NCBI RefSeq assembly: GCF_022953055.1 | Contig: NZ_JALJEJ010000011.1 | Span: 62,001 to 126,000 of the forward strand | Origin: Mucilaginibacter straminoryzae | GTDB taxonomy: Bacteria > Bacteroidota > Bacteroidia > Sphingobacteriales > Sphingobacteriaceae | DNA: 64,000 nt | Reading direction: 5' to 3' | Part shown: in pieces, positions 1 to 64,000 of the stretch | How the letters are laid out: every line of letters begins with the position of its first letter | How positions within the stretch are numbered: the first letter of the stretch is position 1 | Notes under the pieces: generated by a model | What the model saw: only the letters and a program-made list of their open reading frames with translations | What the model was told of the DNA's origin: nothing | Databases searched by the model: none | Program-made: the position numbers and the translations under genes

Positions 1-1
1 T

Positions 2-1909
2 ATTCCTATGCAGGTAGCCTTTAAGGCTATCCGTAGCAGTGGTTTGGGGATAGATGTAAAAGGGACTATCGTGGATGGTACGGGCAAGGTAGTTGCCGAT
101 TTTTCGTCGCAGCACCTGGGTATGGGTAAGGTAACCTTCACCCCCGAGGCTAATACCACCTATAAAGCCAATGCAGAATTTGCTGATGGCAGTAAAGCAA
201 CCGTATTATTGCCCCGTGTAGTATCAAACGGCGTGGTGCTGAGCGTCAATAATGCCCAGCCGGATAACCTGGTGATTCAGATCGCCTCTACGCCGGCCTT
301 CTATGAAAAGTACAAGAACCGTGTTTTTTATCTCATAGCACGCTCCGGCGGTACCATCGCCTACGCGGCGCAAACGGCTTTAACCAGCCAGACGTATTCG
401 GCGGTGATTCCCAAGTCTAAATTTAAATCTGGCGTGATATCGCTTTCGTTATTGACTTCTTCGAGCGACCCGGTAAGCGAGCGTTTGGTTTATATCAACC
501 GGGATGATAACCTGAACCTGACGCTCAGCAGCGATAAGCCTGCTTACGCCGCGCGGCAGCATGTGGCCATGAAACTTACCGCTAAACAAGGCGCTGTTCC
601 GTCGGAAGGTAGCTTTTCCGTGGCGGTAATTGATGAGACAAAGGTGCCGTTTAAAGAAGATGCCGAAACCACTATTTTAACCAATCTGCTGCTTACAAGT
701 GATATTACCGGTTACGTAGAACAGCCGAATTATTATTTCAATAAACCTGACGCAAAGAAAAATGCGGATCTGGATGTATTGATGATGACGCAGGGTTTCC
801 GGCAGTTTGATTTGTATGATGTAGTATGGGATAAAGTACCGCGCGCAACTATCGCCCCTGAGCAAGGGATAGACCTTGGCGGTACCCTTCGTAAACTGAA
901 CGGTATGCCTGTATTTAGAGGGGCTGTAAGATTGATCATTCCTGATAAAAACTATTCTGCGGAAACAACCACCGATGCCGACGGTAACTTTGTGTTTAAA
1001 AACGTGCAGTTTACAGATTCATCAAAGGTTACGGTAAGCGCCCGCAATAACCCGGATTCGCGGAATATGAAGATTACTATGAATGGTGATATCTTCCCAT
1101 CGATAGCCAAATCTGAAAACGTAGCCGATGAAATACCTAATATCGATAGCGTGCTGAATACCTATATCCTTAACAGCGAAAAACAATATAAATTTAACCA
1201 GATACTGAAAGAGGTAGTGATCAAAAGTGCCCCGGTGATCAAGAAGGTATCCCATAATGACTATTCGGCGCTTACCGGGCTTCCGGCAATGGCCGACCGG
1301 CAGTTGAGCGGCGAGATGCTGAAGGGCTGTAATAACTTCTTCCTCTGTATCCAGAATTCGTTGCCGGGCGTGACGTTTGATAACGGAAACTTTTATATCT
1401 CGCGAAATTACACCCAGGGCGACCGAACACCAATGCAGATTTATGTGAAGGGGATGCAGGGAGATGTGAATTACCTGATGAGTGTTAACCCCGCAGAAGT
1501 TGAATCTGTCGAGGTGTTCTTTAATGATGGGGTAAGCGGGATCAACCGGATGACCAGCACCGCAGGGGTAATTTCAGTAAATATGAAAGAAGCACCGAAA
1601 GGAACGCCAATGAAGCTGAGCGATCTGAAGCAGTTATTCCCGGATCAAAATATCGTCACCTTTACTCCAAAAGGTTATATCAAATACAAACAGTTTTACT
1701 CGCCTAAATATACGGTGGTAAAAAGCATTGCCGTGAGCGACCTGCGCACCACCATCTTCTGGAGCCCGAACATCATCACTGATAAAACAGGTACGGCTGT
1801 GTTTGATTTTTATAATTCAGATGGACGAGGTACTTACAAGGCCATTGTAGAAGGTATAGATAAAGACGGGAATATCGGCCGAGGCATTTATCGTTTTACT
1901 GTTAAATAA
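2..1909 (+). CDS. Outer-membrane-associated protein with carboxypeptidase-like and TonB-plug-like domains, 5' truncated by window edge
   Basis: The reading frame is open to the left edge (codons for Ile-Pro precede the first ATG at 8), so this is the C-terminal 635 residues of a larger protein. Numbering from that ATG, residues about 170-215 look like an MG2-type beta-sandwich, about 285-350 like a carboxypeptidase regulatory-like domain (GTLRKLNGMPVFRGAV, then TTDADGNFVFKNV), and about 420-535 like a TonB receptor plug (QIYVKGM, ...VESVEVFF, GVISVNMKE). It ends without a beta-barrel. Large Bacteroidota proteins of this layout are exported and often sit near TonB systems; the substrate is unknown. 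The gene is followed by a 700-bp repeat-rich spacer, so no operon partner is visible downstream. Family assignment is by motif recognition only. Confidence 0.7.
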   Translation: MPMQVAFKAIRSSGLGIDVKGTIVDGTGKVVADFSSQHLGMGKVTFTPEANTTYKANAEFADGSKATVLLPRVVSNGVVLSVNNAQPDNLVIQIASTPAFYEKYKNRVFYLIARSGGTIAYAAQTALTSQTYSAVIPKSKFKSGVISLSLLTSSSDPVSERLVYINRDDNLNLTLSSDKPAYAARQHVAMKLTAKQGAVPSEGSFSVAVIDETKVPFKEDAETTILTNLLLTSDITGYVEQPNYYFNKPDAKKNADLDVLMMTQGFRQFDLYDVVWDKVPRATIAPEQGIDLGGTLRKLNGMPVFRGAVRLIIPDKNYSAETTTDADGNFVFKNVQFTDSSKVTVSARNNPDSRNMKITMNGDIFPSIAKSENVADEIPNIDSVLNTYILNSEKQYKFNQILKEVVIKSAPVIKKVSHNDYSALTGLPAMADRQLSGEMLKGCNNFFLCIQNSLPGVTFDNGNFYISRNYTQGDRTPMQIYVKGMQGDVNYLMSVNPAEVESVEVFFNDGVSGINRMTSTAGVISVNMKEAPKGTPMKLSDLKQLFPDQNIVTFTPKGYIKYKQFYSPKYTVVKSIAVSDLRTTIFWSPNIITDKTGTAVFDFYNSDGRGTYKAIVEGIDKDGNIGRGIYRFTVK

Positions 1910-1978
1910 CAGCGTTTAACCCTGTAAAGATTTATAACTTTTCGGGTGCGGGATGGTCTGGCTGGCAAAAGCCAGTTG

Positions 1979-2032
1979 GCCACGTCTGCCGCGTTAGCCA
2001 CATCCGCCGCATTCGCCACATTTACCGGGCGG
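1979..2032. repeat. Degenerate 18-bp tandem repeat
   Basis: Three tandem units beginning GCCAC: units 1 and 2 are nearly identical (GCCACGTCTGCCGCGTTA and GCCACATCCGCCGCATTC) and the third diverges after 9 bases. It lies just after the stop of the truncated outer-membrane protein gene. No function is evident. Confidence 0.55.
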
Positions 2033-2090
2033 CCATAGGTTTTATAACTTTTAAGTCAGGATTACTGACGTAAAAATGGCAGCAACGTTA

Positions 2091-2349
2091 GCGCATGCGC
2101 ACATTTTGTAATGCATGCGGGAAACAGCGGACGATTTAATCGTCATTCAAGCTTACGCACGCATTGCAAATGCGCGCGAGAAGTTAAGAGGGGAAACGCC
2201 TTGATATTTGCAAACGTTTGAAGCGTATTTAGGAAAAATATAGCACCCGCGCGCATTTGTAATGCTTGCGGGAAATAGCGGACGATTTAATCGTCATTCA
2301 ACCTTACGCACGCATTGCAAATGCGCGCGATAAGTAAAGGGGAAAAGCC
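2091..2349. repeat. Two copies of a ~105-bp palindromic intergenic element
   Basis: Copy A covers about 2091-2200 and copy B about 2250-2349. Each has ~22-bp inverted arms (GCGCGCATTTGTAATGC on the left, GCATTGCAAATGCGCGC on the right) around a core that contains its own palindrome GACGATTTAATCGTC, followed by a conserved purine-rich tail ending GGGGAAA. The two copies are separated by ~50 bp of unrelated AT-rich DNA. The rest of the 1910-2606 spacer contains only the 18-bp tandem repeat and a terminator; I see no gene in it. Confidence 0.75.
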
Positions 2350-2558
2350 CTGACGATTTGATTGCCTTATAACAACATCGCTTTATTTAATAAACCTGCC
2401 TGTGGTGCGGGCGAAATGCGAGCCTGCTGCTGGGCGCACATGAACTGATACCGGCAATAACGGTGATAACCAACAATAATCCTGCTGCTACTTTTCTCAT
2501 CTTGCTACTTTGTTTGTTAATGCCTTCTACGAAACATAACCACATAGGTTACAACAAT

Positions 2559-2588
2559 AAAAAAGAGCCGCTGGTACTGGCGGCTCTT
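2559..2588 (-). terminator. Rho-independent terminator of the GH1/RmlD fusion gene
   Basis: On the minus strand AAGAGCCGC pairs with GCGGCTCTT around a short loop and is followed by a T run. It lies about 20 bases past the stop codon at 2607. Confidence 0.8.
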
Positions 2589-2606
2589 GAAATCGAATTA
2601 TCTTGT

Positions 2607-4781
2607 TTACGCGCTTCGCTTCTCTGCAAAGTAGCGTTCCAGCGCATCATAAAGCGACGGTAGCAATAATCCTTTCTCGCTTCCCAGTACGCTGTATTGC
2701 GGGCGTTTGGCTTTGTACCTAAAGTTGGTTAATGGCAGCGACCGTACTAAGCTGGTGCGGATACCTTCCTTTTCTGCTACGGCATAGGCAAGGTTAGCCC
2801 AGCTGATCTCCCCCTGGTTACTCATATGCCAGATGCCATGTTCGCCGTCCAGCAGCAGATCAAGGCTGTTATTTACCAGGTCGGGCACGTAAGTGGGCGA
2901 GATGTATACATCGGCAGCGGCGGCAAACTCTTTTCCTTGTCTTAATTCATTCAGTGCCACCTGGATGAAGTTGTACTGATCCCAGGGCCCAAAGAATGCA
3001 CTCGTTCTAATGATTAGCGCGTCCGGGTTACCAGCCAGTACCCTTGCTTCTGCCAGCGACTTGCTTTCGCCATAAATATTCAACGGCGACTTATTGTCGC
3101 TTTCTGTATAAGGCTTATTCTTGCTGCCGTTAAAAACAAGGTCGGTAGAGTAGGTGAGTAGCCGTACGCTGTATTTTTCGCAAAGTGTAGCCAGGTTTTC
3201 TGCCCCGGCTGTATTCAGTAAGAAGCAGGCATCACGGTCGGTTTCGGCGTCATCTACGCGTACAAATCCGGCAGTGTTTACTATTGCCCATGGTTTTTTC
3301 TCAGCTATCACCCGTTCTACCTGTACCGGGTTTGTAATATCCATTTCCTGCCTGCCCAGGTGCTCATAAACAATCCCCCGGCTTTCGCAGATGCGCGCAA
3401 AGGCCTTGCCTAAAGTGCCGCTTTTACCCACGATTAGCAGTGGTTGGATGGTCTTTTTTTGTTCCTCTTGCATTGGTGTAGCATCATGGCAATAAATAGC
3501 CCTTACCGGCCTTTTCCACCAGCCATGGACATCCAGTACGGGGTGATGGAAGTTTTTCCCTGCGCTATATTGCTGTAGCATATGGCCCAGGATGGTTTTC
3601 CGCGCATAGCCCGATCTCAGGTCGAACACGCCGGTTTCATAATCGCCGTTTGGTTTGGTGAGTAATTTATTCCAACCGTGCGAACCCAGAACAGCCCACG
3701 CGGTAATGGCTTCCAGCTGATAACCTTCTTCACGCAATTGGTTGGTATCGTGCCAGATCTCGTCCAGCCAGCGCATCTGTTCTTCGCGGGTGCAATGAAG
3801 GTGTACCTCGGTTACCGCTACCTTTACGTCGCCATACCGGTTAAAAACTTCTTTTAACAGCCCATACAAACCTTCTGGTTTAGCATGGCCCACGCGCACA
3901 GCTTCAACATCTGCGTACTGGTGCCGGCCATTGCCCCCGTAAGTGTGCACAGGGTAGTTTTCCAGCCGTTCATCCAGATAACGTTCGGATGTGAGGTAAT
4001 GATTAATACCGATGATATCCGGCTTGCAAACATTATCCAGGAAAAACTGAAGATCAGCCGACGGGATTCCGATATGCGTCAGAAAGTGCCACATCCCGTG
4101 ATCATGATGTACGCGACCGCTTAGCAGGTCAAACGTTAGCCACCGGCGAACGTTTTCGTGCTGGGCCTGGTAGGCTAACAACGGGGTACTATGTGTTTTT
4201 CCTAAATCGTCCGTCTGTACCAGTTTTGCATTAGGGTTTATCTCCCGTATCGCCTGCATAGCCAGCACGGTAGCTTTACATTCGTTCAGTAGTATACGTG
4301 CAAATTCCAGCACATCTTTGTGATGTGGATGCCAAATACCATACAACCCACAAAAGCGGGCTGTGGTTAAAGGCTCATTTACCGGCGTATAGTACTCAAT
4401 CCAGGGGAACCTTTCGGCTACTTCACGGGCATAAGCTGCCAGCCCTGTTGCGAATGATTCTTCGGCCATGTGTACCCAAGCCGGGCCGCTACCATGATGG
4501 ACTAGTCCGGCTATCGGTTCAACCCCTGTTTCCCTTAATTTATCCAGTCTTTTTGCCGTTGCCGACCAGTCGATCAACCGGCCGGGTTCGGGCATATGTT
4601 TTTCCCATAAAATGGGGTATCTTAATTTTTTTATTCCCAGTTCCGAAATCAGTTTCAGGTCGTCCTCGCGTTCGTAATGGCCGTTATATTCCAACTGGTC
4701 GAAATAATCATCATTTACACGGTTACACGTACACTCTAATCCACCCCAGATTTCTACTCCCGGTAAGCTCTGCTTTTCCAT
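2607..4781 (-). CDS. GH1 glycosidase / RmlD-like sugar-nucleotide reductase fusion
   Basis: A 724-residue two-domain protein. Residues 1-430 resemble a family 1 glycosyl hydrolase: the acid/base motif is TPVNEP with Glu136, and the probable nucleophile is Glu325 in AVTEVHLH. Residues ~447-724 resemble dTDP-4-dehydrorhamnose reductase (RmlD): a Rossmann motif GKSGTLGKA at ~452, YSTDLVF with Ser545-Thr546, and the catalytic YxxxK as Tyr570/Lys574. There is no signal peptide, so it is probably cytoplasmic. The next gene upstream on the same strand is a glycosyltransferase, which suggests a role in making or trimming a glycan or glycolipid. The glycosidase half is divergent from typical beta-glucosidases, so the substrate cannot be named. 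The fusion runs in one uninterrupted frame. Confidence 0.8.
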   Translation of the reverse strand: MEKQSLPGVEIWGGLECTCNRVNDDYFDQLEYNGHYEREDDLKLISELGIKKLRYPILWEKHMPEPGRLIDWSATAKRLDKLRETGVEPIAGLVHHGSGPAWVHMAEESFATGLAAYAREVAERFPWIEYYTPVNEPLTTARFCGLYGIWHPHHKDVLEFARILLNECKATVLAMQAIREINPNAKLVQTDDLGKTHSTPLLAYQAQHENVRRWLTFDLLSGRVHHDHGMWHFLTHIGIPSADLQFFLDNVCKPDIIGINHYLTSERYLDERLENYPVHTYGGNGRHQYADVEAVRVGHAKPEGLYGLLKEVFNRYGDVKVAVTEVHLHCTREEQMRWLDEIWHDTNQLREEGYQLEAITAWAVLGSHGWNKLLTKPNGDYETGVFDLRSGYARKTILGHMLQQYSAGKNFHHPVLDVHGWWKRPVRAIYCHDATPMQEEQKKTIQPLLIVGKSGTLGKAFARICESRGIVYEHLGRQEMDITNPVQVERVIAEKKPWAIVNTAGFVRVDDAETDRDACFLLNTAGAENLATLCEKYSVRLLTYSTDLVFNGSKNKPYTESDNKSPLNIYGESKSLAEARVLAGNPDALIIRTSAFFGPWDQYNFIQVALNELRQGKEFAAAADVYISPTYVPDLVNNSLDLLLDGEHGIWHMSNQGEISWANLAYAVAEKEGIRTSLVRSLPLTNFRYKAKRPQYSVLGSEKGLLLPSLYDALERYFAEKRSA

Positions 4782-4935
4782 AATTTTATCTTTTCGGTCT
4801 CTTTGTTAAGACCAGCCGGTTGTTAAAGTTTTTGTTTACAGTATATACCTAATATGATATAGCTGCTTTTCTTTCACATAAGCATAGCTGACGAGCAGAG
4901 CGTCAGCGTTCTTATGTTTCGCGTCCTGTGTCTGA

Positions 4936-5006
4936 CCTCACCCTAACCCTCTCCAAAGGAGAGGGAATTTTAAGTCCTCCCTACGGGGGAGGATTGAGGA
5001 GGGGCT
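4936..5006. repeat. Double-hairpin intergenic repeat (CCCTCTCC / TCCTCCC type)
   Basis: Two adjacent GC-rich hairpins: CCCTCTCC (4947) with GGAGAGGG (4958), then TCCTCCC (4975) with GGGGAGGA (4986). The same two-hairpin motif recurs at 9537-9630 and, inverted, at 14184-14260. It may double as a terminator for the glycosyltransferase gene. Confidence 0.7.
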
Positions 5007-5023
5007 ATACTGTTGTAATGCCA

Positions 5024-6214
5024 TTACTGGGCAATACGCAGGTATGAGTTTTTGTCGGCGGCTTTTTTAATCAGGCTCAGCATGTTGTCGCAGGTTTTAT
5101 CCCACGAGTTTGAAGACAGGAAAGTATCGGCTTTTAGCTGCCAGGCTTCTTTATCCTTTGCAGTGGTGTTCAGCAACTGTTCGGCTGCTGAAATGAACTC
5201 TTCAGCTGTTTCACCTATATGTACCAGGTTATTCTTGCCGTACGGATGAACAACATCACGGATTGGGGTTGAAATAACAGGTAAACCTGCTGCCAGGTAT
5301 TCCGGTGTTTTAGTAGGGCTAATGAATTTGGTGGATTCATTCAACTGGAACGGGATCAGGGCAATGTCCCAGGTAGCCATATAATCCGGCAATTGCTGGT
5401 AGCTCTTCTGGCCCAGGTAGTGGATGTTGCTGTTCTTTGGTAAATGGTCTGGGTTGATCTTTACCACCGGGCCGATCAGGATCAGTTGCCAGTCTGGCCG
5501 TGCATCGGCAATAGCGCCAATCAGGTCGATATCAAAGCGTTCGTCAATCACACCATAGAAACCCATTTTAGGCTTGTCGGTATCAATCTGGTCTGCGGGG
5601 CAGGTGTCTATTGTGCGGGCTTTCAAAAAGTGTTTCTTTTCGATACTGCTTGGGAACGGATAAATGTTGGGGTGCTGATGTTTTTTGGCTTCGTACAAAG
5701 AATGCCCGCCGGTGAATACCACATCTGCGCGGTTCATTAATTTTTTCTCGAGCGCTGGCAGTTCTGCCGGTGCAAACTTAAATGCTGAAAGTTCGTCCAT
5801 GCAGTCATAAACTACTACTTTAGGGTCGTGGTCTTCGCTAAACTTCAGCGCCATTGGTGTGTAATACCAGAAGATGAAATTGCTTAGCTGTTTGTTCTCC
5901 ATAAAACGGTTAAACATCTGTTTTTGCATCTGCATGCTTTGCTCGTCGTCCAGGCCGGGTGGTAGGTGCGGTACCATTACCCAAATGTTGGGTTCCCTTT
6001 TAGAAAAGGTGTAGTAATGTTGCTCAATCTCTTCTACGTGCGGTTCTTCTATAAAAAATATATTAAAGGTATCGGATAAACGGGTTAAGAGATGTTGCGG
6101 CCTCTGGAAAACGAAATCCCATCTAAGGTGAGAAAAACAGATCAGGTTATCTGGTAACTGTTCGTTCTGGTTGTTTTGTTGGAAGTCTGCTTCCGGGGTC
6201 AGCTTTAAACTCAT
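5024..6214 (-). CDS. Glycosyltransferase, family 1-like (GT-B fold)
   Basis: A 396-residue protein without signal peptide. The N-terminal motif CFSHLRWDFVFQRPQHL (about residues 26-42) is typical of a group of GT-B transferases in which this stretch begins the acceptor domain. The C-terminal half carries the donor-domain signature KTPEYLAAGLPVISTP (about 305-320), where GT-B enzymes bind the nucleotide sugar. It probably adds a sugar to a surface polysaccharide or lipid. The downstream gene on the same strand encodes a GH1/RmlD fusion 240 bp away, separated by a hairpin repeat, so co-transcription is possible but not shown. The exact sugar and acceptor cannot be read from the sequence. Confidence 0.8.
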   Translation of the reverse strand: MSLKLTPEADFQQNNQNEQLPDNLICFSHLRWDFVFQRPQHLLTRLSDTFNIFFIEEPHVEEIEQHYYTFSKREPNIWVMVPHLPPGLDDEQSMQMQKQMFNRFMENKQLSNFIFWYYTPMALKFSEDHDPKVVVYDCMDELSAFKFAPAELPALEKKLMNRADVVFTGGHSLYEAKKHQHPNIYPFPSSIEKKHFLKARTIDTCPADQIDTDKPKMGFYGVIDERFDIDLIGAIADARPDWQLILIGPVVKINPDHLPKNSNIHYLGQKSYQQLPDYMATWDIALIPFQLNESTKFISPTKTPEYLAAGLPVISTPIRDVVHPYGKNNLVHIGETAEEFISAAEQLLNTTAKDKEAWQLKADTFLSSNSWDKTCDNMLSLIKKAADKNSYLRIAQ

Positions 6215-6527
6215 GTTATATCTGTTTTATTTGTATGTTGTTGTTTGCAATTCAAATGCCACTTAGGACATTTTAGATCTTTCAATTCGCGTTCTGATTT
6301 AAAATAATAACTAATAGTTAAATTATATAGCAAATTTGTATGTTTCAGAACCGTTACGCTATGGTTAAGGAGATACGTGTATACTTTTCCGGATAGCGGC
6401 GATGCCTGATTAAGAACTGAAATGGGCTACTTTAACGGAGGTGTAATTATTAATTAAATCGGAGCGGCTTAGTAGCTTGCTTGTTTATACAACAGGATAA
6501 TGCGACTTTTGTTCGCGTAACTGGCTG
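6215..6527. other. Divergent intergenic region, no gene seen
   Basis: This 313-bp AT-rich spacer separates the divergent glycosyltransferase and small secreted protein genes and should contain both promoters. I could not find a full TTTG-N19-TAnnTTTG match on either strand, and no repeat or RNA gene is apparent. Confidence 0.5.
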
Positions 6528-6533
6528 ATGCTT

Positions 6534-7037
6534 ATGAAAAATGTGCTTATTTATGTTTTCTTGTTCCTTTCGCCGCTCTTGTTTTTTAGCGCTTATGCAC
6601 AAAAGGATACCATAATCAGGCGTTCGCCCGTAAAAACTTTAACCGACGCGCAATACAATGCCATCCTGAAAGGGGACGATGTAAATAACACCGCCGCATC
6701 CGCTACCATGAACGGCTACCCTTTGCCGGACAAGGTTTTGAAGTATAAAAAAGAACTGAACCTGACTCCCGCACAGTTGAAACAGTTTGATGAGATCATG
6801 AAAACGCTCGACCTGAAAAAGCGGGAAGTTGCTGTATCCGTGATCCGCAATGAAAAAATGCTGGACAGCATGTTCAGGCGGCGCTTTGTAAACGAAGGCA
6901 GTATTGTGTTCTATGGTAACCGTTACGGTTTGTACCAGGGCGAATTGCGTACCGCATTGCTTACGGCTTGCTTTAACACCCGGAAAGTGCTTACGCCTTA
7001 CCAGTTGAACAAGTTTTACACCCTCGAGAAACCATAA
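6534..7037 (+). CDS. Small secreted LTPAQ-motif protein, Spy-like
   Basis: A 167-residue protein with a clear signal peptide (hydrophobic run then SAYAQ, cleavage about residue 22-24). The mature part is basic and helical, with one LNLTPAQLKQFDEI segment (about residues 73-86) of the kind seen in Spy/CpxP periplasmic chaperones. The start at 6534 (ATG AAA AAT) gives a standard basic N-terminus; an in-frame ATG at 6528 would add Met-Leu. Likely periplasmic. It is weakly conserved and could be unrelated to Spy in function. Confidence 0.6.
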   Translation: MKNVLIYVFLFLSPLLFFSAYAQKDTIIRRSPVKTLTDAQYNAILKGDDVNNTAASATMNGYPLPDKVLKYKKELNLTPAQLKQFDEIMKTLDLKKREVAVSVIRNEKMLDSMFRRRFVNEGSIVFYGNRYGLYQGELRTALLTACFNTRKVLTPYQLNKFYTLEKP

Positions 7038-7087
7038 TTACTAATTGCCATTACATTTGCTTAAATTAGCCACCCGATTTAAAGTGT

Positions 7088-8086
7088 ATGAAGATTTCGT
7101 TTGACTTTGAGAAACCGCTTGCCGATCTGCAGCAGCAGATAGAAAAGGTAAAGCAGGCAGAAGATAAAACCAAGGTAGATATGTCGGCAACGCTGGCAGA
7201 GATGGAGGAGAAGTTCGAGGTATTGAAGAAGCAGATCTACAGCAATTTGACCGGCTGGCAAAAGGTGCAGATCTCGCGTCATCCCGAGCGCCCTTATACC
7301 TTGCAGTATATAGAATTAATGTGCGACGATTTTATTGAGTTGCACGGCGACCGCAATATCGGCGATGATAAAGCGATTGTAGGCGGGTTCGGTTCTATCA
7401 ATGGCCATACGGCTATGTTTATCGGCCATCAAAAAGGGCGTAATACGAAGGATCGTCAGTACCGTAACTTTGGTATGGCCAATCCCGAAGGTTACCGCAA
7501 AGCCCTTCGCTTGATGAAAATGGCGGAGAAATTCAATAAGCCTATCATCACCTTAATAGATACCCCCGGAGCATTTCCTGGCTTGGAAGCCGAAGAACGC
7601 GGACAAGGCGAAGCCATTGCACGCAACCTGATGGAAATGTCTGTACTGAAAGTGCCTGTAATTTGCGTGATTATTGGCGAAGGTGCATCCGGCGGTGCGA
7701 TAGGTATCGGTGTGGGCGATAAAGTGTATATGCTGGAGAATACCTGGTATTCAGTGATCTCGCCTGAATCCTGCTCATCTATCCTTTGGCGTAGCTGGGA
7801 TTATAAAGAAAAAGCGGCTGAAGTGTTGAAGCTGACTTCAGGCGAAATGTTTAAGAACAAACTGATCGACGGTGTGATCAAAGAACCGCTGGGTGGTGCA
7901 CACCAGGATCCGGTGGCAATGGCCGGTACGCTAAAAAAGCAGTTGCTGAAAGACCTGAAATCTTTACAGGAACGCAATGTCGACGAACTGGTGAATGAGC
8001 GTATCGAGAAATTCTGTTCGATGGGTGTGGTAGTAGAAGAAGAGACTACGGACGAACAACCTCAAAACGTGGTGTCTGCGCAATAA
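7088..8086 (+). CDS. accA: Acetyl-CoA carboxylase carboxyltransferase subunit alpha
   Basis: A 332-residue protein. It transfers the carboxyl group from biotin carrier protein to acetyl-CoA, the first committed step of fatty acid synthesis, in a complex with AccD. The sequence shows an N-terminal coiled helix (residues 1-50) and the crotonase-fold carboxyltransferase core with [40 protein letters not shown] and [15 protein letters not shown]. Length is slightly above the usual ~317-320 because of an acidic tail after residue 315. It is transcribed alone and ends in a strong shared terminator. Confidence 0.97.
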
Positions 8087-8102
8087 TACCTGTATATTAT
8101 GA

Positions 8103-8145
8103 TAACAGAAAACGCCGCGCTTTATCAGTGCGGCGTTTTCTGTTA
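8103..8145. terminator. Bidirectional terminator between accA and pth
   Basis: A perfect 16-bp stem (TAACAGAAAACGCCGC with its complement) around an 11-base loop. It lies between the convergent accA and pth genes and can serve both. Confidence 0.9.
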
Positions 8146-8154
8146 TGTTCTAAG

Positions 8155-8715
8155 TTACTTGTTGAACTTGGTCATCGTGAGTTCAGTTCCAACGGTCACG
8201 AAGCTTTTAATTACTTCTATAGAGCGGTCAATCAGTGCGGGTAGTTCGGGCTGTTCGTCATCGTCAAAGCCGCTTAAAACATAATCTACCTGGCGGCCTT
8301 TAGGATAATTGTTCCCAACGCCAAATCTTAACCGGGCATATTGTGCGGTGCCGATAGAAGCTTCAATGCTTTTTAAACCGTTATGGCCACCTGCGCTGCC
8401 CTGTGGTTTCAAGCGGAGTGTGCCAAATGGCAGGGCAAGTTCATCTACCAATACCAATACATTTTGCGCAGGTATTTTTAACTGCTGCATCCAGTAAGCC
8501 ACAGCTTTGCCGCTCAGGTTCATATAGGTAGTGGGTTTGATCAGGTGCAGCAAACGCCCTTTATACGACATTTCTGTGTAACCGGCCAGCCGCATGGTAT
8601 GGAATTTTAAGCCTTCCTGCTTGGCCAGCTCATCCAGAATCATAAACCCGATGTTATGCCGGGTATCTGCATATTCCGGCCCGATATTTCCTAAACCTGC
8701 TATTAAGTATTTCAT
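8155..8715 (-). CDS. pth: Peptidyl-tRNA hydrolase
   Basis: A 186-residue enzyme that frees tRNA from peptidyl-tRNA released by stalled ribosomes. The family's active-site residues are visible: Asn10 in GLGNIG, His20 in DTRHNIG, and the aspartate in VDELALPFG. Length is normal for bacterial Pth. It is the last gene of the minus-strand cluster tRNA-Gln, prs, rplY, pth, an order common in bacteria, although a repeat and a terminator separate it from rplY. Confidence 0.97.
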
Positions 8716-8754
8716 ACCCCTTAATCCCCTTAAGGGGAAATTTTAATTAAAGTT

Positions 8755-8850
8755 GTCATTGCGAGCGAAACGCGGCAATCTGTTCGTGTACCTTGTTGGT
8801 ACAAAGTCACAAAAGTACGAGATTGCTTCGTCGTTCCTCCTCGCAATGAC
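8755..8850. repeat. Dispersed inverted repeat (GTCATTGCGAG ... CTCGCAATGAC)
   Basis: The 11-bp outer arms at 8755-8765 and 8840-8850 are exact complements. Inner arms (GGCAATCT and GAGATTGC) and a small central hairpin around GTACCTTGTTGGTAC make a long cruciform-like element. Related words recur at 14331-14519, 24234-24321 and 32685-32732, so this is a repeat family rather than a gene. Confidence 0.75.
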
Positions 8851-8863
8851 GCGTTTATCTATA

Positions 8864-8893
8864 AAAAAAGCGATAAGATATCTTATCGCTTTT
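8864..8893 (-). terminator. Terminator of rplY
   Basis: A perfect palindrome, AGCGATAAGATATCTTATCGCT, flanked by an A run on one side and a T run on the other, about 40 bases past the rplY stop. Confidence 0.8.
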
Positions 8894-8932
8894 ATCTGTG
8901 AAATCACTTTTAATCGTGAAATCGAACAAAAA

Positions 8933-9508
8933 TTATTTTTTACCTTCTTGCTCAGCCTGACGCAGTGCACGAGAAGTAGTAACAGATACGATAGTATCTT
9001 CAACTGCGTTGGTGATTACTAAGTTTTCTAACTTAACGTCGCCTACACGTACAGATTTACCAACTTCAAGGCCTTCGATGCTAACGTCGATGGTATCAAC
9101 GTGGTCTTTAGGTAAGCCTTTAACACGCAGTTTACGTAATTTCTGAACCAGTTTACCACCCATTTTAACACCTGGAGAAGTTCCGGTTAAACGGATAGGA
9201 ATTTCAATAGCAACCGGTTTATTTTCGTTCAGTTGTAAAAAGTCAACGTGAATGATTCTTTCAGTAAGCGGGTGGAACTGAATGTCCTGGATGATCGCCT
9301 GGGTAGTAGTACCGGCAACTTCAATATCAATTAATTGAACATCAGGAGTATAAACTACTGGTTTAAGATCAGCTTCTGCAACAGAGAAGTGAGTTTGAGT
9401 AGCACCACCGTACAATACAGCTGGTACCAGACCCTGGTAGCGCAGCGCTTTGGCATCGCGTTTCCCTACGTTCTCTCTTGGAGAACCGCTAATAGCAATT
9501 GATTTCAT
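8933..9508 (-). CDS. rplY: Ribosomal protein L25, long (TL5/CTC) form
   Basis: A 191-residue L25 of the two-domain CTC type, which binds 5S rRNA. The N-terminal domain contains AKALRYQGLVPAVLYGG (about residues 19-35) and the C-terminal TL5-like domain contains IPIRLTGTSPGVKMGGKL. It sits between prs and pth. Length fits the long form rather than the ~95-residue E. coli form. Confidence 0.95.
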   Translation of the reverse strand: MKSIAISGSPRENVGKRDAKALRYQGLVPAVLYGGATQTHFSVAEADLKPVVYTPDVQLIDIEVAGTTTQAIIQDIQFHPLTERIIHVDFLQLNENKPVAIEIPIRLTGTSPGVKMGGKLVQKLRKLRVKGLPKDHVDTIDVSIEGLEVGKSVRVGDVKLENLVITNAVEDTIVSVTTSRALRQAEQEGKK

Positions 9509-9536
9509 TTTTTTTGTTAATTGTTGAGCCTCTCAC

Positions 9537-9630
9537 CATCCCTCTCGGGGGGAGAGGGGGCTTGAAGCCCATATTGTTTATTTATTAATTCAAATAACAG
9601 TCCTCCCTACGGGGAGGATTCAGGCGGGGC
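9537..9630. repeat. Double-hairpin intergenic repeat, second copy
   Basis: Contains CCCTCTC paired with GAGAGGG and TCCTCCC paired with GGGGAGGA, the same two hairpins as at 4936-5006, with ~45 bp of AT-rich DNA between them. It occupies the prs-rplY spacer. Confidence 0.65.
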
Positions 9631-10575
9631 TCAATCCACCTTAAACAGCTGGCTGATCGAACCGTGCTCGTTTACGTTAGCGATTGCCTTTGCAAACAGA
9701 TCAGCGGTTGAAAGCACCCGTATCTTGCTGCTCTCTTGCTTCAACGGAATAGTATCGGTAACGATCAATTCTGTTAAAGCTGATTTTTCTATCGTTTCGT
9801 AAGCATTGCCCGATAACACAGGATGCGTACAAACCGCTCTTACGCTTCTTGCGCCACGCTCCATAATCAATGCGGCTGCTTTTGAAAGCGTACCTGCGGT
9901 ATCGCAAATATCATCGATCAGTACGATATCCTGATCGGTAACATCGCCGATAACCGTCATTGATTCTATTTCATTCGCCCGTTTACGGCGTTTGTCACAA
10001 ATTACCACCTCCGCGTTAAAATATTTGGCAAAGGTTCTGGCCCGGTATGATCCGCCCATATCCGGCGAAGCAATGGTCAGGTTTGGTAAACCCAGGCTTT
10101 TAATGTAAGGTACAAAGATCACCGAGGCATCCAGGTGATCAACCGGAACATCAAAAAAACCCTGTATCTGCGCCGCATGCAGGTCCATCGTCATAATACG
10201 GTTAATACCAGCTGCAACTAACAGGTTGGCAACCAGCTTTGCACCGATAGCAACCCGCGGTTTATCCTTACGGTCCTGACGGGCTAAGCCAAAGTAGGGG
10301 ATTACCGCTGTTACGTAGTGTGCAGAAGCACGGCGCGCAGCATCCACCATCATCAGAATCTCCATCAGGTTATCAGTCGGCTGGTTGGTAGACTGGATCA
10401 GGAACACGTCGCAACCACGGACAGACTCGTTAAAGTGTGGCTGGAATTCGCCGTCGCTGAAGCGCGAAAAAATCACATCTCCAAGTTCGCGGCCATAACA
10501 ATCAGCAATTTTGCGGGAAAGCTCTAAGCTGCTTGTGCCTGAAAATAGTTTAACCGGGTTAAATTGTAAGGGCAT
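9631..10575 (-). CDS. prs: Ribose-phosphate pyrophosphokinase
   Basis: A 314-residue class I PRPP synthase that makes PRPP from ribose 5-phosphate and ATP for nucleotide, His and Trp synthesis. Visible motifs are FSDGEF, the ATP/flexible loop YFGLARQDRK, the metal-binding DLHAAQIQGFFDVPVDHL and the PRPP loop VLIDDICDTAGTL. Length is normal. It lies downstream of tRNA-Gln on the same strand and upstream of rplY. Confidence 0.97.
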   Translation of the reverse strand: MPLQFNPVKLFSGTSSLELSRKIADCYGRELGDVIFSRFSDGEFQPHFNESVRGCDVFLIQSTNQPTDNLMEILMMVDAARRASAHYVTAVIPYFGLARQDRKDKPRVAIGAKLVANLLVAAGINRIMTMDLHAAQIQGFFDVPVDHLDASVIFVPYIKSLGLPNLTIASPDMGGSYRARTFAKYFNAEVVICDKRRKRANEIESMTVIGDVTDQDIVLIDDICDTAGTLSKAAALIMERGARSVRAVCTHPVLSGNAYETIEKSALTELIVTDTIPLKQESSKIRVLSTADLFAKAIANVNEHGSISQLFKVD

Positions 10576-10700
10576 CCTTTTATTGAAATTTCGAACCCCG
10601 GGGATTAAGCCGGAAATTCAGTTATCAACTTTACTTTACGTAAAAACGAGTTATCAACCTGCCAACCTCAGCAACAATACACGGTACTGAAGCCTATAAA

Positions 10701-10737
10701 CGAAAAAATTCGAATTCCGATATACGAAATCCGAATC
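10701..10737. repeat. Short-word repeat (CGAAAT/CGAATC type)
   Basis: Repeats of the words CGAATTCCGATA, CGAAATCCGAAT between tRNA-Gln and prs. The same words build the hairpin between rpsN and rpsH at 47612-47700. Confidence 0.45.
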
Positions 10738-10747
10738 TTTTCCTTTG

Positions 10748-10818
10748 TTGTCCGACCTGGATTCGAACCAAGACAAACTGAACCAAAATCAGTTGTACTA
10801 CCCTTATACTATCGGACA
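10748..10818 (-). tRNA. tRNA-Gln (anticodon TTG)
   Basis: The minus strand folds as a 71-nt tRNA. The acceptor arm is TGTCCGA with TCGGACA, the anticodon stem ACTGA with TCAGT around loop TTTTGGT (anticodon TTG), and the T-loop is GGTTCGAATCC. The CCA end is not encoded. The remaining 10576-11028 spacer holds a short word repeat and the promoter region of the next gene. Confidence 0.95.
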
Positions 10819-11028
10819 ATACCAGTTTCAGATAATTGCCTTCCGAAACGGAATGCAAATGTAAGACGATTTTTGAAACTTCAAAAGTAAAATTTAAAAA
10901 AATCTGAAAGCATGTAAAATCTATGCTAAGCGGGGTTAAATAATGTTAAACTATCCGGCTATTGGCCAAAAAGATATAATAGTTTTCTTAATTTCGTCGG
11001 CTTTAAACTGTTTCCTTTATATTCAACT

Positions 11029-14000
11029 ATGAATTATAATAAGACCAATAATTTATTCGGCTGGATTACATTCGTTATTGCTGCCATTACTTATATTCTT
11101 ACGCTGGAGCCTTCGGCCAGTTTCTGGGACTGTGGCGAATTTATTGCCTGTATCTACCGTTTACAGGTAGCCCACCAGCCGGGTGCGCCTTTGTTCACCA
11201 TGATCGGCAAGATCTTTTCTTTACTGTCTTTCGGTGATGTACATAAAGTAGCTTACTGGACTAACATGGCCTCAGCCCTGGCCAGCGCGGCTACCATTTT
11301 GTTCCTTTTCTGGAGCATTACTGCGCTTGCAAAGAAATTATTGGTTAAAAATAACAATGAAATATCCGCTACGGACCAGATCCTGATCATCGGTGCAGGT
11401 ATCGTAGGCGCATTGGCTTACACATGGTCTGACACCTTCTGGTTTTCAGCTGTGGAGTCTGAAGTTTACGCGCAATCATCTCTATGTACTGCCATTGTAT
11501 TCTGGGCTACCCTGAAGTGGGATGCGCATGCAGACGAGCCTGGTGCCGACCGCTGGCTGATCTTTATCGCCTACATCATGGGTTTATCTATCGGTATCCA
11601 CTTGTTAAACTTGCTGGTAATACCGGCCATCGCCCTGGTAATCTATTTCCGCAGAGCTAAAACCATTACCTCTAAAGGTACCATCTGGTCTTTCATTTTA
11701 GGTTGTGTTGCTTTAGGTTTAGTTTTGTGGGGAATTATCCAATACACGGTAAAAGGCGCAGCTTACAGCGATTTATTCTTTGTAAATACCTTAGGTTTCA
11801 GTTTTAACACCGGTGCTATTATATTCTATCTGCTGTTGGTTGCAGCCATTGTACTGGGTATTTACTATACCATTAAGCCTAATAACAGTGTCATCATTGC
11901 GGCAGCAGCATGTTTTATCCTGTTGCTGTTCTTTAGCGCCGGAATTATTGGTGTTATTGCAGGTGCGGCTGTCCTTGCTATCCTCGAATATATACTGCAT
12001 GTCCGCAAGGCACGCTACATCCTGAATATTGTTTTACTGGGTGCATTCTTTATTTTGCTCGGTTACAGTTCTTTCGTGATGATTATCATCCGTGCGAAGG
12101 CAGGCACCAACCTGAACAACAGCGACCCGGAGGATGCTTTTGCGTTAAACAGTTACCTGAACCGCGACCAGTATGGCGAAACGCCTTTATTATACGGTCA
12201 GTATTTCGATGCGAAACAAACTGATGTGAAGGAAGGGCAGACCTTGTATCGCCGTGGAAAAACCAAATATGAAATCGCTGGCAAAAAACAAACTGCCATT
12301 TACGATCATAACACGCCATTCCCTCGCATCTTTAGCCAAACCGGCGACGATGTGCAGTTCTATCGCCAGTGGCTGCACCTGGGGCAGGAAGAAAGCCCGA
12401 CCATGGCGCACAACATCGGCTTTTTCCTGAGCTGGCAGGTAAACCAGATGTATAACCGCTACTTCTTATGGAACTTTGTAGGCCGTACCAATGATATGGA
12501 TGGCCAGAACGATAGCAATGGTACAGACGGTAACTGGATCACCGGTTTCAACGCCGGTAAGCGCTTGCCTTACGCCGTAACCCATAGCAAATCTTACAAC
12601 CGCATGTACGCCTTGCCGTTCCTGATCGGTGTATTAGGTTTGGTTTATCACTTCCGCCGCCGTCAGCGCGACGCCGGTATTGTGGCGGTACTATTCTTCT
12701 TTACCGGTTTAGCTATTGTGCTTTACCTGAACCAGGACCCGAACCAGCCGCGCGAACGTGATTATGCCTATGCAGGTTCGTTTTACGCTTTTGCTATCTG
12801 GATTGGTTTAGGGGTATTGGCTATTGCCGATCTGCTAAGCAAAAAAATGAATGCAAAAACCAGCGCGCTGATTGCCAGTGTAGCCTGTTTGATTGCCGCA
12901 CCAATATTAATGGCCAGCCAGGAATGGGATGACCACGACCGTTCTACCAAAACTACGCCGCGCGATATGGCGACCAACTACCTGCAGTCTTGCGCGCCTA
13001 ATGCGATATTATTCACTTATGGCGATAACGATACTTACCCGTTGTGGTATGCGCAGGAGGTAGAAGGTATCCGCCCGGATGTGCGTATCGTGAACCTGAG
13101 CTTGTTAGGTACCGATTGGTACATTCGCCAGATGAAGCAGAAAATGAATACTTCTGCACCGCTGCCTATCACCATGCCGAACGAAAAGTTTGTTGCTGGT
13201 GTGCGCGATGTACTTTACCTGAACGACCGTAACCTGCCAGGCTCGATTGAGCTGAAAGAAGTTTTCGATTTTGTGACTTCTGATAGCCAGGATGCGAAGA
13301 TACAGTACGAAAACGGAGAGTCGGATAACTACCTGCCAACGCAGAATTTCAAGATCACCAATAACCCGGACGAAGTGGTGAGTACCGGAACAGTACCTGC
13401 CCAGTTGAAAGATAAGATCGATCCGGTAATGAGCTGGAAATATCCTTCACGCTACCTTACAAAAGATAACCTGGCTATGATCGATATCCTGGCGCACAAT
13501 AACTGGAAACGCCCGGTTTATTTTGCCATCACCGTGGGTAACGATAACATGATCGGCCTTGACAAGTACCTTTATAATGAAGGTTTTGCTTACCGCCTGA
13601 TGCCGTTAAAACCGGATACCGCCGCCCAGCCGTTAGAAGTAACAAACACGCTCACCATGTATAATAACATGATGAACAAGTTTAAATGGGGCAACATGAA
13701 GCATGCGCGTTACCTGGATCATGAGTCTACCGTAATGTTCTACCCGCTGATCATGAAGCAATTCAGCACCCTGAGCGATCATTTGGTAGCTGAAGGCCAT
13801 ACCGACCTGGCCAAGAACTTGTTGAAACGCTTTGATGAAGTGATGCCTGATCTGTACCCATACACCGAGGTTTCTGCCCGTAAATTCTACATGGTAGAAA
13901 GCGGCTACAAAGCAGGCGAACCTCAACTGGCAAACAAATGGGCGAACGAGTTGGATACCTATCTGGATGCGGTGTTAAGCTATAACTCAGACCTGCTGAA

Positions 14001-14175
14001 AGATAATGCTGACGGAGTAAACACACACGATGTGCAGTTGTGTATGTCTATACTGAACGGCTTGGTAGGATTGACGAAAGATAACCAGCAAACTGCACTG
14101 AGTGCAAAGCTTGACAAGCAGTTTAAGGATTACGAAAGCAAATTGTCGAGCATCCTGGCACGACAGCAACAATAA
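11029..14175 (+). CDS. DUF2723 multi-spanning membrane protein
   Basis: A 1048-residue protein beginning with the DUF2723 signature: LTLEPSASFWDCGEFIACIYRLQVAHQPGAP falls within residues 25-55. The first half has about ten hydrophobic membrane segments; the second half (from ~640) is soluble and probably periplasmic, ending in helices. DUF2723 belongs to the GT-C-like group related to eukaryotic TMEM260, so transfer of a lipid-linked sugar to exported proteins is plausible but inferred. The gene is preceded by its own long leader and followed by a repeat-rich spacer, so it appears to be monocistronic. Confidence 0.85.
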   Translation: MNYNKTNNLFGWITFVIAAITYILTLEPSASFWDCGEFIACIYRLQVAHQPGAPLFTMIGKIFSLLSFGDVHKVAYWTNMASALASAATILFLFWSITALAKKLLVKNNNEISATDQILIIGAGIVGALAYTWSDTFWFSAVESEVYAQSSLCTAIVFWATLKWDAHADEPGADRWLIFIAYIMGLSIGIHLLNLLVIPAIALVIYFRRAKTITSKGTIWSFILGCVALGLVLWGIIQYTVKGAAYSDLFFVNTLGFSFNTGAIIFYLLLVAAIVLGIYYTIKPNNSVIIAAAACFILLLFFSAGIIGVIAGAAVLAILEYILHVRKARYILNIVLLGAFFILLGYSSFVMIIIRAKAGTNLNNSDPEDAFALNSYLNRDQYGETPLLYGQYFDAKQTDVKEGQTLYRRGKTKYEIAGKKQTAIYDHNTPFPRIFSQTGDDVQFYRQWLHLGQEESPTMAHNIGFFLSWQVNQMYNRYFLWNFVGRTNDMDGQNDSNGTDGNWITGFNAGKRLPYAVTHSKSYNRMYALPFLIGVLGLVYHFRRRQRDAGIVAVLFFFTGLAIVLYLNQDPNQPRERDYAYAGSFYAFAIWIGLGVLAIADLLSKKMNAKTSALIASVACLIAAPILMASQEWDDHDRSTKTTPRDMATNYLQSCAPNAILFTYGDNDTYPLWYAQEVEGIRPDVRIVNLSLLGTDWYIRQMKQKMNTSAPLPITMPNEKFVAGVRDVLYLNDRNLPGSIELKEVFDFVTSDSQDAKIQYENGESDNYLPTQNFKITNNPDEVVSTGTVPAQLKDKIDPVMSWKYPSRYLTKDNLAMIDILAHNNWKRPVYFAITVGNDNMIGLDKYLYNEGFAYRLMPLKPDTAAQPLEVTNTLTMYNNMMNKFKWGNMKHARYLDHESTVMFYPLIMKQFSTLSDHLVAEGHTDLAKNLLKRFDEVMPDLYPYTEVSARKFYMVESGYKAGEPQLANKWANELDTYLDAVLSYNSDLLKDNADGVNTHDVQLCMSILNGLVGLTKDNQQTALSAKLDKQFKDYESKLSSILARQQQ

Positions 14176-14183
14176 GCTGAATA

Positions 14184-14260
14184 AGCCCCACCTATATCCT
14201 CCCCGGTAGGGGAGGACTTTTATAAGCCCCTCTCCCAGGAGAGTGGTTGGGTAGAGGTAA
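14184..14260. repeat. Double-hairpin intergenic repeat, inverted copy
   Basis: TCCTCCCC with GGGGAGGA, then CCTCTCCCAGGAGAG, in the opposite order to the copies at 4936 and 9537. It directly follows the DUF2723 gene and may act as its terminator. Confidence 0.6.
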
Positions 14261-14330
14261 AGGCAGGAAGAGCGGGAGCAACAGTTCGTCTGACTCTTGT
14301 TTACTTGTACGGTGCGCTCCCCGTAAAGAT

Positions 14331-14519
14331 GATAATGACAAAAATGTCACCCTGAGCTCAGTCGAAGGGTTTACGCGTTTCCTTTAAGAAGAGATTGCCG
14401 CGTCGCTGCGCTCCTCGCAAAGACGATAATGACAAAAATGTCACCCTGAGCTCCGTCGAAGGGTCTTTACGCTTTCCTTTAAGAAGAGATTGCCGCGTCG
14501 CTGCACTCCTCGCAAAGAC
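14331..14519. repeat. Tandem duplication of a ~94-bp intergenic element
   Basis: Unit 1 runs 14331-14424 and unit 2 14425-14519. They are about 95% identical and both start GATAATGACAAAAATGTCAC and end CTCCTCGCAAAGAC. A degraded fragment (GCGCTCCCCGTAAAGAT) precedes unit 1. The words GAGATTGCCGCGTCG and CTCCTCGCAA link it to the inverted repeat at 8755-8850. The rest of the 14176-14736 spacer contains TCTTGTCTCTTG/TTTCTGAAAC word repeats and a promoter-like site but no gene. Confidence 0.8.
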
Positions 14520-14709
14520 AAGAATTGGTATATCACGTTTACAGCGATCTGGTTAAATCCCAACTTTAAGATTTTTAAAGTCTTGATTCTTGTCTCTTGT
14601 TTCTGAAACGATTCTTATTTCTGAAACGGCTCTTGTCTCTTGCTCCCAATAGACTTGTCTTCAGCGCGTCATATAATCCGATTGCGTAAAAAGCGGTTGT
14701 GCGAATAGA

Positions 14710-14717
14710 TACCTTTG
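14710..14717 (+). promoter_or_regulatory. Bacteroidota -7 element TACCTTTG
   Basis: TACCTTTG matches TAnnTTTG and lies 19 bases before the START-domain gene. No TTTG is found at the expected -33 position, so this is a partial match. Confidence 0.45.
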
Positions 14718-14736
14718 CTTTACCCGAAACTAATTT

Positions 14737-15378
14737 ATGCTAAGAAGATTATTTTTTACCCTTGGGTTTGCTTTATGCGTATCGCAGCTGTTTGCCCAAA
14801 CCACCTGGACCTTAAACACAGAAAAAGAAGGTATTAAAGTTTACACCAGCCCGGTGCCTGATTCTAAAGTGAAAGCTTTACGTGTAGAGTGCGAGTACAA
14901 AACCACGCTGTCGCAGTTAGTTGCTGTATTGCTCGACGTAAAAGGATGCACGGAGTGGGTTTATCACACCAAGTCTGCTACCTTAATTAAGCAGGTATCC
15001 CCTTCAGAGTTATATTATTATTCAGAAATTAATCTACCCTGGCCTACAGAAAACCGCGATTTTGTGGCCCACCTGATCGTACAGCAAAATCCGGATACCA
15101 AAGTGGTTACGATGGATGGCCCGGCAGTGCCAGGTTTTGTCGCTGTAAAGAAAGGTATTGTACGGATAGATCATTCTAAAGGCAGATGGGTGCTTACCCC
15201 GTCAGATGGTAAGGTTAAAGTAGAATACACTTTACACGTAGACCCGGCTGGCGCCATACCCGCTTGGTTGGTGAACCTCTTAGCTGCTGAAGGGCCTATT
15301 CAAAGCTTCAAGGCGTTACGTACACAATTGCAGAAACCCCAGTACCAGAACGCGGGCTATAGTTTTATAAAGAACTAA
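14737..15378 (+). CDS. START-domain lipid-binding protein, exported
   Basis: A 213-residue protein with a signal peptide ending in LFAQ (residue ~21). The mature part matches the START/Bet v1-type lipid-binding fold: WTLNTEKEGIKVYTSP near the N-terminus, CTEWVYHTK, and the hallmark LPWPTENRDFV. It probably binds or carries a hydrophobic ligand in the periplasm. No operon partner overlaps it. The ligand is unknown. Confidence 0.8.
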   Translation: MLRRLFFTLGFALCVSQLFAQTTWTLNTEKEGIKVYTSPVPDSKVKALRVECEYKTTLSQLVAVLLDVKGCTEWVYHTKSATLIKQVSPSELYYYSEINLPWPTENRDFVAHLIVQQNPDTKVVTMDGPAVPGFVAVKKGIVRIDHSKGRWVLTPSDGKVKVEYTLHVDPAGAIPAWLVNLLAAEGPIQSFKALRTQLQKPQYQNAGYSFIKN

Positions 15379-15498
15379 TCCTGTTTATTGCGGCTATGGT
15401 TAGGCCGATCGATATAACGTGTAAGCACCGGAAAAATAATTGCACTTTTTCGTAGCATTTTTGTAACTATCGGTATTCAGGTTACGTCTTATGTTTAC

Positions 15499-17919
15499 AT
15501 GAGATCTACCTTATCACTTTTGGCGTTACTGCTAATGTGCACGTGCGCCTTTGCCCAGCCTGCTACTCAGGTAATCAAAGGTATCGTAACAGATTCTTTA
15601 AAAAAACAGCCCATTGGTTATGTAACAGTGGCTGTAAGAACGGCAAAGACAGACCAGCCTGTAAAAAGTACCCTAAGCAAAGAGAGCGGTAGTTTCGAGT
15701 TCAATAATCTTCCCGCAAAATCCTACAAGCTGGTACTGGCATCGGTAGGATATAAAAATAAGACCATCTTTCTTGATAGCACAAAGGCGATGATAGACCT
15801 TGGCAAGATCCTGCTTTCACCTGCGAGCAAGGATTTGAACGAGGTAACAGTTACTGCATTAAAACCCCTGGTAAAGCGCGAGGTAGACCGTATTGCTTAC
15901 GATGTGCAGGCCGACCCGGAAAGTAAAGCAACCAATGCCCTGGAAATGTTGCGTAAGGTGCCACTTGTTTCTGTAGACGGGCAAGACCAGATTAAGCTGA
16001 AAGGGAATACCGACTATAAAATATTTATTAATGGCAAGCCTTCGGCACTGGTGACGCAAAACCCTTCGGATGTATTGAAATCAATGCCGGCTACCAATAT
16101 CGAAAAGATAGAGGTGATCACAAATCCACCGGCAAAGTACGAGGCCGAAGGTTTAGCGGGGATCATTAATATCATCACCAAGAAAAATGCCGACCAGGGG
16201 TATAACGGTACAGTTACCAGTCGCTATAACAGCGTTTGGGGACCGGGTGGTAATCTGAACGCTACGGTAAAGCAGGGTAAGTTCGGCATTAACGGCTATG
16301 TGGGTTTTAATAGTCAAAATAAACAGAATACCAGCTTTAATAACGCCACTTATACCTATGCGCCGGTGGTATCGTCGCTTATGCAGAACGGAAACCGCTT
16401 TAACCAGGGGCGAAACATTTATAGTAATGCTGAGCTGAGTTACGAGATAGATACGCTGAACCTGTTATCCGGAAGTTTTAATTCCTATAAATTCAGTTTC
16501 GACCGTAACAGTTATCAGCTGTCCTTTCAACCGGGGCTTACACCGTCTCTGAACCAGTCATATGCGCTTAATAACCTGGGAAATGGTTATTTCCGGGGAA
16601 CGGAAGCTTCCCTGAATTATCAGTTGGGCTTCAAACGAAACAAAGATCAATTGCTCACCCTGTCTTATAAATACAGCAGTTTTGGCAACAAGCAGGATAA
16701 TCAAAACACTTTCGAGCAAAAGCTCAACTATGGCCAGCCCGATTTTAATCAGCATAATAACGCTTCATCAGACGAGCAGACTATCCAGCTGGATTACGTA
16801 CATCCGTTTGATAAAAAGCTAACCTTTGAAACCGGTACAAAAGCTATCCTGCGGAAAAGCACCAGCGATTTTAACAGCGAAGTGTTCGATAAGACGGCTA
16901 ACGCATTTGTGCCCGATCTCACCCAGACCAACAACTTCGATTATCGGCAGGATGTGTACAGCGGCTATACATCACTGCAATACAAAAAAGAAAAATGGTC
17001 TGCCAAGGCCGGTTTACGGTTAGAACATACCACGGTTGATGCCAATTATACTTCAATCGGCAGCGCGGCAAACCAGGATTACAATAACCTGGTACCCAAT
17101 ATTTCCGTCATGCGTTCTTTCAAAAATAACAGCCTTAGCTTTAGTTTCTCCAATCGTATTTCGCGCCCGGGTATCTGGCAGTTAAACCCTTTTGTCAACC
17201 GTGCTAACCCCAAGTATATCCAGGTAGGTAACCCCGCGCTGCGGCCGGCCGTGAATCATAATTTCGAGTTAAACTATGATATATCCGGTAAGGGCAGTAT
17301 TAATATGGGCCTGAGCTACACCTTCGCCAATAACACTATACAAAACGTAACAACTATCGGCGCGGACACCGTTAGCGTGAGCACTTATGATAACGTGGGG
17401 AAGAATAAAAGAGTAGGTTACAGTTTAAGCGTTAATTACCCGCTTACCAAAAAGCTTTCTGCCAATCTTAACGCCCAACTGTTATTTATTGATCTGAAGG
17501 GTTTCTATAATAATATCTACTACCACAATAACGGTTTGCAGGGCTACACGTTCTTTAATGCCTCTTACAAGTTTACAAAAACCTTTAGAATGGGTGCCGA
17601 TGTTGATTTTGATAGTCGTTACGTGATGTTACAAGGCAGGGACAACAGTTGGTTTGGTGAATCTTTGAGCGCTTCTAAAGATTTCCTGAATGAAAAAGCC
17701 ACCTTATCATTGTATGTCAGCAACCCCTTCAAAAAGTTCATCAAAATTGATTTTTATTCCAAGACAGAACAGTTTGAGCAGTTTAATTCCTTCTACAATT
17801 ATTACCGTAACATCAGCCTCAGCTTTATGTATAAGTTCGGTAAGCTGAATTCAAGCATCAAGAAGAACCAGCGAGGTATCAGGAATGACGATACCAGCGG
17901 AGGTGGCCGCGGAAATTAA
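15499..17919 (+). CDS. TonB-dependent-receptor-like outer membrane beta-barrel protein
   Basis: An 806-residue protein. It has a signal peptide (to ~20, CAFAQ), a carboxypeptidase regulatory-like domain (~25-110, VIKGIVTDSLKKQPIGYV), a plug domain (~115-225, with IFINGKPSALV and IEKIEVITNPPAKYEAEG) and a long beta-barrel rich in aromatic and polar alternation to the end. This is the outer membrane beta-barrel family common in Sphingobacteria. There is no clear SusD partner nearby, so a SusCD glycan system is unlikely. The C-terminal tail after the last strand is unusually basic and Gly-rich. The ligand is unknown. The next gene starts 12 bases downstream, so the two are probably co-transcribed. 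Confidence 0.88.
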   Translation: MRSTLSLLALLLMCTCAFAQPATQVIKGIVTDSLKKQPIGYVTVAVRTAKTDQPVKSTLSKESGSFEFNNLPAKSYKLVLASVGYKNKTIFLDSTKAMIDLGKILLSPASKDLNEVTVTALKPLVKREVDRIAYDVQADPESKATNALEMLRKVPLVSVDGQDQIKLKGNTDYKIFINGKPSALVTQNPSDVLKSMPATNIEKIEVITNPPAKYEAEGLAGIINIITKKNADQGYNGTVTSRYNSVWGPGGNLNATVKQGKFGINGYVGFNSQNKQNTSFNNATYTYAPVVSSLMQNGNRFNQGRNIYSNAELSYEIDTLNLLSGSFNSYKFSFDRNSYQLSFQPGLTPSLNQSYALNNLGNGYFRGTEASLNYQLGFKRNKDQLLTLSYKYSSFGNKQDNQNTFEQKLNYGQPDFNQHNNASSDEQTIQLDYVHPFDKKLTFETGTKAILRKSTSDFNSEVFDKTANAFVPDLTQTNNFDYRQDVYSGYTSLQYKKEKWSAKAGLRLEHTTVDANYTSIGSAANQDYNNLVPNISVMRSFKNNSLSFSFSNRISRPGIWQLNPFVNRANPKYIQVGNPALRPAVNHNFELNYDISGKGSINMGLSYTFANNTIQNVTTIGADTVSVSTYDNVGKNKRVGYSLSVNYPLTKKLSANLNAQLLFIDLKGFYNNIYYHNNGLQGYTFFNASYKFTKTFRMGADVDFDSRYVMLQGRDNSWFGESLSASKDFLNEKATLSLYVSNPFKKFIKIDFYSKTEQFEQFNSFYNYYRNISLSFMYKFGKLNSSIKKNQRGIRNDDTSGGGRGN

Positions 17920-17931
17920 TAACTTTGCCGG

Positions 17932-18282
17932 ATGAAAGTTTACGGCATCACCAATTGCGATACGGTTAAAAAAGCGTTAACCTGGTTAAAGACAAACCAT
18001 GTTGATTTTGAATTCCACGATTTTAAAAAACTTGGCGTAAGCGAAGAAAAGCTACAGGAGTGGAATGATAAGGCAGGTTACGAGAAATTTTTAAATAAGC
18101 AGGGCCTAACCTGGAAAAAGCTGGACGAACCCGTAAAGGCAGGTGTGAAATCTGCTGCGGAAGCCTTACCACTGCTGCAAGAGAAGACCAGTATTATCAA
18201 ACGCCCGGTGATCGAAGATGGCAATTTTCTTTATTTCGGTTTTGATGAAAACGTGTACCGCGAACACTTTCTGAAAAAATAG
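17932..18282 (+). CDS. ArsC/Spx-family reductase (YffB-like)
   Basis: A 116-residue thioredoxin-fold protein with the single-cysteine motif GITNCDTVKKA (Cys9) and IKRPVIED near the C-terminus, as in YffB and arsenate reductases. Without a second active-site cysteine it would rely on glutathione or another thiol. It starts 12 bases after the barrel gene. True arsenate reduction is not implied, and no ars genes are nearby. Confidence 0.85.
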   Translation: MKVYGITNCDTVKKALTWLKTNHVDFEFHDFKKLGVSEEKLQEWNDKAGYEKFLNKQGLTWKKLDEPVKAGVKSAAEALPLLQEKTSIIKRPVIEDGNFLYFGFDENVYREHFLKK

Positions 18283-18356
18283 CGCGATATTTCTTTACTT
18301 TGCACGTTATACTCTTGCCTAAGCAATTGTAGACCTTTATTATTTTCAATTTTTTA

Positions 18357-20327
18357 ATGAGATATTTTACGTTAACCAGCGTGATGCTGGTTTTTTTTGC
18401 GGGAATTAATTGGTGCAGCGGGCAGCAAATATCCATTTTTCGTGCAGATAACTCTAAATTCGATCATGTGGCGCTGTTCAATCCGCGCTTTTATACCCAG
18501 AACGGTAATGAATACCGTGCAGCTGACGGCGAACCCGGGCCGCTTTACTGGCAAAACCGGGCAGATTACCAGCTGACTGCAAAACTGGATGAAAAATTGA
18601 ACCAGATCACTGGTAGCGAAATTGTTACGTATACAAATAATAGTCCGCAACGGCTGGATTTCCTTTGGATGCAGCTGGATCAGGATACTTACAAGGCAGA
18701 CTCGCGCGGTACGGCCATGGAACCCATCAGCGGTAGCCGTAACCATGCACACGGGCAGCTATTTGATGCTGGTTTCAAGATACAATCAGTAACGGTTAAC
18801 GGCATTGCGGTAAAATACCTGATCAATGATGCACGGCTGCAACTGTTCTTAGCCAAAGCGATGGACGCAAAAGGCGGGAAGGCCACTATCCGGATCAATT
18901 ATTCTTTCATCATCCCTAATTACGGGTCGGACCGTATGGGAATAGAGGAGACAAAGAACGGAAAGATTTTCACCATCGGCCAATGGTATCCGCGCATGTG
19001 CGTGTATGATGATGTGATGGGCTGGAACACCATTCCGTACAATGGCCCCAGCGAGTTCTACCTCGAGTATGGCGACTTTGATGTGAACCTTACCGTACCT
19101 GCTTCGCACATGGTAATGGCGTCCGGCGAATTACAGAATGCGCAGGAAGTATACACTGCTACAGAGCAGCAACGCTGGGCACAAGCCGCCACGAGCGATA
19201 AAACAGTAATCATCCGTGGAGCGAATGAGGTGAAAAATGCAGCATCGCGCCCGCAGGGGAAAACAGAACTTACCTGGCATTACAAGTTAACCAATGCGCG
19301 CGATTTTGCCTGGGCGTCTTCACCGGCGTTTATTGTAGACGCGGCAAAGGTTAATCTGCCATCCGGAAAGAAATGTATCGCTACCTCTGCTTACCCTGTA
19401 GAAAGTAACGGGCATAACGGCTGGGAGCGATCAACAGAATATGTAAAATCTACGCTGGAATATTATTCATCTAAATGGTTTGAATACCCGTATCCATATG
19501 CTTCTGCCGTGGGCGGCAGGGTAGGCGGTATGGAATATCCCGGCATTGTATTCTGTGGTTCTGAAAGCAAAGGAAAAGAACTTTGGCAGGTGAACGACCA
19601 TGAATTTGGCCACACCTGGTTCCCCATGATCGTCGGTTCTAACGAAAGGTTATACGGGTGGATGGACGAGGGCTTTAATACGTTTATCAACGGCTTGTCT
19701 CAAACAGCTTTTAATAAGGGAGAATATGCAGATTCGGCGTTAGACTGGCAAAGCCCAAAAGCCTCGCATTTGCTGAACCCTAAAATGGAGCCGATAATGG
19801 CTACGCCGGATAACATCCCCGAGATTAATAATGGTACCTTACTTTACGAGAAACCGGCTGAAGCGTTGAACATTCTGCGCAATCAGATCCTGGGTCCGGA
19901 ACGGTTCGACCGCGCTTTTCAGACTTATATTCAGCGCTGGGCTTATAAACACCCAACGCCGGATGATTTCTTCCGCACGATGGAGAACGTAGCAGGTGAA
20001 AACCTGGGCTGGTTCTGGCGCGAATGGTTTATCAATAACTGGCAGCTGGATGTTGCGGTTGACCAGGTCACTTACGTAGATAACAACCCTGCTAAAGGTG
20101 CCGTGATCACAATCAGGAACCTGGACAGGATGGCCCTGCCTGTGATACTGGAAATTAAAACTGTTAGCGGTAAGGTAAGTACCGTAAAGCTTCCGGTTGA
20201 AATATGGTCTACAGGAAGCAGGTGGACTTTCAGGTATAAATCTAACGAGGAAATTGAGTCGGTAACGTACGACCCCAAGCATGTTTTCCCGGATTACAAT
20301 ACCGAAAATAATGTTTGGCACCAATAA
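18357..20327 (+). CDS. M1-family zinc metallopeptidase
   Basis: A 656-residue exported peptidase with a signal peptide (residues 1-22). The zinc site is H415-E-F-G-H419 with the third ligand Glu438 (the M1 spacing of 18 residues). An upstream GGMEYPG motif substitutes for the GAMEN exopeptidase motif of classical aminopeptidases. It probably cleaves peptides in the periplasm or at the surface. A second M1 enzyme lies at 35624-37492 on the minus strand. The gene appears to be transcribed from its own promoter. Confidence 0.9.
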   Translation: MRYFTLTSVMLVFFAGINWCSGQQISIFRADNSKFDHVALFNPRFYTQNGNEYRAADGEPGPLYWQNRADYQLTAKLDEKLNQITGSEIVTYTNNSPQRLDFLWMQLDQDTYKADSRGTAMEPISGSRNHAHGQLFDAGFKIQSVTVNGIAVKYLINDARLQLFLAKAMDAKGGKATIRINYSFIIPNYGSDRMGIEETKNGKIFTIGQWYPRMCVYDDVMGWNTIPYNGPSEFYLEYGDFDVNLTVPASHMVMASGELQNAQEVYTATEQQRWAQAATSDKTVIIRGANEVKNAASRPQGKTELTWHYKLTNARDFAWASSPAFIVDAAKVNLPSGKKCIATSAYPVESNGHNGWERSTEYVKSTLEYYSSKWFEYPYPYASAVGGRVGGMEYPGIVFCGSESKGKELWQVNDHEFGHTWFPMIVGSNERLYGWMDEGFNTFINGLSQTAFNKGEYADSALDWQSPKASHLLNPKMEPIMATPDNIPEINNGTLLYEKPAEALNILRNQILGPERFDRAFQTYIQRWAYKHPTPDDFFRTMENVAGENLGWFWREWFINNWQLDVAVDQVTYVDNNPAKGAVITIRNLDRMALPVILEIKTVSGKVSTVKLPVEIWSTGSRWTFRYKSNEEIESVTYDPKHVFPDYNTENNVWHQ

Positions 20328-20396
20328 AATGTTAAAAAGTGCTGCTGTAAAAACTACTGAAGGTTGAACAGGTTATACAAATAACTACTTTTACAT

Positions 20397-21074
20397 ATGA
20401 AACCTTTTATCTTAGCAGCAGCTCTTTTATTGATGGCCATACAGACCACTTTTGGCCAGTCCCTTAAAGGCACCGTGGTAGAAACCGGTAGCAATAACCG
20501 TTTGCCCGAGGCCTTTATCCGCAACATGACGAATAAACAAATTGCACTTACAGATGATAAGGGCAATTTCGAAATCCCGGCGCAAACCGGCAATACGCTC
20601 ATTATCTCTTCCCCGGGTTATGTATCAGATACCCTTTACCTGGTCGACCTGAAGACACGGCAGATCCAACTGACTACTCAGTCTATCGCCCTGCGCGAAG
20701 TGAATATCACCGCTTCGAGGAATTTCGATCCGCGGTCAGAATATCGCCAGGTATACCAGAACGCCAAGGTTTATGCGTTATCGCCATCTACCTGGTTCGG
20801 CAAAGATGCCAAGAACGCCCGCAGGCTGAAACACTACTTCGAACGCGAGGCGCAAGAGCGCCGTGTGGATTCGGCTTTCAGTCGCGCTTATGTGGGTAGT
20901 ATAATTCCGTTGAAAGGACAGGAACTGGATGACTTTCTGCTGATGTACCGCCCTTCTTACGAATTCCTGCGCAACAATAACGGCCCGAGCATGGCGGTTT
21001 ACATTAACGATAGTTACCGTAAATACATGGCCCTGCCGCCCGAAAAGCGCAAACCGCAACGACTGATGCAGTAG
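20397..21074 (+). CDS. Exported carboxypeptidase-like-domain protein
   Basis: A 225-residue protein with a signal peptide (to ~21, TTFGQ). The regulatory-like beta-sandwich follows at ~22-105 (LKGTVVETGSNNRLPEAFIR, LTDDKGNFEIPA) and then a basic helical C-terminal region. This layout is frequent in Bacteroidota and has no assigned enzymatic role. It lies 92 bp upstream of the Lgt-like/radical SAM trio on the same strand. An 8-bp inverted repeat (TATCCGGC at 21093, GCCGGATA at 21142) lies in the gap and may be structural. Confidence 0.75.
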   Translation: MKPFILAAALLLMAIQTTFGQSLKGTVVETGSNNRLPEAFIRNMTNKQIALTDDKGNFEIPAQTGNTLIISSPGYVSDTLYLVDLKTRQIQLTTQSIALREVNITASRNFDPRSEYRQVYQNAKVYALSPSTWFGKDAKNARRLKHYFEREAQERRVDSAFSRAYVGSIIPLKGQELDDFLLMYRPSYEFLRNNNGPSMAVYINDSYRKYMALPPEKRKPQRLMQ

Positions 21075-21165
21075 TCATTGATTTCCATTTTTTATCCGGC
21101 TGAAGCAGTGGTCGTTGTTTAGGTAGACAAGCACTCAACCTGCCGGATAGTACTTCACATTATTC

Positions 21166-21915
21166 ATGCATTTCCCGGTAACGATACGGTTAGGCAGCTA
21201 TATGCTGCCGGTTCACTTTATTTGTGAAACGCTTGCTTATACCATTGGCTACCGTTATTACGTGTACCTGCGTAATCATAAGCACGACGTCATCAGCGAT
21301 CAGCATCGTATGGTCATTTTTATTGGCGCTGCCGTTGGTGGTTTTCTGGGTTCGCATATTTTAGGCGTGTTAGAAAAACCTTTGCTGTTACCGCAAATGA
21401 ACCTGGTATATTTTATGGGGAACACTACCATCGTCGGCGGGTTGTTAGGCGGGCTGATCGGTGTCGAACTAACCAAAAAGCTAATCGGTGTTACGGTATC
21501 ATCCGGCGATATGATGGTTTATCCGCTGATATTGGCGATGGTAATCGGGCGGACGGGATGTTTTTTGGCGGGTCTGGAAGATGGTACTTACGGTATCGCC
21601 AGCAACTTGCCCTGGGCCATAGATTTCGGCGACGGCATCAGGCGGCATCCTACCAACCTCTACGAAATTTTGTTCTGGCTGTTATTGTGGTGGGGTTTAG
21701 CATCTTTTGAACGCAAGCATCCATTGGCAGACGGCGCCCGGTTCAAACTAATGCTGGCTGTTTACCTTATTTTCCGTTTTGCAATAGAATTCATCAAGCC
21801 GGATTATTTCCTGCCGTTTGGATTGTCTGTGATTCAACTCGCCTGCGTAGCCGGAATTTTGTATTATTATCAAATATTTATCTATCCTAACCGGTTACTT
21901 AAACCTTATGCCTGA
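21166..21915 (+). CDS. Divergent prolipoprotein diacylglyceryl transferase (Lgt)-like membrane protein
   Basis: A 249-residue, about seven-segment membrane protein with an Lgt-like core: VGGLLGG, GRTGCFLAGLEDGTYG, RRHPTNLYE and FRFAIEFIKPD. Lgt moves diacylglycerol from phosphatidylglycerol onto lipoproteins. The conserved arginines of GRxG and FRF are kept. The histidine of the usual HGG motif (His103 in E. coli Lgt) is Val here, and the Asn of GNF is Cys. It is therefore probably not the housekeeping Lgt and may handle another lipid. Its last 8 bases overlap the start of the radical SAM gene, which indicates translational coupling. Confidence 0.8.
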   Translation: MHFPVTIRLGSYMLPVHFICETLAYTIGYRYYVYLRNHKHDVISDQHRMVIFIGAAVGGFLGSHILGVLEKPLLLPQMNLVYFMGNTTIVGGLLGGLIGVELTKKLIGVTVSSGDMMVYPLILAMVIGRTGCFLAGLEDGTYGIASNLPWAIDFGDGIRRHPTNLYEILFWLLLWWGLASFERKHPLADGARFKLMLAVYLIFRFAIEFIKPDYFLPFGLSVIQLACVAGILYYYQIFIYPNRLLKPYA

Positions 21916-23308
21916 ACGTCCGTACATCTATTACGATTTTACCTTAAGCATTTGCTCTACCTGCCTGCGACGCGTGGACGCCAAGATTGTGTTTGAAGAT
22001 GGTAAGGTATATATGCTGAAGAACTGCCGTCAGCATGGTTTTGAAAAAGTACTGATTGCGACCGATATCGACTATTATAAGAACTGCCGTAATTATGCGA
22101 AGCGCAGCGAAATGCCGCTGAAGTTTAATGCGGAAACCCATTATGGCTGCCCTTACGATTGCGGTTTGTGCCAGGACCATGAGCAGCATTCGTGCCTGAC
22201 GGTAATCGAGGTAACGGATCGTTGCAACTTAACCTGCCCGACCTGTTACGCCATGTCTTCCCCGCATTACGGGCGGCACCGCACACTGGAAGAAATAGAA
22301 CAAATGCTCGACGTGATCGTAGAGAATGAAGGCGAACCGGATGTGGTACAGATCAGTGGGGGAGAGCCGACAGTGCATCCTCAATTTTTCGAGATACTGG
22401 ATATCGCCAAAAAGAAACCGATCCGCCACGTGATGCTGAATACTAATGGTATCCGAATAGCTAAAGATGAAGCTTTTGTAGAAAGACTGGCGACTTATAT
22501 GCCTGATTTCGAGATATACCTGCAATTCGATTCGTTTAAGAAAGAGGCACTGGAACAACTCCGTGGCGAAGACCTGCGCGAAGTTCGGATGAAAGCCATT
22601 GAGCACCTGAATAAATATAACCTGTCGACCACACTGGTTGTCACCCTTCAAAAAGGCTTAAATACCGACGAGATCGGCAAGATTATCGAATATGCGCTTC
22701 AGCAGCCTTGTGTTAGGGGTGTAACATTCCAACCCACGCAACAGGCCGGCAGGTTAGAAAACTTCAACCCGGCGACAGACCGTTACACGCTTACCGAGGT
22801 GCGTACCGCGATATTAGAACAAACAAACATTTTTACGGCACAAGATCTGCTGCCTGTACCTTGTAACCCCGATGCCCTGGTAATGGGTTACGCCTTAAAG
22901 CTGGGCGGGCAGGTTTTCCCGTTAACACGGATGATCAACCCCGATGATCTGCTGGATAATTCAAAGAATACGATTGTTTACGAGCAGGACGAAAAGCTGA
23001 AAGCCCACCTGCTGCACATGTTTAGCACCGGTAATTCGGTAGAGACGGCCAAGGAGCATTTGAAATCCATTATGTGTTGCTTGCCCGAGATTGATGCGAG
23101 GGGATTAGGTTACGACAACCTGTTCCGGATCATCATCATGAATTTTATTGATGCGCAGAACTTTGATGTGAGGGCCATCAAGAAATCGTGCGTGCATATT
23201 GTGAATAAGGACATGAAGATTATCCCGTTTGAAACCATGAACCTATTCTACCGCGACGATAAAATTAATTACCTGAACCAATTGCGTAACGAAATACCGA
23301 TGTTATGA
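21908..23308 (+). CDS. Radical SAM protein resembling tetraether synthase (Tes) family
   Basis: A 466-residue enzyme. The radical SAM cluster motif is C106-N-L-T-C110-P-T-C113, followed by SGGEPTVHPQF. N-terminal to it are a rubredoxin-like set (C16xxC19, C40, H43) and a second cluster set (C81xxxC85xxC88, C96), in the phrase GCPYDCGLCQDHEQHSC. The C-terminus has MCCLPEID, then CVHIVNKDMKIIPF. This arrangement matches the archaeal tetraether lipid synthase group (MJ0619-like), which joins lipid chains by C-C bonds. The bacterial substrate is unknown. The gene overlaps the Lgt-like gene by 8 bp and the next gene by 4 bp (ATGA). Family assignment is from motif memory and needs a profile search. 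Confidence 0.8.
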   Translation: MPERPYIYYDFTLSICSTCLRRVDAKIVFEDGKVYMLKNCRQHGFEKVLIATDIDYYKNCRNYAKRSEMPLKFNAETHYGCPYDCGLCQDHEQHSCLTVIEVTDRCNLTCPTCYAMSSPHYGRHRTLEEIEQMLDVIVENEGEPDVVQISGGEPTVHPQFFEILDIAKKKPIRHVMLNTNGIRIAKDEAFVERLATYMPDFEIYLQFDSFKKEALEQLRGEDLREVRMKAIEHLNKYNLSTTLVVTLQKGLNTDEIGKIIEYALQQPCVRGVTFQPTQQAGRLENFNPATDRYTLTEVRTAILEQTNIFTAQDLLPVPCNPDALVMGYALKLGGQVFPLTRMINPDDLLDNSKNTIVYEQDEKLKAHLLHMFSTGNSVETAKEHLKSIMCCLPEIDARGLGYDNLFRIIIMNFIDAQNFDVRAIKKSCVHIVNKDMKIIPFETMNLFYRDDKINYLNQLRNEIPML

Positions 23309-23574
23309 CGGAACAACAACCACCCAAACAAGCTTCTGCAGATTTAAAAATACTGGGTTACAACCTGCTGATTTTTGCTGTTTATACCATCGCATGCGTG
23401 GCCGCAGGCAAGGATAATATCTTTGTAGGTTTTATGGTGGCTGTGTTTCATTTCCTGGTATGCGTGTTTGCAGCTATCATCCAAAAAAAGTGGAGCTGGT
23501 TGTTGGCCGGCTTCCTGATCCTGGTGATCGGTTTCGGTACCTGCGTAAACGGATTTAGTATTAGCGGGCATTGA
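23305..23574 (+). CDS. Small three-segment membrane protein of the Lgt-like/radical SAM operon
   Basis: An 89-residue protein with a hydrophilic 15-residue N-terminus and three hydrophobic segments (about residues 18-34, 40-60 and 66-86). Its ATG overlaps the radical SAM stop as ATGA, so it is translated with it. I recognise no family. Its place suggests a membrane anchor or partner for the lipid-modifying enzymes; this is inference. Confidence 0.7.
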   Translation: MTEQQPPKQASADLKILGYNLLIFAVYTIACVAAGKDNIFVGFMVAVFHFLVCVFAAIIQKKWSWLLAGFLILVIGFGTCVNGFSISGH

Positions 23575-23661
23575 TGCTCCCGGGTTTTAACACATTTTAA
23601 CAAATGCGTTACTTAAACCTTTAAGGGTAAACAGGCTCTATCTCTATAAATAACAATAGAG

Positions 23662-24144
23662 ATGAAAAAGTTAATTAAATTCACATTTATAGCACTGGCT
23701 GTTACAGGTTTTGCAGCAGGTGCACATGCACAAACAGTAACTACTGCAGACAGCGCTAAGGCAGCCCATCATCGTGGCGGTCATCATGGTCATGCCGGCT
23801 TCGAGAAGTTCAAAGCTGTGCTTACACCAGAGCAGCAAGCCATGCTGAAGGCTAACCACGCGAAACAGAAAGAAGCCCGCAAAGCTTTCGTAGCTACACT
23901 GACACCAGACCAGAAAGCGATTATGAAAGACAAGACTTTAGAGCGGAAAGACAAGAAAGCTAAACTGCAAGCCAGCCTGACAGATGACCAAAAGAAAATG
24001 ATGGCTGATAACAAAGAATTGCGTAAAACTAACCATAAAGCATTTGTAGCTACGCTAACCGATGCACAAAAGGCGAAATTGAAAGAACTGCGTAAGAACC
24101 ACAAAGGTCACGGCCTGCACCGAGACAGCGAGCAAAAGTCATAA
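23662..24144 (+). CDS. Exported Spy/CpxP-like protein with four LTxxQ repeats
   Basis: A 160-residue protein with a signal peptide (to ~23, GAHAQ) and a His/Gly-rich stretch (HHRGGHHGHAG, about 36-46) that could bind metal. Four repeats follow: LTPEQQAML, LTPDQKAIM, LTDDQKKMM and LTDAQKAKL, spaced by Lys-rich helices. Spy and CpxP carry two such motifs and act as periplasmic chaperones or stress sensors; four is unusual. It is transcribed alone and ends in a terminator. Confidence 0.75.
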   Translation: MKKLIKFTFIALAVTGFAAGAHAQTVTTADSAKAAHHRGGHHGHAGFEKFKAVLTPEQQAMLKANHAKQKEARKAFVATLTPDQKAIMKDKTLERKDKKAKLQASLTDDQKKMMADNKELRKTNHKAFVATLTDAQKAKLKELRKNHKGHGLHRDSEQKS

Positions 24145-24175
24145 GGTTTATTGATTTCAGAGTTAAGTACGATTG

Positions 24176-24206
24176 AAGCCGCGCGGGTAATCCGGGCGGC
24201 TTTTTT
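24176..24206 (+). terminator. Terminator of the Spy-like gene
   Basis: AAGCCGC pairs with GCGGCTT and is followed by six T, ~35 bases past the stop. Confidence 0.8.
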
Positions 24207-24233
24207 GTGGAGTTTATTTCGGTTGATTACAGA

Positions 24234-24321
24234 TTGTCATTTCGAGTGGAACGAGAAATCTTCTTCTCCAAACCAGTTAAGGAAGATTTTTCTCCGCCAG
24301 TTATCGGATCAGAATGACAAG
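24234..24321. repeat. Dispersed inverted repeat (TTGTCATTTCGAG ... GAATGACAA)
   Basis: The outer arms TTGTCATT and AATGACAA enclose a second pair (GAGAAATCTTC with GAAGATTTTTCTC). It belongs to the same broad family as 8755-8850. The rest of the 24145-24523 spacer contains the terminator and the str promoter. Confidence 0.65.
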
Positions 24322-24446
24322 GTCGTTGAATACACTTGCCCCATCACTCGCACCTCTCTCCGCTCCGCCCTCCCCGCTTCCCCTTAACCTCCTCTTAATA
24401 ACCCGGTAACAAATAACCACTTAGCTAAAAATCTTTTACCAAACCG

Positions 24447-24478
24447 CTTGATAATCAAAAAATAACTCTGTACTTTTG
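24447..24478 (+). promoter_or_regulatory. Promoter of the str operon
   Basis: TACTTTTG (24471-24478) matches the Bacteroidota -7 element, with CTTG 20 bases upstream as a weak -33. It lies 45 bases before rpsL. Confidence 0.65.
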
Positions 24479-24523
24479 CAGTCCTTAAAATAAGGATAAA
24501 ACTGTAACAAGAAAAAGGAAAGA

Positions 24524-24937
24524 ATGCCTACTATTCAGCAATTAGTTAGAAAAGGTAGAGTAGCTCTGGTTGACAAGAGTAAGTCACCAGCGTTGGACAG
24601 CTGTCCACAGCGAAGAGGCGTGTGTACCCGTGTATACACCACTACCCCTAAGAAACCAAACTCAGCAATGCGTAAAGTTGCCCGTGTGCGCTTAACAAAC
24701 GGTAAAGAGGTGAATGCCTACATTCCGGGTGAAGGCCACAACTTACAGGAGCACTCAATCGTGTTGATCCGCGGCGGCAGGGTAAAAGACCTTCCTGGTG
24801 TTCGTTACCACATCATCCGTGGTGCACTGGATACTTCAGGTGTTAACGGCCGTAACCAACGTCGTTCTAAATATGGTACTAAACGTCCTAAACCAGGTCA
24901 GCCAGCTGCACCAGTTAAAGGCGGTAAAAAGAAATAA
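24524..24937 (+). CDS. rpsL: Ribosomal protein S12
   Basis: A 137-residue decoding-centre protein of the 30S subunit. The conserved loops [12 protein letters not shown] and [14 protein letters not shown], sites of streptomycin resistance mutations, have the wild-type lysines. A basic tail ([11 protein letters not shown]) extends the usual ~124 residues. First gene of the str operon, 20 bp before rpsG. Confidence 0.98.
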
Positions 24938-24941
24938 TTAA

Positions 24942-24957
24942 AGGAGGATAGTATACA
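24942..24957 (+). promoter_or_regulatory. Strong Shine-Dalgarno sequence of rpsG
   Basis: AGGAGG at 24942-24947, ten bases before the rpsG ATG. Strong Shine-Dalgarno sites are rare in Bacteroidota, so this may matter for regulation. Confidence 0.75.
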
Positions 24958-25425
24958 ATGAGAAAGTCAAAACCAAAAAAGAGAATCCTTCTTCCTGACC
25001 CACGTTTTAACGACGTATTGGTAACCAGGTTTGTAAATAACATGATGTATGACGGTAAAAAATCTACCGCATACGGTATTTTCTACAACGCTGTTGATAT
25101 CGTTGAGAAAAAAATAAATGAGAACGGTCTGGAGACCTGGAAAAAAGCGTTGAACAACGTTATGCCAGCTGTCGAAGTTAAATCACGCCGTGTGGGTGGT
25201 GCTAACTTCCAGGTACCTACAGAGGTTCGTCCGGAGCGTAAAATCGCTTTAGGTATCAAATGGTTAATCACTTACGCTCGTAAACGTGGTGAAAAAACCA
25301 TGATGGAAAAACTTGCCGGCGAAATCATCTCAGCTTCTAAAGGTGAAGGTGCTGCCGTTAAGAAAAAAGAGGATACGCACAAAATGGCTGAAGCTAACAA
25401 GGCGTTCTCACACTTCCGTTTCTAA
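24958..25425 (+). CDS. rpsG: Ribosomal protein S7
   Basis: A 155-residue primary 16S rRNA-binding protein of the 30S head, normal length. Conserved segments are [33 protein letters not shown] and [14 protein letters not shown] at the end. In E. coli S7 represses the str operon; no equivalent site is recognised here. It is followed by a word-repeat hairpin before fusA. Confidence 0.98.
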
Positions 25426-25430
25426 AATAG

Positions 25431-25513
25431 TTATTGGGTTATTAAGTTATAGGTTATTGTTTCTTCAAACAGATTCAATAACTCAATAACTCAATAACTC
25501 AATAATCAATAAC
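25431..25513. repeat. Word-repeat hairpin between rpsG and fusA (TTATTGAG / CTCAATAA)
   Basis: The left arm 25431-25459 is built of GGTTATT-type words; the right arm 25476-25513 has CAATAACT repeated three times plus a variant. The arms are imperfect complements with a ~16-base loop. The right arm ends 8 bases before the fusA ATG. The same words form the hairpin at 27642-27697 on the other side of fusA. Confidence 0.8.
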
Positions 25514-25521
25514 AAAAGAAA

Positions 25522-27633
25522 ATGTCAAGAGATCTTAAATACACTAGAAACATTGGTATTGCCGCCCACATTGATGCCGGTAAAACCACTACTACCGAGC
25601 GTATCCTTTATTACGCTGGTGTGAGCCACAAAATTGGTGAGGTACACGAAGGTGCCGCTACCATGGACTGGATGGCACAAGAGCAGGAGCGTGGTATTAC
25701 CATCACATCAGCCGCTACTACCGTGTTCTGGAACTACCGTGGCAATAAATATCAGGTAAACGTGATCGATACTCCGGGACACGTGGACTTTACCGTAGAG
25801 GTAAACCGTTCACTGCGTGTACTGGATGGTCTGGTGTTCCTGTTCTCTGCTGTTGACGGTGTTGAACCTCAGTCAGAAACTAACTGGCGTCTGGCTAACA
25901 ACTATAACGTACCTCGTATCGGTTTCGTTAACAAGATGGACCGTTCTGGTGCCGACTTCTTAAAAGTTGTTAAGCAAGTACGTGATATGCTGGGCAGCCA
26001 CGCGGTGCCACTGCAAATCCCTATCGGTGCTGAAGATAACTTCAAAGGTGTGGTTGATTTGATCAACTTCCGTGGTGTGGTTTGGAACGAGCATGATAAA
26101 GGGATGACCTTTACTGAAGTGCCAATCCCTGACGACCTGGTTGCTGAAGCTACCGAGTGGAGAGAGAAATTATTGGAAGCTGTTGCTGAGTATGACGATA
26201 CATTGATGGAGAAATTCTTCGATGATCCGACTACCATCACCGAGCGCGAAGTATTGGACGCATTACGCCAGGCTACTTTAGCAGGTAAAATCGTTCCGAT
26301 GACTTGTGGTTCTTCTTTCAAAAACAAAGGTGTACAAACCATGCTGGATTATGTAATGGAGTTGTTGCCTTCACCGGTTGATTCAAAAGGTGTTGTAGGT
26401 ACTAACCCTAACACCGGCGAAGAAGTACTGGTTAAACCAGACGTAAAAGAACCATTTGCTGCATTAGCATTTAAAATTGCTACCGACCCATTTGTAGGCC
26501 GTCTTTGCTTCATCCGTGTTTACTCTGGTAACCTGGAAGCCGGTTCATACGTGCACAATATGCGTTCTGATAACAAAGAGCGTATCTCCCGTATCTTCCA
26601 AATGCACGCTAACAAGCAAAACCCTATCCCTAACGTAGGTGCAGGTGATATTGCTGCGGTAGTAGGCTTTAAAGATATTAAAACAGGTGATACCCTTTGC
26701 GACGAGAAAAACCCGATCGTTCTGGAATCAATGGTATTCCCAGAGCCGGTTATCGGTTTGGCTATCGAGCCTAAAACTCAGGCTGACGTTGATAAATTAG
26801 GTATGGCTTTAGGTAAACTTGCCGAAGAGGATCCAACCTTCCGTGTAAATTCTGATGAAGAAACCGGCCAAACCGTTATCTCTGGTATGGGCGAGCTTCA
26901 CCTGGACATCATCATGGACCGTCTGAAACGCGAGTTTAAAGTTGAAGTTAACCAGGGCGCTCCGCAGGTTGCATACAAAGAGGCCATCACCGGCAGCGTA
27001 CAGCATCGCGAGACTTATAAGAAACAAACTGGTGGTCGCGGTAAATTCGCAGACATCCAGGTGATCATTTCTCCTGCTGACGATAACAAAGAAGGTTTAC
27101 AGTTTGTGAACGAAATTACCGGTGGTGCAATTCCTCGCGAGTTTATCCCATCTGTAGAAAAAGGTTTTGCTGCTGCCATGGCAAATGGTGTGCTGGCAGG
27201 CTATCCGTTAACAAGCTTAAAAGTACGTTTGATTGATGGTTCATTCCACGCAGTCGATTCAGATGCGCTTTCTTTCGAGATTGCCGCTAAATCTGCTTAC
27301 CGCGAGGCTTTACCAAAAGCTCGTCCGGTACTTTTAGAGCCGATCATGAAAATCGAGATCCTTACCCCTGAAGAAAACATGGGTGATGTAATCGGTGACA
27401 TGAACCGTCGTCGTGGCCAGCTGCAAGGTATGGATACCCGTAACGGTTCTCAGGTGATCAAAGCAATGGTACCACTTTCTGAAATGTTTGGTTATGTAAC
27501 TCAATTACGTACCATTACTTCAGGCCGTGCAACTTCAACTATGGAGTTTGACCATTACGAAGAAGCACCACGTAACGTACAAGACGAAGTGGTTGCTAAA
27601 TCTAAAGGTCGCGTTAAAGGCGCTATCGCTTAA
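25522..27633 (+). CDS. fusA: Elongation factor G
   Basis: A 703-residue translocation GTPase of normal length. G-domain motifs are [12 protein letters not shown] (P loop), DTPGHVDF and NKMDRSGAD; domain IV carries [11 protein letters not shown] and the C-terminal domain V has EPIMKIEI and [12 protein letters not shown]. It is flanked on both sides by hairpins of the same word family. Confidence 0.98.
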
Positions 27634-27641
27634 ATAAAAAA

Positions 27642-27697
27642 GGTTATTGAGTTATTAGGTTATTCAGCTTAATAACTCAGTAACTTAATAACAATAA
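27642..27697. repeat. Word-repeat hairpin between fusA and rpsJ
   Basis: Left arm GGTTATTGAGTTATTAGG (27642) pairs with right arm AATAACTCAGTAACTTAATA (27670), with a ~5-base loop. It uses the same words as 25431-25513. A second phrase, GTGAAATCATC...CGGTGAAATCAC, follows at ~27748-27773 and resembles one at ~8897-8923. Confidence 0.75.
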
Positions 27698-27789
27698 TCA
27701 GCTACCCAGTAATAAATAGCTCTTACAGGTAGTCAATTTTAAATCAGTGAAATCATCTTTATCGGTGAAATCACAAGCAAAAAACAACA

Positions 27790-28095
27790 ATGAGCCAAAG
27801 AATCAGAATCAAATTGAAATCTTACGATTACAACCTGGTTGACAAATCAGCTGAGAAAATCGTTAAGACTGTAAAGCCAACCGGCGCTGTAGTAAGCGGA
27901 CCGCTGCCTTTACCAACAGAAAAGAAAATCTTTACTGTACTGCGTTCACCACACGTAAACAAAAAAGCACGTGAGCAGTTCCAACTTTGCAGCTACAAAC
28001 GTCTGTTAGACATCTATAGCTCAAACTCTAAAACTGTAGACGCGCTGATGAAACTTGAATTGCCAAGCGGCGTTGAAGTAGAAATCAAAGTGTGA
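27790..28095 (+). CDS. rpsJ: Ribosomal protein S10
   Basis: A 101-residue 30S head protein of normal length, with [20 protein letters not shown] at the N-terminus and the loop [17 protein letters not shown]. It normally leads the S10 operon directly before rplC. Here it is the last gene of the str unit, ends in a terminator, and rplC is 12.9 kb downstream. Confidence 0.98.
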
Positions 28096-28122
28096 TAGGA
28101 CCGGAAGGTTCGAAATTATACA

Positions 28123-28157
28123 AAAGGCTATCCTGATTGATCAGGGTAGCCTTTGTT
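28123..28157 (+). terminator. Terminator after rpsJ
   Basis: GGCTATCCTGA pairs with TCAGGGTAGCC (one G-T pair) and is followed by TTTGTTGTTTTT. It closes the str transcription unit. Confidence 0.85.
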
Positions 28158-28174
28158 GTTTTTGTGGGTTCAAA

Positions 28175-28723
28175 CTACCTTCTTATAGCCCAAACTTCCC
28201 TCATACTTTTTATATGTTCCTTTGTCGCAATATTAATTTCTTTCTTTGATAGTCCCATTTTTTTATATTTCGATTTTATAACATCTGTTAAAATTGTATT
28301 CCATTTAAAATCGAAACCTAAATCTGGTACTTCCAAAAGTACTTTATCTTCTTTTTGAGTGCTTGAGGGTTTATCTCCTGTTTTTCCGACTTGAAGAATG
28401 AAGCCACGAGATTGAATTATTCCTTCAATTAATGCATTTTCATTTTGTGTGTCAAAAACAATAGCAAAAGATGTCTTCATAGGTTTCATGAATTCAATTG
28501 TTAGATAGATTTTTTTTCTATTCCAAATCGAGCTTGACCATCTAAATATTGCATCTCCAGGAGGTAAATTCCTATGCACGGAAATTAATTCTTTAATTTC
28601 TTGATGACCAAGCGGATCAATAATTAGTAAAGGGATAAATCTTCCTTCACCAATAACAGTTGAAGATAAAGCACCCTCGCCCACAACTTGAAATACGGGA
28701 TGATCCCAATTTTTAATTTTCAT
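28175..28723 (-). CDS. Uncharacterised protein of an AT-rich gene pair
   Basis: A 182-residue soluble protein with no signal peptide. I recognise no family. Visible features are a GEGALSSTVIGEGRFIPLLIID segment near residues 15-36, which resembles a regular beta structure, and a basic helical C-terminus (KSKYKKMGLSKKEINIATKE). The codon use is markedly more AT-rich than the neighbouring genes, which suggests recent transfer. It overlaps the upstream gene by 11 bases, so the two are translated together. It runs against the ribosomal operon. Confidence 0.6.
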   Translation of the reverse strand: MKIKNWDHPVFQVVGEGALSSTVIGEGRFIPLLIIDPLGHQEIKELISVHRNLPPGDAIFRWSSSIWNRKKIYLTIEFMKPMKTSFAIVFDTQNENALIEGIIQSRGFILQVGKTGDKPSSTQKEDKVLLEVPDLGFDFKWNTILTDVIKSKYKKMGLSKKEINIATKEHIKSMREVWAIRR

Positions 28724-29279
28724 CTCCTAAATCTTTTATTAAAAACACTTCTAAAGTATCAGTGTGGTTATCAACGTCTGAAAGCCTTAAAACATACTTT
28801 AATATGCGATTATTCATTAAAATATCGGATGGATATTGAAACACAAACCATTTAGATTCAGATGTTTTTTCTTCCAATGTTATGTTAGAAGAAAAAAGAG
28901 TAAGGCTTTTAGTTAGATCAAGTTTAAGGTCAGCTGGGCTATAATCGATAACGATATGTTTAACCTCGTTTTCGTTTCCGACATATTGGATCTCTAAATA
29001 TGCAAGAAATGAATTTTTTAAAGTGGCTTTGTTACTAATGGTTACGTTGAACAATAGAAATCTTCTTCCACTTTTTTTTTCGTCGCGGCTAAAGCTATTT
29101 ATTAAATATAAAGTGAAGTTTGAGAGTTTGCTTAAATGCTCTTTTTTTGAAAGGCGATATGTTTTGCTGAAAATGCGATTGTAATATAAAGAACAGATTA
29201 ACGAAAGACTGGATATTATTATCGAAATAATACTTAATTCGGTACTACTAAGATTGGTGATTTTTGAAATAAGGCTCAT
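28713..29279 (-). CDS. Uncharacterised membrane-anchored protein of an AT-rich gene pair
   Basis: A 188-residue protein with one N-terminal membrane segment (about residues 14-34, LSIISIIISSLSLICSLYY), then a predicted beta-sandwich soluble part without recognised motifs. The composition is as AT-rich as its partner. The overlap and shared strand make a two-gene operon. Function unknown; the layout of membrane anchor plus soluble partner is seen in some defence or sensing pairs but nothing specific supports that here. Confidence 0.6.
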   Translation of the reverse strand: MSLISKITNLSSTELSIISIIISSLSLICSLYYNRIFSKTYRLSKKEHLSKLSNFTLYLINSFSRDEKKSGRRFLLFNVTISNKATLKNSFLAYLEIQYVGNENEVKHIVIDYSPADLKLDLTKSLTLFSSNITLEEKTSESKWFVFQYPSDILMNNRILKYVLRLSDVDNHTDTLEVFLIKDLGDEN

Positions 29280-29494
29280 TGGCTAAATAAATGTCTAAAT
29301 AAAAATAAGTAAAATAATTTGTTCTAATTCGGAATTATAGTCGTTTTACCCTGTTCGCCCACGAACAATAACTGTATCAGTACCGGACAGTTTTTACTTG
29401 CAGTGTTTTTGTAATCATTTGTTTATGAGTTACTTATTAATAAGGTTTCGTTTTTGGTACAGTAAGCAGACGGTTGTACACAACTTATTATCCT

Positions 29495-31867
29495 ATGCTT
29501 AAAAATTATCTCAAGATCGCGTGGCGTAACCTGCTTAAGAATAAGGTTTACTCGTTTATTAATGTAGTCGGGTTAGCGCTCGGTATGGCCGTGGCCATAC
29601 TCATAGGCTTGTGGCTTTGGGACGAAGTATCCTTCGATCACTATTTCGAGAAGCACGACAGGCTGGGGCAGATCATGGTCACCCAAACATTTGACGGACA
29701 CACCGGTACGCAAATGGCGGTTGCGGTACCCCTGCGCGACGAGTTGAAGACAAAATACGGCGGTGATTTTAAAGCGATAACGCTTGCCTCGTGGAATATG
29801 CCTTTTACACTTGGGGTAGGTGATAAGAAAATTGCACAGAAAGGGATGTATACCCAGCCGCAGTTACCCGAGATGCTGACGCTGAAAATGGTAAGGGGTA
29901 ATATCAACAGTTTGAACGATCCTTCATCTATACTACTTGCAAAGTCCGTTGCAGACGCCCTTTTTAATAACCTTGACGTGATCGGGAAAACCGTTAGGGT
30001 AAATAATAAATTTGATCTGAAGGTCGCAGGTGTATATGAAGATCTGCCCCATAATACCACCTTTTATGATACCAAGCTGTTAATGGCTTGGGATAAGTAC
30101 CTTTCTGTTGAAGACTGGGTAAAACAGTCGGAAAAGGAGTGGGGTAACCACAGTTTCCAGCTTTTTGCAGAGCTGAACGATCATGTGGATTTTGATAAGG
30201 AAACACAGAAAATACGCGGTGCTATACATGGCAAGTTTAAAGAGGGTAACGAATGGCTGCTGGTTCATCCAATGGATAAATGGCATCTGTACAGCGAATT
30301 TAAAGATGGTAAAGTATCCGGTGGGCGGATCCAGTATGTGTGGCTATTCTCTATCATTGGTGTGTTTGTGCTGATGCTGGCCTGTATTAATTTCATGAAC
30401 CTGAGCACCGCCCGTTCAGAGAAGCGTGCGAAAGAAGTGGGCGTCCGTAAGGCGATCGGTTCTTTACGCAGGCAATTAATAGCACAGTTCCTGAGCGAAT
30501 CTATCCTGATTGCTGCATTGGCCCTTTTGGTATCAATGGTATTAGTGCTGGCCTTTCTTCCCACGTTTAACACACTCTCTTCAAAACAAATTCAACTGCC
30601 TTGGTTAAATCCTTTCTTCTGGGGGATCTGCCTGGTATTCACTTTGGTTACAGGCCTGGTTTCAGGAAGCTATCCGGCATTTTATCTGTCGGGCTTCAAT
30701 ACCATTAAAGTACTGAAGGGAACTTTCAAGGCCGGGCGCTTTGCCGCGCTACCCAGAAAGGTGTTGGTTGTTTCGCAATTTACCGTTTCCATCACCCTGA
30801 TCATCGGTACCATCATCGTGTTTAAACAGATCCAGTTTGCAAAGAACCGGCCTGTTGGCTATTCACGTGAAGGGCTGATCACGATTGACATGAATACGCC
30901 GGAGATACGCGGACATTATGATGCTTTAAGAGCAGATCTGCTGAAGACAGGCGCCGTGGAAAATATGGCACAATCTTCCAGCCCGTCGACAGATGTATGG
31001 TCTAACCAGATTGGCTTTAACTGGAGAGGTAAAGATCAAACCACTAACCCGATTTTCGGCACCATTGCCGTTAGTCACGATTACGGCAAAACCATCGGCT
31101 GGAAAATTGGAAACGGCCGCGATTTTTCACGGGATTTTGCTACTGATACCGCTGCCTTGCTGATTAATGAAGCCGCCGCAAAATATATCGGCTTTAAGAA
31201 CCCGGTAGGTGAAACTATTAAGTGGAATGATAAACCATATACGGTTATAGGCGTAATTAAAGATATGGTAATGCAGTCGCCCTATTCGCAGGTAATGCCA
31301 ACGGTTTTCAAGCTGGATTACAACTGGGCTAATCTCATCACCGTGAAACTGAAACCCACCATGCCATTACGGGAGGCGCTAAGCAAAATAGAACCCGTAT
31401 TTAAACAGTATAATCCGGGTAGTCCGTTCGATTTTAAGTTTACAGACGATGAATACAAGACTAAGTTCGCAGATGAAGAGCGCATAGGCAACCTTGCTAC
31501 ATTCTTTGCTATCCTTGCCATTTTTATCTCTTCGCTCGGCTTGTTCGGTTTGGCCTCTTTCGTGGCAGAGCAGCGTACGAAGGAAATTGGGGTACGCAAG
31601 GTATTGGGCGCTTCAGTGTATAATCTCTGGAGCATGCTTTCAAAGGATTTTGTTACCCTGGTAGTAATCTCTTGCCTTATCGCCATACCGATTGCCTGGT
31701 ACTACCTGAGCGATTGGCTGAAAACCTACGAATACCGTACAGAGATCTCCTGGTGGATATTTATCATTGCCAGCTTCGGAGCCATGCTGATCACGCTGGT
31801 CACCGTAAGTTTTCAGGCCATCAAAGCAGCAATGGCCAACCCGGTAAAGAGTTTAAGGACAGAATAA
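29495..31867 (+). CDS. ABC transporter permease, MacB/FtsX type
   Basis: A 790-residue membrane protein starting MLKNYLKIAWRNLLKNK, the standard N-terminus of this Bacteroidota family. I use the ATG at 29495 rather than an in-frame TTG at 29474. It has an N-terminal membrane segment, a periplasmic MacB-like core (~45-280), FtsX-type bundles (~285-440 with EVGVRKAIGS) and a second periplasmic plus FtsX repeat (to 790, with EIGVRKVLGAS). There is no ATPase gene next to it, so its nucleotide-binding partner must be elsewhere. Such permeases act in lipoprotein or antimicrobial peptide handling; the substrate is unknown. Confidence 0.88.
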   Translation: MLKNYLKIAWRNLLKNKVYSFINVVGLALGMAVAILIGLWLWDEVSFDHYFEKHDRLGQIMVTQTFDGHTGTQMAVAVPLRDELKTKYGGDFKAITLASWNMPFTLGVGDKKIAQKGMYTQPQLPEMLTLKMVRGNINSLNDPSSILLAKSVADALFNNLDVIGKTVRVNNKFDLKVAGVYEDLPHNTTFYDTKLLMAWDKYLSVEDWVKQSEKEWGNHSFQLFAELNDHVDFDKETQKIRGAIHGKFKEGNEWLLVHPMDKWHLYSEFKDGKVSGGRIQYVWLFSIIGVFVLMLACINFMNLSTARSEKRAKEVGVRKAIGSLRRQLIAQFLSESILIAALALLVSMVLVLAFLPTFNTLSSKQIQLPWLNPFFWGICLVFTLVTGLVSGSYPAFYLSGFNTIKVLKGTFKAGRFAALPRKVLVVSQFTVSITLIIGTIIVFKQIQFAKNRPVGYSREGLITIDMNTPEIRGHYDALRADLLKTGAVENMAQSSSPSTDVWSNQIGFNWRGKDQTTNPIFGTIAVSHDYGKTIGWKIGNGRDFSRDFATDTAALLINEAAAKYIGFKNPVGETIKWNDKPYTVIGVIKDMVMQSPYSQVMPTVFKLDYNWANLITVKLKPTMPLREALSKIEPVFKQYNPGSPFDFKFTDDEYKTKFADEERIGNLATFFAILAIFISSLGLFGLASFVAEQRTKEIGVRKVLGASVYNLWSMLSKDFVTLVVISCLIAIPIAWYYLSDWLKTYEYRTEISWWIFIIASFGAMLITLVTVSFQAIKAAMANPVKSLRTE

Positions 31868-31888
31868 TATTTGTTAATTAATGTGTTG

Positions 31889-31927
31889 CGAAGGCTGCCA
31901 CGATGTATCGGGGCAGCCTTTGTTTGT
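31889..31927 (+). terminator. Terminator of the permease gene
   Basis: AAGGCTGCC pairs with GGCAGCCTT and is followed by TTTGTTTG, ~20 bases past the stop. Confidence 0.75.
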
Positions 31928-31955
31928 TTACGTAAAAAGCCTTACTTTTAAGTAT

Positions 31956-32423
31956 ATGCGAATTTGCCTATTCCTTGTAATACTTTTAGGTTTTAGCTGT
32001 AGCCCTAATAAATATAGTGGTAAGTTTAGGGATCCGGCTAATAGTTCTGCATCAATTGCTGCCTTCAAAAGTTATGTCGCTAAAAATTTGCTTTATCCGG
32101 CTGTTGCACGAGAAAATGGTGTACACGGACTTATTATCGCATCGTTTAATGTAGATGAAAAGTCTCAAATAAAAGCTGTACGGATCACAAAACCACTTTT
32201 TTCGGCTTGCGACGAAAAGGTGATTAGTTTGCTTAATCGGTATCCTGATAAACTTTCAGTGAGACCAGGTACTTATAGCATTATGGTGGAATTTATGCTT
32301 TATATCGACGGGAAAAAGCAATACCACAGCACCGAGTTGAACAATACTGATAAATCACATTTGTTATTTACACTTGTTAAAAAAGGCTCTGCTTCTACGG
32401 GTAAGATAACAATCGTTAATTAG
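31956..32423 (+). CDS. Lipoprotein with TonB C-terminal-like domain
   Basis: A 155-residue protein starting MRICLFLVILLGFSCS, with a lipobox-like end (LGFSC, Cys15). I chose this start because a longer in-frame reading places the terminator of the previous gene inside the CDS. The body matches the TonB C-terminal fold: YPAVARENGVHGLIIASFNVDE and KSQIKAVRITKPL. It lacks the proline-rich linker and N-terminal helix of a true TonB, so energy transduction is unlikely. It is AT-richer than the neighbours. Confidence 0.65.
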   Translation: MRICLFLVILLGFSCSPNKYSGKFRDPANSSASIAAFKSYVAKNLLYPAVARENGVHGLIIASFNVDEKSQIKAVRITKPLFSACDEKVISLLNRYPDKLSVRPGTYSIMVEFMLYIDGKKQYHSTELNNTDKSHLLFTLVKKGSASTGKITIVN

Positions 32424-32443
32424 CATTGAACAAGAATCGGCTG

Positions 32444-32596
32444 TTATTCACCCATTAACATTAACTGATCCGGGTAAAACAACTCACGCAGGTGGTCGCC
32501 GTCTGTTAAATCAACCAAAACCTGTCCTTCTATAATTTCTGCTACGTAACCGTTACCATTGGGCGTTGCTACGTAATCGCCGGGTTTAAATTCCAT
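32444..32596 (-). CDS. Small SH3-like protein (50 residues)
   Basis: A complete short reading frame on the minus strand, starting MEFKPGDYVATPNGNGYVAE and ending MGE, with alternating beta-type residues typical of small SH3/KOW-like folds. The layout GDYV, then a Gly-rich turn, then a second strand resembles the DUF2158 protein at 62099. Coding use is good across the frame, but no family is certain. The rest of the 32424-32801 spacer holds a repeat. Confidence 0.5.
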   Translation of the reverse strand: MEFKPGDYVATPNGNGYVAEIIEGQVLVDLTDGDHLRELFYPDQLMLMGE

Positions 32597-32684
32597 AAAA
32601 AAATCTTTCAGGTAACTACCCGAAAGATTTGAGTTTTGTTTTCTAACAATATGTTTTCAAAGTATTTGATACACCATTATGCAG

Positions 32685-32732
32685 ATTCTTCCCGAAACTA
32701 GTTCGGGACGGGTCGCTTCGCTCTGAATGACA
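32685..32732. repeat. Dispersed repeat fragment (AGATTCTT ... GAATGACAAA)
   Basis: Contains the hairpin CCCGAAACTAGTTCGGG (32691-32707) between AGATTCTT and GAATGACAAA, words shared with the repeats at 14331 and 24234. Confidence 0.5.
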
Positions 32733-32801
32733 AATTTGATTGTTTTATTACTTTAGAGAGCCTTCTCGCTCCTCGTTACTCGCTCCCCGAACCTAAAAAG
32801 A

Positions 32802-33587
32802 TCAATACTCCGGCTTACCGGTAATTTCTTCCAGTTTATTACGTGCGGTTTGCAGTTCGCGGGCCAGTTTCTTTTCTTTCTCGTTCGCTTTTACCTTATA
32901 GGTTTTATATTCTTCGTCCAGCTCTTCGTACAGGCGAACACGGTATTTTGCTTCGCGGCTATAACTTCCGGAACGGACTATGACGATGGCTGCTACGGCG
33001 CCAAACGCCAGCACCAAACCCCACATCAAAGAATTGTATGACGACTTAGACATGTTAATGCCCAGTAAGCTGATGCTATCGCGATTATTGTTCGATTGGT
33101 CGAGCGTCTTTTGCTGCTCGTTAAGGGCGGTGTGCGTAGCTTTCAGGCTATCGTTAAGTGCTGCAACCTGGGTTTGCAGTGGGGTTATTTTCTTACGTTC
33201 AGCCTTAAGCGAGTCGGTCACACTTTTATAAAATGCGGCAAGCATGCCACGCTGATAGTTGTATGTTTTGCTAAGTAAAAACTGGTATTGCCCGTTCAGG
33301 CTGCGGTCGTTAGGTGCAACGGATGTAGTTTGAACCGGGGTAGTGTAGGGCCTTGGGTTAGTCGCGGCAGGAACCTGAGCTCCGGTTTGTGCTCCGGGCG
33401 CCGGTGTTTTAGCAACAGTTTTATAAGGATTTGCAGCAGGCTGTTGGGTAGCTGCAGGCTTTGGTTTTACGTTAATGGTTTTGGCAGGCGCAGTAACCTT
33501 TTTTGTGGTGTCTTGCGCGCCGGCACTTAAGCTAATGGCTATTAAAGCAACAACTGGAAAATGTTTTAAAAGCAGCTTGTTAGTCAT
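32802..33587 (-). CDS. Exported coiled-coil protein with one internal membrane segment
   Basis: A 261-residue protein with a signal peptide (to ~24, LSAGAQ), a Pro/Ala/Lys-rich linker (~30-90), a coiled coil (~110-170), one membrane segment (about 188-206, LMWGLVLAFGAVAAIVIV) and a second charged coiled coil (~215-261). The motif LLGINMSKSSYNSLMWG just before the membrane segment recurs in Bacteroidota proteins of unknown role. It probably links periplasmic and cytoplasmic parts. No catalytic motif is visible. Confidence 0.65.
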   Translation of the reverse strand: MTNKLLLKHFPVVALIAISLSAGAQDTTKKVTAPAKTINVKPKPAATQQPAANPYKTVAKTPAPGAQTGAQVPAATNPRPYTTPVQTTSVAPNDRSLNGQYQFLLSKTYNYQRGMLAAFYKSVTDSLKAERKKITPLQTQVAALNDSLKATHTALNEQQKTLDQSNNNRDSISLLGINMSKSSYNSLMWGLVLAFGAVAAIVIVRSGSYSREAKYRVRLYEELDEEYKTYKVKANEKEKKLARELQTARNKLEEITGKPEY

Positions 33588-33745
33588 GCGGTATAAAGTT
33601 AGTTAGCACTAAAAGCATTTCTGCATTTCAACGTAAACGCTATGCAGATGGTTCACTAAGTTAGCCATTCTAAGTTAATCGGTGGTAAAATAATGTAATT
33701 AAAAAGGTAAGCAGCAAATACTTTACTGGTGATTATATTAGCGGC

Positions 33746-35005
33746 ATGAATATCGGCTTTATCGGTTTGGGAGACATGGGTAAGCTTTACGCCAAAGCTT
33801 TTGCGGCAATAGGTTGCCATGTTTTCGGGTGCGACCTGCCCCAGAACCGCCACCGGCTCGAAGATGAATTAACCGCTTTAGGCATCCGGATACTGGATGA
33901 TAATCTCGCTGTTGCCCGTGAAGCGGATTTTCTGATCTATTCTGTCGAAGCAGAAAAAATGGAACAGGTGGTAGCGCAATCGGCAGGGGTGGTAAGGCCG
34001 GGAACTATCGTGGCCGGGCAGACATCGGTTAAGCAACCGGAAATCACGGTGCTGGAGAAGTATCTTCCTAATCATGCGCAGATCATTACCTTCCATGCCA
34101 TGCACGGCCCCGGGTTCGAGCCGAAAGGGCAAAAGTTAATTCTGATCCGTCACCGTGCAGACGATGAGGCCTATCAGCGGATCTATGATCTGTTTGACCA
34201 GCTGCAAACGGATATTGTAGAGATACCGGATTATCATCAGCACGACCAGATTGTGGCCGATACACAGGTAGTAACGCACGTGGGTTTCGAAAGTATGGGG
34301 ACAGCCTGGAAGTCGGCCGGTTTTTTCCCCTGGGATAATGCCTCGTATCACGGTGGTATCGATAATGTGAAAATTTTAACTACGCTTAGAATCTTCAGTT
34401 ATAAGGCGCACGTGTATGCCGGTTTAGCCATCCTGAACCCCTATGCACGGCAGCAGGTAAAGCAATATGCCACCTCAGAATCTGAATTGTTTAAGCTGAT
34501 GATTATGGAGGAGGAGCAGGCCTTCCGCGAGCGTTTATATAAAGCGCGGGATTTTGTATTCCATGAAAGCCGCAAACTGATTATGTTTAACGACCAGGTG
34601 ATGAAAGAATTTTCCCTGGCCGATAGCTCTGTTCACCCAAAACCTAATTCGCACCTGAGTATTTTAAGTATGGTGGATGCCTGGTACCATTTACAGGTAA
34701 ACCCTTATGATAACCTGATCGGGCAGACACCGCCGTTTAGACTGCGGTTAGGTATCGCAGAATATTTGTTTAAAAACGAAGATCTGCTGGAAGAATCTAT
34801 AGAGACAGCCTTGTATGATAAGACTATCCGCGGGGACGATCTGGAGTTCCACTCAGCAGTAAGGGAATGGTCATCTATCATCGGTCATGGCGATATTAAG
34901 GGTTACAAGAAGCAATTTAATGAGGTGCAAAACTTCTTTGCCGACCGTTTAGAAGAAGGCAAAAAACAAAGCGCCGAACTGATCCGGCGCCTGATGATGG
35001 GTTGA
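33746..35005 (+). CDS. Prephenate/arogenate dehydrogenase-like protein (TyrA family)
   Basis: A 419-residue NAD(P)-binding protein beginning MNIGFIGLGDMGKLYA (GxGxxG). The motif TFHAMHGPGFEPKGQ has the histidine context expected of a TyrA active site. The C-terminal helical half (from ~200) is longer than in most bacterial TyrA and is closer to the fungal Tyr1 arrangement. It would convert prephenate to 4-hydroxyphenylpyruvate for tyrosine. No aroA/pheA genes are nearby. Its stop abuts the stop of the convergent toxin-like gene. Confidence 0.75.
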   Translation: MNIGFIGLGDMGKLYAKAFAAIGCHVFGCDLPQNRHRLEDELTALGIRILDDNLAVAREADFLIYSVEAEKMEQVVAQSAGVVRPGTIVAGQTSVKQPEITVLEKYLPNHAQIITFHAMHGPGFEPKGQKLILIRHRADDEAYQRIYDLFDQLQTDIVEIPDYHQHDQIVADTQVVTHVGFESMGTAWKSAGFFPWDNASYHGGIDNVKILTTLRIFSYKAHVYAGLAILNPYARQQVKQYATSESELFKLMIMEEEQAFRERLYKARDFVFHESRKLIMFNDQVMKEFSLADSSVHPKPNSHLSILSMVDAWYHLQVNPYDNLIGQTPPFRLRLGIAEYLFKNEDLLEESIETALYDKTIRGDDLEFHSAVREWSSIIGHGDIKGYKKQFNEVQNFFADRLEEGKKQSAELIRRLMMG

Positions 35006-35368
35006 TTAAAAAGGTAGTTTTCTTACCCTTATTCGGTTATCTTCAACGGTTACAATTTGGGGAACACTAAAGTCTGAAGAAAGCTTTTGGAAAATTAACT
35101 GAAGTTTATCAATGATGTTTTCTGCTTTAAAATTTGTTACCCTGAATTGAATAACGGAAGCAGCGTAATTTGTGTGTACGGAAAGTAGCTGACTAAAGTC
35201 CATATCTGCTGTGATAATTATTCGGTCTTCTTCAACTGCTTTTCTAAGTATCTCTATATCTGTTAAAGTATGTAGCCCGACATCTGATAGGTGAATGGCA
35301 TCATAACCTTTATGCCTCAACCAAGTTATCGTTTTGGTTGAAATGCCCATATCTAACAGAAATTTCAC
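35006..35368 (-). CDS. DUF5615 PIN-like protein (toxin candidate)
   Basis: A 120-residue protein starting with GTG. The features fit the DUF5615 PIN-like group: MKFLLDMGIS at the N-terminus, GYDAIHLSDVG and IIITADMDFSQLL. PIN-like proteins are RNases held inactive by a partner. It starts directly after the stop of the DUF433 gene (TAAGTG), so the pair is coupled. Confidence 0.8.
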   Translation of the reverse strand: MKFLLDMGISTKTITWLRHKGYDAIHLSDVGLHTLTDIEILRKAVEEDRIIITADMDFSQLLSVHTNYAASVIQFRVTNFKAENIIDKLQLIFQKLSSDFSVPQIVTVEDNRIRVRKLPF

Positions 35369-35590
35369 TTAGGTAAGATAAAGTTCTTCTTCTGCCAGAA
35401 AAGCCGCATATTTTAGACACTCATTAATATCGTCAACTTCAAGAGAGGGATATTCCGAAATAATATCTTCTTTGGCCATGCCACTGGCAATCAGGTTCAA
35501 AATCATTGAAACTGTTATGCGCATACCACGGATGCATGCCTTTCCTCCCATTATTTCCGGGCTTGAAGTTATTCGGCTAAATTTCCTCAT
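35369..35590 (-). CDS. DUF433 protein (antitoxin candidate)
   Basis: A 73-residue DNA-binding-type protein with the DUF433 pattern: ITSSPEIMGGKACIRGMRITV, then ASGMAKEDIISEYPSLEVDDI. DUF433 proteins commonly precede DUF5615 genes and act as the antitoxin and autoregulator in predicted type II modules. The pair lies in the rpsJ-rplC interval. Confidence 0.8.
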   Translation of the reverse strand: MRKFSRITSSPEIMGGKACIRGMRITVSMILNLIASGMAKEDIISEYPSLEVDDINECLKYAAFLAEEELYLT

Positions 35591-35623
35591 GATAACAAAT
35601 ATAGCTTTATAACACTACAATCA

Positions 35624-37492
35624 CTACAACCCCCAAGTATTGTTGCTTTCGTCAGCATCCATAAAAATGCCGCCGTTAATCTTAACAGATTTTAAGGTCT
35701 TTTTAGTTTTTAAAGCCAGCGTTACTTCTTTCTGGTTGTTTTCCCAAAATGCCGCGGTGCGGTGTATGATTTCTTTGGTGCCGTCTGTATAAGTGAAGGT
35801 CACATCAAACGGAACGGCAAAACCGCCAATGTTTTTGATATCGATGTTACTGCCGGCAGCTGTTTTGGTCACCTTGTCAATCGCCAGGTCGATATAATAA
35901 TTGGTAAAGAACCAGTTCTGGAAAAACCAGTTCAGGTTCTTGCCAGAGCCGCTGCTCATGGAATTGAAGTAATCCCAGGGAATAGGGTGCTTGCCATGCC
36001 AGTTATCCATATAAGTATGCAATGCTTTTTTAAATAGCTCGTCGCCGAGCATATCTTTTAAAGCCAGGTAACTTAACGAAGGTTTTACATATTCGTTATT
36101 GCCCATACCGCCGACCAACTCGCTGGTAGGTGTGATGACAGGCAAGTCCTCATAGGTTGCCGGATCGTGGATCCAACGGTTTACACGGAACATTTTATAC
36201 AAGCTATCGGCATAAGGCTTACCAAAATTATGCTGACCGATCAGGGTTTCAAATGTGGTTGCCCAACCTTCATCCATATAACCGTAGCGCGTTTCATTGA
36301 TCCCCATATAGAATGGGAAATAGGTGTGCGCTATTTCATGGTCCTGTACAAACTGGGCAAACTTCAGGTCTTCCTGGTGGCTGTCGTTCACCATCATCGG
36401 GTACTCCATATCTGCAAAACCCTGGAACGCCGTCATCTTAGGGAATGGATACGGTACACCCGGCCAGTTGTTAGAAAACCAGTTGAGCGAATTACGACCG
36501 AATTGCACGGAATGGTGAAAGTCTTTGGAAGCATCTGCAAAGGCAGCCTGCATGCTGGCCCTGCGGTTGGCAGTTTTATCAACTACTACACTCGCGGCAT
36601 CCCACACATAATGGTTGCTGATCCCCAGCGCCACATCGGTGATGTTACTGGCTGTCCACACCCAGGTGTTGGTTGTTTTTTGTGCGGTGATGTTCTTCTT
36701 TGCCAGATCTGCTGCCGTAGCGATATGTATAGTAGAATCACTGGTGAAAGAAGCTTCCAAACGTTTAGCATATTCTGGCTGTAAGACTTCATTTGCATTT
36801 TGCAGCGTACCAGTTGCCCAAACTACGTAATTGGCAGGGACAGTAACCTTCAACGTATAGTCGTTAAAATCGTTATAAAACTCCTGCGCATCGTTAAAAG
36901 GCAGACGGTCCCAGCCGTTGTAGTCATCATATACCGAAACACGGGGGTAGAAGTAGGCCAGGTAATAGGTGGTCGAGTCGATCATGCCTTCACGTTCACT
37001 TTGTTTCGAGATCTGGTAATGCCAGGCAATATTTAGCTTCACGGAATCATGCGGAGCAAGCGCCTTAGGTAATCTTACCCCTTGATTGGTAGACGAAGTC
37101 GCAGGCACATTAATCACCTGGGCATTCGCTTTAAAGGTGTCGATCTTAATTCCGTCGGTCAGGTAGTCTGCTCCTGCCGGACTTAAACGCGCTGCACCTG
37201 GCTTGTGGATATTCAGGATCAGCTTCATGTTTAAACTGCGAAGCGTATCCGGGCTATTGTTGAAGTAGGTAATCTCTTCCGTGCCTTTAATGTTACGATC
37301 AGGCGGTGCAACCGTTACATGGATGTTATACCGGCCATGGTTTTGCCAGTAATTCTTTCCCGGCTTGCCATCTATAGAGCGGGTGCCTTTGTCAAACGCT
37401 TTCTTGATATCGCGCGGCATATAAAGCGTTTGTGCCGAAGCGCTGCCAAATGCTATAACAAGCAGCGTATTTATAATGGTTTTCTTAAACAT
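35624..37492 (-). CDS. M1-family zinc metallopeptidase
   Basis: A 622-residue exported peptidase with a signal peptide (to ~20, SASAQ). The zinc site is H385-E-I-A-H389 with Glu408 as third ligand. FADMEYPM fills the place of the GAMEN motif. It is a distant paralogue of the enzyme at 18357-20327, with the same YFYPRVSVYDDYNGWD-type segment. It is likely periplasmic or surface-located. Confidence 0.9.
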   Translation of the reverse strand: MFKKTIINTLLVIAFGSASAQTLYMPRDIKKAFDKGTRSIDGKPGKNYWQNHGRYNIHVTVAPPDRNIKGTEEITYFNNSPDTLRSLNMKLILNIHKPGAARLSPAGADYLTDGIKIDTFKANAQVINVPATSSTNQGVRLPKALAPHDSVKLNIAWHYQISKQSEREGMIDSTTYYLAYFYPRVSVYDDYNGWDRLPFNDAQEFYNDFNDYTLKVTVPANYVVWATGTLQNANEVLQPEYAKRLEASFTSDSTIHIATAADLAKKNITAQKTTNTWVWTASNITDVALGISNHYVWDAASVVVDKTANRRASMQAAFADASKDFHHSVQFGRNSLNWFSNNWPGVPYPFPKMTAFQGFADMEYPMMVNDSHQEDLKFAQFVQDHEIAHTYFPFYMGINETRYGYMDEGWATTFETLIGQHNFGKPYADSLYKMFRVNRWIHDPATYEDLPVITPTSELVGGMGNNEYVKPSLSYLALKDMLGDELFKKALHTYMDNWHGKHPIPWDYFNSMSSGSGKNLNWFFQNWFFTNYYIDLAIDKVTKTAAGSNIDIKNIGGFAVPFDVTFTYTDGTKEIIHRTAAFWENNQKEVTLALKTKKTLKSVKINGGIFMDADESNNTWGL

Positions 37493-37512
37493 TCTTTTTG
37501 AAAATAATTTCC

Positions 37513-37550
37513 ACTAATGACTAATGACTAATGACTAATGACTAATGACC
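37513..37550. repeat. Five tandem copies of ACTAATG
   Basis: Five perfect ACTAATG heptamers (37513-37547) followed by ACCAATAACTA. It lies between the M1 gene start and the stop of the regulator-oxidoreductase gene, one arm of the kind of word repeat seen in the ribosomal spacers. Confidence 0.75.
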
Positions 37551-37555
37551 AATAA

Positions 37556-39217
37556 CTAAACCTCCGCGAGATATTTATGTACAAAGCTAATGGCCATTGA
37601 TCCTTCGCCTACTGCCGAGGCAACGCGGTTCATAGCTCCTGCGCGGACATCGCCTGCGGCAAAAATGCCGGGGAAGCTGGTTTCTAACAGGTAAGGGTCG
37701 CGCTGTAATTTCCAGATACGGTTAAAGTTATCATAGCTTTTCAGCTCGCGGCCGGTTTCGATAAACTCTTTATTGTTCTTGATAATTTCGGGCTGCAGCC
37801 AGTCGGTATAAGGCTTGGCACCAATAAAGATAAACAAACCTGCAGCCTCGCGTTGTTCAGTTGCTTTGGTTTTAACGTTATAAAGCGTTAAGCCTTCCAG
37901 GCAGTAATCGCCGTAGGCTTCTATCACTTCTGTATCAGTAATTAGTTCAATGTTCGGCGTGTCGTTCAACTGGTTGATGAGGTAGGCAGACATCGTATAC
38001 GAAAGCGAATCCTTACGGATGATGATATGCACCTTTTTTGCAAACTTCGAAAGGTACATGGCAGCCTGCCCGGCAGAATTACCGCCGCCTATAATATAAG
38101 CATCTTTATCTTTCACCGCATGGGCTTCCGTCATGGCTGCGCCGTAATAGATTCCTGCGCCTGTAAACTTATCTACACCGGTTACTTCCAGTTTGCGATA
38201 ATCTACACCGGTAGTGATGATAACCGCACGGCTTTTAATTTCATTGCCTTCGTCCAGCACGATGATCTTGTAACCGTCCTTATGCCGGATGGATTGCACC
38301 TGCTGCGGCGACAAGAATTCAGCGCCCAGCCTTTTTGCCTGGCTTATCGCACGGCGGGTAAGGTCGGCACCGCTTAAGCCTGATGGAAAGCCCAGATAGT
38401 TTTCAATGCGCGAACTTGTTCCGGCCTGTCCGCCGGGAGCTTTTCTTTCTATCAATAATGTTCTTAAACCTTCAGAAGCGCCATATACCGCCGCTGCCAG
38501 CCCCGCAGGGCCTGCGCCGATAATGGTTACATCGTAAATGTCATTAGTAGCTTGCGGACTTAAGTTTGTTTTCTCGGCAATTTGCCTGATGTTCGGCTTA
38601 ACTAGGAATGAGCCATCTTCGAAAAATATCACAGGCAGATCATCGTTGGTCAGGTTATTTGCTGCCAGCCAGTCACAAGCATCCGCATTACGTTGGATAT
38701 CCAGCCACTTGTATGGGATCAGGTTGCTGGCCAGGAAGTCTTTTACCTGGTGCGATTGCGGCGAAAACTGGTAACCCACCAAACGGATACCTTTAAAATC
38801 TGGGGTGAAAGTGCTTTGCCAGTCGCTCAGCAGATCATTGATCACAGGGTACAGCCTTTCCTCTGGCGGGTCCCATGGTTTGGTGAGGTAATAGTCTAAC
38901 TTAACGTCGTTAATGGCTTTTATCGCGGCTTCGGTATCCGCGTAAGCAGTTAACAGCACGCGCCGGGCATCCGGGAAAAGTTTCACCGCTTTCTGAAGGA
39001 AATCAACACCCTCCAGTTCCGGCATCCGTTGGTCGCAGACGAAGAGTGCGATTGGCGCCGAGGAGTTCTTCAGATCCGTGAGGCTTTCGAGTGCTTCATT
39101 AGCAGAAGTAGTGCTGATGATCTTATATTCTTTACCGTACTGGTTTTTTAAATCGCGCGAAATGGCACGTAAAACCTGCGGGTCGTCATCAATACAAAAA
39201 ATTATAGGGCGAGTCAT
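37556..39217 (-). CDS. Response-regulator / thioredoxin-reductase-like fusion
   Basis: A 553-residue protein. Residues 1-130 are a receiver domain: DDD cluster at 10-12, phosphoacceptor Asp62 in VCDQRMPE and Lys113 in LTKPW. Residues ~140-220 look like a glutaredoxin-type domain but carry SPQSH where CxxC should be. Residues ~225-553 are a thioredoxin-reductase-like flavoprotein with FAD motif IIGAGPAGLAAA (~232) and NADPH motif IIGGGNSAGQAA; the usual CxxC is absent (FTGAGIYYGAAMTEAHAV). It follows the sensor kinase gene by 27 bp and is its probable partner. It may act as a redox-reporting output without dithiol chemistry. Confidence 0.85.
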   Translation of the reverse strand: MTRPIIFCIDDDPQVLRAISRDLKNQYGKEYKIISTTSANEALESLTDLKNSSAPIALFVCDQRMPELEGVDFLQKAVKLFPDARRVLLTAYADTEAAIKAINDVKLDYYLTKPWDPPEERLYPVINDLLSDWQSTFTPDFKGIRLVGYQFSPQSHQVKDFLASNLIPYKWLDIQRNADACDWLAANNLTNDDLPVIFFEDGSFLVKPNIRQIAEKTNLSPQATNDIYDVTIIGAGPAGLAAAVYGASEGLRTLLIERKAPGGQAGTSSRIENYLGFPSGLSGADLTRRAISQAKRLGAEFLSPQQVQSIRHKDGYKIIVLDEGNEIKSRAVIITTGVDYRKLEVTGVDKFTGAGIYYGAAMTEAHAVKDKDAYIIGGGNSAGQAAMYLSKFAKKVHIIIRKDSLSYTMSAYLINQLNDTPNIELITDTEVIEAYGDYCLEGLTLYNVKTKATEQREAAGLFIFIGAKPYTDWLQPEIIKNNKEFIETGRELKSYDNFNRIWKLQRDPYLLETSFPGIFAAGDVRAGAMNRVASAVGEGSMAISFVHKYLAEV

Positions 39218-39244
39218 AGATGATTGTCGTAGTTCTGTACAAAT

Positions 39245-40651
39245 TTAACCGTTTATCGGAAAGCACACCACAAATTCGGTATGTCCCGGTTCCGACTTTA
39301 CTTTAATTGATCCGCGGTGCTGCTGCACAATGCGCTGCACCACTTCCAGGCCCATGCCTGTTCCCTTACCGATAGGCTTGGTAGTATAGAAAGGTTCGAA
39401 AATGCGGGTCAGCGTATCCTGCGGAATGCCGGCACCGCTATCGATAATTGAAACAAATACCGATTTTCCATCGGTGACGGTTTTAATAGTAAGCGTCCCT
39501 TTGGGGATACCTTCCATTGCATCAATCGCATTATCGATCAGGTTGGTCCAAACCTGGTTCAGCTCGCCAATCATAGCTTTTACCGGCGGGATACTTTCAT
39601 CATAATCTTTAACCAGATCTATGTTCCCCTTCCTGATCTTGTAACCCAGCATCGTTAAGGTATTATTAATGCCATCATGGATGTTGGCATACTGCTTATC
39701 GTGGGCGCGGTCCATGTGTGTAAAGTTCTTGATGGATTTTACCAGGTTCGAGATCCGGTCTGAAGCCTCCAGGATGTCGTCTACCATTTTCTCGGTCACC
39801 AGTATACTATTGATCCAGTTTAACACGCCGGAGAGATCTTTCGTCGCGATGTGCGATTTAAACTCATCCAGATCATCGGTCGTCATGCTGAAATCAGTAA
39901 ATGTTTCGGCCATCTCATCCCCGTTCTCAATCTCATGCTCATCAAACCAATCTATCAGTTTCTCTTCGCGTTCGGCCCTCTGTTTCAGTGTGAACACCGG
40001 GCATTCGGCTTCCGATAGTATCCTGAACAGTTTTTTGGCAATGGCATCCATATTTTCTACGTCCATTTGCAGTCCTATCACATTGCGAAACGCATCGGGT
40101 TGCATCTGCAGGTGCTTTTTAAGGGATACAGAATCGCGTACGATGGCCGAAGCAGGATTGTTCAACTCGTGCGCAAGACCAGCCGCTACTTTACCCAGGG
40201 CCATCATTTTTTCGTTCTGCTGTTGGATGAAGGCAAACTCGCGAACACGATCATTCATGACATGTACCAGGGCCTGGGTAAGTTCGAAGTGATTTTTGAT
40301 CATCTCCATCATCTTTTCCTTTCGTAGCATAATCAACCTGGTGTTTTCAACTACTTCGCCATAACCAATGCCTTTTTTACCTCTCGAATAGGGGAGATAC
40401 CCCGAAATAGACCCGGCTTCGAGCATCACCAGTTCGCGGCGTACATTGTTTTGCAGGCTGTAAATCATGATCTTGCCATCGATCATTACCGTTGTGCCTT
40501 TTAATTCTTCATCAGGCTTTACAAAAATTTCGCCTGCTTCTAATTCAAGGTAGTCGCTATTATCTATAAACCATTGTAATTGGTCTTCCGGAACGTTATT
40601 GAGGGGTTTAAGGCTTTGCAGCCATTGGGTAGACACGGTTAATGTTTGCAT
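39245..40651 (-). CDS. Sensor histidine kinase with cNMP-binding-like N-terminal domain
   Basis: A 468-residue protein without membrane segments. Residues ~1-125 resemble a cyclic-nucleotide-binding (Crp-like) sensory domain. The kinase part has the phosphorylated His161 in LAHELNNPASA, the N box NLIDNAIDAM and G boxes DSGAGIP and GTGMGLEVV. It is paired with the downstream regulator-oxidoreductase, so the pathway could couple a small-molecule or redox cue to an enzyme output. The real ligand is unknown. Confidence 0.88.
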   Translation of the reverse strand: MQTLTVSTQWLQSLKPLNNVPEDQLQWFIDNSDYLELEAGEIFVKPDEELKGTTVMIDGKIMIYSLQNNVRRELVMLEAGSISGYLPYSRGKKGIGYGEVVENTRLIMLRKEKMMEMIKNHFELTQALVHVMNDRVREFAFIQQQNEKMMALGKVAAGLAHELNNPASAIVRDSVSLKKHLQMQPDAFRNVIGLQMDVENMDAIAKKLFRILSEAECPVFTLKQRAEREEKLIDWFDEHEIENGDEMAETFTDFSMTTDDLDEFKSHIATKDLSGVLNWINSILVTEKMVDDILEASDRISNLVKSIKNFTHMDRAHDKQYANIHDGINNTLTMLGYKIRKGNIDLVKDYDESIPPVKAMIGELNQVWTNLIDNAIDAMEGIPKGTLTIKTVTDGKSVFVSIIDSGAGIPQDTLTRIFEPFYTTKPIGKGTGMGLEVVQRIVQQHRGSIKVKSEPGHTEFVVCFPING

Positions 40652-40853
40652 ATACTAAAAGTAAGCATTTATTCTTGTTAGAAAACACGGTTAGGTGTAG
40701 GCGAAAATAACAGATTTAGGTTACAACTTTTTCTGAGGCGGCGTGTTATTCTGATGTTCCTGACCCTGGCCGGTACCCAAACGCCAACGAGCTGCAGTTG
40801 CTAAATTGCGGAAAGTGAATGCTATAATTATTTTAAAAATAATTTCCTAAGTA

Positions 40854-40884
40854 TTTGAGAGTTAATTAATAATTCCTATCTTTG
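40854..40884 (+). promoter_or_regulatory. Promoter of the S10 operon
   Basis: TTTG (40854-40857), exactly 19 bases, then TATCTTTG (40877-40884): a full match to the Bacteroidota consensus TTTG-N19-TAnnTTTG. It lies 75 bases before rplC. The 40652-40958 interval contains no gene. Confidence 0.9.
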
Positions 40885-40958
40885 CCGTCCCTTTCGGGGG
40901 GAAGTATGCCTTGAACGAAGCCCTACTGCTTCGATGGGCAATTAAAACAAAAAATAAA

Positions 40959-41576
40959 ATGTCAGGAATTATTGGTAAAAAAGTAGGAATGACCAGTATT
41001 TTCGATGAGGCCGGAAAAAACATTCCGTGTACCGTAATCGAAGCTGGTCCTTGTGTGGTAACACAAGTGAGGTCTGTAGATACAGACGGCTACGCAGCTA
41101 TTCAGTTAGCGTATGATGAGCAAAAGGAGAAAAACACTCCTGCTCCATTAAAAGGCCATTTCCAGAAAGCCGGAACTACTCCGAAACGCAAACTGGTTGA
41201 ATTCAAAACTTTCGAGGATCAAAAGAGCTTAGGCGACACCGTTACTGTCGACATCTTCGCTGCTGGCGATTTTGTTGATGTTGTTGGAACTTCAAAAGGT
41301 AAAGGTTTCCAGGGTGTGGTAAAGCGTCACGGATTTGGTGGTGTGGGTATGCAAACACACGGTCAGCACAACCGTTTAAGAGCGCCAGGTTCACTGGGTG
41401 CATCTTCATGGCCTTCTCGCGTATTTAAAGGTATGCGTATGGCTGGTCAAACAGGTAATGTGCGCGTTAAAGTGCAAAACCTGGAAGTGGTTAAAGTGTA
41501 TCCAGAACAAAACTTGTTAGTTGTTAAAGGTTCTATCCCAGGAGCTAAGGGTTCATTCGTAATCGTTGATAAATAA
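40959..41576 (+). CDS. rplC: Ribosomal protein L3
   Basis: A 205-residue 50S protein of normal length; [17 protein letters not shown] at the N-terminus and [15 protein letters not shown] are diagnostic. I use the ATG at 40959; a longer in-frame TTG start at 40911 would add 16 non-conserved residues. It opens the S10 operon here because rpsJ is far upstream. Confidence 0.98.
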
Positions 41577-41577
41577 G

Positions 41578-42207
41578 ATGGAAGTTAATGTAGTAAATGT
41601 ATCAGGTCAGCAAACAGGTGCCAAGGTGCAGCTTCCTGATTCGGTATTCGGTATCGAGCCCAACGATCACGCTATTTATCTGGATGTAAAACAATATCTG
41701 GCAAATCAGCGTCAGGGTACGCACAAAGCAAAACAACGTAATGAAATTGCAGGTTCAACCCGCAAATTACATAAGCAAAAAGGTACAGGCGGTGCACGTG
41801 CCGGCAGCATTAAATCACCATTGTTCAACGGTGGTGGTCGTGTGTTCGGCCCTCAGCCACGCGATTACAGCTTTAAATTAAACAAGAAGCTGAAATCACT
41901 GGCGCGTAAATCAGCCTTGACTTATAAAGCTCAGGACAGCAATATCGTAGTTTTAGAAGATTTCACTTTCGATAGCGTAAAAACTAAAAACTATGTGAAA
42001 CTGGTTGCCGATTTAAACTTGGCTAACGAGAAAACTTTGTTGGTACTGCCTGCAGCAAATAACAATGTTTATTTATCAAGCAGAAATCTGAAAAAAGCGA
42101 AAGTGGTTACTGCAGATCAGCTGAACACTTATGATGTGTTAAATGCTGGTAAGCTAATCCTGACCGCAGGTTCTGTTAAAACTTTGGAGGAAGCTTTTGC
42201 TAAGTAA
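41578..42207 (+). CDS. rplD: Ribosomal protein L4
   Basis: A 209-residue 50S protein with the [18 protein letters not shown] loop that reaches the exit tunnel. The start ATG is one base after the rplC stop. In E. coli L4 regulates the operon; no equivalent site was recognised. Confidence 0.98.
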
Positions 42208-42209
42208 TT

Positions 42210-42500
42210 ATGGAAATTTTAAAGAAGCCTTTACTTACAGAAAAAGTTGCTCAGTTAACTGAGAAGCTTAATCGTTATGTTTTCAAAGTTGATCACAGAG
42301 CTAACAAAATTCAGATCAAGCAAGCGATTGAAAACATGTATGGTGTAAACGTAACAGCGGTAAACACCATGAAATATACCGGTAAACTTAAATCACGCAA
42401 CACTAAAGCAGGTTTGGTAACAGGCCGTGCTGCTACTTACAAGAAAGCGGTGATTACGTTGAAAGACGGTGAAACAATAGATTTTTATAGCACAATATAA
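42210..42500 (+). CDS. rplW: Ribosomal protein L23
   Basis: A 96-residue 50S protein at the exit site, with LLTEKVAQLTEKLNRYVFKV and GRAATYKKAVITL. Close spacing on both sides (2 and 6 bp). Confidence 0.97.
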   Translation: MEILKKPLLTEKVAQLTEKLNRYVFKVDHRANKIQIKQAIENMYGVNVTAVNTMKYTGKLKSRNTKAGLVTGRAATYKKAVITLKDGETIDFYSTI

Positions 42501-42506
42501 AAAGAG

Positions 42507-43331
42507 ATGGCAGTTAAAAGATTTAAACCGGTTACGCCGGGTACCCGCTTCAGAGTAGGTGCCGATTATTCGGACGTAACAACCAACGTGCCTGAAAAGT
42601 CACTTGTTGTATCGCACAAAAAATCAGGCGGTCGTAACAATACCGGTAAAATGACCATGCGTTATATCGGTGGGGGACATAAGAAATCATACCGATTGAT
42701 CGACTTCAAGCGCAACAAATTCGACATCCCTGCGAAAGTTGCCACTATTGAGTACGATCCAAACCGCTCAGCACGTATTGCTTTGTTAGTATATGCTGAT
42801 GGCGAGAAACGTTATATGATCGCTCCTGAAGGACTGACTGTAGGTCAGACCGTATTATCAGGCGAAGCGGTAGCTCCAGAAGTAGGTAACACCCTTCCTT
42901 TGAAAAGCATCCCGCTGGGTTCGATCATCCATAACATTGAACTTAACCCTGGACAGGGTGGCAGCATTGCCCGCTCTGCAGGTACTTACGCACAACTTTC
43001 TGCCCGTGATGGTAAATATGCCATCATCAAATTGCCTTCTGGTGAGACCCGCATGATCCTGTCTACCTGCCTGGCAACTATCGGTGCCGTTTCTAACGCT
43101 GAGAAAGCGAACGAAGTATTAGGTAAAGCAGGTCGTAAACGTTGGATCGGTCGTCGTCCAAGAGTACGTGGTGTTGCAATGAACCCGGTTGATCACCCTA
43201 TGGGTGGTGGTGAAGGCCGTGCTTCAGGTGGTCACCCACGTTCACGTAAAGGTTTATTAGCTAAAGGCTACAAAACCCGCGACAAGAAGAAAACATCGGA
43301 TCGTTACATCATTGAAAGAAGGAAGAAATAA
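42507..43331 (+). CDS. rplB: Ribosomal protein L2
   Basis: A 274-residue 50S protein; [22 protein letters not shown] is intact and contains the conserved His of the peptidyltransferase region. The stop shares its A with the rpsS start (TAATG). Confidence 0.98.
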
Positions 43332-43597
43332 TGGCACGTTCAATTAAAAAAGGACCTTATATCGATTTTAACCTGGAACGTAAAGTTCTAACGTTAAATG
43401 AGACCAATAAAAAGTCGGTAGTAAAGACATGGTCACGCCGTTCCATGATTTCGCCTGACTTCGTTGGTCATACATTCGCAGTACACAACGGTAACAAGTT
43501 TATCCCTGTGTACGTAACAGAAAACATGGTTGGCCACAAGCTGGGAGAGTTTGCCCCAACCCGTACATTCCGTGGTCACGCAGAAAAGAAAAAATAA
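43331..43597 (+). CDS. rpsS: Ribosomal protein S19
   Basis: An 88-residue 30S head protein with [10 protein letters not shown] and [16 protein letters not shown]. It overlaps the rplB stop by one base. Confidence 0.98.
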
Positions 43598-43600
43598 GGC

Positions 43601-44029
43601 ATGGAAGCAACAACTAAAATCAAAAAGTCTGTTTTAATCAGACAACAGAAAGAAGCTGCGAAAGCTGTTGTAGGCGGAGCTTCTATCGCTAAACTGCAAA
43701 ACTGCCCAACTTCACCACGCAAAATGCGCCTGGTGGTTGACCTGATTCGCGGTGAAAACGTTGAGAAAGCGTTATATATTTTAAAATTTACCAATAAGGA
43801 AGCAGCTATCCGCGTTGAAAAGTTATTACTCTCAGCTATCAAAAACTGGGAAGCTAAAAACGAAGGAAAACGCGTAGAGGAAAGTGGCTTATACGTAAAA
43901 GAAGTATCTGTAGGCGGTGGCCGTCAGTTAAAAAGACTTCGTCCGGCTCCGCAAGGCCGTGGTTACCGTATCCGCAAACGCTCAAACCATGTAACTCTTA
44001 TTGTGGATAGTAAAAACGAAAACAACTAA
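43601..44029 (+). CDS. rplV: Ribosomal protein L22
   Basis: A 142-residue 50S protein with a long N-terminal extension (~30 residues) ahead of the canonical [18 protein letters not shown] and the exit-tunnel hairpin [19 protein letters not shown]. Longer than the ~110 of E. coli. Confidence 0.97.
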
Positions 44030-44035
44030 TCAGAA

Positions 44036-44881
44036 ATGGGACAAAAAGCACATCCAATAGGTAACCGTTTAGGAATCATCAGAGGCTGGGATTCTAACTG
44101 GTTCGGTGGCGACAACTACTCCGATAAATTAGTTGAAGACGAAAAAATCCGCAAATATCTTTCAGTACGTATCGCTAAAGGCGGCGTTGCTAAAGTAGTT
44201 ATTGAGCGTACATTAAAACGTATCACCGTTACAATTCATACAGCCCGTCCGGGTATCGTTATCGGTAAAGGCGGCCAGGAAGTTGACAAGATCAAGGAAG
44301 AGCTTAAAAAGCTGACCAAGAAAGATGTTCAGATCAACATCTTCGAGATCAAACGTCCTGAGTTAGATGCACAACTAGTTGCTGAAGGTATCGCTAAGCA
44401 ATTAGAAGCACGTATCTCATTCCGTCGTGCCATGAAAACTGCTATCGCAGCAACCATGCGTATGGGTGCTGAAGGTATCAAGGTTATGACCAGCGGCCGT
44501 TTAGGCGGTGCTGAGATGGCACGTACCGAGCAATATAAAGAGGGAAGGATTCCGTTACATACCTTCCGCGCTGATATTGACTATGCATTGGCCGAAGCAT
44601 TAACTACCTATGGTAAAATAGGTGTTAAAGTATGGATCTGCAAAGGCGAGGTTTATGGTAAACGCGATCTTTCTCCGAACATTGGTGCAGCAAGCAGCGC
44701 AAGCGGCAAAGGCGGTCGTCCAGAGGGCGCAGCTTCATTTGGTGCACGTGGCGAAAGAGGTGGTGACCGTGGCGATCGTCGTGGCGGAGACCGCAGAGGC
44801 GGTAACAACCAACGTGGTGGCGGCCAAAACCGTGGTGGTGGCCAGAACCGTGGCGGTCAGAACCGTGGTGGTAACAGATAA
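44036..44881 (+). CDS. rpsC: Ribosomal protein S3 with RGG-rich tail
   Basis: A 281-residue S3. The KH domain ([12 protein letters not shown]) and the C-terminal S3 domain ([20 protein letters not shown]) are normal up to ~212. The last 69 residues are Gly, Arg, Asn and Gln with repeats such as [17 protein letters not shown] tails bind RNA in other proteins. E. coli S3 ends at ~233. It is followed by a 145-bp spacer with a word-repeat hairpin. Confidence 0.97.
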
Positions 44882-44886
44882 CAACA

Positions 44887-45031
44887 GATGTTAGATGTGA
44901 GATTTGGGATATGAGAATTATTTCTGAATTGAGCATCTGAAAAGTAAAAACGTTAAGCAACAAAAGGATTTAAGAAAAGAGGTAGAAAAGCCTTCCGGTT
45001 TTTCAAATCTCAAATCTCAAATCTCAAATCT
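44887..45031. repeat. Word-repeat hairpin between rpsC and rplP (GAGATTTG / CAAATCTC)
   Basis: The left arm begins GTTAGATGTGAGATTTGGG and the right arm is four copies of CAAATCT. About 80 bases separate the arms. The right arm ends 8 bases before the rplP ATG. Same word family as 53303, 54511 and 55672. Confidence 0.8.
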
Positions 45032-45039
45032 TTAAAAAA

Positions 45040-45462
45040 ATGCTACAGCCAAAAAGAACGAAGTTCAGAAAGATGCAAAAAGGCAGGATGAAAGGTTTAG
45101 CCACCCGTGGTGCTGAGCTTTCATTCGGATCTTTCGGTATAAAATCACTCGAACCGGCTTGGATTACCAGCCGCCAGATCGAGGCTGCACGTATCGCTGT
45201 AACACGTTATATGAAACGTGAAGGTCAGGTTTGGATCAGGATTTTCCCTGACAAGCCGGTAACCAAAAAACCTGCAGAGGTACGTATGGGTAAAGGTAAA
45301 GGTGCACCAGAATATTGGGTAGCCGTTGTGCGCCCCGGCCGGATCATTTTCGAAGCCGAAGGTGTACCAATGGAAGTTGCCAAAGAAGCGCTTCGCCTTG
45401 CCGCACAAAAGTTGCCTGTACAAACAAAATTTGTAGTACGTAGAGATTACGCAGAGGCATAG
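45040..45462 (+). CDS. rplP: Ribosomal protein L16
   Basis: A 140-residue 50S protein: [19 protein letters not shown] at the start and [18 protein letters not shown]. Normal length. Confidence 0.98.
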
Positions 45463-45469
45463 TAACAAG

Positions 45470-45566
45470 TTTGGGTTGGAAAGTTGTAATGTTGAAACGT
45501 TGGAAAGTTGATTCAACTGTTACATAAGCACAACATTAAAACCTTACAACCTTTCAACATTAGAAC
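45470..45566. repeat. Word-repeat hairpin between rplP and rpmC (TTGGAAAGTTG / CAACCTTTCAA)
   Basis: The left arm has TTGGAAAGTTGTAATGTTG and a second TTGGAAAGTTG; the right arm has CAACATTAAAACCTTACAAC and CTTTCAACATT. It ends 12 bases before the rpmC ATG. Confidence 0.75.
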
Positions 45567-45577
45567 AAAGAAAAGAA

Positions 45578-45787
45578 ATGAAAAACTCAGAAATTTTAGG
45601 TCTGTCAACTGAAGAGTTGACCGCAAGAATTAACGAGGAAAAGAACAATCTCAATAAGTTGAAATTTGCTCATGCGGTTTCGGCCATTGAAAATCCGTCT
45701 CGTATCACTAAAGTACGTAAGGATATTGCTCGTTTAAATACCGAATTAACAAAGCGTAAAGCGGCATCAGCTTCTGAACAGAAATAA
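45578..45787 (+). CDS. rpmC: Ribosomal protein L29
   Basis: A 69-residue 50S protein; KLKFAHAVSAIENPSRI and RKDIARLNTEL are typical of bacteroidotal L29. Confidence 0.96.
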   Translation: MKNSEILGLSTEELTARINEEKNNLNKLKFAHAVSAIENPSRITKVRKDIARLNTELTKRKAASASEQK

Positions 45788-45805
45788 CAATCAGCGTCGG
45801 AAACA

Positions 45806-46060
45806 ATGGAAAGAAATTTAAGAAAAACACGTACCGGTCTGGTAGTTAGCAATAAGATGGATAAATCTATTGTTGTTGCCGTGGAGCGTAAGGTAAAACA
45901 CCCTATCTACGGTAAGTTCGTAAAGAAAACTACCAAATTTATGGCTCATGATGAGCAGAATACCTGTGGTATTGGCGATACCGTATTGATTATGGAAACA
46001 CGCCCGCTGAGCAAAAACAAAAACTGGAGATTAGTTCAAATTTTAGAAAGGGCTAAATAA
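45806..46060 (+). CDS. rpsQ: Ribosomal protein S17
   Basis: An 84-residue 30S protein with [19 protein letters not shown] and [16 protein letters not shown]. Confidence 0.97.
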
Positions 46061-46061
46061 C

Positions 46062-46430
46062 ATGGTACAACAGGAATCAAGATTGAACGTAGCCGATAAC
46101 AGCGGCGCTAAAGAAGTTTTAGTGATCCGTGTATTAGGCGGTACCGGTAAAAGATATGCCTCTATCGGTGATAAGATTGTAGTTACCGTAAAAAGCGCAC
46201 TGCCATCTGGCAACGTTAAAAAAGGTAGCGTATCTAAAGCGGTAGTGGTTCGCACCAAAAAAGAAATCCGTCGTAAAGATGGTTCTTATATCCGTTTCGA
46301 CGACAATGCAGCTGTTTTGTTAAACAACCAGGACGAGCCACGTGGTACACGTATCTTCGGCCCAGTTGCCCGTGAGCTGCGTGAAAAACAATTCATGAAG
46401 ATTGTATCATTAGCACCGGAGGTACTGTAA
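46062..46430 (+). CDS. rplN: Ribosomal protein L14
   Basis: A 122-residue 50S protein: [19 protein letters not shown] and [20 protein letters not shown]. It starts one base after the rpsQ stop. Confidence 0.98.
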
Positions 46431-46431
46431 A

Positions 46432-46773
46432 ATGGAAAGAAAGAAAAACACACAGCCTAAGCTGAAGATCAAAAAGGGTGATCTGGTAAAGGTAATCGCC
46501 GGTGACTCTAAAGGATCACAGGGTAAGGTAACCGAAGTTATCATAGCAACTAACCGTGCGGTGGTAGAAGGCGTAAACCTGGTGTCTAAACACACCAAAC
46601 CAAACGCTGCTAACCCTAATGGTGGTATTGTTAAACAAGAAGCTGCTATTCACATCTCTAACCTGATGCTGGTTGATCCTAAATCAGGCGAGGCTACCCG
46701 CGTTGGCCGTAAAAAGAACAGCGAAGGTAAGTTAGTAAGGTTCGCAAAAAAATCAGGGGAGGAAATTAAGTAA
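46432..46773 (+). CDS. rplX: Ribosomal protein L24
   Basis: A 113-residue 50S assembly initiator with the KOW motif [20 protein letters not shown] and [20 protein letters not shown]. It overlaps the rplE start by one base (TAATG). Confidence 0.97.
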
Positions 46774-47342
46774 TGGCTTATATACCTAGGTTAAAAACCA
46801 AATACAAAGAAGAGATCCGCACCGCGCTGAAAGATAAATTTCAGTACAAAAGCGTAATGCAGGTTCCTAAGCTGGAGAAGATCGCGATCAACCAGGGTGT
46901 TGGCGGCGCTACTTCAGATAAAAAACTGATCGAGGTTGCTATTAACGAATTATCTACCATCACTGGTCAGCAAGCGGTAGCTTCACGTTCTAAGAAAGAT
47001 ATCTCTAACTTCAAATTACGTAAAAACATGCCTATCGGCGTTCGTGTAACTTTACGTGATAACAACATGTATGAGTTCTTAGACCGTCTGATCGCTGTAG
47101 CTTTACCACGTATCCGTGATTTCAAAGGGATCAACGATAAAGGTTTCGACGGAAAAGGTAACTATACGCTGGGTATTACCGAGCAAATTATCTTCCCTGA
47201 AATTAATATCGATAAGATTAACAAAATCATGGGTATGGATATTACCTTTGTAACCTCAGCAACAAACGATGTTGAAGCGCTGGAGTTGCTGAAACAATTT
47301 GGTTTACCATTTAAAAATCAAAATCCACAACAAAATGGCTAA
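46773..47342 (+). CDS. rplE: Ribosomal protein L5
   Basis: A 189-residue 5S rRNA-binding protein with [31 protein letters not shown] and [11 protein letters not shown]. Its last 8 bases overlap the rpsN start. Confidence 0.98.
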
Positions 47343-47604
47343 GGAAGGTGTAAAGGCACGTGAACTTAAACGTGCTAAGTTAGTAGCTAAATACGCTGAA
47401 AAAAGAGCAGCCCTTAAAGCCGCTGGCGATTATATCGCTTTAGACAAACTGCCAAAGGCAGCTTCACCGGTAAAACTGCACAACCGTTGCAAATTAACCG
47501 GCCGTCCTAGAGGTTATATGCGTCAGTTTGGTATTTCACGTGTAACATTCCGTGAAATGGCACTGGCTGGTAAGATCCCAGGGGTTAAGAAAGCAAGCTG
47601 GTAA
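47335..47604 (+). CDS. rpsN: Ribosomal protein S14
   Basis: An 89-residue 30S protein starting [15 protein letters not shown] at 47335. A longer frame upstream lies inside rplE and is not used. It has [19 protein letters not shown] but no four-cysteine zinc knuckle, so this is the zinc-independent (C-) form. Confidence 0.97.
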
Positions 47605-47611
47605 CAATATT

Positions 47612-47700
47612 TAATTTCGGATTTCGAATGTTCAATTTCGGAATCTGAAATTCTTATTAAAAGATAAATTCGAAATCGGACATCCGACATTCGAAATACG
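47612..47700. repeat. Word-repeat hairpin between rpsN and rpsH (ATTTCGAA / TTCGAAAT)
   Basis: Left arm words ATTTCGGATTTCGAATG pair with right arm CATTCGAAATACG and CGAAATCGGAC. The words match those near tRNA-Gln at 10701. A small GC hairpin (CAGGGATAGGCCCTG) follows at 47721. Confidence 0.75.
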
Positions 47701-47766
47701 ACTAACCGATGGAAGGTCGCCAGGGATAGGCCCTGAAGGAAACCACCATCAATACTTTAAATTTAA

Positions 47767-48165
47767 ATGAATACAGATCCAATCGCAGATTATCTTACAC
47801 GAGTAAGGAATGCTATTAAAGCCAACCATAGGGTTGTTGAAATTCCTGCATCAAATCTGAAGAAGGAAATCACTAAAGTGCTTTTCGACAAAGGTTACAT
47901 TGCAAATTACAAATTTGAGGATAACGGTCCTCAGGGCATCATCAAAGTTGCTTTGAAGTACCATCCGGTAACCAAAATTCCTGCTATCCGCACACTTACA
48001 CGCGTTAGCAAACCAGGTTTGAGAAAATATGCAGGCACTACTAACATGCCTCGCGTATTAAATGGTTTAGGTATCGCTATTTTATCAACCTCTAAAGGTG
48101 TGATGACCGACAAGGAAGCACGCGTTAAGAACGTTGGTGGCGAGGTATTGTGCTACATTTATTAA
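47767..48165 (+). CDS. rpsH: Ribosomal protein S8
   Basis: A 132-residue 30S protein: [20 protein letters not shown] and [17 protein letters not shown]. Normal length. Confidence 0.98.
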
Positions 48166-48169
48166 TAAC

Positions 48170-48184
48170 AGGAGGAATTAAGCA
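48170..48184 (+). promoter_or_regulatory. Strong Shine-Dalgarno sequence of rplF
   Basis: AGGAGG at 48170-48175, nine bases before the rplF ATG. It is the second such strong site in the ribosomal genes of this window. Confidence 0.75.
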
Positions 48185-48742
48185 ATGTCAAGAGTAGGAA
48201 AAGCACCTATAACAATCCCTTCAGGCGTTACTGTTACCGTTTCTAATGAGAACGTGGTAACTGTAAAAGGCCCGAAAGGCGAATTACATCAGGCTGTAGA
48301 CAGTGACATCACTGTTAGCCAGGAAGACGGAAGCATCGTGGTAACACGCCCTTCTGATCAAAAACGTCATAAAGCATTACACGGTTTATACCGCGCTTTA
48401 TTAAATAACATGGTAGTTGGTGTAACAACAGGTTACAAGCTTGAGCAAGAGCTTGTAGGTGTGGGTTACCGCGCTACTAACACAGGTAATACATTAGATC
48501 TGGTGCTGGGTTATTCTCACCACTATGTATTTGAATTACCAAACGAAATTAAAGTAACAACAACTGCTGAAAAGGGTAAAAACCCTACTATCATCCTTGA
48601 ATCAATTGATAAACAATTGATCGGACAGGTAGCTGCCAAAATCCGTTCGCTGCGCGCACCAGAGCCTTACAAAGGTAAAGGTATCAAGTTTGTTGGCGAG
48701 GAATTAAGAAGAAAAGCAGGTAAATCAGCATCTAAAAAATAA
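48185..48742 (+). CDS. rplF: Ribosomal protein L6
   Basis: A 185-residue 50S protein with [15 protein letters not shown] and the C-terminal [21 protein letters not shown]. Confidence 0.98.
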
Positions 48743-48747
48743 TCGTC

Positions 48748-49098
48748 ATGGCAGGTAAAATATCAAGAAGAGACAGAATTAAAAAAGGAATCAGAAAACG
48801 TATTTCAGGTTCTACAGAACGTCCTCGGTTATCTGTTTACAGGAGCAATAAAGGAATTTATGCTCAGATCATCGACGATGTACAAGGTAAAACAATCGTA
48901 TCAGCATCATCTTTGTCAAAAGATTTTTCTGCAACAGGTACCAAAGCAGAGCAATCTGCAGCAGTTGGTAAACTGGTTGCGCAAAAAGCAATCGCCGCAG
49001 GTATTACAACTGTAGTATTTGACAGAAATGGTTACTTGTACCATGGCCGTGTTAAATCACTGGCAGACGGTGCACGTGAAGGTGGTTTAAATTTTTAA
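48748..49098 (+). CDS. rplR: Ribosomal protein L18
   Basis: A 116-residue 5S rRNA-binding protein; [20 protein letters not shown] and [20 protein letters not shown]. Confidence 0.97.
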
Positions 49099-49111
49099 TT
49101 GAAGCAAAGAG

Positions 49112-49630
49112 ATGTCAGCAATAAATGTTAAAAGAGTAAAAACCAGCGAGATCGAATTAAAAGATCGTCTGGTAAGCATACAACGCGTTGCCAAAGTAAC
49201 CAAAGGTGGCCGTACATTCAGCTTCTCAGCCATTGTGGTTGTAGGCGACGAAAACGGTGTTGTTGGTTACGGTTTAGGTAAAGCAAAAGAGGTTACCGAG
49301 GCTATCGCTAAAGGTATCGATGATGCTAAAAAGAACCTGGTAAAAGTGCCTATCATCAACGGTACTGTACCTCACGAACAATACGGTAAATATTCTGGTG
49401 GTTTCGTATTCGTAAAACCAGCTGCAACCGGTACCGGCGTTATTGCCGGTGGTGCGATGCGCGCTGTGTTAGAGAGTGCCGGTATCCACAACGTATTGGC
49501 AAAATCAAAAGGTTCATCAAACCCGCACAACGTGGTTAAAGCAACTGTATTTGCCCTTGCGCAACTGCGCGATGCTTATACCGTAGCGCAACACCGCGGT
49601 GTTAACTTAGGTAAAGTATTTAACGGATAA
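49112..49630 (+). CDS. rpsE: Ribosomal protein S5
   Basis: A 172-residue 30S protein; [20 protein letters not shown] and [20 protein letters not shown]. Normal length. Confidence 0.98.
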
Positions 49631-49637
49631 TCAAATC

Positions 49638-49817
49638 ATGGCTAAGATCAAAATAACACAGATAAAAAGCGTTATCGACAGAAACGAACGCCAGAAGAAG
49701 ACCATCCAGGCTTTGGGTTTGAAGAAGATCAACCATAGCGTAGAAGTTGAAGCTACTCCGGCTATCATCGGTATGGTCCGTGCAGTTAATCATTTGGTAG
49801 CAGTTGAAACTATTTAA
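49638..49817 (+). CDS. rpmD: Ribosomal protein L30
   Basis: A 59-residue 50S protein, MAKIKITQIKSVIDRNERQK then ALGLKKINHSVEV, in the expected place between rpsE and rplO. Its stop lies 4 bases before the rplO ATG. Confidence 0.95.
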   Translation: MAKIKITQIKSVIDRNERQKKTIQALGLKKINHSVEVEATPAIIGMVRAVNHLVAVETI

Positions 49818-49821
49818 GATC

Positions 49822-50268
49822 ATGAATTTAAGTAATCTGAAACCTGCAAAAGGTTCTGTAAAAGATAGCAAAAGGATTGGCCGCGGTACAGGCTCTGGCA
49901 AGGGCGGTACATCAACACGTGGTCATAAAGGTGCCGGTTCACGCTCTGGTACTACCACTAAGGTAGGTTTTGAGGGTGGCCAGATGCCATTACAACGCCG
50001 CGTTCCTAAGGTGGGCTTTAAAAACCCTAACCGTGTAGAGTATGTAGGTGTAAACTTAGACGTTTTGCAAAAACTGGCTGATGAGCATTCAGTGGCTGCA
50101 ATTGACTTTGATACCCTTCGTCAACACGGATTGGTTTCAAAAAATGACCTGGTAAAAGTATTAGGTCGTGGTGAACTGAAAGCTAAGCTTGACATCAAAG
50201 CACACGCGTTTTCAGCTTCTGCCCAAAAAGCTATTGAAGCAGCCGGTGGTTCCATCGTTAAGTTATAA
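49822..50268 (+). CDS. rplO: Ribosomal protein L15
   Basis: A 148-residue 50S protein starting MNLSNLKPAKGSVKDSKR; the Gly-rich stretch GRGTGSGKGGTSTRGHKG is typical. I use the ATG at 49822; a longer TTG reading at 49804 would overlap rpmD. Confidence 0.97.
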   Translation: MNLSNLKPAKGSVKDSKRIGRGTGSGKGGTSTRGHKGAGSRSGTTTKVGFEGGQMPLQRRVPKVGFKNPNRVEYVGVNLDVLQKLADEHSVAAIDFDTLRQHGLVSKNDLVKVLGRGELKAKLDIKAHAFSASAQKAIEAAGGSIVKL

Positions 50269-50274
50269 TTTTCA

Positions 50275-51630
50275 ATGAAAAGATTTTTCACCACATTATC
50301 TAATATCTGGAAAATCGAAGATCTAAGAGTGCGTATTACTAACACACTCTTATTTCTTTTAATATACCGGGTAGGTTCTTTTATCGTACTGCCAGGTGTT
50401 GATCCGGCTTCGTTAAACTCGCAACGCGCTAAAGAAGGGCTGTTGGGCTTACTGAATATGTTTGCCGGCGGTTCGTTCTCACGTGCGTCTATTTTTGCGT
50501 TAGGGGTAATGCCGTATATCTCTGCATCTATTGTGGTGCAGCTTTTAGGTATCGCAGTGCCTTATTTTACTAAGTTGCAGAAAGAGGGTGAAAGCGGCCG
50601 TAACAAACTTAACCAGTGGACCCGTTACCTGACTATCGCTATTACAGCGGCTCAGGCTATCGGTTACATTCGTACCCAAATCACTCCGGATTCTATCAGC
50701 CCTGTATTAGGCGCTACCTGGTTCAGCATTACTTCGGTATTTGTGTTAACCGCAGGTACGTTATTTGTAATGTGGCTGGGTGAAAAAATCACTGATAAAG
50801 GTATTGGTAACGGTATTTCCCTGATCATCATGGTAGGTATCATTGCGCAATTGCCTTCAGCAATCGTAAGCGAATTTGAATCACGTGTAACCGGCGCTAA
50901 CAGCGGCGGTTTGCTGATCTTCATCGTTGAGTTTGTGGCGCTGATCGCAGTAGTGATGTTCACCATCCTGATTGTACAGGGTACCCGCAAAATTGCCGTT
51001 CAGTATGCAAAACGTATCGTTGGTAATAAACAATATGGCGGCGTTCGTCAGTACATTCCTTTAAAAGTGAATGCTGCCGGTGTAATGCCGATCATCTTCG
51101 CACAAGCGCTGATGTTTATCCCAACTACAATTGCTTCGTTCTTTCCTAAGATGGCTTCAAGCCCTGTGCTAATCCTGTTGTCTAACTATACTTCATGGTT
51201 ACACAACCTGGTATTTGCCATCCTGATCATCCTGTTTACGTATTTTTATACGGCTATTACCGTTAACCCTAAACAGATGTCGGACGATATGAAGAAGAAC
51301 GGCGGATTTATCCCCGGTGTTAAACCAGGTAACCCCACAATTGACTTTATCGACGACGTGATCTCTAAGATCACGCTGCCAGGCTCTATATTCTTAGCAA
51401 TAGTTGCTATCATCCCGGCCCTGGCAAATCTTACCGGTGTAAACAGCCAGTTCGCCAGATTCTTTGGTGGTACTTCGCTGATCATTCTGGTAGGTGTGGT
51501 ATTGGATACTTTGCAACAGATCGAAAGTCACTTGTTGATGCGCCATTACGACGGTTTGATGAAAACCGGAAGAATTAAAGGTCGCACCGCGATACCTACA
51601 GCTGCTGGCACCACGCCTCCGGCTATCTGA
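50275..51630 (+). CDS. secY: Preprotein translocase subunit SecY
   Basis: A 451-residue, ten-segment channel of the Sec translocon. Signatures are IFALGVMPYISASIVVQLLG (segment 2) and GIGNGISLIIMVGI. Length is normal. It is 6 bp after rplO and 15 bp before map, as in many bacteria. Confidence 0.98.
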   Translation: MKRFFTTLSNIWKIEDLRVRITNTLLFLLIYRVGSFIVLPGVDPASLNSQRAKEGLLGLLNMFAGGSFSRASIFALGVMPYISASIVVQLLGIAVPYFTKLQKEGESGRNKLNQWTRYLTIAITAAQAIGYIRTQITPDSISPVLGATWFSITSVFVLTAGTLFVMWLGEKITDKGIGNGISLIIMVGIIAQLPSAIVSEFESRVTGANSGGLLIFIVEFVALIAVVMFTILIVQGTRKIAVQYAKRIVGNKQYGGVRQYIPLKVNAAGVMPIIFAQALMFIPTTIASFFPKMASSPVLILLSNYTSWLHNLVFAILIILFTYFYTAITVNPKQMSDDMKKNGGFIPGVKPGNPTIDFIDDVISKITLPGSIFLAIVAIIPALANLTGVNSQFARFFGGTSLIILVGVVLDTLQQIESHLLMRHYDGLMKTGRIKGRTAIPTAAGTTPPAI

Positions 51631-51645
51631 TCTGGAGATATTTAA

Positions 51646-52434
51646 ATGGCAAAAAAAATCCACTATAAATCTGCAGAAGAAATTGAATTAATAAGGGAAA
51701 GCGCCTTATTATTATCTAAAACACTCGGAGAGATAGCCAAGGTTATCGCTCCGGGTGTTACTACTAAAAAGCTGAACGATCTGGCCGAACAGTTTATCCG
51801 CGATAATGGCGGCGTTCCTGCTTTTCTAAACTACCACGGTTTTCCTTACTCTTTGTGTATCTCACCCAATGATCAGGTGGTGCATGGTTTCCCTGGCGAT
51901 AAAGAACTGCGCGACGGAGATCTGATCTCTGTTGATTGTGGCGTGATCCTGAACAAGTACATCAGCGATTCTGCTTATACCTTTGGTGTTGGCGAAGTGA
52001 GCGAAGAGAACAAGAACCTGATGCGTGTTACACAGGAATGCCTTGCGCTTGGTATAGAGAAAGCGGTAGCCGGTTTACGCGTAGGCGATATTGGTTATGC
52101 GGTGCAACATCATGCAGAGAAACATGGTTATGGCGTGGTAAAGGAACTGGTGGGCCACGGAGTAGGTTTAGAACTGCACGAGAAACCCGAAGTACCTAAC
52201 TACGGTAAACGCGGTTCCGGAACAAAACTGGAAGAGGGGATGGTGATCGCTATCGAACCCATGATTAATGCCGGTAAAGCAGGTGTTAAATTCTGGAATG
52301 ACGGTTGGACGGTTTCTACGGTAGACGGTAAATCTTCAGCACATTATGAGCATACGGTAGCCGTTAGAAAGGGTAAACCGGATGTTCTTTCTACTTTTTC
52401 ATATATCGAAGAAGTTTTAGAAAGAAAAAATTAA
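51646..52434 (+). CDS. map: Methionine aminopeptidase, type I
   Basis: A 262-residue metal enzyme that removes the initiator methionine. Metal and substrate residues are visible in HGFPYSLCISPNDQVVHGFP, SVDCGV, GHGVGLELHEKPEVPNYG, AIEPMI and HYEHTVAV. Short N-terminus without zinc finger. Followed by its own spacer and a new -7 element before infA. Confidence 0.97.
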   Translation: MAKKIHYKSAEEIELIRESALLLSKTLGEIAKVIAPGVTTKKLNDLAEQFIRDNGGVPAFLNYHGFPYSLCISPNDQVVHGFPGDKELRDGDLISVDCGVILNKYISDSAYTFGVGEVSEENKNLMRVTQECLALGIEKAVAGLRVGDIGYAVQHHAEKHGYGVVKELVGHGVGLELHEKPEVPNYGKRGSGTKLEEGMVIAIEPMINAGKAGVKFWNDGWTVSTVDGKSSAHYEHTVAVRKGKPDVLSTFSYIEEVLERKN

Positions 52435-52452
52435 ATTATCAAAAATATTTTT

Positions 52453-52460
52453 TAATTTTG
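52453..52460 (+). promoter_or_regulatory. -7 element TAATTTTG before infA
   Basis: TAATTTTG matches TAnnTTTG, 44 bases before infA; no TTTG at -33. It may give an internal promoter for the infA-rpoA-rplQ part of the operon. Confidence 0.45.
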
Positions 52461-52504
52461 CAACCCGCTTTGAGGGCGGATAACAGAGTAATTATCAATA
52501 AAAT

Positions 52505-52723
52505 ATGGCGAAACAATCATCGATTGAGCAAGACGGTACAATAAAAGAGGCATTGTCTAATGCAATGTTTAGAGTTGAACTGGAGAATGGCCATGAGATA
52601 ATTGCACATATATCAGGAAAGATGCGTATGCACTACATCAAGATTTTACCTGGTGACAGAGTGAAATTAGAGATGAGCCCGTATGATCTGACTAAAGGCA
52701 GAATAACCTACAGATATAAATAA
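52505..52723 (+). CDS. infA: Translation initiation factor IF-1
   Basis: A 72-residue OB-fold protein: [20 protein letters not shown] and RITYRYK at the end. Normal length. Confidence 0.98.
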
Positions 52724-52730
52724 AAAAGAG

Positions 52731-52847
52731 ATGAAAGTTAGAGCATCGATCAAAAAGCGTAGCGCTGATTGCAAAATTATCCGTCGTAACGGAAAGCTTT
52801 ACGTGATCAACAAAAAGAACCCTAAATACAAACAACGTCAGGGATAA
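52731..52847 (+). CDS. rpmJ: Ribosomal protein L36
   Basis: A 38-residue 50S protein: [19 protein letters not shown] then [12 protein letters not shown]. It has only one cysteine, so it is the zinc-free type. It lies 7 bp after infA. Confidence 0.96.
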
Positions 52848-52919
52848 TTAAAAATATTGTTATCGATTCGTACAACGGTAGCCGCCGTTCGGTCGATTAC
52901 TTAAAAACAACTTACAAAT

Positions 52920-53297
52920 ATGGCAAGGATATCAGGTATAGATTTACCAAGAAACAAAAGAGGAGAGATCGGACTTACTTACATCTACGGAATTGGCCGT
53001 TCAACTGCACAGAACATTCTGGACCAGGCTGGCATTTCTTATGATGTTAAAGTACAAGACTGGACCGATGAGCAATTAGCTGCCATTCGTGGTATCATCA
53101 ATGATCAGATCAAAGTAGAAGGTGCTCTGCGCTCTGAAGTGCAATTAAATATTAAACGTTTGATGGATATCGGTTGCTACCGTGGTACCCGTCACCGTAA
53201 AGGCTTACCATTACGTGGTCAGCGTACTAAGAACAACTCACGTACCCGTAAAGGTAAACGTAAGACAGTTGCTAACAAGAAAAAAGCTACTAAGTAA
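52920..53297 (+). CDS. rpsM: Ribosomal protein S13
   Basis: A 125-residue 30S head protein: [20 protein letters not shown] and [20 protein letters not shown]. Normal length. A 149-bp spacer with a hairpin follows. Confidence 0.98.
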
Positions 53298-53302
53298 TAA
53301 TT

Positions 53303-53442
53303 GATAGATATGAGATGTGAGAAGTTAGATATGAGAAATATCTCCCGAGCATCTCAAATCTGGAATAACAAAAGATAAAAGCAGTTATGAGTGCCGGGTT
53401 GGAGTAAGTTCTCACATCTCAAGTCTCATATCTAAAATCTAA
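53303..53442. repeat. Word-repeat hairpin between rpsM and rpsK (GAGATGTGAGA / TCTCACATCTC)
   Basis: Left arm 53303-53338 has ATATGAGATGTGAGAAG; right arm 53409-53440 has TTCTCACATCTCAAGTCTC. The arms are ~70 bases apart. The right arm abuts the rpsK start codon. Confidence 0.8.
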
Positions 53443-53446
53443 AGAA

Positions 53447-53836
53447 ATGGCAAAAGCTAAAAAAGTAACCAAAAAACGTATCGTAGTAGTTGAGCCTGTT
53501 GGTCAGGCACACATCAATGCTACTTTTAACAACATCATTGTAACCCTTACCAATATCCAGGGCCAGGCTATTTCATGGTCTTCAGCTGGTAAAATGGGTT
53601 TCAAAGGTTCTAAAAAGAACACTCCTTACGCTGCATCACAAGCTGCTGCCGATTGCGGTAAAACAGCTTATGATTTAGGCTTACGTAAAGTAGAGGTGTT
53701 TGTTAAAGGTCCGGGTGCCGGCCGCGAGTCTGCAATCCGTACCCTGCAAACTACAGGTATCGAGGTTACTCAGATTAAGGACATCACTCCGCTACCTCAC
53801 AATGGTTGCCGTCCGTCTAAACGCAGAAGAGTTTAA
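53447..53836 (+). CDS. rpsK: Ribosomal protein S11
   Basis: A 129-residue 30S platform protein: [18 protein letters not shown] and [13 protein letters not shown] at the end. Normal length. Confidence 0.98.
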
Positions 53837-53901
53837 TTAATATTTATTTTAAAGCTAAGATCCGGTAGCTGCGGGCTATCAGGTACTTTAAAAACACAAC
53901 A

Positions 53902-54510
53902 ATGGCTAGATATACAGGTCCAAAATCCAAAATCGCACGTAAATTCCGTGAGCCGATCTTCGGTCCGGATAAAGTGTTAGAAAGAAAAAATTATCCTCCG
54001 GGCATGCACGGTGTCTCTAAAAGAAGAGGCAAACAATCTGAGTATGCTGTTCAGTTGCAGGAAAAACAAAAAGTGAAATACACTTACGGTGTGTTAGAGC
54101 GTCAGTTCGAGAACTTGTTCCACCGCGCTTCTTCACGTGAAGGTATTACCGGTACTAACTTGCTTCAATTACTGGAAGCGCGTTTAGATAACGTAGTTTA
54201 CCGTTTAGGTATTGCTCCAACCCGTTCTGGCGCTCGTCAGTTAGTGGGCCACAAACATATCACTGTTAACGGTGAAGTGGTGAACATCGCTTCTTACACT
54301 GTTAAAGCTGGTGACGTAATTGCAGTTCGCGAGAAGTCAAAAACACTTGAGGCCATCACTAATTCAGTAGCGGGCAGAAGAGTAAACAAATACCCTTGGT
54401 TTGAGTGGGATCATGCTAACCTTTCTGGTAAGTTATTGAACTACCCTAACCGTGATGAGATTCCTGAAAACATCAAAGAGAATCTGATCGTCGAGTTATA
54501 CTCTAAATAA
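53902..54510 (+). CDS. rpsD: Ribosomal protein S4
   Basis: A 202-residue primary 16S-binding protein with [20 protein letters not shown] and the S4 RNA-binding segment [20 protein letters not shown]. Cysteine-free N-terminus (zinc-independent form). Confidence 0.98.
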
Positions 54511-54645
54511 GATATAAGAATTGAGATGTGAGATCTGAGACAATGTTGTCGCAGATTTCGCATTTTAGCAAAAATCGAATGATGTGAACATGGGGTATTA
54601 AGCCTGCAAATGGTCTCAAATCTCATATCAAACATCTCAAATCTA
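54511..54645. repeat. Word-repeat hairpin between rpsD and rpoA
   Basis: Left arm 54511-54541 has ATTGAGATGTGAGATCTGAG; right arm 54612-54645 has GGTCTCAAATCTCAT and CATCTCAAATCT. Loop ~70 bases. It ends 30 bases before rpoA. Confidence 0.8.
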
Positions 54646-54674
54646 TTTTAAATAACAATAAACAAAGGATATAA

Positions 54675-55667
54675 ATGGCAATTTTAGCATTTCAAAAACC
54701 AGACAAGGTAATCATGCAGAAGTCGACTGACTTTGATGGTACTTTTGAATTCCGTCCGTTAGAGCCAGGTTTCGGTGTTACCATTGGTAATGCTTTACGT
54801 CGTATCTTACTTTCATCACTGGAAGGTTATGCTATTACTTCTGTACGTTTTTCAGGAGTTACGCATGAGTTTTCAACTATCAAAGGCGTTGTTGAAGACG
54901 TTACCGAGATTATCCTGAACCTTAAACAAGTTAGGTTAAAGAAAACCGGTACCTCTGGTGATACCGAAAAAATATTTGTGATCATCAACGGTCAGGATAC
55001 TTTCAAGGCTGGTGATATCACTAAGTTCTCAAATAACTTTACTGTTCTTAACCCAGAGCTGGTTATTTGCAATATGGATACTGCAGTTACCCTGGAAGTA
55101 GAACTTACTGTAAATAAAGGCCGCGGTTATGTACCGAGCGAAGAGAACAAAAACCCTGATGCAGCTGTAGGTGTAATCGCTATCGATTCTATCTATACGC
55201 CGATCAAGAACGTAAAATATACCATCGAGAACTATCGTGTTGAGCAAAAGACCGACTATGAAAAACTGGTTCTTGATATTGTAACCGACGGTTCTATCCA
55301 CCCTGAAAACGCTTTGAAAGAAGCGGCAAAGATCCTGATCCAGCACTTTATGCTGTTCTCTGATGAGAACATGATGTTAGAGGCTCAGGCTAAAGAAGAA
55401 ACCAAAGAGGTTGACGAGGAAATCCTGCACATGCGCAAGATCCTGAAAACCGAACTGGTTGATCTTGACCTTTCAGTTCGCGCATTAAACTGCTTAAAAG
55501 CAGCTGACATCCGCAGCCTGGCTGATCTGGTTTCTTATGACGTTGCTGATATGCTGAAGTTCAGAAACTTTGGTAAAAAATCACTGACTGAGATTCAGGA
55601 CCTGGTGAAATCAAAAGGTTTATCTTTCGGCATGAACCTGGCGAAATACAAACTGGACGAAGAATAA
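54675..55667 (+). CDS. rpoA: RNA polymerase subunit alpha
   Basis: A 330-residue subunit with the N-terminal assembly domain ([20 protein letters not shown]) and the C-terminal DNA- and regulator-binding domain (~255-330, [20 protein letters not shown]). Normal length and place between rpsD and rplQ. Confidence 0.98.
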
Positions 55668-55671
55668 TCTT

Positions 55672-55790
55672 TTAGACATAAGATTAGAGATGTGAGTATT
55701 GAGATACTTGCATCTCTTTTTTTGAAAGTAAATAACGGGAGGTTTATATGAATCTAACAGCTCATATCTAACATCTCAAATCTATAAATA
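55672..55790. repeat. Word-repeat hairpin between rpoA and rplQ
   Basis: Left arm has AGATTAGAGATGTGAGTATTG; right arm has CTCATATCTAACATCTCAAA. Loop ~45 bases. Same family as 44887, 53303 and 54511. Confidence 0.75.
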
Positions 55791-55859
55791 ACAGCGTAAT
55801 TCCGAGGGCTTGACGGCAACGCCGCCCAACGGTATGCACGTGCCACAACAACAAACAAA

Positions 55860-56438
55860 ATGAGACACGGTAAAAAACACAACCACTTAGGTCGTACCGA
55901 CAGCCACCGCAAAGCGATGCTGGCTAACATGGCTTCTTCACTGATCGAACACAAACGCATCACTACTACTTTAGCAAAAGCTAAAGCCCTGCGTGTTTAT
56001 GTAGAGCCTATCATCACTAAATCTAAAAACGATACTACGCACTCACGTCGTACTGTATTCAGCTACCTGCAAAATAAAGATGCAGTTACTGTATTGTTCC
56101 GCGAAGTTGCAGAGAAAGTGGCTAACCGCCCAGGTGGTTATACCCGTATCATTAAGTTAGAAAACCGTTTAGGTGACAACGCCGAAATGGCACTGATTGA
56201 ATTAGTAGATTACAACGCTGTATACGGTGCTGATACTGCTGCTGCTCCTGCTAAGAAAGCTACCCGTCGTCGTGGTGGTGCTGGCAAAGGTAAAGCTGCT
56301 TCAGCTGCTACTGCAGAAGTTACTCCTGCTGATGACGCTACCGTTGCTGCTAACCCTGCAACTGAAACTCCTGCAACGCAAGCTCCATCTGCTGATGAAG
56401 TAAGCAACAAGGAAGATCAAGCTGAAAAAGGCGAGTAA
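55860..56438 (+). CDS. rplQ: Ribosomal protein L17 with Ala/Thr-rich tail
   Basis: A 192-residue protein. Residues 1-125 are canonical L17 ([40 protein letters not shown]). The last ~66 residues are low-complexity: a basic patch ([14 protein letters not shown]), then Ala/Thr/Pro, then an acidic end. It is the last gene of the ribosomal operon. Confidence 0.97.
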
Positions 56439-56458
56439 TTTTAATTACTACGATAACG

Positions 56459-56494
56459 AAAGCCCTGTCTGCTCAAAGCACGACGGGGCTTTTT
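56459..56494 (+). terminator. Terminator of the ribosomal operon
   Basis: AAAGCCCTGTC pairs with GACGGGGCTTT (one G-T pair) and is followed by a T run, 20 bases after rplQ. Confidence 0.88.
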
Positions 56495-56539
56495 GTTTCA
56501 GAATACTTTGCTCTGATAAGTGTTCCGTTAAAAAATTGC

Positions 56540-57157
56540 CTAGACCACCGGCAGGCGCCACTTCTTTTTGTAAGCAATCATCCGGACAGAGAATACCAGT
56601 AAGGCGCTGATGATGTCCAGCGGCGCATCTGTAAGTACCGGCCTTAGCAGGAAATAGCCAATGCCGCCAATAATGCAGGTGGTGGCGTAGATCACTTCTT
56701 TCTGAAAGATTACCGGTACACGGTTCAGCAATACATCACGCAGTACCCCGCCAAAGCAGGCGGTAATAGTGCCCAGGACAATGCAAACCCCAGGCGACAA
56801 GTGCGCCGCAATGCCTTTGCGTAAGCCAATCACGGTAAATAACCCCAGGCCAAGGGCGTCAAAAAAGATCAGTGTGCGTTGGAAGTTTTCGCTTTTGCCT
56901 TTTAACAGGATGGCAGCGATCACACTTACGGAAATCACTGTCAAAGTACTGGTATCCCGCATCCAGGCAACGGGTGTAGCGCCAATCAGAATATCCCTGA
57001 TGGTACCGCCGCCAATGGCAGTAACAAAAGCGATTACCAACAGGCCAAAGATATCCAGTTTCTTTTCCATAGCAGCGAACACACCGGAAATGGCAAAAGC
57101 TGCCGTACCGAGAATCTCGATGATATGGGAAAGGCTGGAAATAGAATCGAACAGCAT
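56540..57157 (-). CDS. TRIC/UPF0126-type membrane channel protein
   Basis: A 205-residue, about seven-segment membrane protein with two repeats of the signature: AIGGGTIRDILIG and CFGGVLRDVLLN. Members are trimeric cation channels related to eukaryotic TRIC. Likely a potassium channel in the inner membrane. Convergent with rplQ. Confidence 0.88.
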   Translation of the reverse strand: MLFDSISSLSHIIEILGTAAFAISGVFAAMEKKLDIFGLLVIAFVTAIGGGTIRDILIGATPVAWMRDTSTLTVISVSVIAAILLKGKSENFQRTLIFFDALGLGLFTVIGLRKGIAAHLSPGVCIVLGTITACFGGVLRDVLLNRVPVIFQKEVIYATTCIIGGIGYFLLRPVLTDAPLDIISALLVFSVRMIAYKKKWRLPVV

Positions 57158-57198
57158 AAAACTTTGTGGCCTGAAGATAATATTATTGAACGGAATAG

Positions 57199-57708
57199 CT
57201 AACTAATCCATGAGCGCCAGTAACCCGTATCTAATCGTTTCCATCTGCCCTGAGTTTTTACATAAATTTCAATGCCACCCTCGCCACAAAGGCCGCCGCA
57301 ATGATAGGCGCGGTTGATGAATACCGTTTTTCTGTCTCGGGAAAATACGGGTAGTGAAATATAAGTTATCGGTAAATGCCTGTCAGACTTAAGGTGCCAG
57401 TCAATACCTTTAAATTGCGAAGTATCTAAACCTGCCACTTGTCTGTAAACCTTTACTTGTGATAAGACATACAGACAGTCTTTTGGCGAAATTTCAAAGC
57501 TGATGCCAAAGTTTCTGAAAGCAAAAAAGCGGTCCATGCCGACCATATAGTCAAACGGTTTTACGGTATCGCAAAGTTTTTTGGCAGGGTTTTCTTTGAG
57601 GTACCATTTCAAGAAATCGTACTGCTCTTTTTGGGTAGGCAAACTTTGGCTGTTAGTATTTAATAATAAAGAAAGGCTGATAAGGACTAATAGGCACACT
57701 CTTTTCAT
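57199..57708 (-). CDS. Exported protein of unknown function
   Basis: A 169-residue protein with a signal peptide (to ~20, LLNTNSQ). It has three or four cysteines in the mature part, including CGGLCGEGG (about residues 137-145), suggesting a disulfide or metal-bound loop. I recognise no family. It lies between the channel gene and the serine hydrolase, all on the minus strand. Confidence 0.55.
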   Translation of the reverse strand: MKRVCLLVLISLSLLLNTNSQSLPTQKEQYDFLKWYLKENPAKKLCDTVKPFDYMVGMDRFFAFRNFGISFEISPKDCLYVLSQVKVYRQVAGLDTSQFKGIDWHLKSDRHLPITYISLPVFSRDRKTVFINRAYHCGGLCGEGGIEIYVKTQGRWKRLDTGYWRSWIS

Positions 57709-57829
57709 ACTTAAATTTACGAGAAATAATGCAACTTAAGCTCTGTTGTTATAGCCGATCCCTTAAAAGAAGCCTAACTGGAAGAGGCTCGCCAGACACG
57801 GCAGACCTCCTCCGGATAAATCAGTCGAT

Positions 57830-58900
57830 TTAGAAAATTTCCTTACCGATGCTGTAGGCAAAGTCCCCTAAATCGGTCAGGTTGGTGTTGCTTAAAATTA
57901 TGATCGTTAAATCTTTATTTAAATATCGTACAACAATATCATTGGCACCCATAATAGATCCGAACCGCTCCATCCTTTTATACTTATTGTTTTTGCCTTT
58001 GCTGTCACTTATCCAAACGCTGTAGCCGTACTCGCCAAGACCTGGTGTTAACATTAAATCTAATGCACGTTTGCTAATCAGCTTCAGGTCATAAACCGCG
58101 TTCCAGAATTTCAACAGGTCTGCCGTAGTCGAATACATCCCACCTGCTGCGTACCAGTTTTCCATATAAACGGGAAGATCCGGAACCAGGTGCCCAACGT
58201 CTTTTCGCATCATATAGGTGTTGGCCAGTCTTTTTACCAATTTGGCTTGAGATAGCATTCCGGAATTTGCCATCCCCAATGGTTTTAATAACCGTTCATT
58301 TAAAATCTCTTCATAGGGCTTTTTATAGATGCCTTCCAGTATTTTACCCAAGATGATATAATCGCCGTTGTTATAATCAAACTTCTCGCCCGGGTTATTC
58401 ACCAGGGGGTACGAAGCAAAATTATCCAGCAGTTGATCGGTAGTATATGGCTTCTGATAAAAACTAACACCATATTTTATGGCGTTTTCAAAACTCTTAA
58501 TTGTGTCGGTGTTACTCATGCCCGAGGTATGGTTCAGCAATTGATGTATACTCACCTTGTCGCCGGCCTCTCCCTTATAGTTTGGTAGATACGTTTTCAT
58601 CTTAGCGTTCAAATCAATCTTTCCGGCATCGTACAATTGCAAAATAAGTACGGCTGTAAAAGACTTGGTGATGGAGCAAATTTTATATCGGGTATCGTTA
58701 GTTGCCGGTAGGGCGAACTCGCGATTAACCAAGCCGTAACTTTTGTGATAGCTAACCTTTCCATTTTCCTGGATCAGAATTGTTCCATCGAACTGATGTT
58801 TAGCCACGTAACCGTTTATAAAAGATTGCAGCTTCTTGGGTTGTGCTTGTATCGGCAGGCTGCCAATAGAAAGTAGCAGTAAGTAGAGTAATTTCTTCAT
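57830..58900 (-). CDS. Serine hydrolase of the class C beta-lactamase family
   Basis: A 356-residue exported enzyme with a signal peptide (to ~20). The active-site motifs are S76-I-T-K79 and Y176-N-N. It lacks obvious resistance context, so a D-aminopeptidase, esterase or cell-wall enzyme is more likely than an antibiotic-hydrolysing enzyme. Divergently placed from the transposase. Confidence 0.85.
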   Translation of the reverse strand: MKKLLYLLLLSIGSLPIQAQPKKLQSFINGYVAKHQFDGTILIQENGKVSYHKSYGLVNREFALPATNDTRYKICSITKSFTAVLILQLYDAGKIDLNAKMKTYLPNYKGEAGDKVSIHQLLNHTSGMSNTDTIKSFENAIKYGVSFYQKPYTTDQLLDNFASYPLVNNPGEKFDYNNGDYIILGKILEGIYKKPYEEILNERLLKPLGMANSGMLSQAKLVKRLANTYMMRKDVGHLVPDLPVYMENWYAAGGMYSTTADLLKFWNAVYDLKLISKRALDLMLTPGLGEYGYSVWISDSKGKNNKYKRMERFGSIMGANDIVVRYLNKDLTIIILSNTNLTDLGDFAYSIGKEIF

Positions 58901-59000
58901 CGCTAACGGATTTCTTTTTATCAGACGACGTTTACCGTCATGAGGTTACATACTACAAGCATCGTTTCAATCTTTTCGGCTATCTCGACCAACCTCAGTG

Positions 59001-59034
59001 CGCAGTCGCTCGGCTCTAGCCGAGTGACGACTAT
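59001..59034. repeat. REP hairpin upstream of the transposase
   Basis: GTCGCTCGGCT pairs with AGCCGAGTGAC (one wobble), flanked by GCA and GACTAT. An identical architecture is found at 59868-59899 and related ones at 59706 and 59814. Confidence 0.8.
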
Positions 59035-59153
59035 CCTATTACACTATAGTTGTCGTGAGCTAACCGTCCCGGCATGAATCAATACGTGAGATTAAGCCAA
59101 GGCAGTTTTTCATTATATATAATTATATCAAACCAAAAAGATAAATTGGCTCT

Positions 59154-59681
59154 ATGTCAGAACTAAGAAAAGCTTCTACTGATAGACCTTATTTTATTAC
59201 GCTGACCGTAGTGGGATGGATAGATATTTTTACGCGCGATGTTTACTGTCGGCAAATTATAGAGAGCCTGGATTATTGCAGAAAGAACAAGGGATTGAAA
59301 ATTTATGCCTATTGTATCATGAGTAGTCATATCCACCTGATTATATCTCATGATGAGAGTAAGTTACCCTCTGTTCTTAGAGATTTTAAGAGTTTTACAG
59401 CGAAAAGAATATTGGAACTGGTAAATGATGTGCAGGAAAGCCGCAGAGAATGGTTGTTGTACTTATTCAGATATTTCGCGAATAACAAAAAGCAGAACAG
59501 CGAACATGTGTTCTGGCAGAAAACTTCTTATTCTATCGAACTCATCACTCCGTTGGTATTTGATCAAAAGTTGGATTATATTCATCATAATCCTGTAAAA
59601 GCAATGGTGGTTAGCGAAGCAACTTCATATGTTTACAGCAGTGCTAATCCGGATTCTCCGTTAATAGTAGACGAAAGCTAA
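59154..59681 (+). CDS. REP-associated tyrosine transposase (RAYT, Y1 family)
   Basis: A 175-residue HUH single-strand nuclease of the IS200-like family. The HUH motif is in MSSHIHLIISHDES; the probable catalytic tyrosine is in LDYIHHNPVKA. RAYTs process REP hairpins and usually stay immobile. One REP lies upstream and three downstream. The gene separates the serine hydrolase from dnaK. Confidence 0.88.
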   Translation: MSELRKASTDRPYFITLTVVGWIDIFTRDVYCRQIIESLDYCRKNKGLKIYAYCIMSSHIHLIISHDESKLPSVLRDFKSFTAKRILELVNDVQESRREWLLYLFRYFANNKKQNSEHVFWQKTSYSIELITPLVFDQKLDYIHHNPVKAMVVSEATSYVYSSANPDSPLIVDES

Positions 59682-59899
59682 TAGGCCGGAGGCCCGGCAA
59701 TAGCTAGTCACTCGCGAGACGCGAGCGACTGCATTTTAATTAATACCATCATCCCGCGATGTGGCCGCAGGCTCTGGATGAAAGCTGATAGGCCAGAGGC
59801 CCGGCAATAACGAGTCACTCGCGAGACGCGAGCGACTACATTTTAGTTGATGCTTCCCCCCGCTCTGCAGTCGCTCGGCTCCAGCCGAGTGACGACTAT
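59674..59899. repeat. REP cluster downstream of the transposase (two GTCACTCGCG units and one GTCGCTCGGCT unit)
   Basis: Hairpins GTCACTCGCGAGACGCGAGCGAC at 59706-59728 and 59814-59836 (positions approximate), and GTCGCTCGGCTCCAGCCGAGTGAC at 59870-59893. The first two lie in a direct duplication: GAAAGCTAATAGGCCGGAGG at 59673 and GAAAGCTGATAGGCCAGAGG at 59780. The left and right elements have different stems, as in BIME arrangements. The rest of the 59682-60121 spacer holds the dnaK promoter. Confidence 0.8.
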
Positions 59900-60059
59900 T
59901 TATTTTAGTCAGGTGTGATTAGACTAACAGATTTATCCCTTGCTTGGAAACTAATAAAATAGAAACCTGTCTCTGCCAACCTGTCACGGCTAAGTCACCC
60001 ATGCTGACTAAAAGTTTCGTTTCTGCCACCTCTGAAGTTTATTTTCTGCCAATTGCCGC

Positions 60060-60076
60060 TTGGCACAACCCTTGAT
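60060..60076 (+). promoter_or_regulatory. Sigma-54-like promoter of dnaK
   Basis: TTGGCACAACCCTTGAT has GG at 60062-60063 and GA at 60074-60075 with 10 bases between, against the sigma-54 consensus TGGCACG-N4-TTGC. The -12 C is A. It lies ~46 bases before the dnaK ATG. TCTGCCAACCTGTCA (59972-59986) and two more CTGCCA words lie upstream and could bind an activator. Confidence 0.55.
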
Positions 60077-60121
60077 AAATAGGAGTAATAACAAACTTTA
60101 AAAAAGGAAAAAATCAATCAT

Positions 60122-62035
60122 ATGTCTAAAATCATTGGAATCGACTTAGGAACAACAAACTCTTGCGTGGCCGTAATGGAAGGCAACGAGCCTGTGGTTA
60201 TTGCCAACAGCGAGGGCAAGCGCACTACACCATCTGTAGTAGCATTTGTTGATAACGGCGAGCGTAAAGTAGGCGACCCTGCTAAACGCCAGGCTATAAC
60301 CAACCCAAGAAAAACTATCTATTCTATCAAACGCTTTATGGGTAACAAGTTTGACGAAGTTACCAAAGAAACAGAGCGTGTACCATATGCCGTAGTTCGT
60401 GGCGACAACAATACGCCTCGTGTCGAAATCGGCGACCGTAAATATACTCCGCAGGAAATTTCTGCCATGATTCTTCAGAAAATGAAGAAAACTGCTGAAG
60501 ACTTCCTGGGAACTGAAGTAACCGAGGCGGTTATCACCGTACCTGCTTACTTTAACGATGCACAACGCCAGGCAACTAAAGAAGCCGGCGAAATTGCAGG
60601 TTTGAACGTTAAACGTATCATCAACGAGCCTACTGCTGCTGCCCTGGCTTACGGCCTGGATAAAGCCCACAAGGACATGAAAATTGTGGTGTTTGACTGT
60701 GGTGGTGGTACCCATGACGTGTCGGTACTTGAATTAGGTGATGGCGTGTTCGAAGTAAAATCAACCGACGGTGATACCCACCTTGGTGGTGACGACTTTG
60801 ACCAGGTAATCATCGACTGGTTAGCAGACGAGTTCAAAAGCGAAGAAGGCCTTGACCTGCGTAAAGACCCTATGGCTTTACAACGCTTAAAAGAAGCTGC
60901 TGAGAAAGCTAAAATCGAGCTTTCAAGCACTGCACAAAGCGAAATTAACTTACCATATATCACCGCTGTTGACGGTATGCCTAAACACTTGGTTAAATCT
61001 TTAACCCGTGCAAAATTTGAGCAACTGGCAGATAGCCTGATCAAACGTACCATTGAGCCTTGCCGTACTGCATTGAAAAATGCCGGTTACAGCACTTCTG
61101 ATATCGACGAGATTATCCTGGTAGGTGGTTCAACCCGTATCCCTGCCATTCAGGAAGCCGTTCAGAAATTCTTTGGTAAAGCGCCTTCAAAAGGTGTAAA
61201 TCCTGACGAAGTGGTAGCTATCGGTGCTGCAATTCAAGGTGGTGTATTAACCGGTGAAGTAAAAGACGTGTTACTGTTAGACGTTACCCCGCTTTCATTA
61301 GGTATCGAAACCATGGGTGGTGTAATGACCAAGCTGATCGAAGCGAACACTACTATCCCGACTAAAAAGTCAGAAACGTTCTCTACTGCATCAGACAACC
61401 AGCCTTCTGTAGAAATTCACATTCTGCAAGGTGAGCGTCCGATGGCTGCGCAGAACCGTACTTTAGGTCGCTTCCACCTGGATAGCATTCCGCCTGCTCC
61501 TCGTGGTGTGCCACAAATCGAAGTAACTTTTGATATTGATGCAAACGGTATCTTACACGTATCTGCTAAAGATAAAGCTACCGGTAAAGAGCAAAAGATC
61601 CGTATCGAAGCTTCTTCAGGTTTAACAGATGCTGAAATTAAGAAGATGAAAGACGAGGCTGAAGCTAACGCCGAAGCAGACAGAAGAGCAAAAGAGGAAG
61701 TTGAAAAACTGAACGGTGCTGATGCCCTGATCTTCTCTACCGAAAAGCAACTGAAAGAATATGGTGACAAAATCCCCGCTGACAAAAAAGCACCTATTGA
61801 GTCATCATTAGAAAAACTGAAAAGCGCTTACGCTGCTAAAAACCTGGCTGACATTGAAGCTGCACAAACAGAGCTCAACAACGCATGGGCTGCAGCATCT
61901 GAAGACATGTACAAAGCAACAGCAGACGCTGGTCAGCAAGGCGGCCAACAAGGTCCCGGCCCTGACGCTAACGCTGGTGGCGCACAAGGCAACTCAGATA
62001 CAGTAACTGACGTTGACTTTGAAGAGGTTAAATAA
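60122..62035 (+). CDS. dnaK: Molecular chaperone DnaK (Hsp70)
   Basis: A 637-residue Hsp70 of normal length. Motifs are [20 protein letters not shown], the substrate-binding domain [12 protein letters not shown] and an EEVK end. The phosphate-2 loop reads [10 protein letters not shown] rather than the common DLGGGTFDVS. The C-terminal lid is Ala/Gly/Gln-rich. It is transcribed alone, without dnaJ or grpE next to it, and ends in a strong terminator. Probably heat-shock induced. Confidence 0.98.
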
Positions 62036-62040
62036 TGTAT

Positions 62041-62071
62041 AAAAAGAGGGGGATTTATCTCCCTCTTTTTG
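62041..62071 (+). terminator. Terminator of dnaK
   Basis: AAAAAGAGGG pairs with CCCTCTTTTT, followed by G and T-rich DNA, ~6 bases after the stop. Confidence 0.85.
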
Positions 62072-62098
62072 TTTAAACTGAAATCAAAATTAATTTAT

Positions 62099-62305
62099 AT
62101 GGATAAACAATTTAATATAGGTGATCAAGTCCGATTGAAATCGGGTGGGCCAGTAATGACGGTTGATAGTATTGATGATAATACTTCTAGATTGGTATGC
62201 GTTTGGTTTGATAGCAAAAAAGTTTTTCAACATGCTAAATTTATAGCAGACACTTTGGAAAAGTATGAACCAAGTTCAAGTGTTCCTGGGATTTATTTTG
62301 CATAA
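62099..62305 (+). CDS. DUF2158 (YodC-like) small protein
   Basis: A 68-residue protein starting MDKQFNIGDQVRLKSGGPVM, the DUF2158 pattern, with FDSKKVFQHAKF near the end. I use this ATG; a longer in-frame TTG would lie inside the dnaK terminator. The function of the family is unknown. It is AT-rich compared with dnaK. Confidence 0.75.
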   Translation: MDKQFNIGDQVRLKSGGPVMTVDSIDDNTSRLVCVWFDSKKVFQHAKFIADTLEKYEPSSSVPGIYFA

Positions 62306-62343
62306 ACTTAACTTTAATAATATTGAAAGAAATATACTTAGCT

Positions 62344-62380
62344 TGAAAACCCTGCTTGTTAAATCGGCAGGGTTTTTTGT
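62344..62380 (+). terminator. Terminator of the DUF2158 gene
   Basis: AAAACCCTGC pairs with GCAGGGTTTT and is followed by a T run. Confidence 0.85.
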
Positions 62381-62419
62381 TGGAATTTAATCAAGAGAGC
62401 GATCTCTTTAAAGCGGGGG

Positions 62420-63154
62420 TTATTCTTTAATAGTAGTTGTTTCTGCTGTCGCTGTTTCTTCTGCTTCCTTTGCTTTTAATGCTTCGGTAACGCGATAATG
62501 TTTATTGATGTAATGCCTTCTGAGTATCACCAGGGCTGGCCAGATCAGTAAAGGGCAAAGCCAGCTGAGTGGTAGCGAAATAAATGAAACGATGATGCCT
62601 ACTCCAAATATCAGTGGTATGGTTAAAGACCGGGCGATAAAAAGTTCCTGGAAGATAGTAGATGGAAAATGGTTGACGATGCCCGACTGCGGATGGGTGA
62701 TATACCTGGTGATGCCATAGTTCAGCAGACCGGTAATTATAATGTTGCTGTTGTAGAAAAGTAACGGCAGGTGATAGTTAATATTCTCGCTGTAATAGGC
62801 AGATGAGAACGGCATTAGCACGATGGAGAACAGGAATAAAAAATTCAGCAAAATGAGTTTATCGCTGTATTGGTTTACAAAGCCATAAAGTCTGTGATGA
62901 CTGCGCCAGTAGATACCAATCACAAAAAAGCTGATGATAAAACCGATGAACTTAGGCGTAAGGGACGATAGCTGAAACAGTTGATCGCGTAAGCTACGCG
63001 AATGTACTTCCGGTGCTTTAATTTCTATGATAAGTAGTGTAATCGCAATGGCAAATACGGCATCGCTGAAAAGAATGATGCGGTCTATCTGGAAGTCTTT
63101 ACGCTCTGGATCGTGCTGTTCTAAAAAATGTTCTTTAGCCATAAATTTTATCAA
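62420..63154 (-). CDS. TMEM175-type (DUF1211) membrane channel protein
   Basis: A 244-residue, six-segment membrane protein. The first segment carries the TMEM175 signature RIILFSDAVFAIAITLL (about residues 25-41), which lines the pore in this potassium-channel family. The C-terminal tail is Glu/Lys/Thr-rich and probably cytoplasmic. Confidence 0.88.
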   Translation of the reverse strand: MIKFMAKEHFLEQHDPERKDFQIDRIILFSDAVFAIAITLLIIEIKAPEVHSRSLRDQLFQLSSLTPKFIGFIISFFVIGIYWRSHHRLYGFVNQYSDKLILLNFLFLFSIVLMPFSSAYYSENINYHLPLLFYNSNIIITGLLNYGITRYITHPQSGIVNHFPSTIFQELFIARSLTIPLIFGVGIIVSFISLPLSWLCPLLIWPALVILRRHYINKHYRVTEALKAKEAEETATAETTTIKE

Positions 63155-63183
63155 TGGTTAAAATAACAATTCCCCCGAAATAA

Positions 63184-63209
63184 TAAAAGCGCCGATGGAG
63201 GCGCTTTTT
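63184..63209 (-). terminator. Terminator downstream of the GH31 gene
   Basis: AAAAGCGCC pairs with GGCGCTTTT around GATGGA. T runs occur on both strands, so it may act in both directions. Confidence 0.75.
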
Positions 63210-63229
63210 ACTAAACATTTAGAGGTAAT

Positions 63230-64000
63230 TTATAAAGTGATGTTTATTTGCTGTGGTGTAAGCGTGGAAGGCTGGACGGTTTTACCATCGAAGCCGTGTA
63301 GAATCACCTGTAATTGTGTAAACCTGGAAGTATAGCTACCCTCCCCCTCGCTGATGGTAAGGGTCTGGTTAGCCGGATCATAACTAATCGTTCTTAAATA
63401 ATATGCCCCGTTTTCATAGTCATAAGTTTCGCCGTCATCTTCGTAATAGGTGAAACTTGTTGCTTCGTTACCTTTCCAGATATGCAGTTCTAATACACCA
63501 TCGCCTTGCTCCTGCGTACTTTGCACAATGTGCTGCATGGGGATGATCGTACCGCTCTTAACAAACACCGGTAGGTCATCCAACGGTGCATCAACAGTGT
63601 ATGCTTCTCCTCCGTTATATAATTCATCTGAAGATAAGCGGTACCATTGCCCTTCTGGCAGGTAAACTTCTGCGCTATGGCGGGTACTGATCACGGGGGC
63701 TACCAGTATACTATCGCCAAAAAGGAACTCGTTCTGGAAAGCCTCATTGTATACCTGTTCATCAAAAGTATAATCAATGGCCAAGGTACGGCTTACCGGT
63801 AACCCGTTTTTGCAAGACTGGTAAAAGCTGGAATAGATGTACGGCAAAAGCTTATACCGTTGTTCAATATCTTTTTTGATGATCTGCTCGTTTGCTTCGC
63901 CCCATTCCCATGGCTCGCGCATTACCGTGCCCTGCATGGCGTGGTTACGGAACATCGGGGTATAAACGCCCAGCGAGTTCCAGCGTACCATCAGTTCGGG
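63230..64000 (-). CDS. GH31 glycosidase, C-terminal part (truncated by window edge)
   Basis: The frame is open past the right edge (codons for Pro-Glu-Leu precede the first in-window Met), so 256 residues of a longer protein are visible. ELMVRWNSLGVYTPMFRNHA is the GH31 segment near the end of the catalytic barrel; after it come the DUF5110-type beta domains (YYEDDGETYDYENGAY). The catalytic aspartates lie outside the window. Probably an alpha-glucosidase or alpha-xylosidase. Confidence 0.85.
   Translation of the reverse strand, partial: PELMVRWNSLGVYTPMFRNHAMQGTVMREPWEWGEANEQIIKKDIEQRYKLLPYIYSSFYQSCKNGLPVSRTLAIDYTFDEQVYNEAFQNEFLFGDSILVAPVISTRHSAEVYLPEGQWYRLSSDELYNGGEAYTVDAPLDDLPVFVKSGTIIPMQHIVQSTQEQGDGVLELHIWKGNEATSFTYYEDDGETYDYENGAYYLRTISYDPANQTLTISEGEGSYTSRFTQLQVILHGFDGKTVQPSTLTPQQINITL

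Follow-up and report, generated by a model that had tools for sequence, protein, structure and literature searches.

Three overlapping genes of Mucilaginibacter straminoryzae, coding for a paralogue of Lgt, a radical SAM enzyme related to the archaeal tetraether synthase (Tes, or GDGT-MAS) and a small membrane protein, form a conserved, co-inherited unit whose members almost certainly work together. The trio, found within the 64,000-nucleotide stretch of DNA that was analysed (the window), has the look of a hitherto undescribed system that fits a small protein with an unusual lipid. In the mechanism that is tentatively favoured here, to which we give somewhat less than an even chance, the small proteins would be the substrates, the Lgt paralogue would lipidate their C-terminal Cys and the radical SAM enzyme would modify the lipid chains.

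Organization of the locus

The Lgt paralogue, radical SAM and small protein genes follow each other in this order (Table 1), with overlaps of 8 nt between the first two and of 4 nt between the last two. The overlapping stop and start codons had been recognised in a sequence-only reading of the locus, as had the three membrane segments of the third product and, in the radical SAM enzyme, the Cys residues at positions 16, 19, 40, 81, 85, 88 and 96 and the 106/110/113 motif; all of these were recovered. Four invariant Cys residues of the enzyme (C319, C390, C391 and C428) and the Cys motif of the small protein had escaped that reading. Scans of the locus for promoters (6 found, 6.7 expected) and terminators (3 found, 3.8 expected) returned no more than chance. 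The closest named record among the matches listed was from Mucilaginibacter phenanthrenivorans (92% identity).

Table 1. Features of the three-gene locus, in positions of the window
Feature	Position	Strand	Basis
Lgt paralogue, 249 aa, Lgt-fold membrane enzyme	21166..21915	+	PF01790 75 bits, model pLDDT 90.9, 5azb match
His17 of Lgt paralogue, aligned with E. coli Tyr26	21214..21216	+	alignment
Val90 of Lgt paralogue, E. coli His103 place	21433..21435	+	mapped on E. coli Lgt
Arg129 to Cys132 of Lgt paralogue, E. coli Arg143 to Asn146 place	21550..21561	+	
Arg204 of Lgt paralogue, E. coli Arg239 place	21775..21777	+	
Tes-related radical SAM enzyme, 466 aa	21908..23308	+	sequence, profile and fold matches
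Rubredoxin-like site C16-X2-C19-X20-C40-X2-H43 of radical SAM enzyme	21953..22036	+	spacing as in GDGT-MAS
Candidate N-terminal cluster C81/C85/C88, H91, plus C96, of radical SAM enzyme	22148..22195	+	
Radical SAM motif C106-X3-C110-X2-C113	22223..22246	+	
C-terminal invariant Cys C319, C390, C391 and C428 of radical SAM enzyme (putative cluster role)	22862..23191	+	
Small membrane protein, 89 aa, three hydrophobic stretches, proposed substrate	23305..23574	+	
Cys80 of small protein, proposed lipidation site (G76-F-G-T-C80, tail of nine)	23542..23544	+	

Co-occurrence and gene neighbourhood

In a survey of 296 Bacteroidota genomes, 25 were found to carry both enzymes and 269 neither, with one genome having the Lgt paralogue alone and one the radical SAM enzyme alone (Fisher p 5e-34, uncorrected for ancestry). 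The radical SAM query had matches in 26 of the 296 genomes, 22 of them at 60% identity or more, and the Lgt-like profile exceeded 140 bits in 26, the next match standing at 109 bits. The radical-SAM-only genome (G066) turned out to encode a true Tes (494 bits on NF045702), the only one in the 296 genomes, at a locus (L135) with neither an Lgt-like gene nor a small protein partner, and the Lgt-like-only genome (G017) has Gln at the His17 place. In two further genomes (G034 and G272) both enzyme genes are present, on different contigs.

The loci have three sources, namely the top 80 of 331 relatives, samples from a single phylum (Bacteroidota) and plasmids, and they are not independent because near-identical strains remain; 26 of them (16 short, superseded or near-copy loci and the repeat fetches L112-L121) were left out of the motif, position and charge counts. 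Wherever both enzyme genes were fetched they lie on the same strand (99/99), and mostly within 60 bases of each other (82/99). An Lgt-like gene is absent from the stretch at 9 of 108 fetched radical SAM loci, two of which start at a contig edge (L019 and L051) and two of which have the gene elsewhere in the genome (L132 and L134); three others are the Tes locus L135 and the loci L122 and L124 of TrsS-like enzymes, a label given here to enzymes encoded beside soluble methyltransferase genes, L122 scoring 335 bits on TrsS. The last two, L052 and L082, fall under none of these headings. That the trio would be kept as a unit had been anticipated, and is borne out by these figures together with a motif-bearing linked small ORF at 99 of 109 radical SAM loci, the window included.

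A radical SAM relative was found on ten plasmid records. An Lgt-like gene adjoins it on four (Persicobacter, M. avium, M. branderi and Nonomuraea), and the enzyme pairing thereby recurs on actinobacterial plasmids; the M. branderi plasmid, with an Lgt-like gene, two small proteins and a radical SAM gene, repeats the same plan in another phylum. The other six, from Mycolicibacterium and five haloarchaea, have a methyltransferase gene as the neighbour and no Lgt annotated in the stretch shown. The viral contigs searched held no relative.

The Lgt paralogue

The first product clearly belongs to the Lgt family (75.2 bits on PF01790, cut-off 24.9), but it stays well below the cut-off of the equivalog TIGR00544 (24.9 against 118.9 bits). 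For its model (mean pLDDT 90.9), a PDB search at E<=0.001 gave E. coli Lgt (5azb) alone. Its motifs TIVGGL and IGRTGCFL have Val90 at the His of HGG and Cys132 at the Asn of GNF, exactly as previously read. Among the residues essential in E. coli (Y26, H103, R143, N146 and R239), R143 and R239 are kept and the others changed. The view that these changes mark a special enzyme did not survive comparison with the second Lgt-family gene of the genome (L001, 389 aa), the housekeeping copy, which reads TFYGGL and GRIGC: since this copy also lacks H103 and N146, their loss is not special to the trio. A second Lgt thus exists, as had been expected, but not in the canonical HGG form.

Two single residues considered as marks of the radical-SAM-linked Lgt were likewise set aside. 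Cys at the N146 place occurs in 107 of 109 ORFs (some loci being copies) and also in the housekeeping copy, and His17, nearly invariant in alignment A4, is replaced by Tyr in L127 and L128 and by Gln in L129. Three features say more: residue 103 is non-aromatic (V/M/L/I/A in 108 of 109 related ORFs, copies included, the remaining one not being read), the Y26 position is occupied by His in most but not all cases, and the head region is short, with 29 residues separating C132 from H161 where the housekeeping copy has 63. PMC13251419 reports that E. coli Lgt owes its choice of protein substrate to arm-2, H103 and the head domain, and that the divergent second mycobacterial Lgt, MSMEG_5408, carries Y26H and N146C. 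The window paralogue shares these two changes with MSMEG_5408, which may belong to the window-type Lgt, and has in common with Lgt the fold and the R143 and R239 equivalents; it differs from Lgt in the residue at the H103 place, in the short head region and in the linkage to a radical SAM gene.

The radical SAM enzyme

The second product is a full-length relative of GDGT-MAS that stands apart from Tes. It matches archaeal GDGT-MAS by sequence (phmmer, E 3.4e-63) and, along its whole length, by profile (E 6.4e-131), and the top PDB fold matches of its model, which is of moderate quality (mean pLDDT 69, below 50 at 348-400), are both GDGT-MAS (7tom, 3.9e-28; 7tol, 3.0e-27), the next being SkfB (6efn, 1.1e-8). 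Domain order, rubredoxin spacing, the N-terminal Cys triad with its His and the radical SAM core are those of MJ0619 (PDB 7TOL/7TOM). The C-X2-C-X20-C-X2-H spacing is printed for GDGT-MAS (PMC9433317), and the window enzyme has both this rubredoxin site and the Cys and His residues of the N-terminal cluster of Tes. Nevertheless, a plain Tes is ruled out by a score of 274 bits on the Tes equivalog NF045702, whose curated cut-off is 450, and by the separate branch of the enzyme. In a tree of 21 rows the Tes rows split off at support 100/99, and the 17 Lgt-associated enzymes fall on one side of a branch with moderate support (87/80), with long-branch warnings in both cases. The kinship to Tes/GDGT-MAS suspected by the sequence-only reading is therefore real over the full length, whereas membership of the Tes equivalog is not.

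The best full-length NCBIfam score of the enzyme is to another family, TrsS (NF045646), a radical SAM (seleno)protein with no assigned function; at 327 bits it remains below the cut-off of 490, which was reached in none of the 296 Bacteroidota genomes. The plasmid TrsS-like enzymes further differ from the window enzyme in pairing with a soluble methyltransferase instead of Lgt.

Beyond the sites already mentioned, Cys residues occur at positions 60, 268, 319, 390, 391 and 428, of which the last four are invariant in a 36-row alignment of close relatives (A3) and distinguish the window enzyme from GDGT-MAS. Where the GDGT-MAS motif PFC has its Cys, the window enzyme has Glu442. The C-terminal cluster, if present, would thus be held differently than in GDGT-MAS, for which Met439 is the only cluster ligand named in the portion of the published text available. 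At the N-terminal side, the triad C81/C85/C88 is missing in L124, L125, L126 and L130; its loss from the branch formed by the last three means that the N-terminal cluster is not essential to the whole group.

The small membrane proteins

The 89-aa protein had no match in Pfam or NCBIfam. Its hydrophobic stretches correspond to 15-residue windows starting at 16-22, 38-47 and 62-72, and Cys80 lies nine residues before its end. What the small proteins have in common is mostly a G-x-[SG]-x-C motif where the last membrane segment ends, followed by a short tail. The loose form of the motif (G-x(1-3)-C followed by 1-18 residues) was counted in 138 of the 160 linked small ORFs and in 21 of the 185 controls, figures to be read with the motif having been derived from the same sequences, with linked ORFs that were called mechanically and of which a few (e.g., in L021 and L097) are probably not genes, and with controls that are other small hydrophobic ORFs of the same loci, also mechanical, many of them not genes. 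The mere presence of a Cys among the last 22 residues discriminates less well (147/160 linked against 93/185 control ORFs). The loci with no motif ORF include two at contig edges (L017 and L102, the contig continuing L102 carrying three copies) and three at which motif-type small proteins exist and were missed by the filter (L125, L126 and L130). L122 and L124, with their soluble methyltransferase neighbour, have neither motif small protein nor Lgt-like gene in the fetched stretch, and no motif small ORF was found at L135 or L082; the genome of L132 (G034) encodes a similar small protein on another contig, which reads Thr-Phe-Leu-Thr-Cys, lacking Gly at position -4.

Across the 138 motif ORFs, Gly is found at -4 in 120 and Ser, Gly or Ala at -2 in 125, while only 26 have G, A or S at -1. 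The consensus of the classic lipobox is [LVI][ASTVI][GAS]C, which fits only three of the 138 ORFs and is not matched by the FGTC of the window protein. The two M. branderi proteins end in GGLC-TGLNPADYAG and VGVC-TGLNPAMYTGA. In a 16-row alignment (A5), hand-chosen as were the 18 rows of A2 and the 38 loci used for identities, G76 and C80 are the sole invariant residues. Most loci hold one copy of the small gene (68), others two (25), three (4) or four (2). The radical SAM enzymes of the 38 loci have a median pairwise identity of 73%, the Lgt-like proteins one of 48% and the small proteins one of 29%; two constrained enzymes accompanied by a loose partner with a fixed Cys is the pattern expected of a substrate, and the C-terminal Cys motif, the tandem copies and the divergence together suggest that the small proteins have this role. 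By the positive-inside rule for membrane topology, the enrichment of K+R before the last segment (0.145 per residue, against 0.048 in the tail) would put the Cys on the same outer face as the Lgt reaction, the tail being predicted to be periplasmic.

Proposed lipidation cassette and alternative explanations

In the proposed mechanism, the positive charges preceding the last segment would leave the short tail outside the inner membrane, where Lgt works, and the Lgt paralogue, with its R143 and R239 equivalents retained but a non-aromatic residue 103 and a short head, would transfer a glyceryl lipid to the Cys. Signal peptidase II favours a small residue at -1; as most of the small proteins lack it, they probably escape this cut and keep their segments. 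The radical SAM enzyme would act on the alkyl chains, linking chain ends of one lipid or of different lipids, either ahead of the transfer or following it, and the product would be a small protein on a modified, perhaps membrane-spanning or macrocyclic, lipid anchor. Motif, topology and partner enzyme point to the lipidation of the Cys by the Lgt paralogue; for chain modification by the radical SAM enzyme, the pointer is ancestry alone. Such a cassette is favoured by the co-occurrence of the enzymes, their recurrence on plasmids, the two genomes that keep both of them unlinked, the motif counts, the charge bias, the graded identities (73/48/29%), the one to four small gene copies and the missing partners at L122, L124 and L135. 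Against it speak a genome (G013) with a similar small protein and neither enzyme at the thresholds used, six Chitinophaga loci in which a second small gene has no Cys, the unusual -1 residues, the rarity of classic lipoboxes, the frequency of a bare Cys in controls, a C-terminal Cys set unlike that of GDGT-MAS, the loss of the N-terminal cluster Cys in one branch, and the expected cytoplasmic location of a radical SAM enzyme set against the predicted periplasmic one of the Cys. Its furthest form, in which a lipid welded by a Tes-family enzyme into a membrane-spanning or macrocyclic anchor is attached to the C-terminal Cys of a small multi-pass protein, must be considered unlikely, though if shown it would be categorically new.

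The sequence-only reading had seen in the trio a system for an unusual lipid. The Tes kinship, the conservation of the trio and the second Lgt support this in part; the enzyme is not a Tes, however, and the reading was incomplete in giving no role to the small gene, whose motif suggests a substrate. The alternative closest to that reading is the synthesis of a free lipid, with the radical SAM enzyme coupling membrane lipid tails as Tes and Mss do, the Lgt-like protein transferring a glyceryl or head group and accessory or scaffold roles falling to the small proteins. Kinship to GDGT-MAS over the full length agrees with this, GDGT-MAS was crystallised with bacterial phospholipids (PMC9433317) and the bacterial Mss is reported to join iso-C15 diacylglycerol tails (PMC13274423). 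It is nonetheless improbable: the enzyme scores below the Tes cut-off and sits on another branch, the single true Tes of the 296 genomes does without both partners, and neither the divergence of the small protein (29%) around a kept Cys motif nor its tandem copies would be explained.

Variable small genes in tandem beside a radical SAM gene are also what a RiPP-like pathway would show, in which the small protein itself would be the target of the radical SAM enzyme (receiving, e.g., a cross-link or thioether) and the Lgt paralogue would serve solely for its anchoring; the product would be a DAG-RiPP provided with an Lgt of its own. Chryseobacterium is a known source of DAG-RiPPs (PMC12636315), and SkfB, which follows GDGT-MAS among the fold matches, is a peptide maturase. 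That the small proteins conserve no residue besides Gly and Cys (A5), that this Cys is predicted to lie outside the cytoplasm and that the enzyme is by fold far closer to GDGT-MAS (3.9e-28) than to SkfB (1.1e-8) make the chances of such a pathway rather low. Lower still are those of a TrsS relative with other chemistry (e.g., on a cofactor or thiol), in which the Lgt paralogue and small proteins would share an envelope function and Cys80 would stay unlipidated. TrsS does give the best full-length score (327 bits, cut-off 490), relatives on six plasmids adjoin a soluble methyltransferase gene, and genes lie between the radical SAM and Lgt-like genes in two genomes, an ICMT-like and a DUF4395 gene in G156 and a DUF4395 gene in G121; yet no methyltransferase neighbour is common across the core cassette loci, and the Lgt paralogue, itself rare, tracks the radical SAM gene.

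Relation to known systems and significance

Bacterial Tes homologues, regarded as potential producers of membrane-spanning lipids (PMC8941075 and PMC11868695), are already known, as is a divergent second Lgt (PMC13251419). The lipidation cassette proposed above differs from Tes/GDGT-MAS in the enzyme's score (274/450 bits), its own branch, Glu442 at the PFC Cys and its coupling to an Lgt paralogue. It recalls Mss, by published description (PMC13274423), in being bacterial, in its Tes-like architecture and in a presumed action on diacylglycerol lipids. The nearest concept in the parts of the literature available is that of DAG-RiPPs (PMC12636315), in which DybA of Chryseobacterium is likewise a small modified peptide given diacylglycerol on a Cys. 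DybA has an N-terminal signal peptide and a classic lipobox and uses the housekeeping pathway and an MNIO enzyme, whereas the window cassette has a C-terminal segment, another motif, a dedicated Lgt paralogue and a radical SAM enzyme. Judged by title and abstract among the matches listed, which covered few subscription papers, a cassette of Lgt and radical SAM enzyme with a small membrane protein is undescribed, and the available parts of PMC8939145 and PMC12636315 do not describe the three together.

If the proposal is true, a lipoprotein-type modification would take place at a C-terminal membrane segment, and lipoprotein maturation would be joined to tetraether lipid chemistry. We know of no other lipoprotein-type modification at such a segment. 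For geochemistry, the window enzyme would probably pass searches for bacterial Tes homologues, because of its match to GDGT-MAS (3.4e-63), although it belongs to a separate, Lgt-coupled branch.

Variants of the cassette and related genes

The second Lgt of the window's own genome carries Tyr at the place of E. coli H103 (TFYGGL) and Cys at that of N146 (GRIGC), meaning that two residues essential in E. coli are replaced in this Bacteroidota housekeeping-type Lgt. Longer versions of the cassette were also found, with the order radical SAM (rSAM), DUF4395, Lgt-like and small membrane protein at locus L127, and rSAM, ICMT-like, DUF4395, Lgt-like and small membrane protein at L128; in both, the small protein ends in LFGAC or IFGSC followed by a tail. 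The two-ORF reading of the rSAM gene at L005 and L010 would result from either a frameshift or an assembly error.

Genome G013, in which neither an rSAM nor an Lgt-like gene is detectable, encodes a small protein (LTFATC-GGLMIFE) that resembles the one of its congener G034. It could be a relict, or else evidence against strict dependence on the enzymes. In six Chitinophaga loci (L062, L065, L066, L070, L072 and L079), a second small membrane gene without Cys follows the Cys-bearing one.

Only one of the 296 Bacteroidota genomes, G066, has a gene that at 494 bits exceeds the cut-off for Tes; its product may make membrane-spanning lipids. Tes/TrsS relatives are paired with a soluble methyltransferase gene on haloarchaeal plasmids (L124, L146, L147, L148, L149) and likewise on a Mycolicibacterium plasmid (L122). 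Such pairs may explain the Tes homologues that PMC8941075 records in Halobacteria as lacking a known function.

Coordinates of the features
Feature	Locus	Position	Remark
Longer cassette	L127	4486-8088	
Longer cassette	L128	3435-6941	
Tes gene, G066	L135	5864-7321	L108 is the same gene
Second Lgt, G000	L001	1087-2256	contig 19
rSAM, two ORFs	L005	5001-6398	
rSAM, two ORFs	L010	5001-6398	
Small protein, G013	L142	2643-3053	
Cys-less small gene	Chitinophaga loci	about 6690-7030	
LTXXQ-motif protein gene (PF07813)	window	23662-24144	next gene downstream of trio
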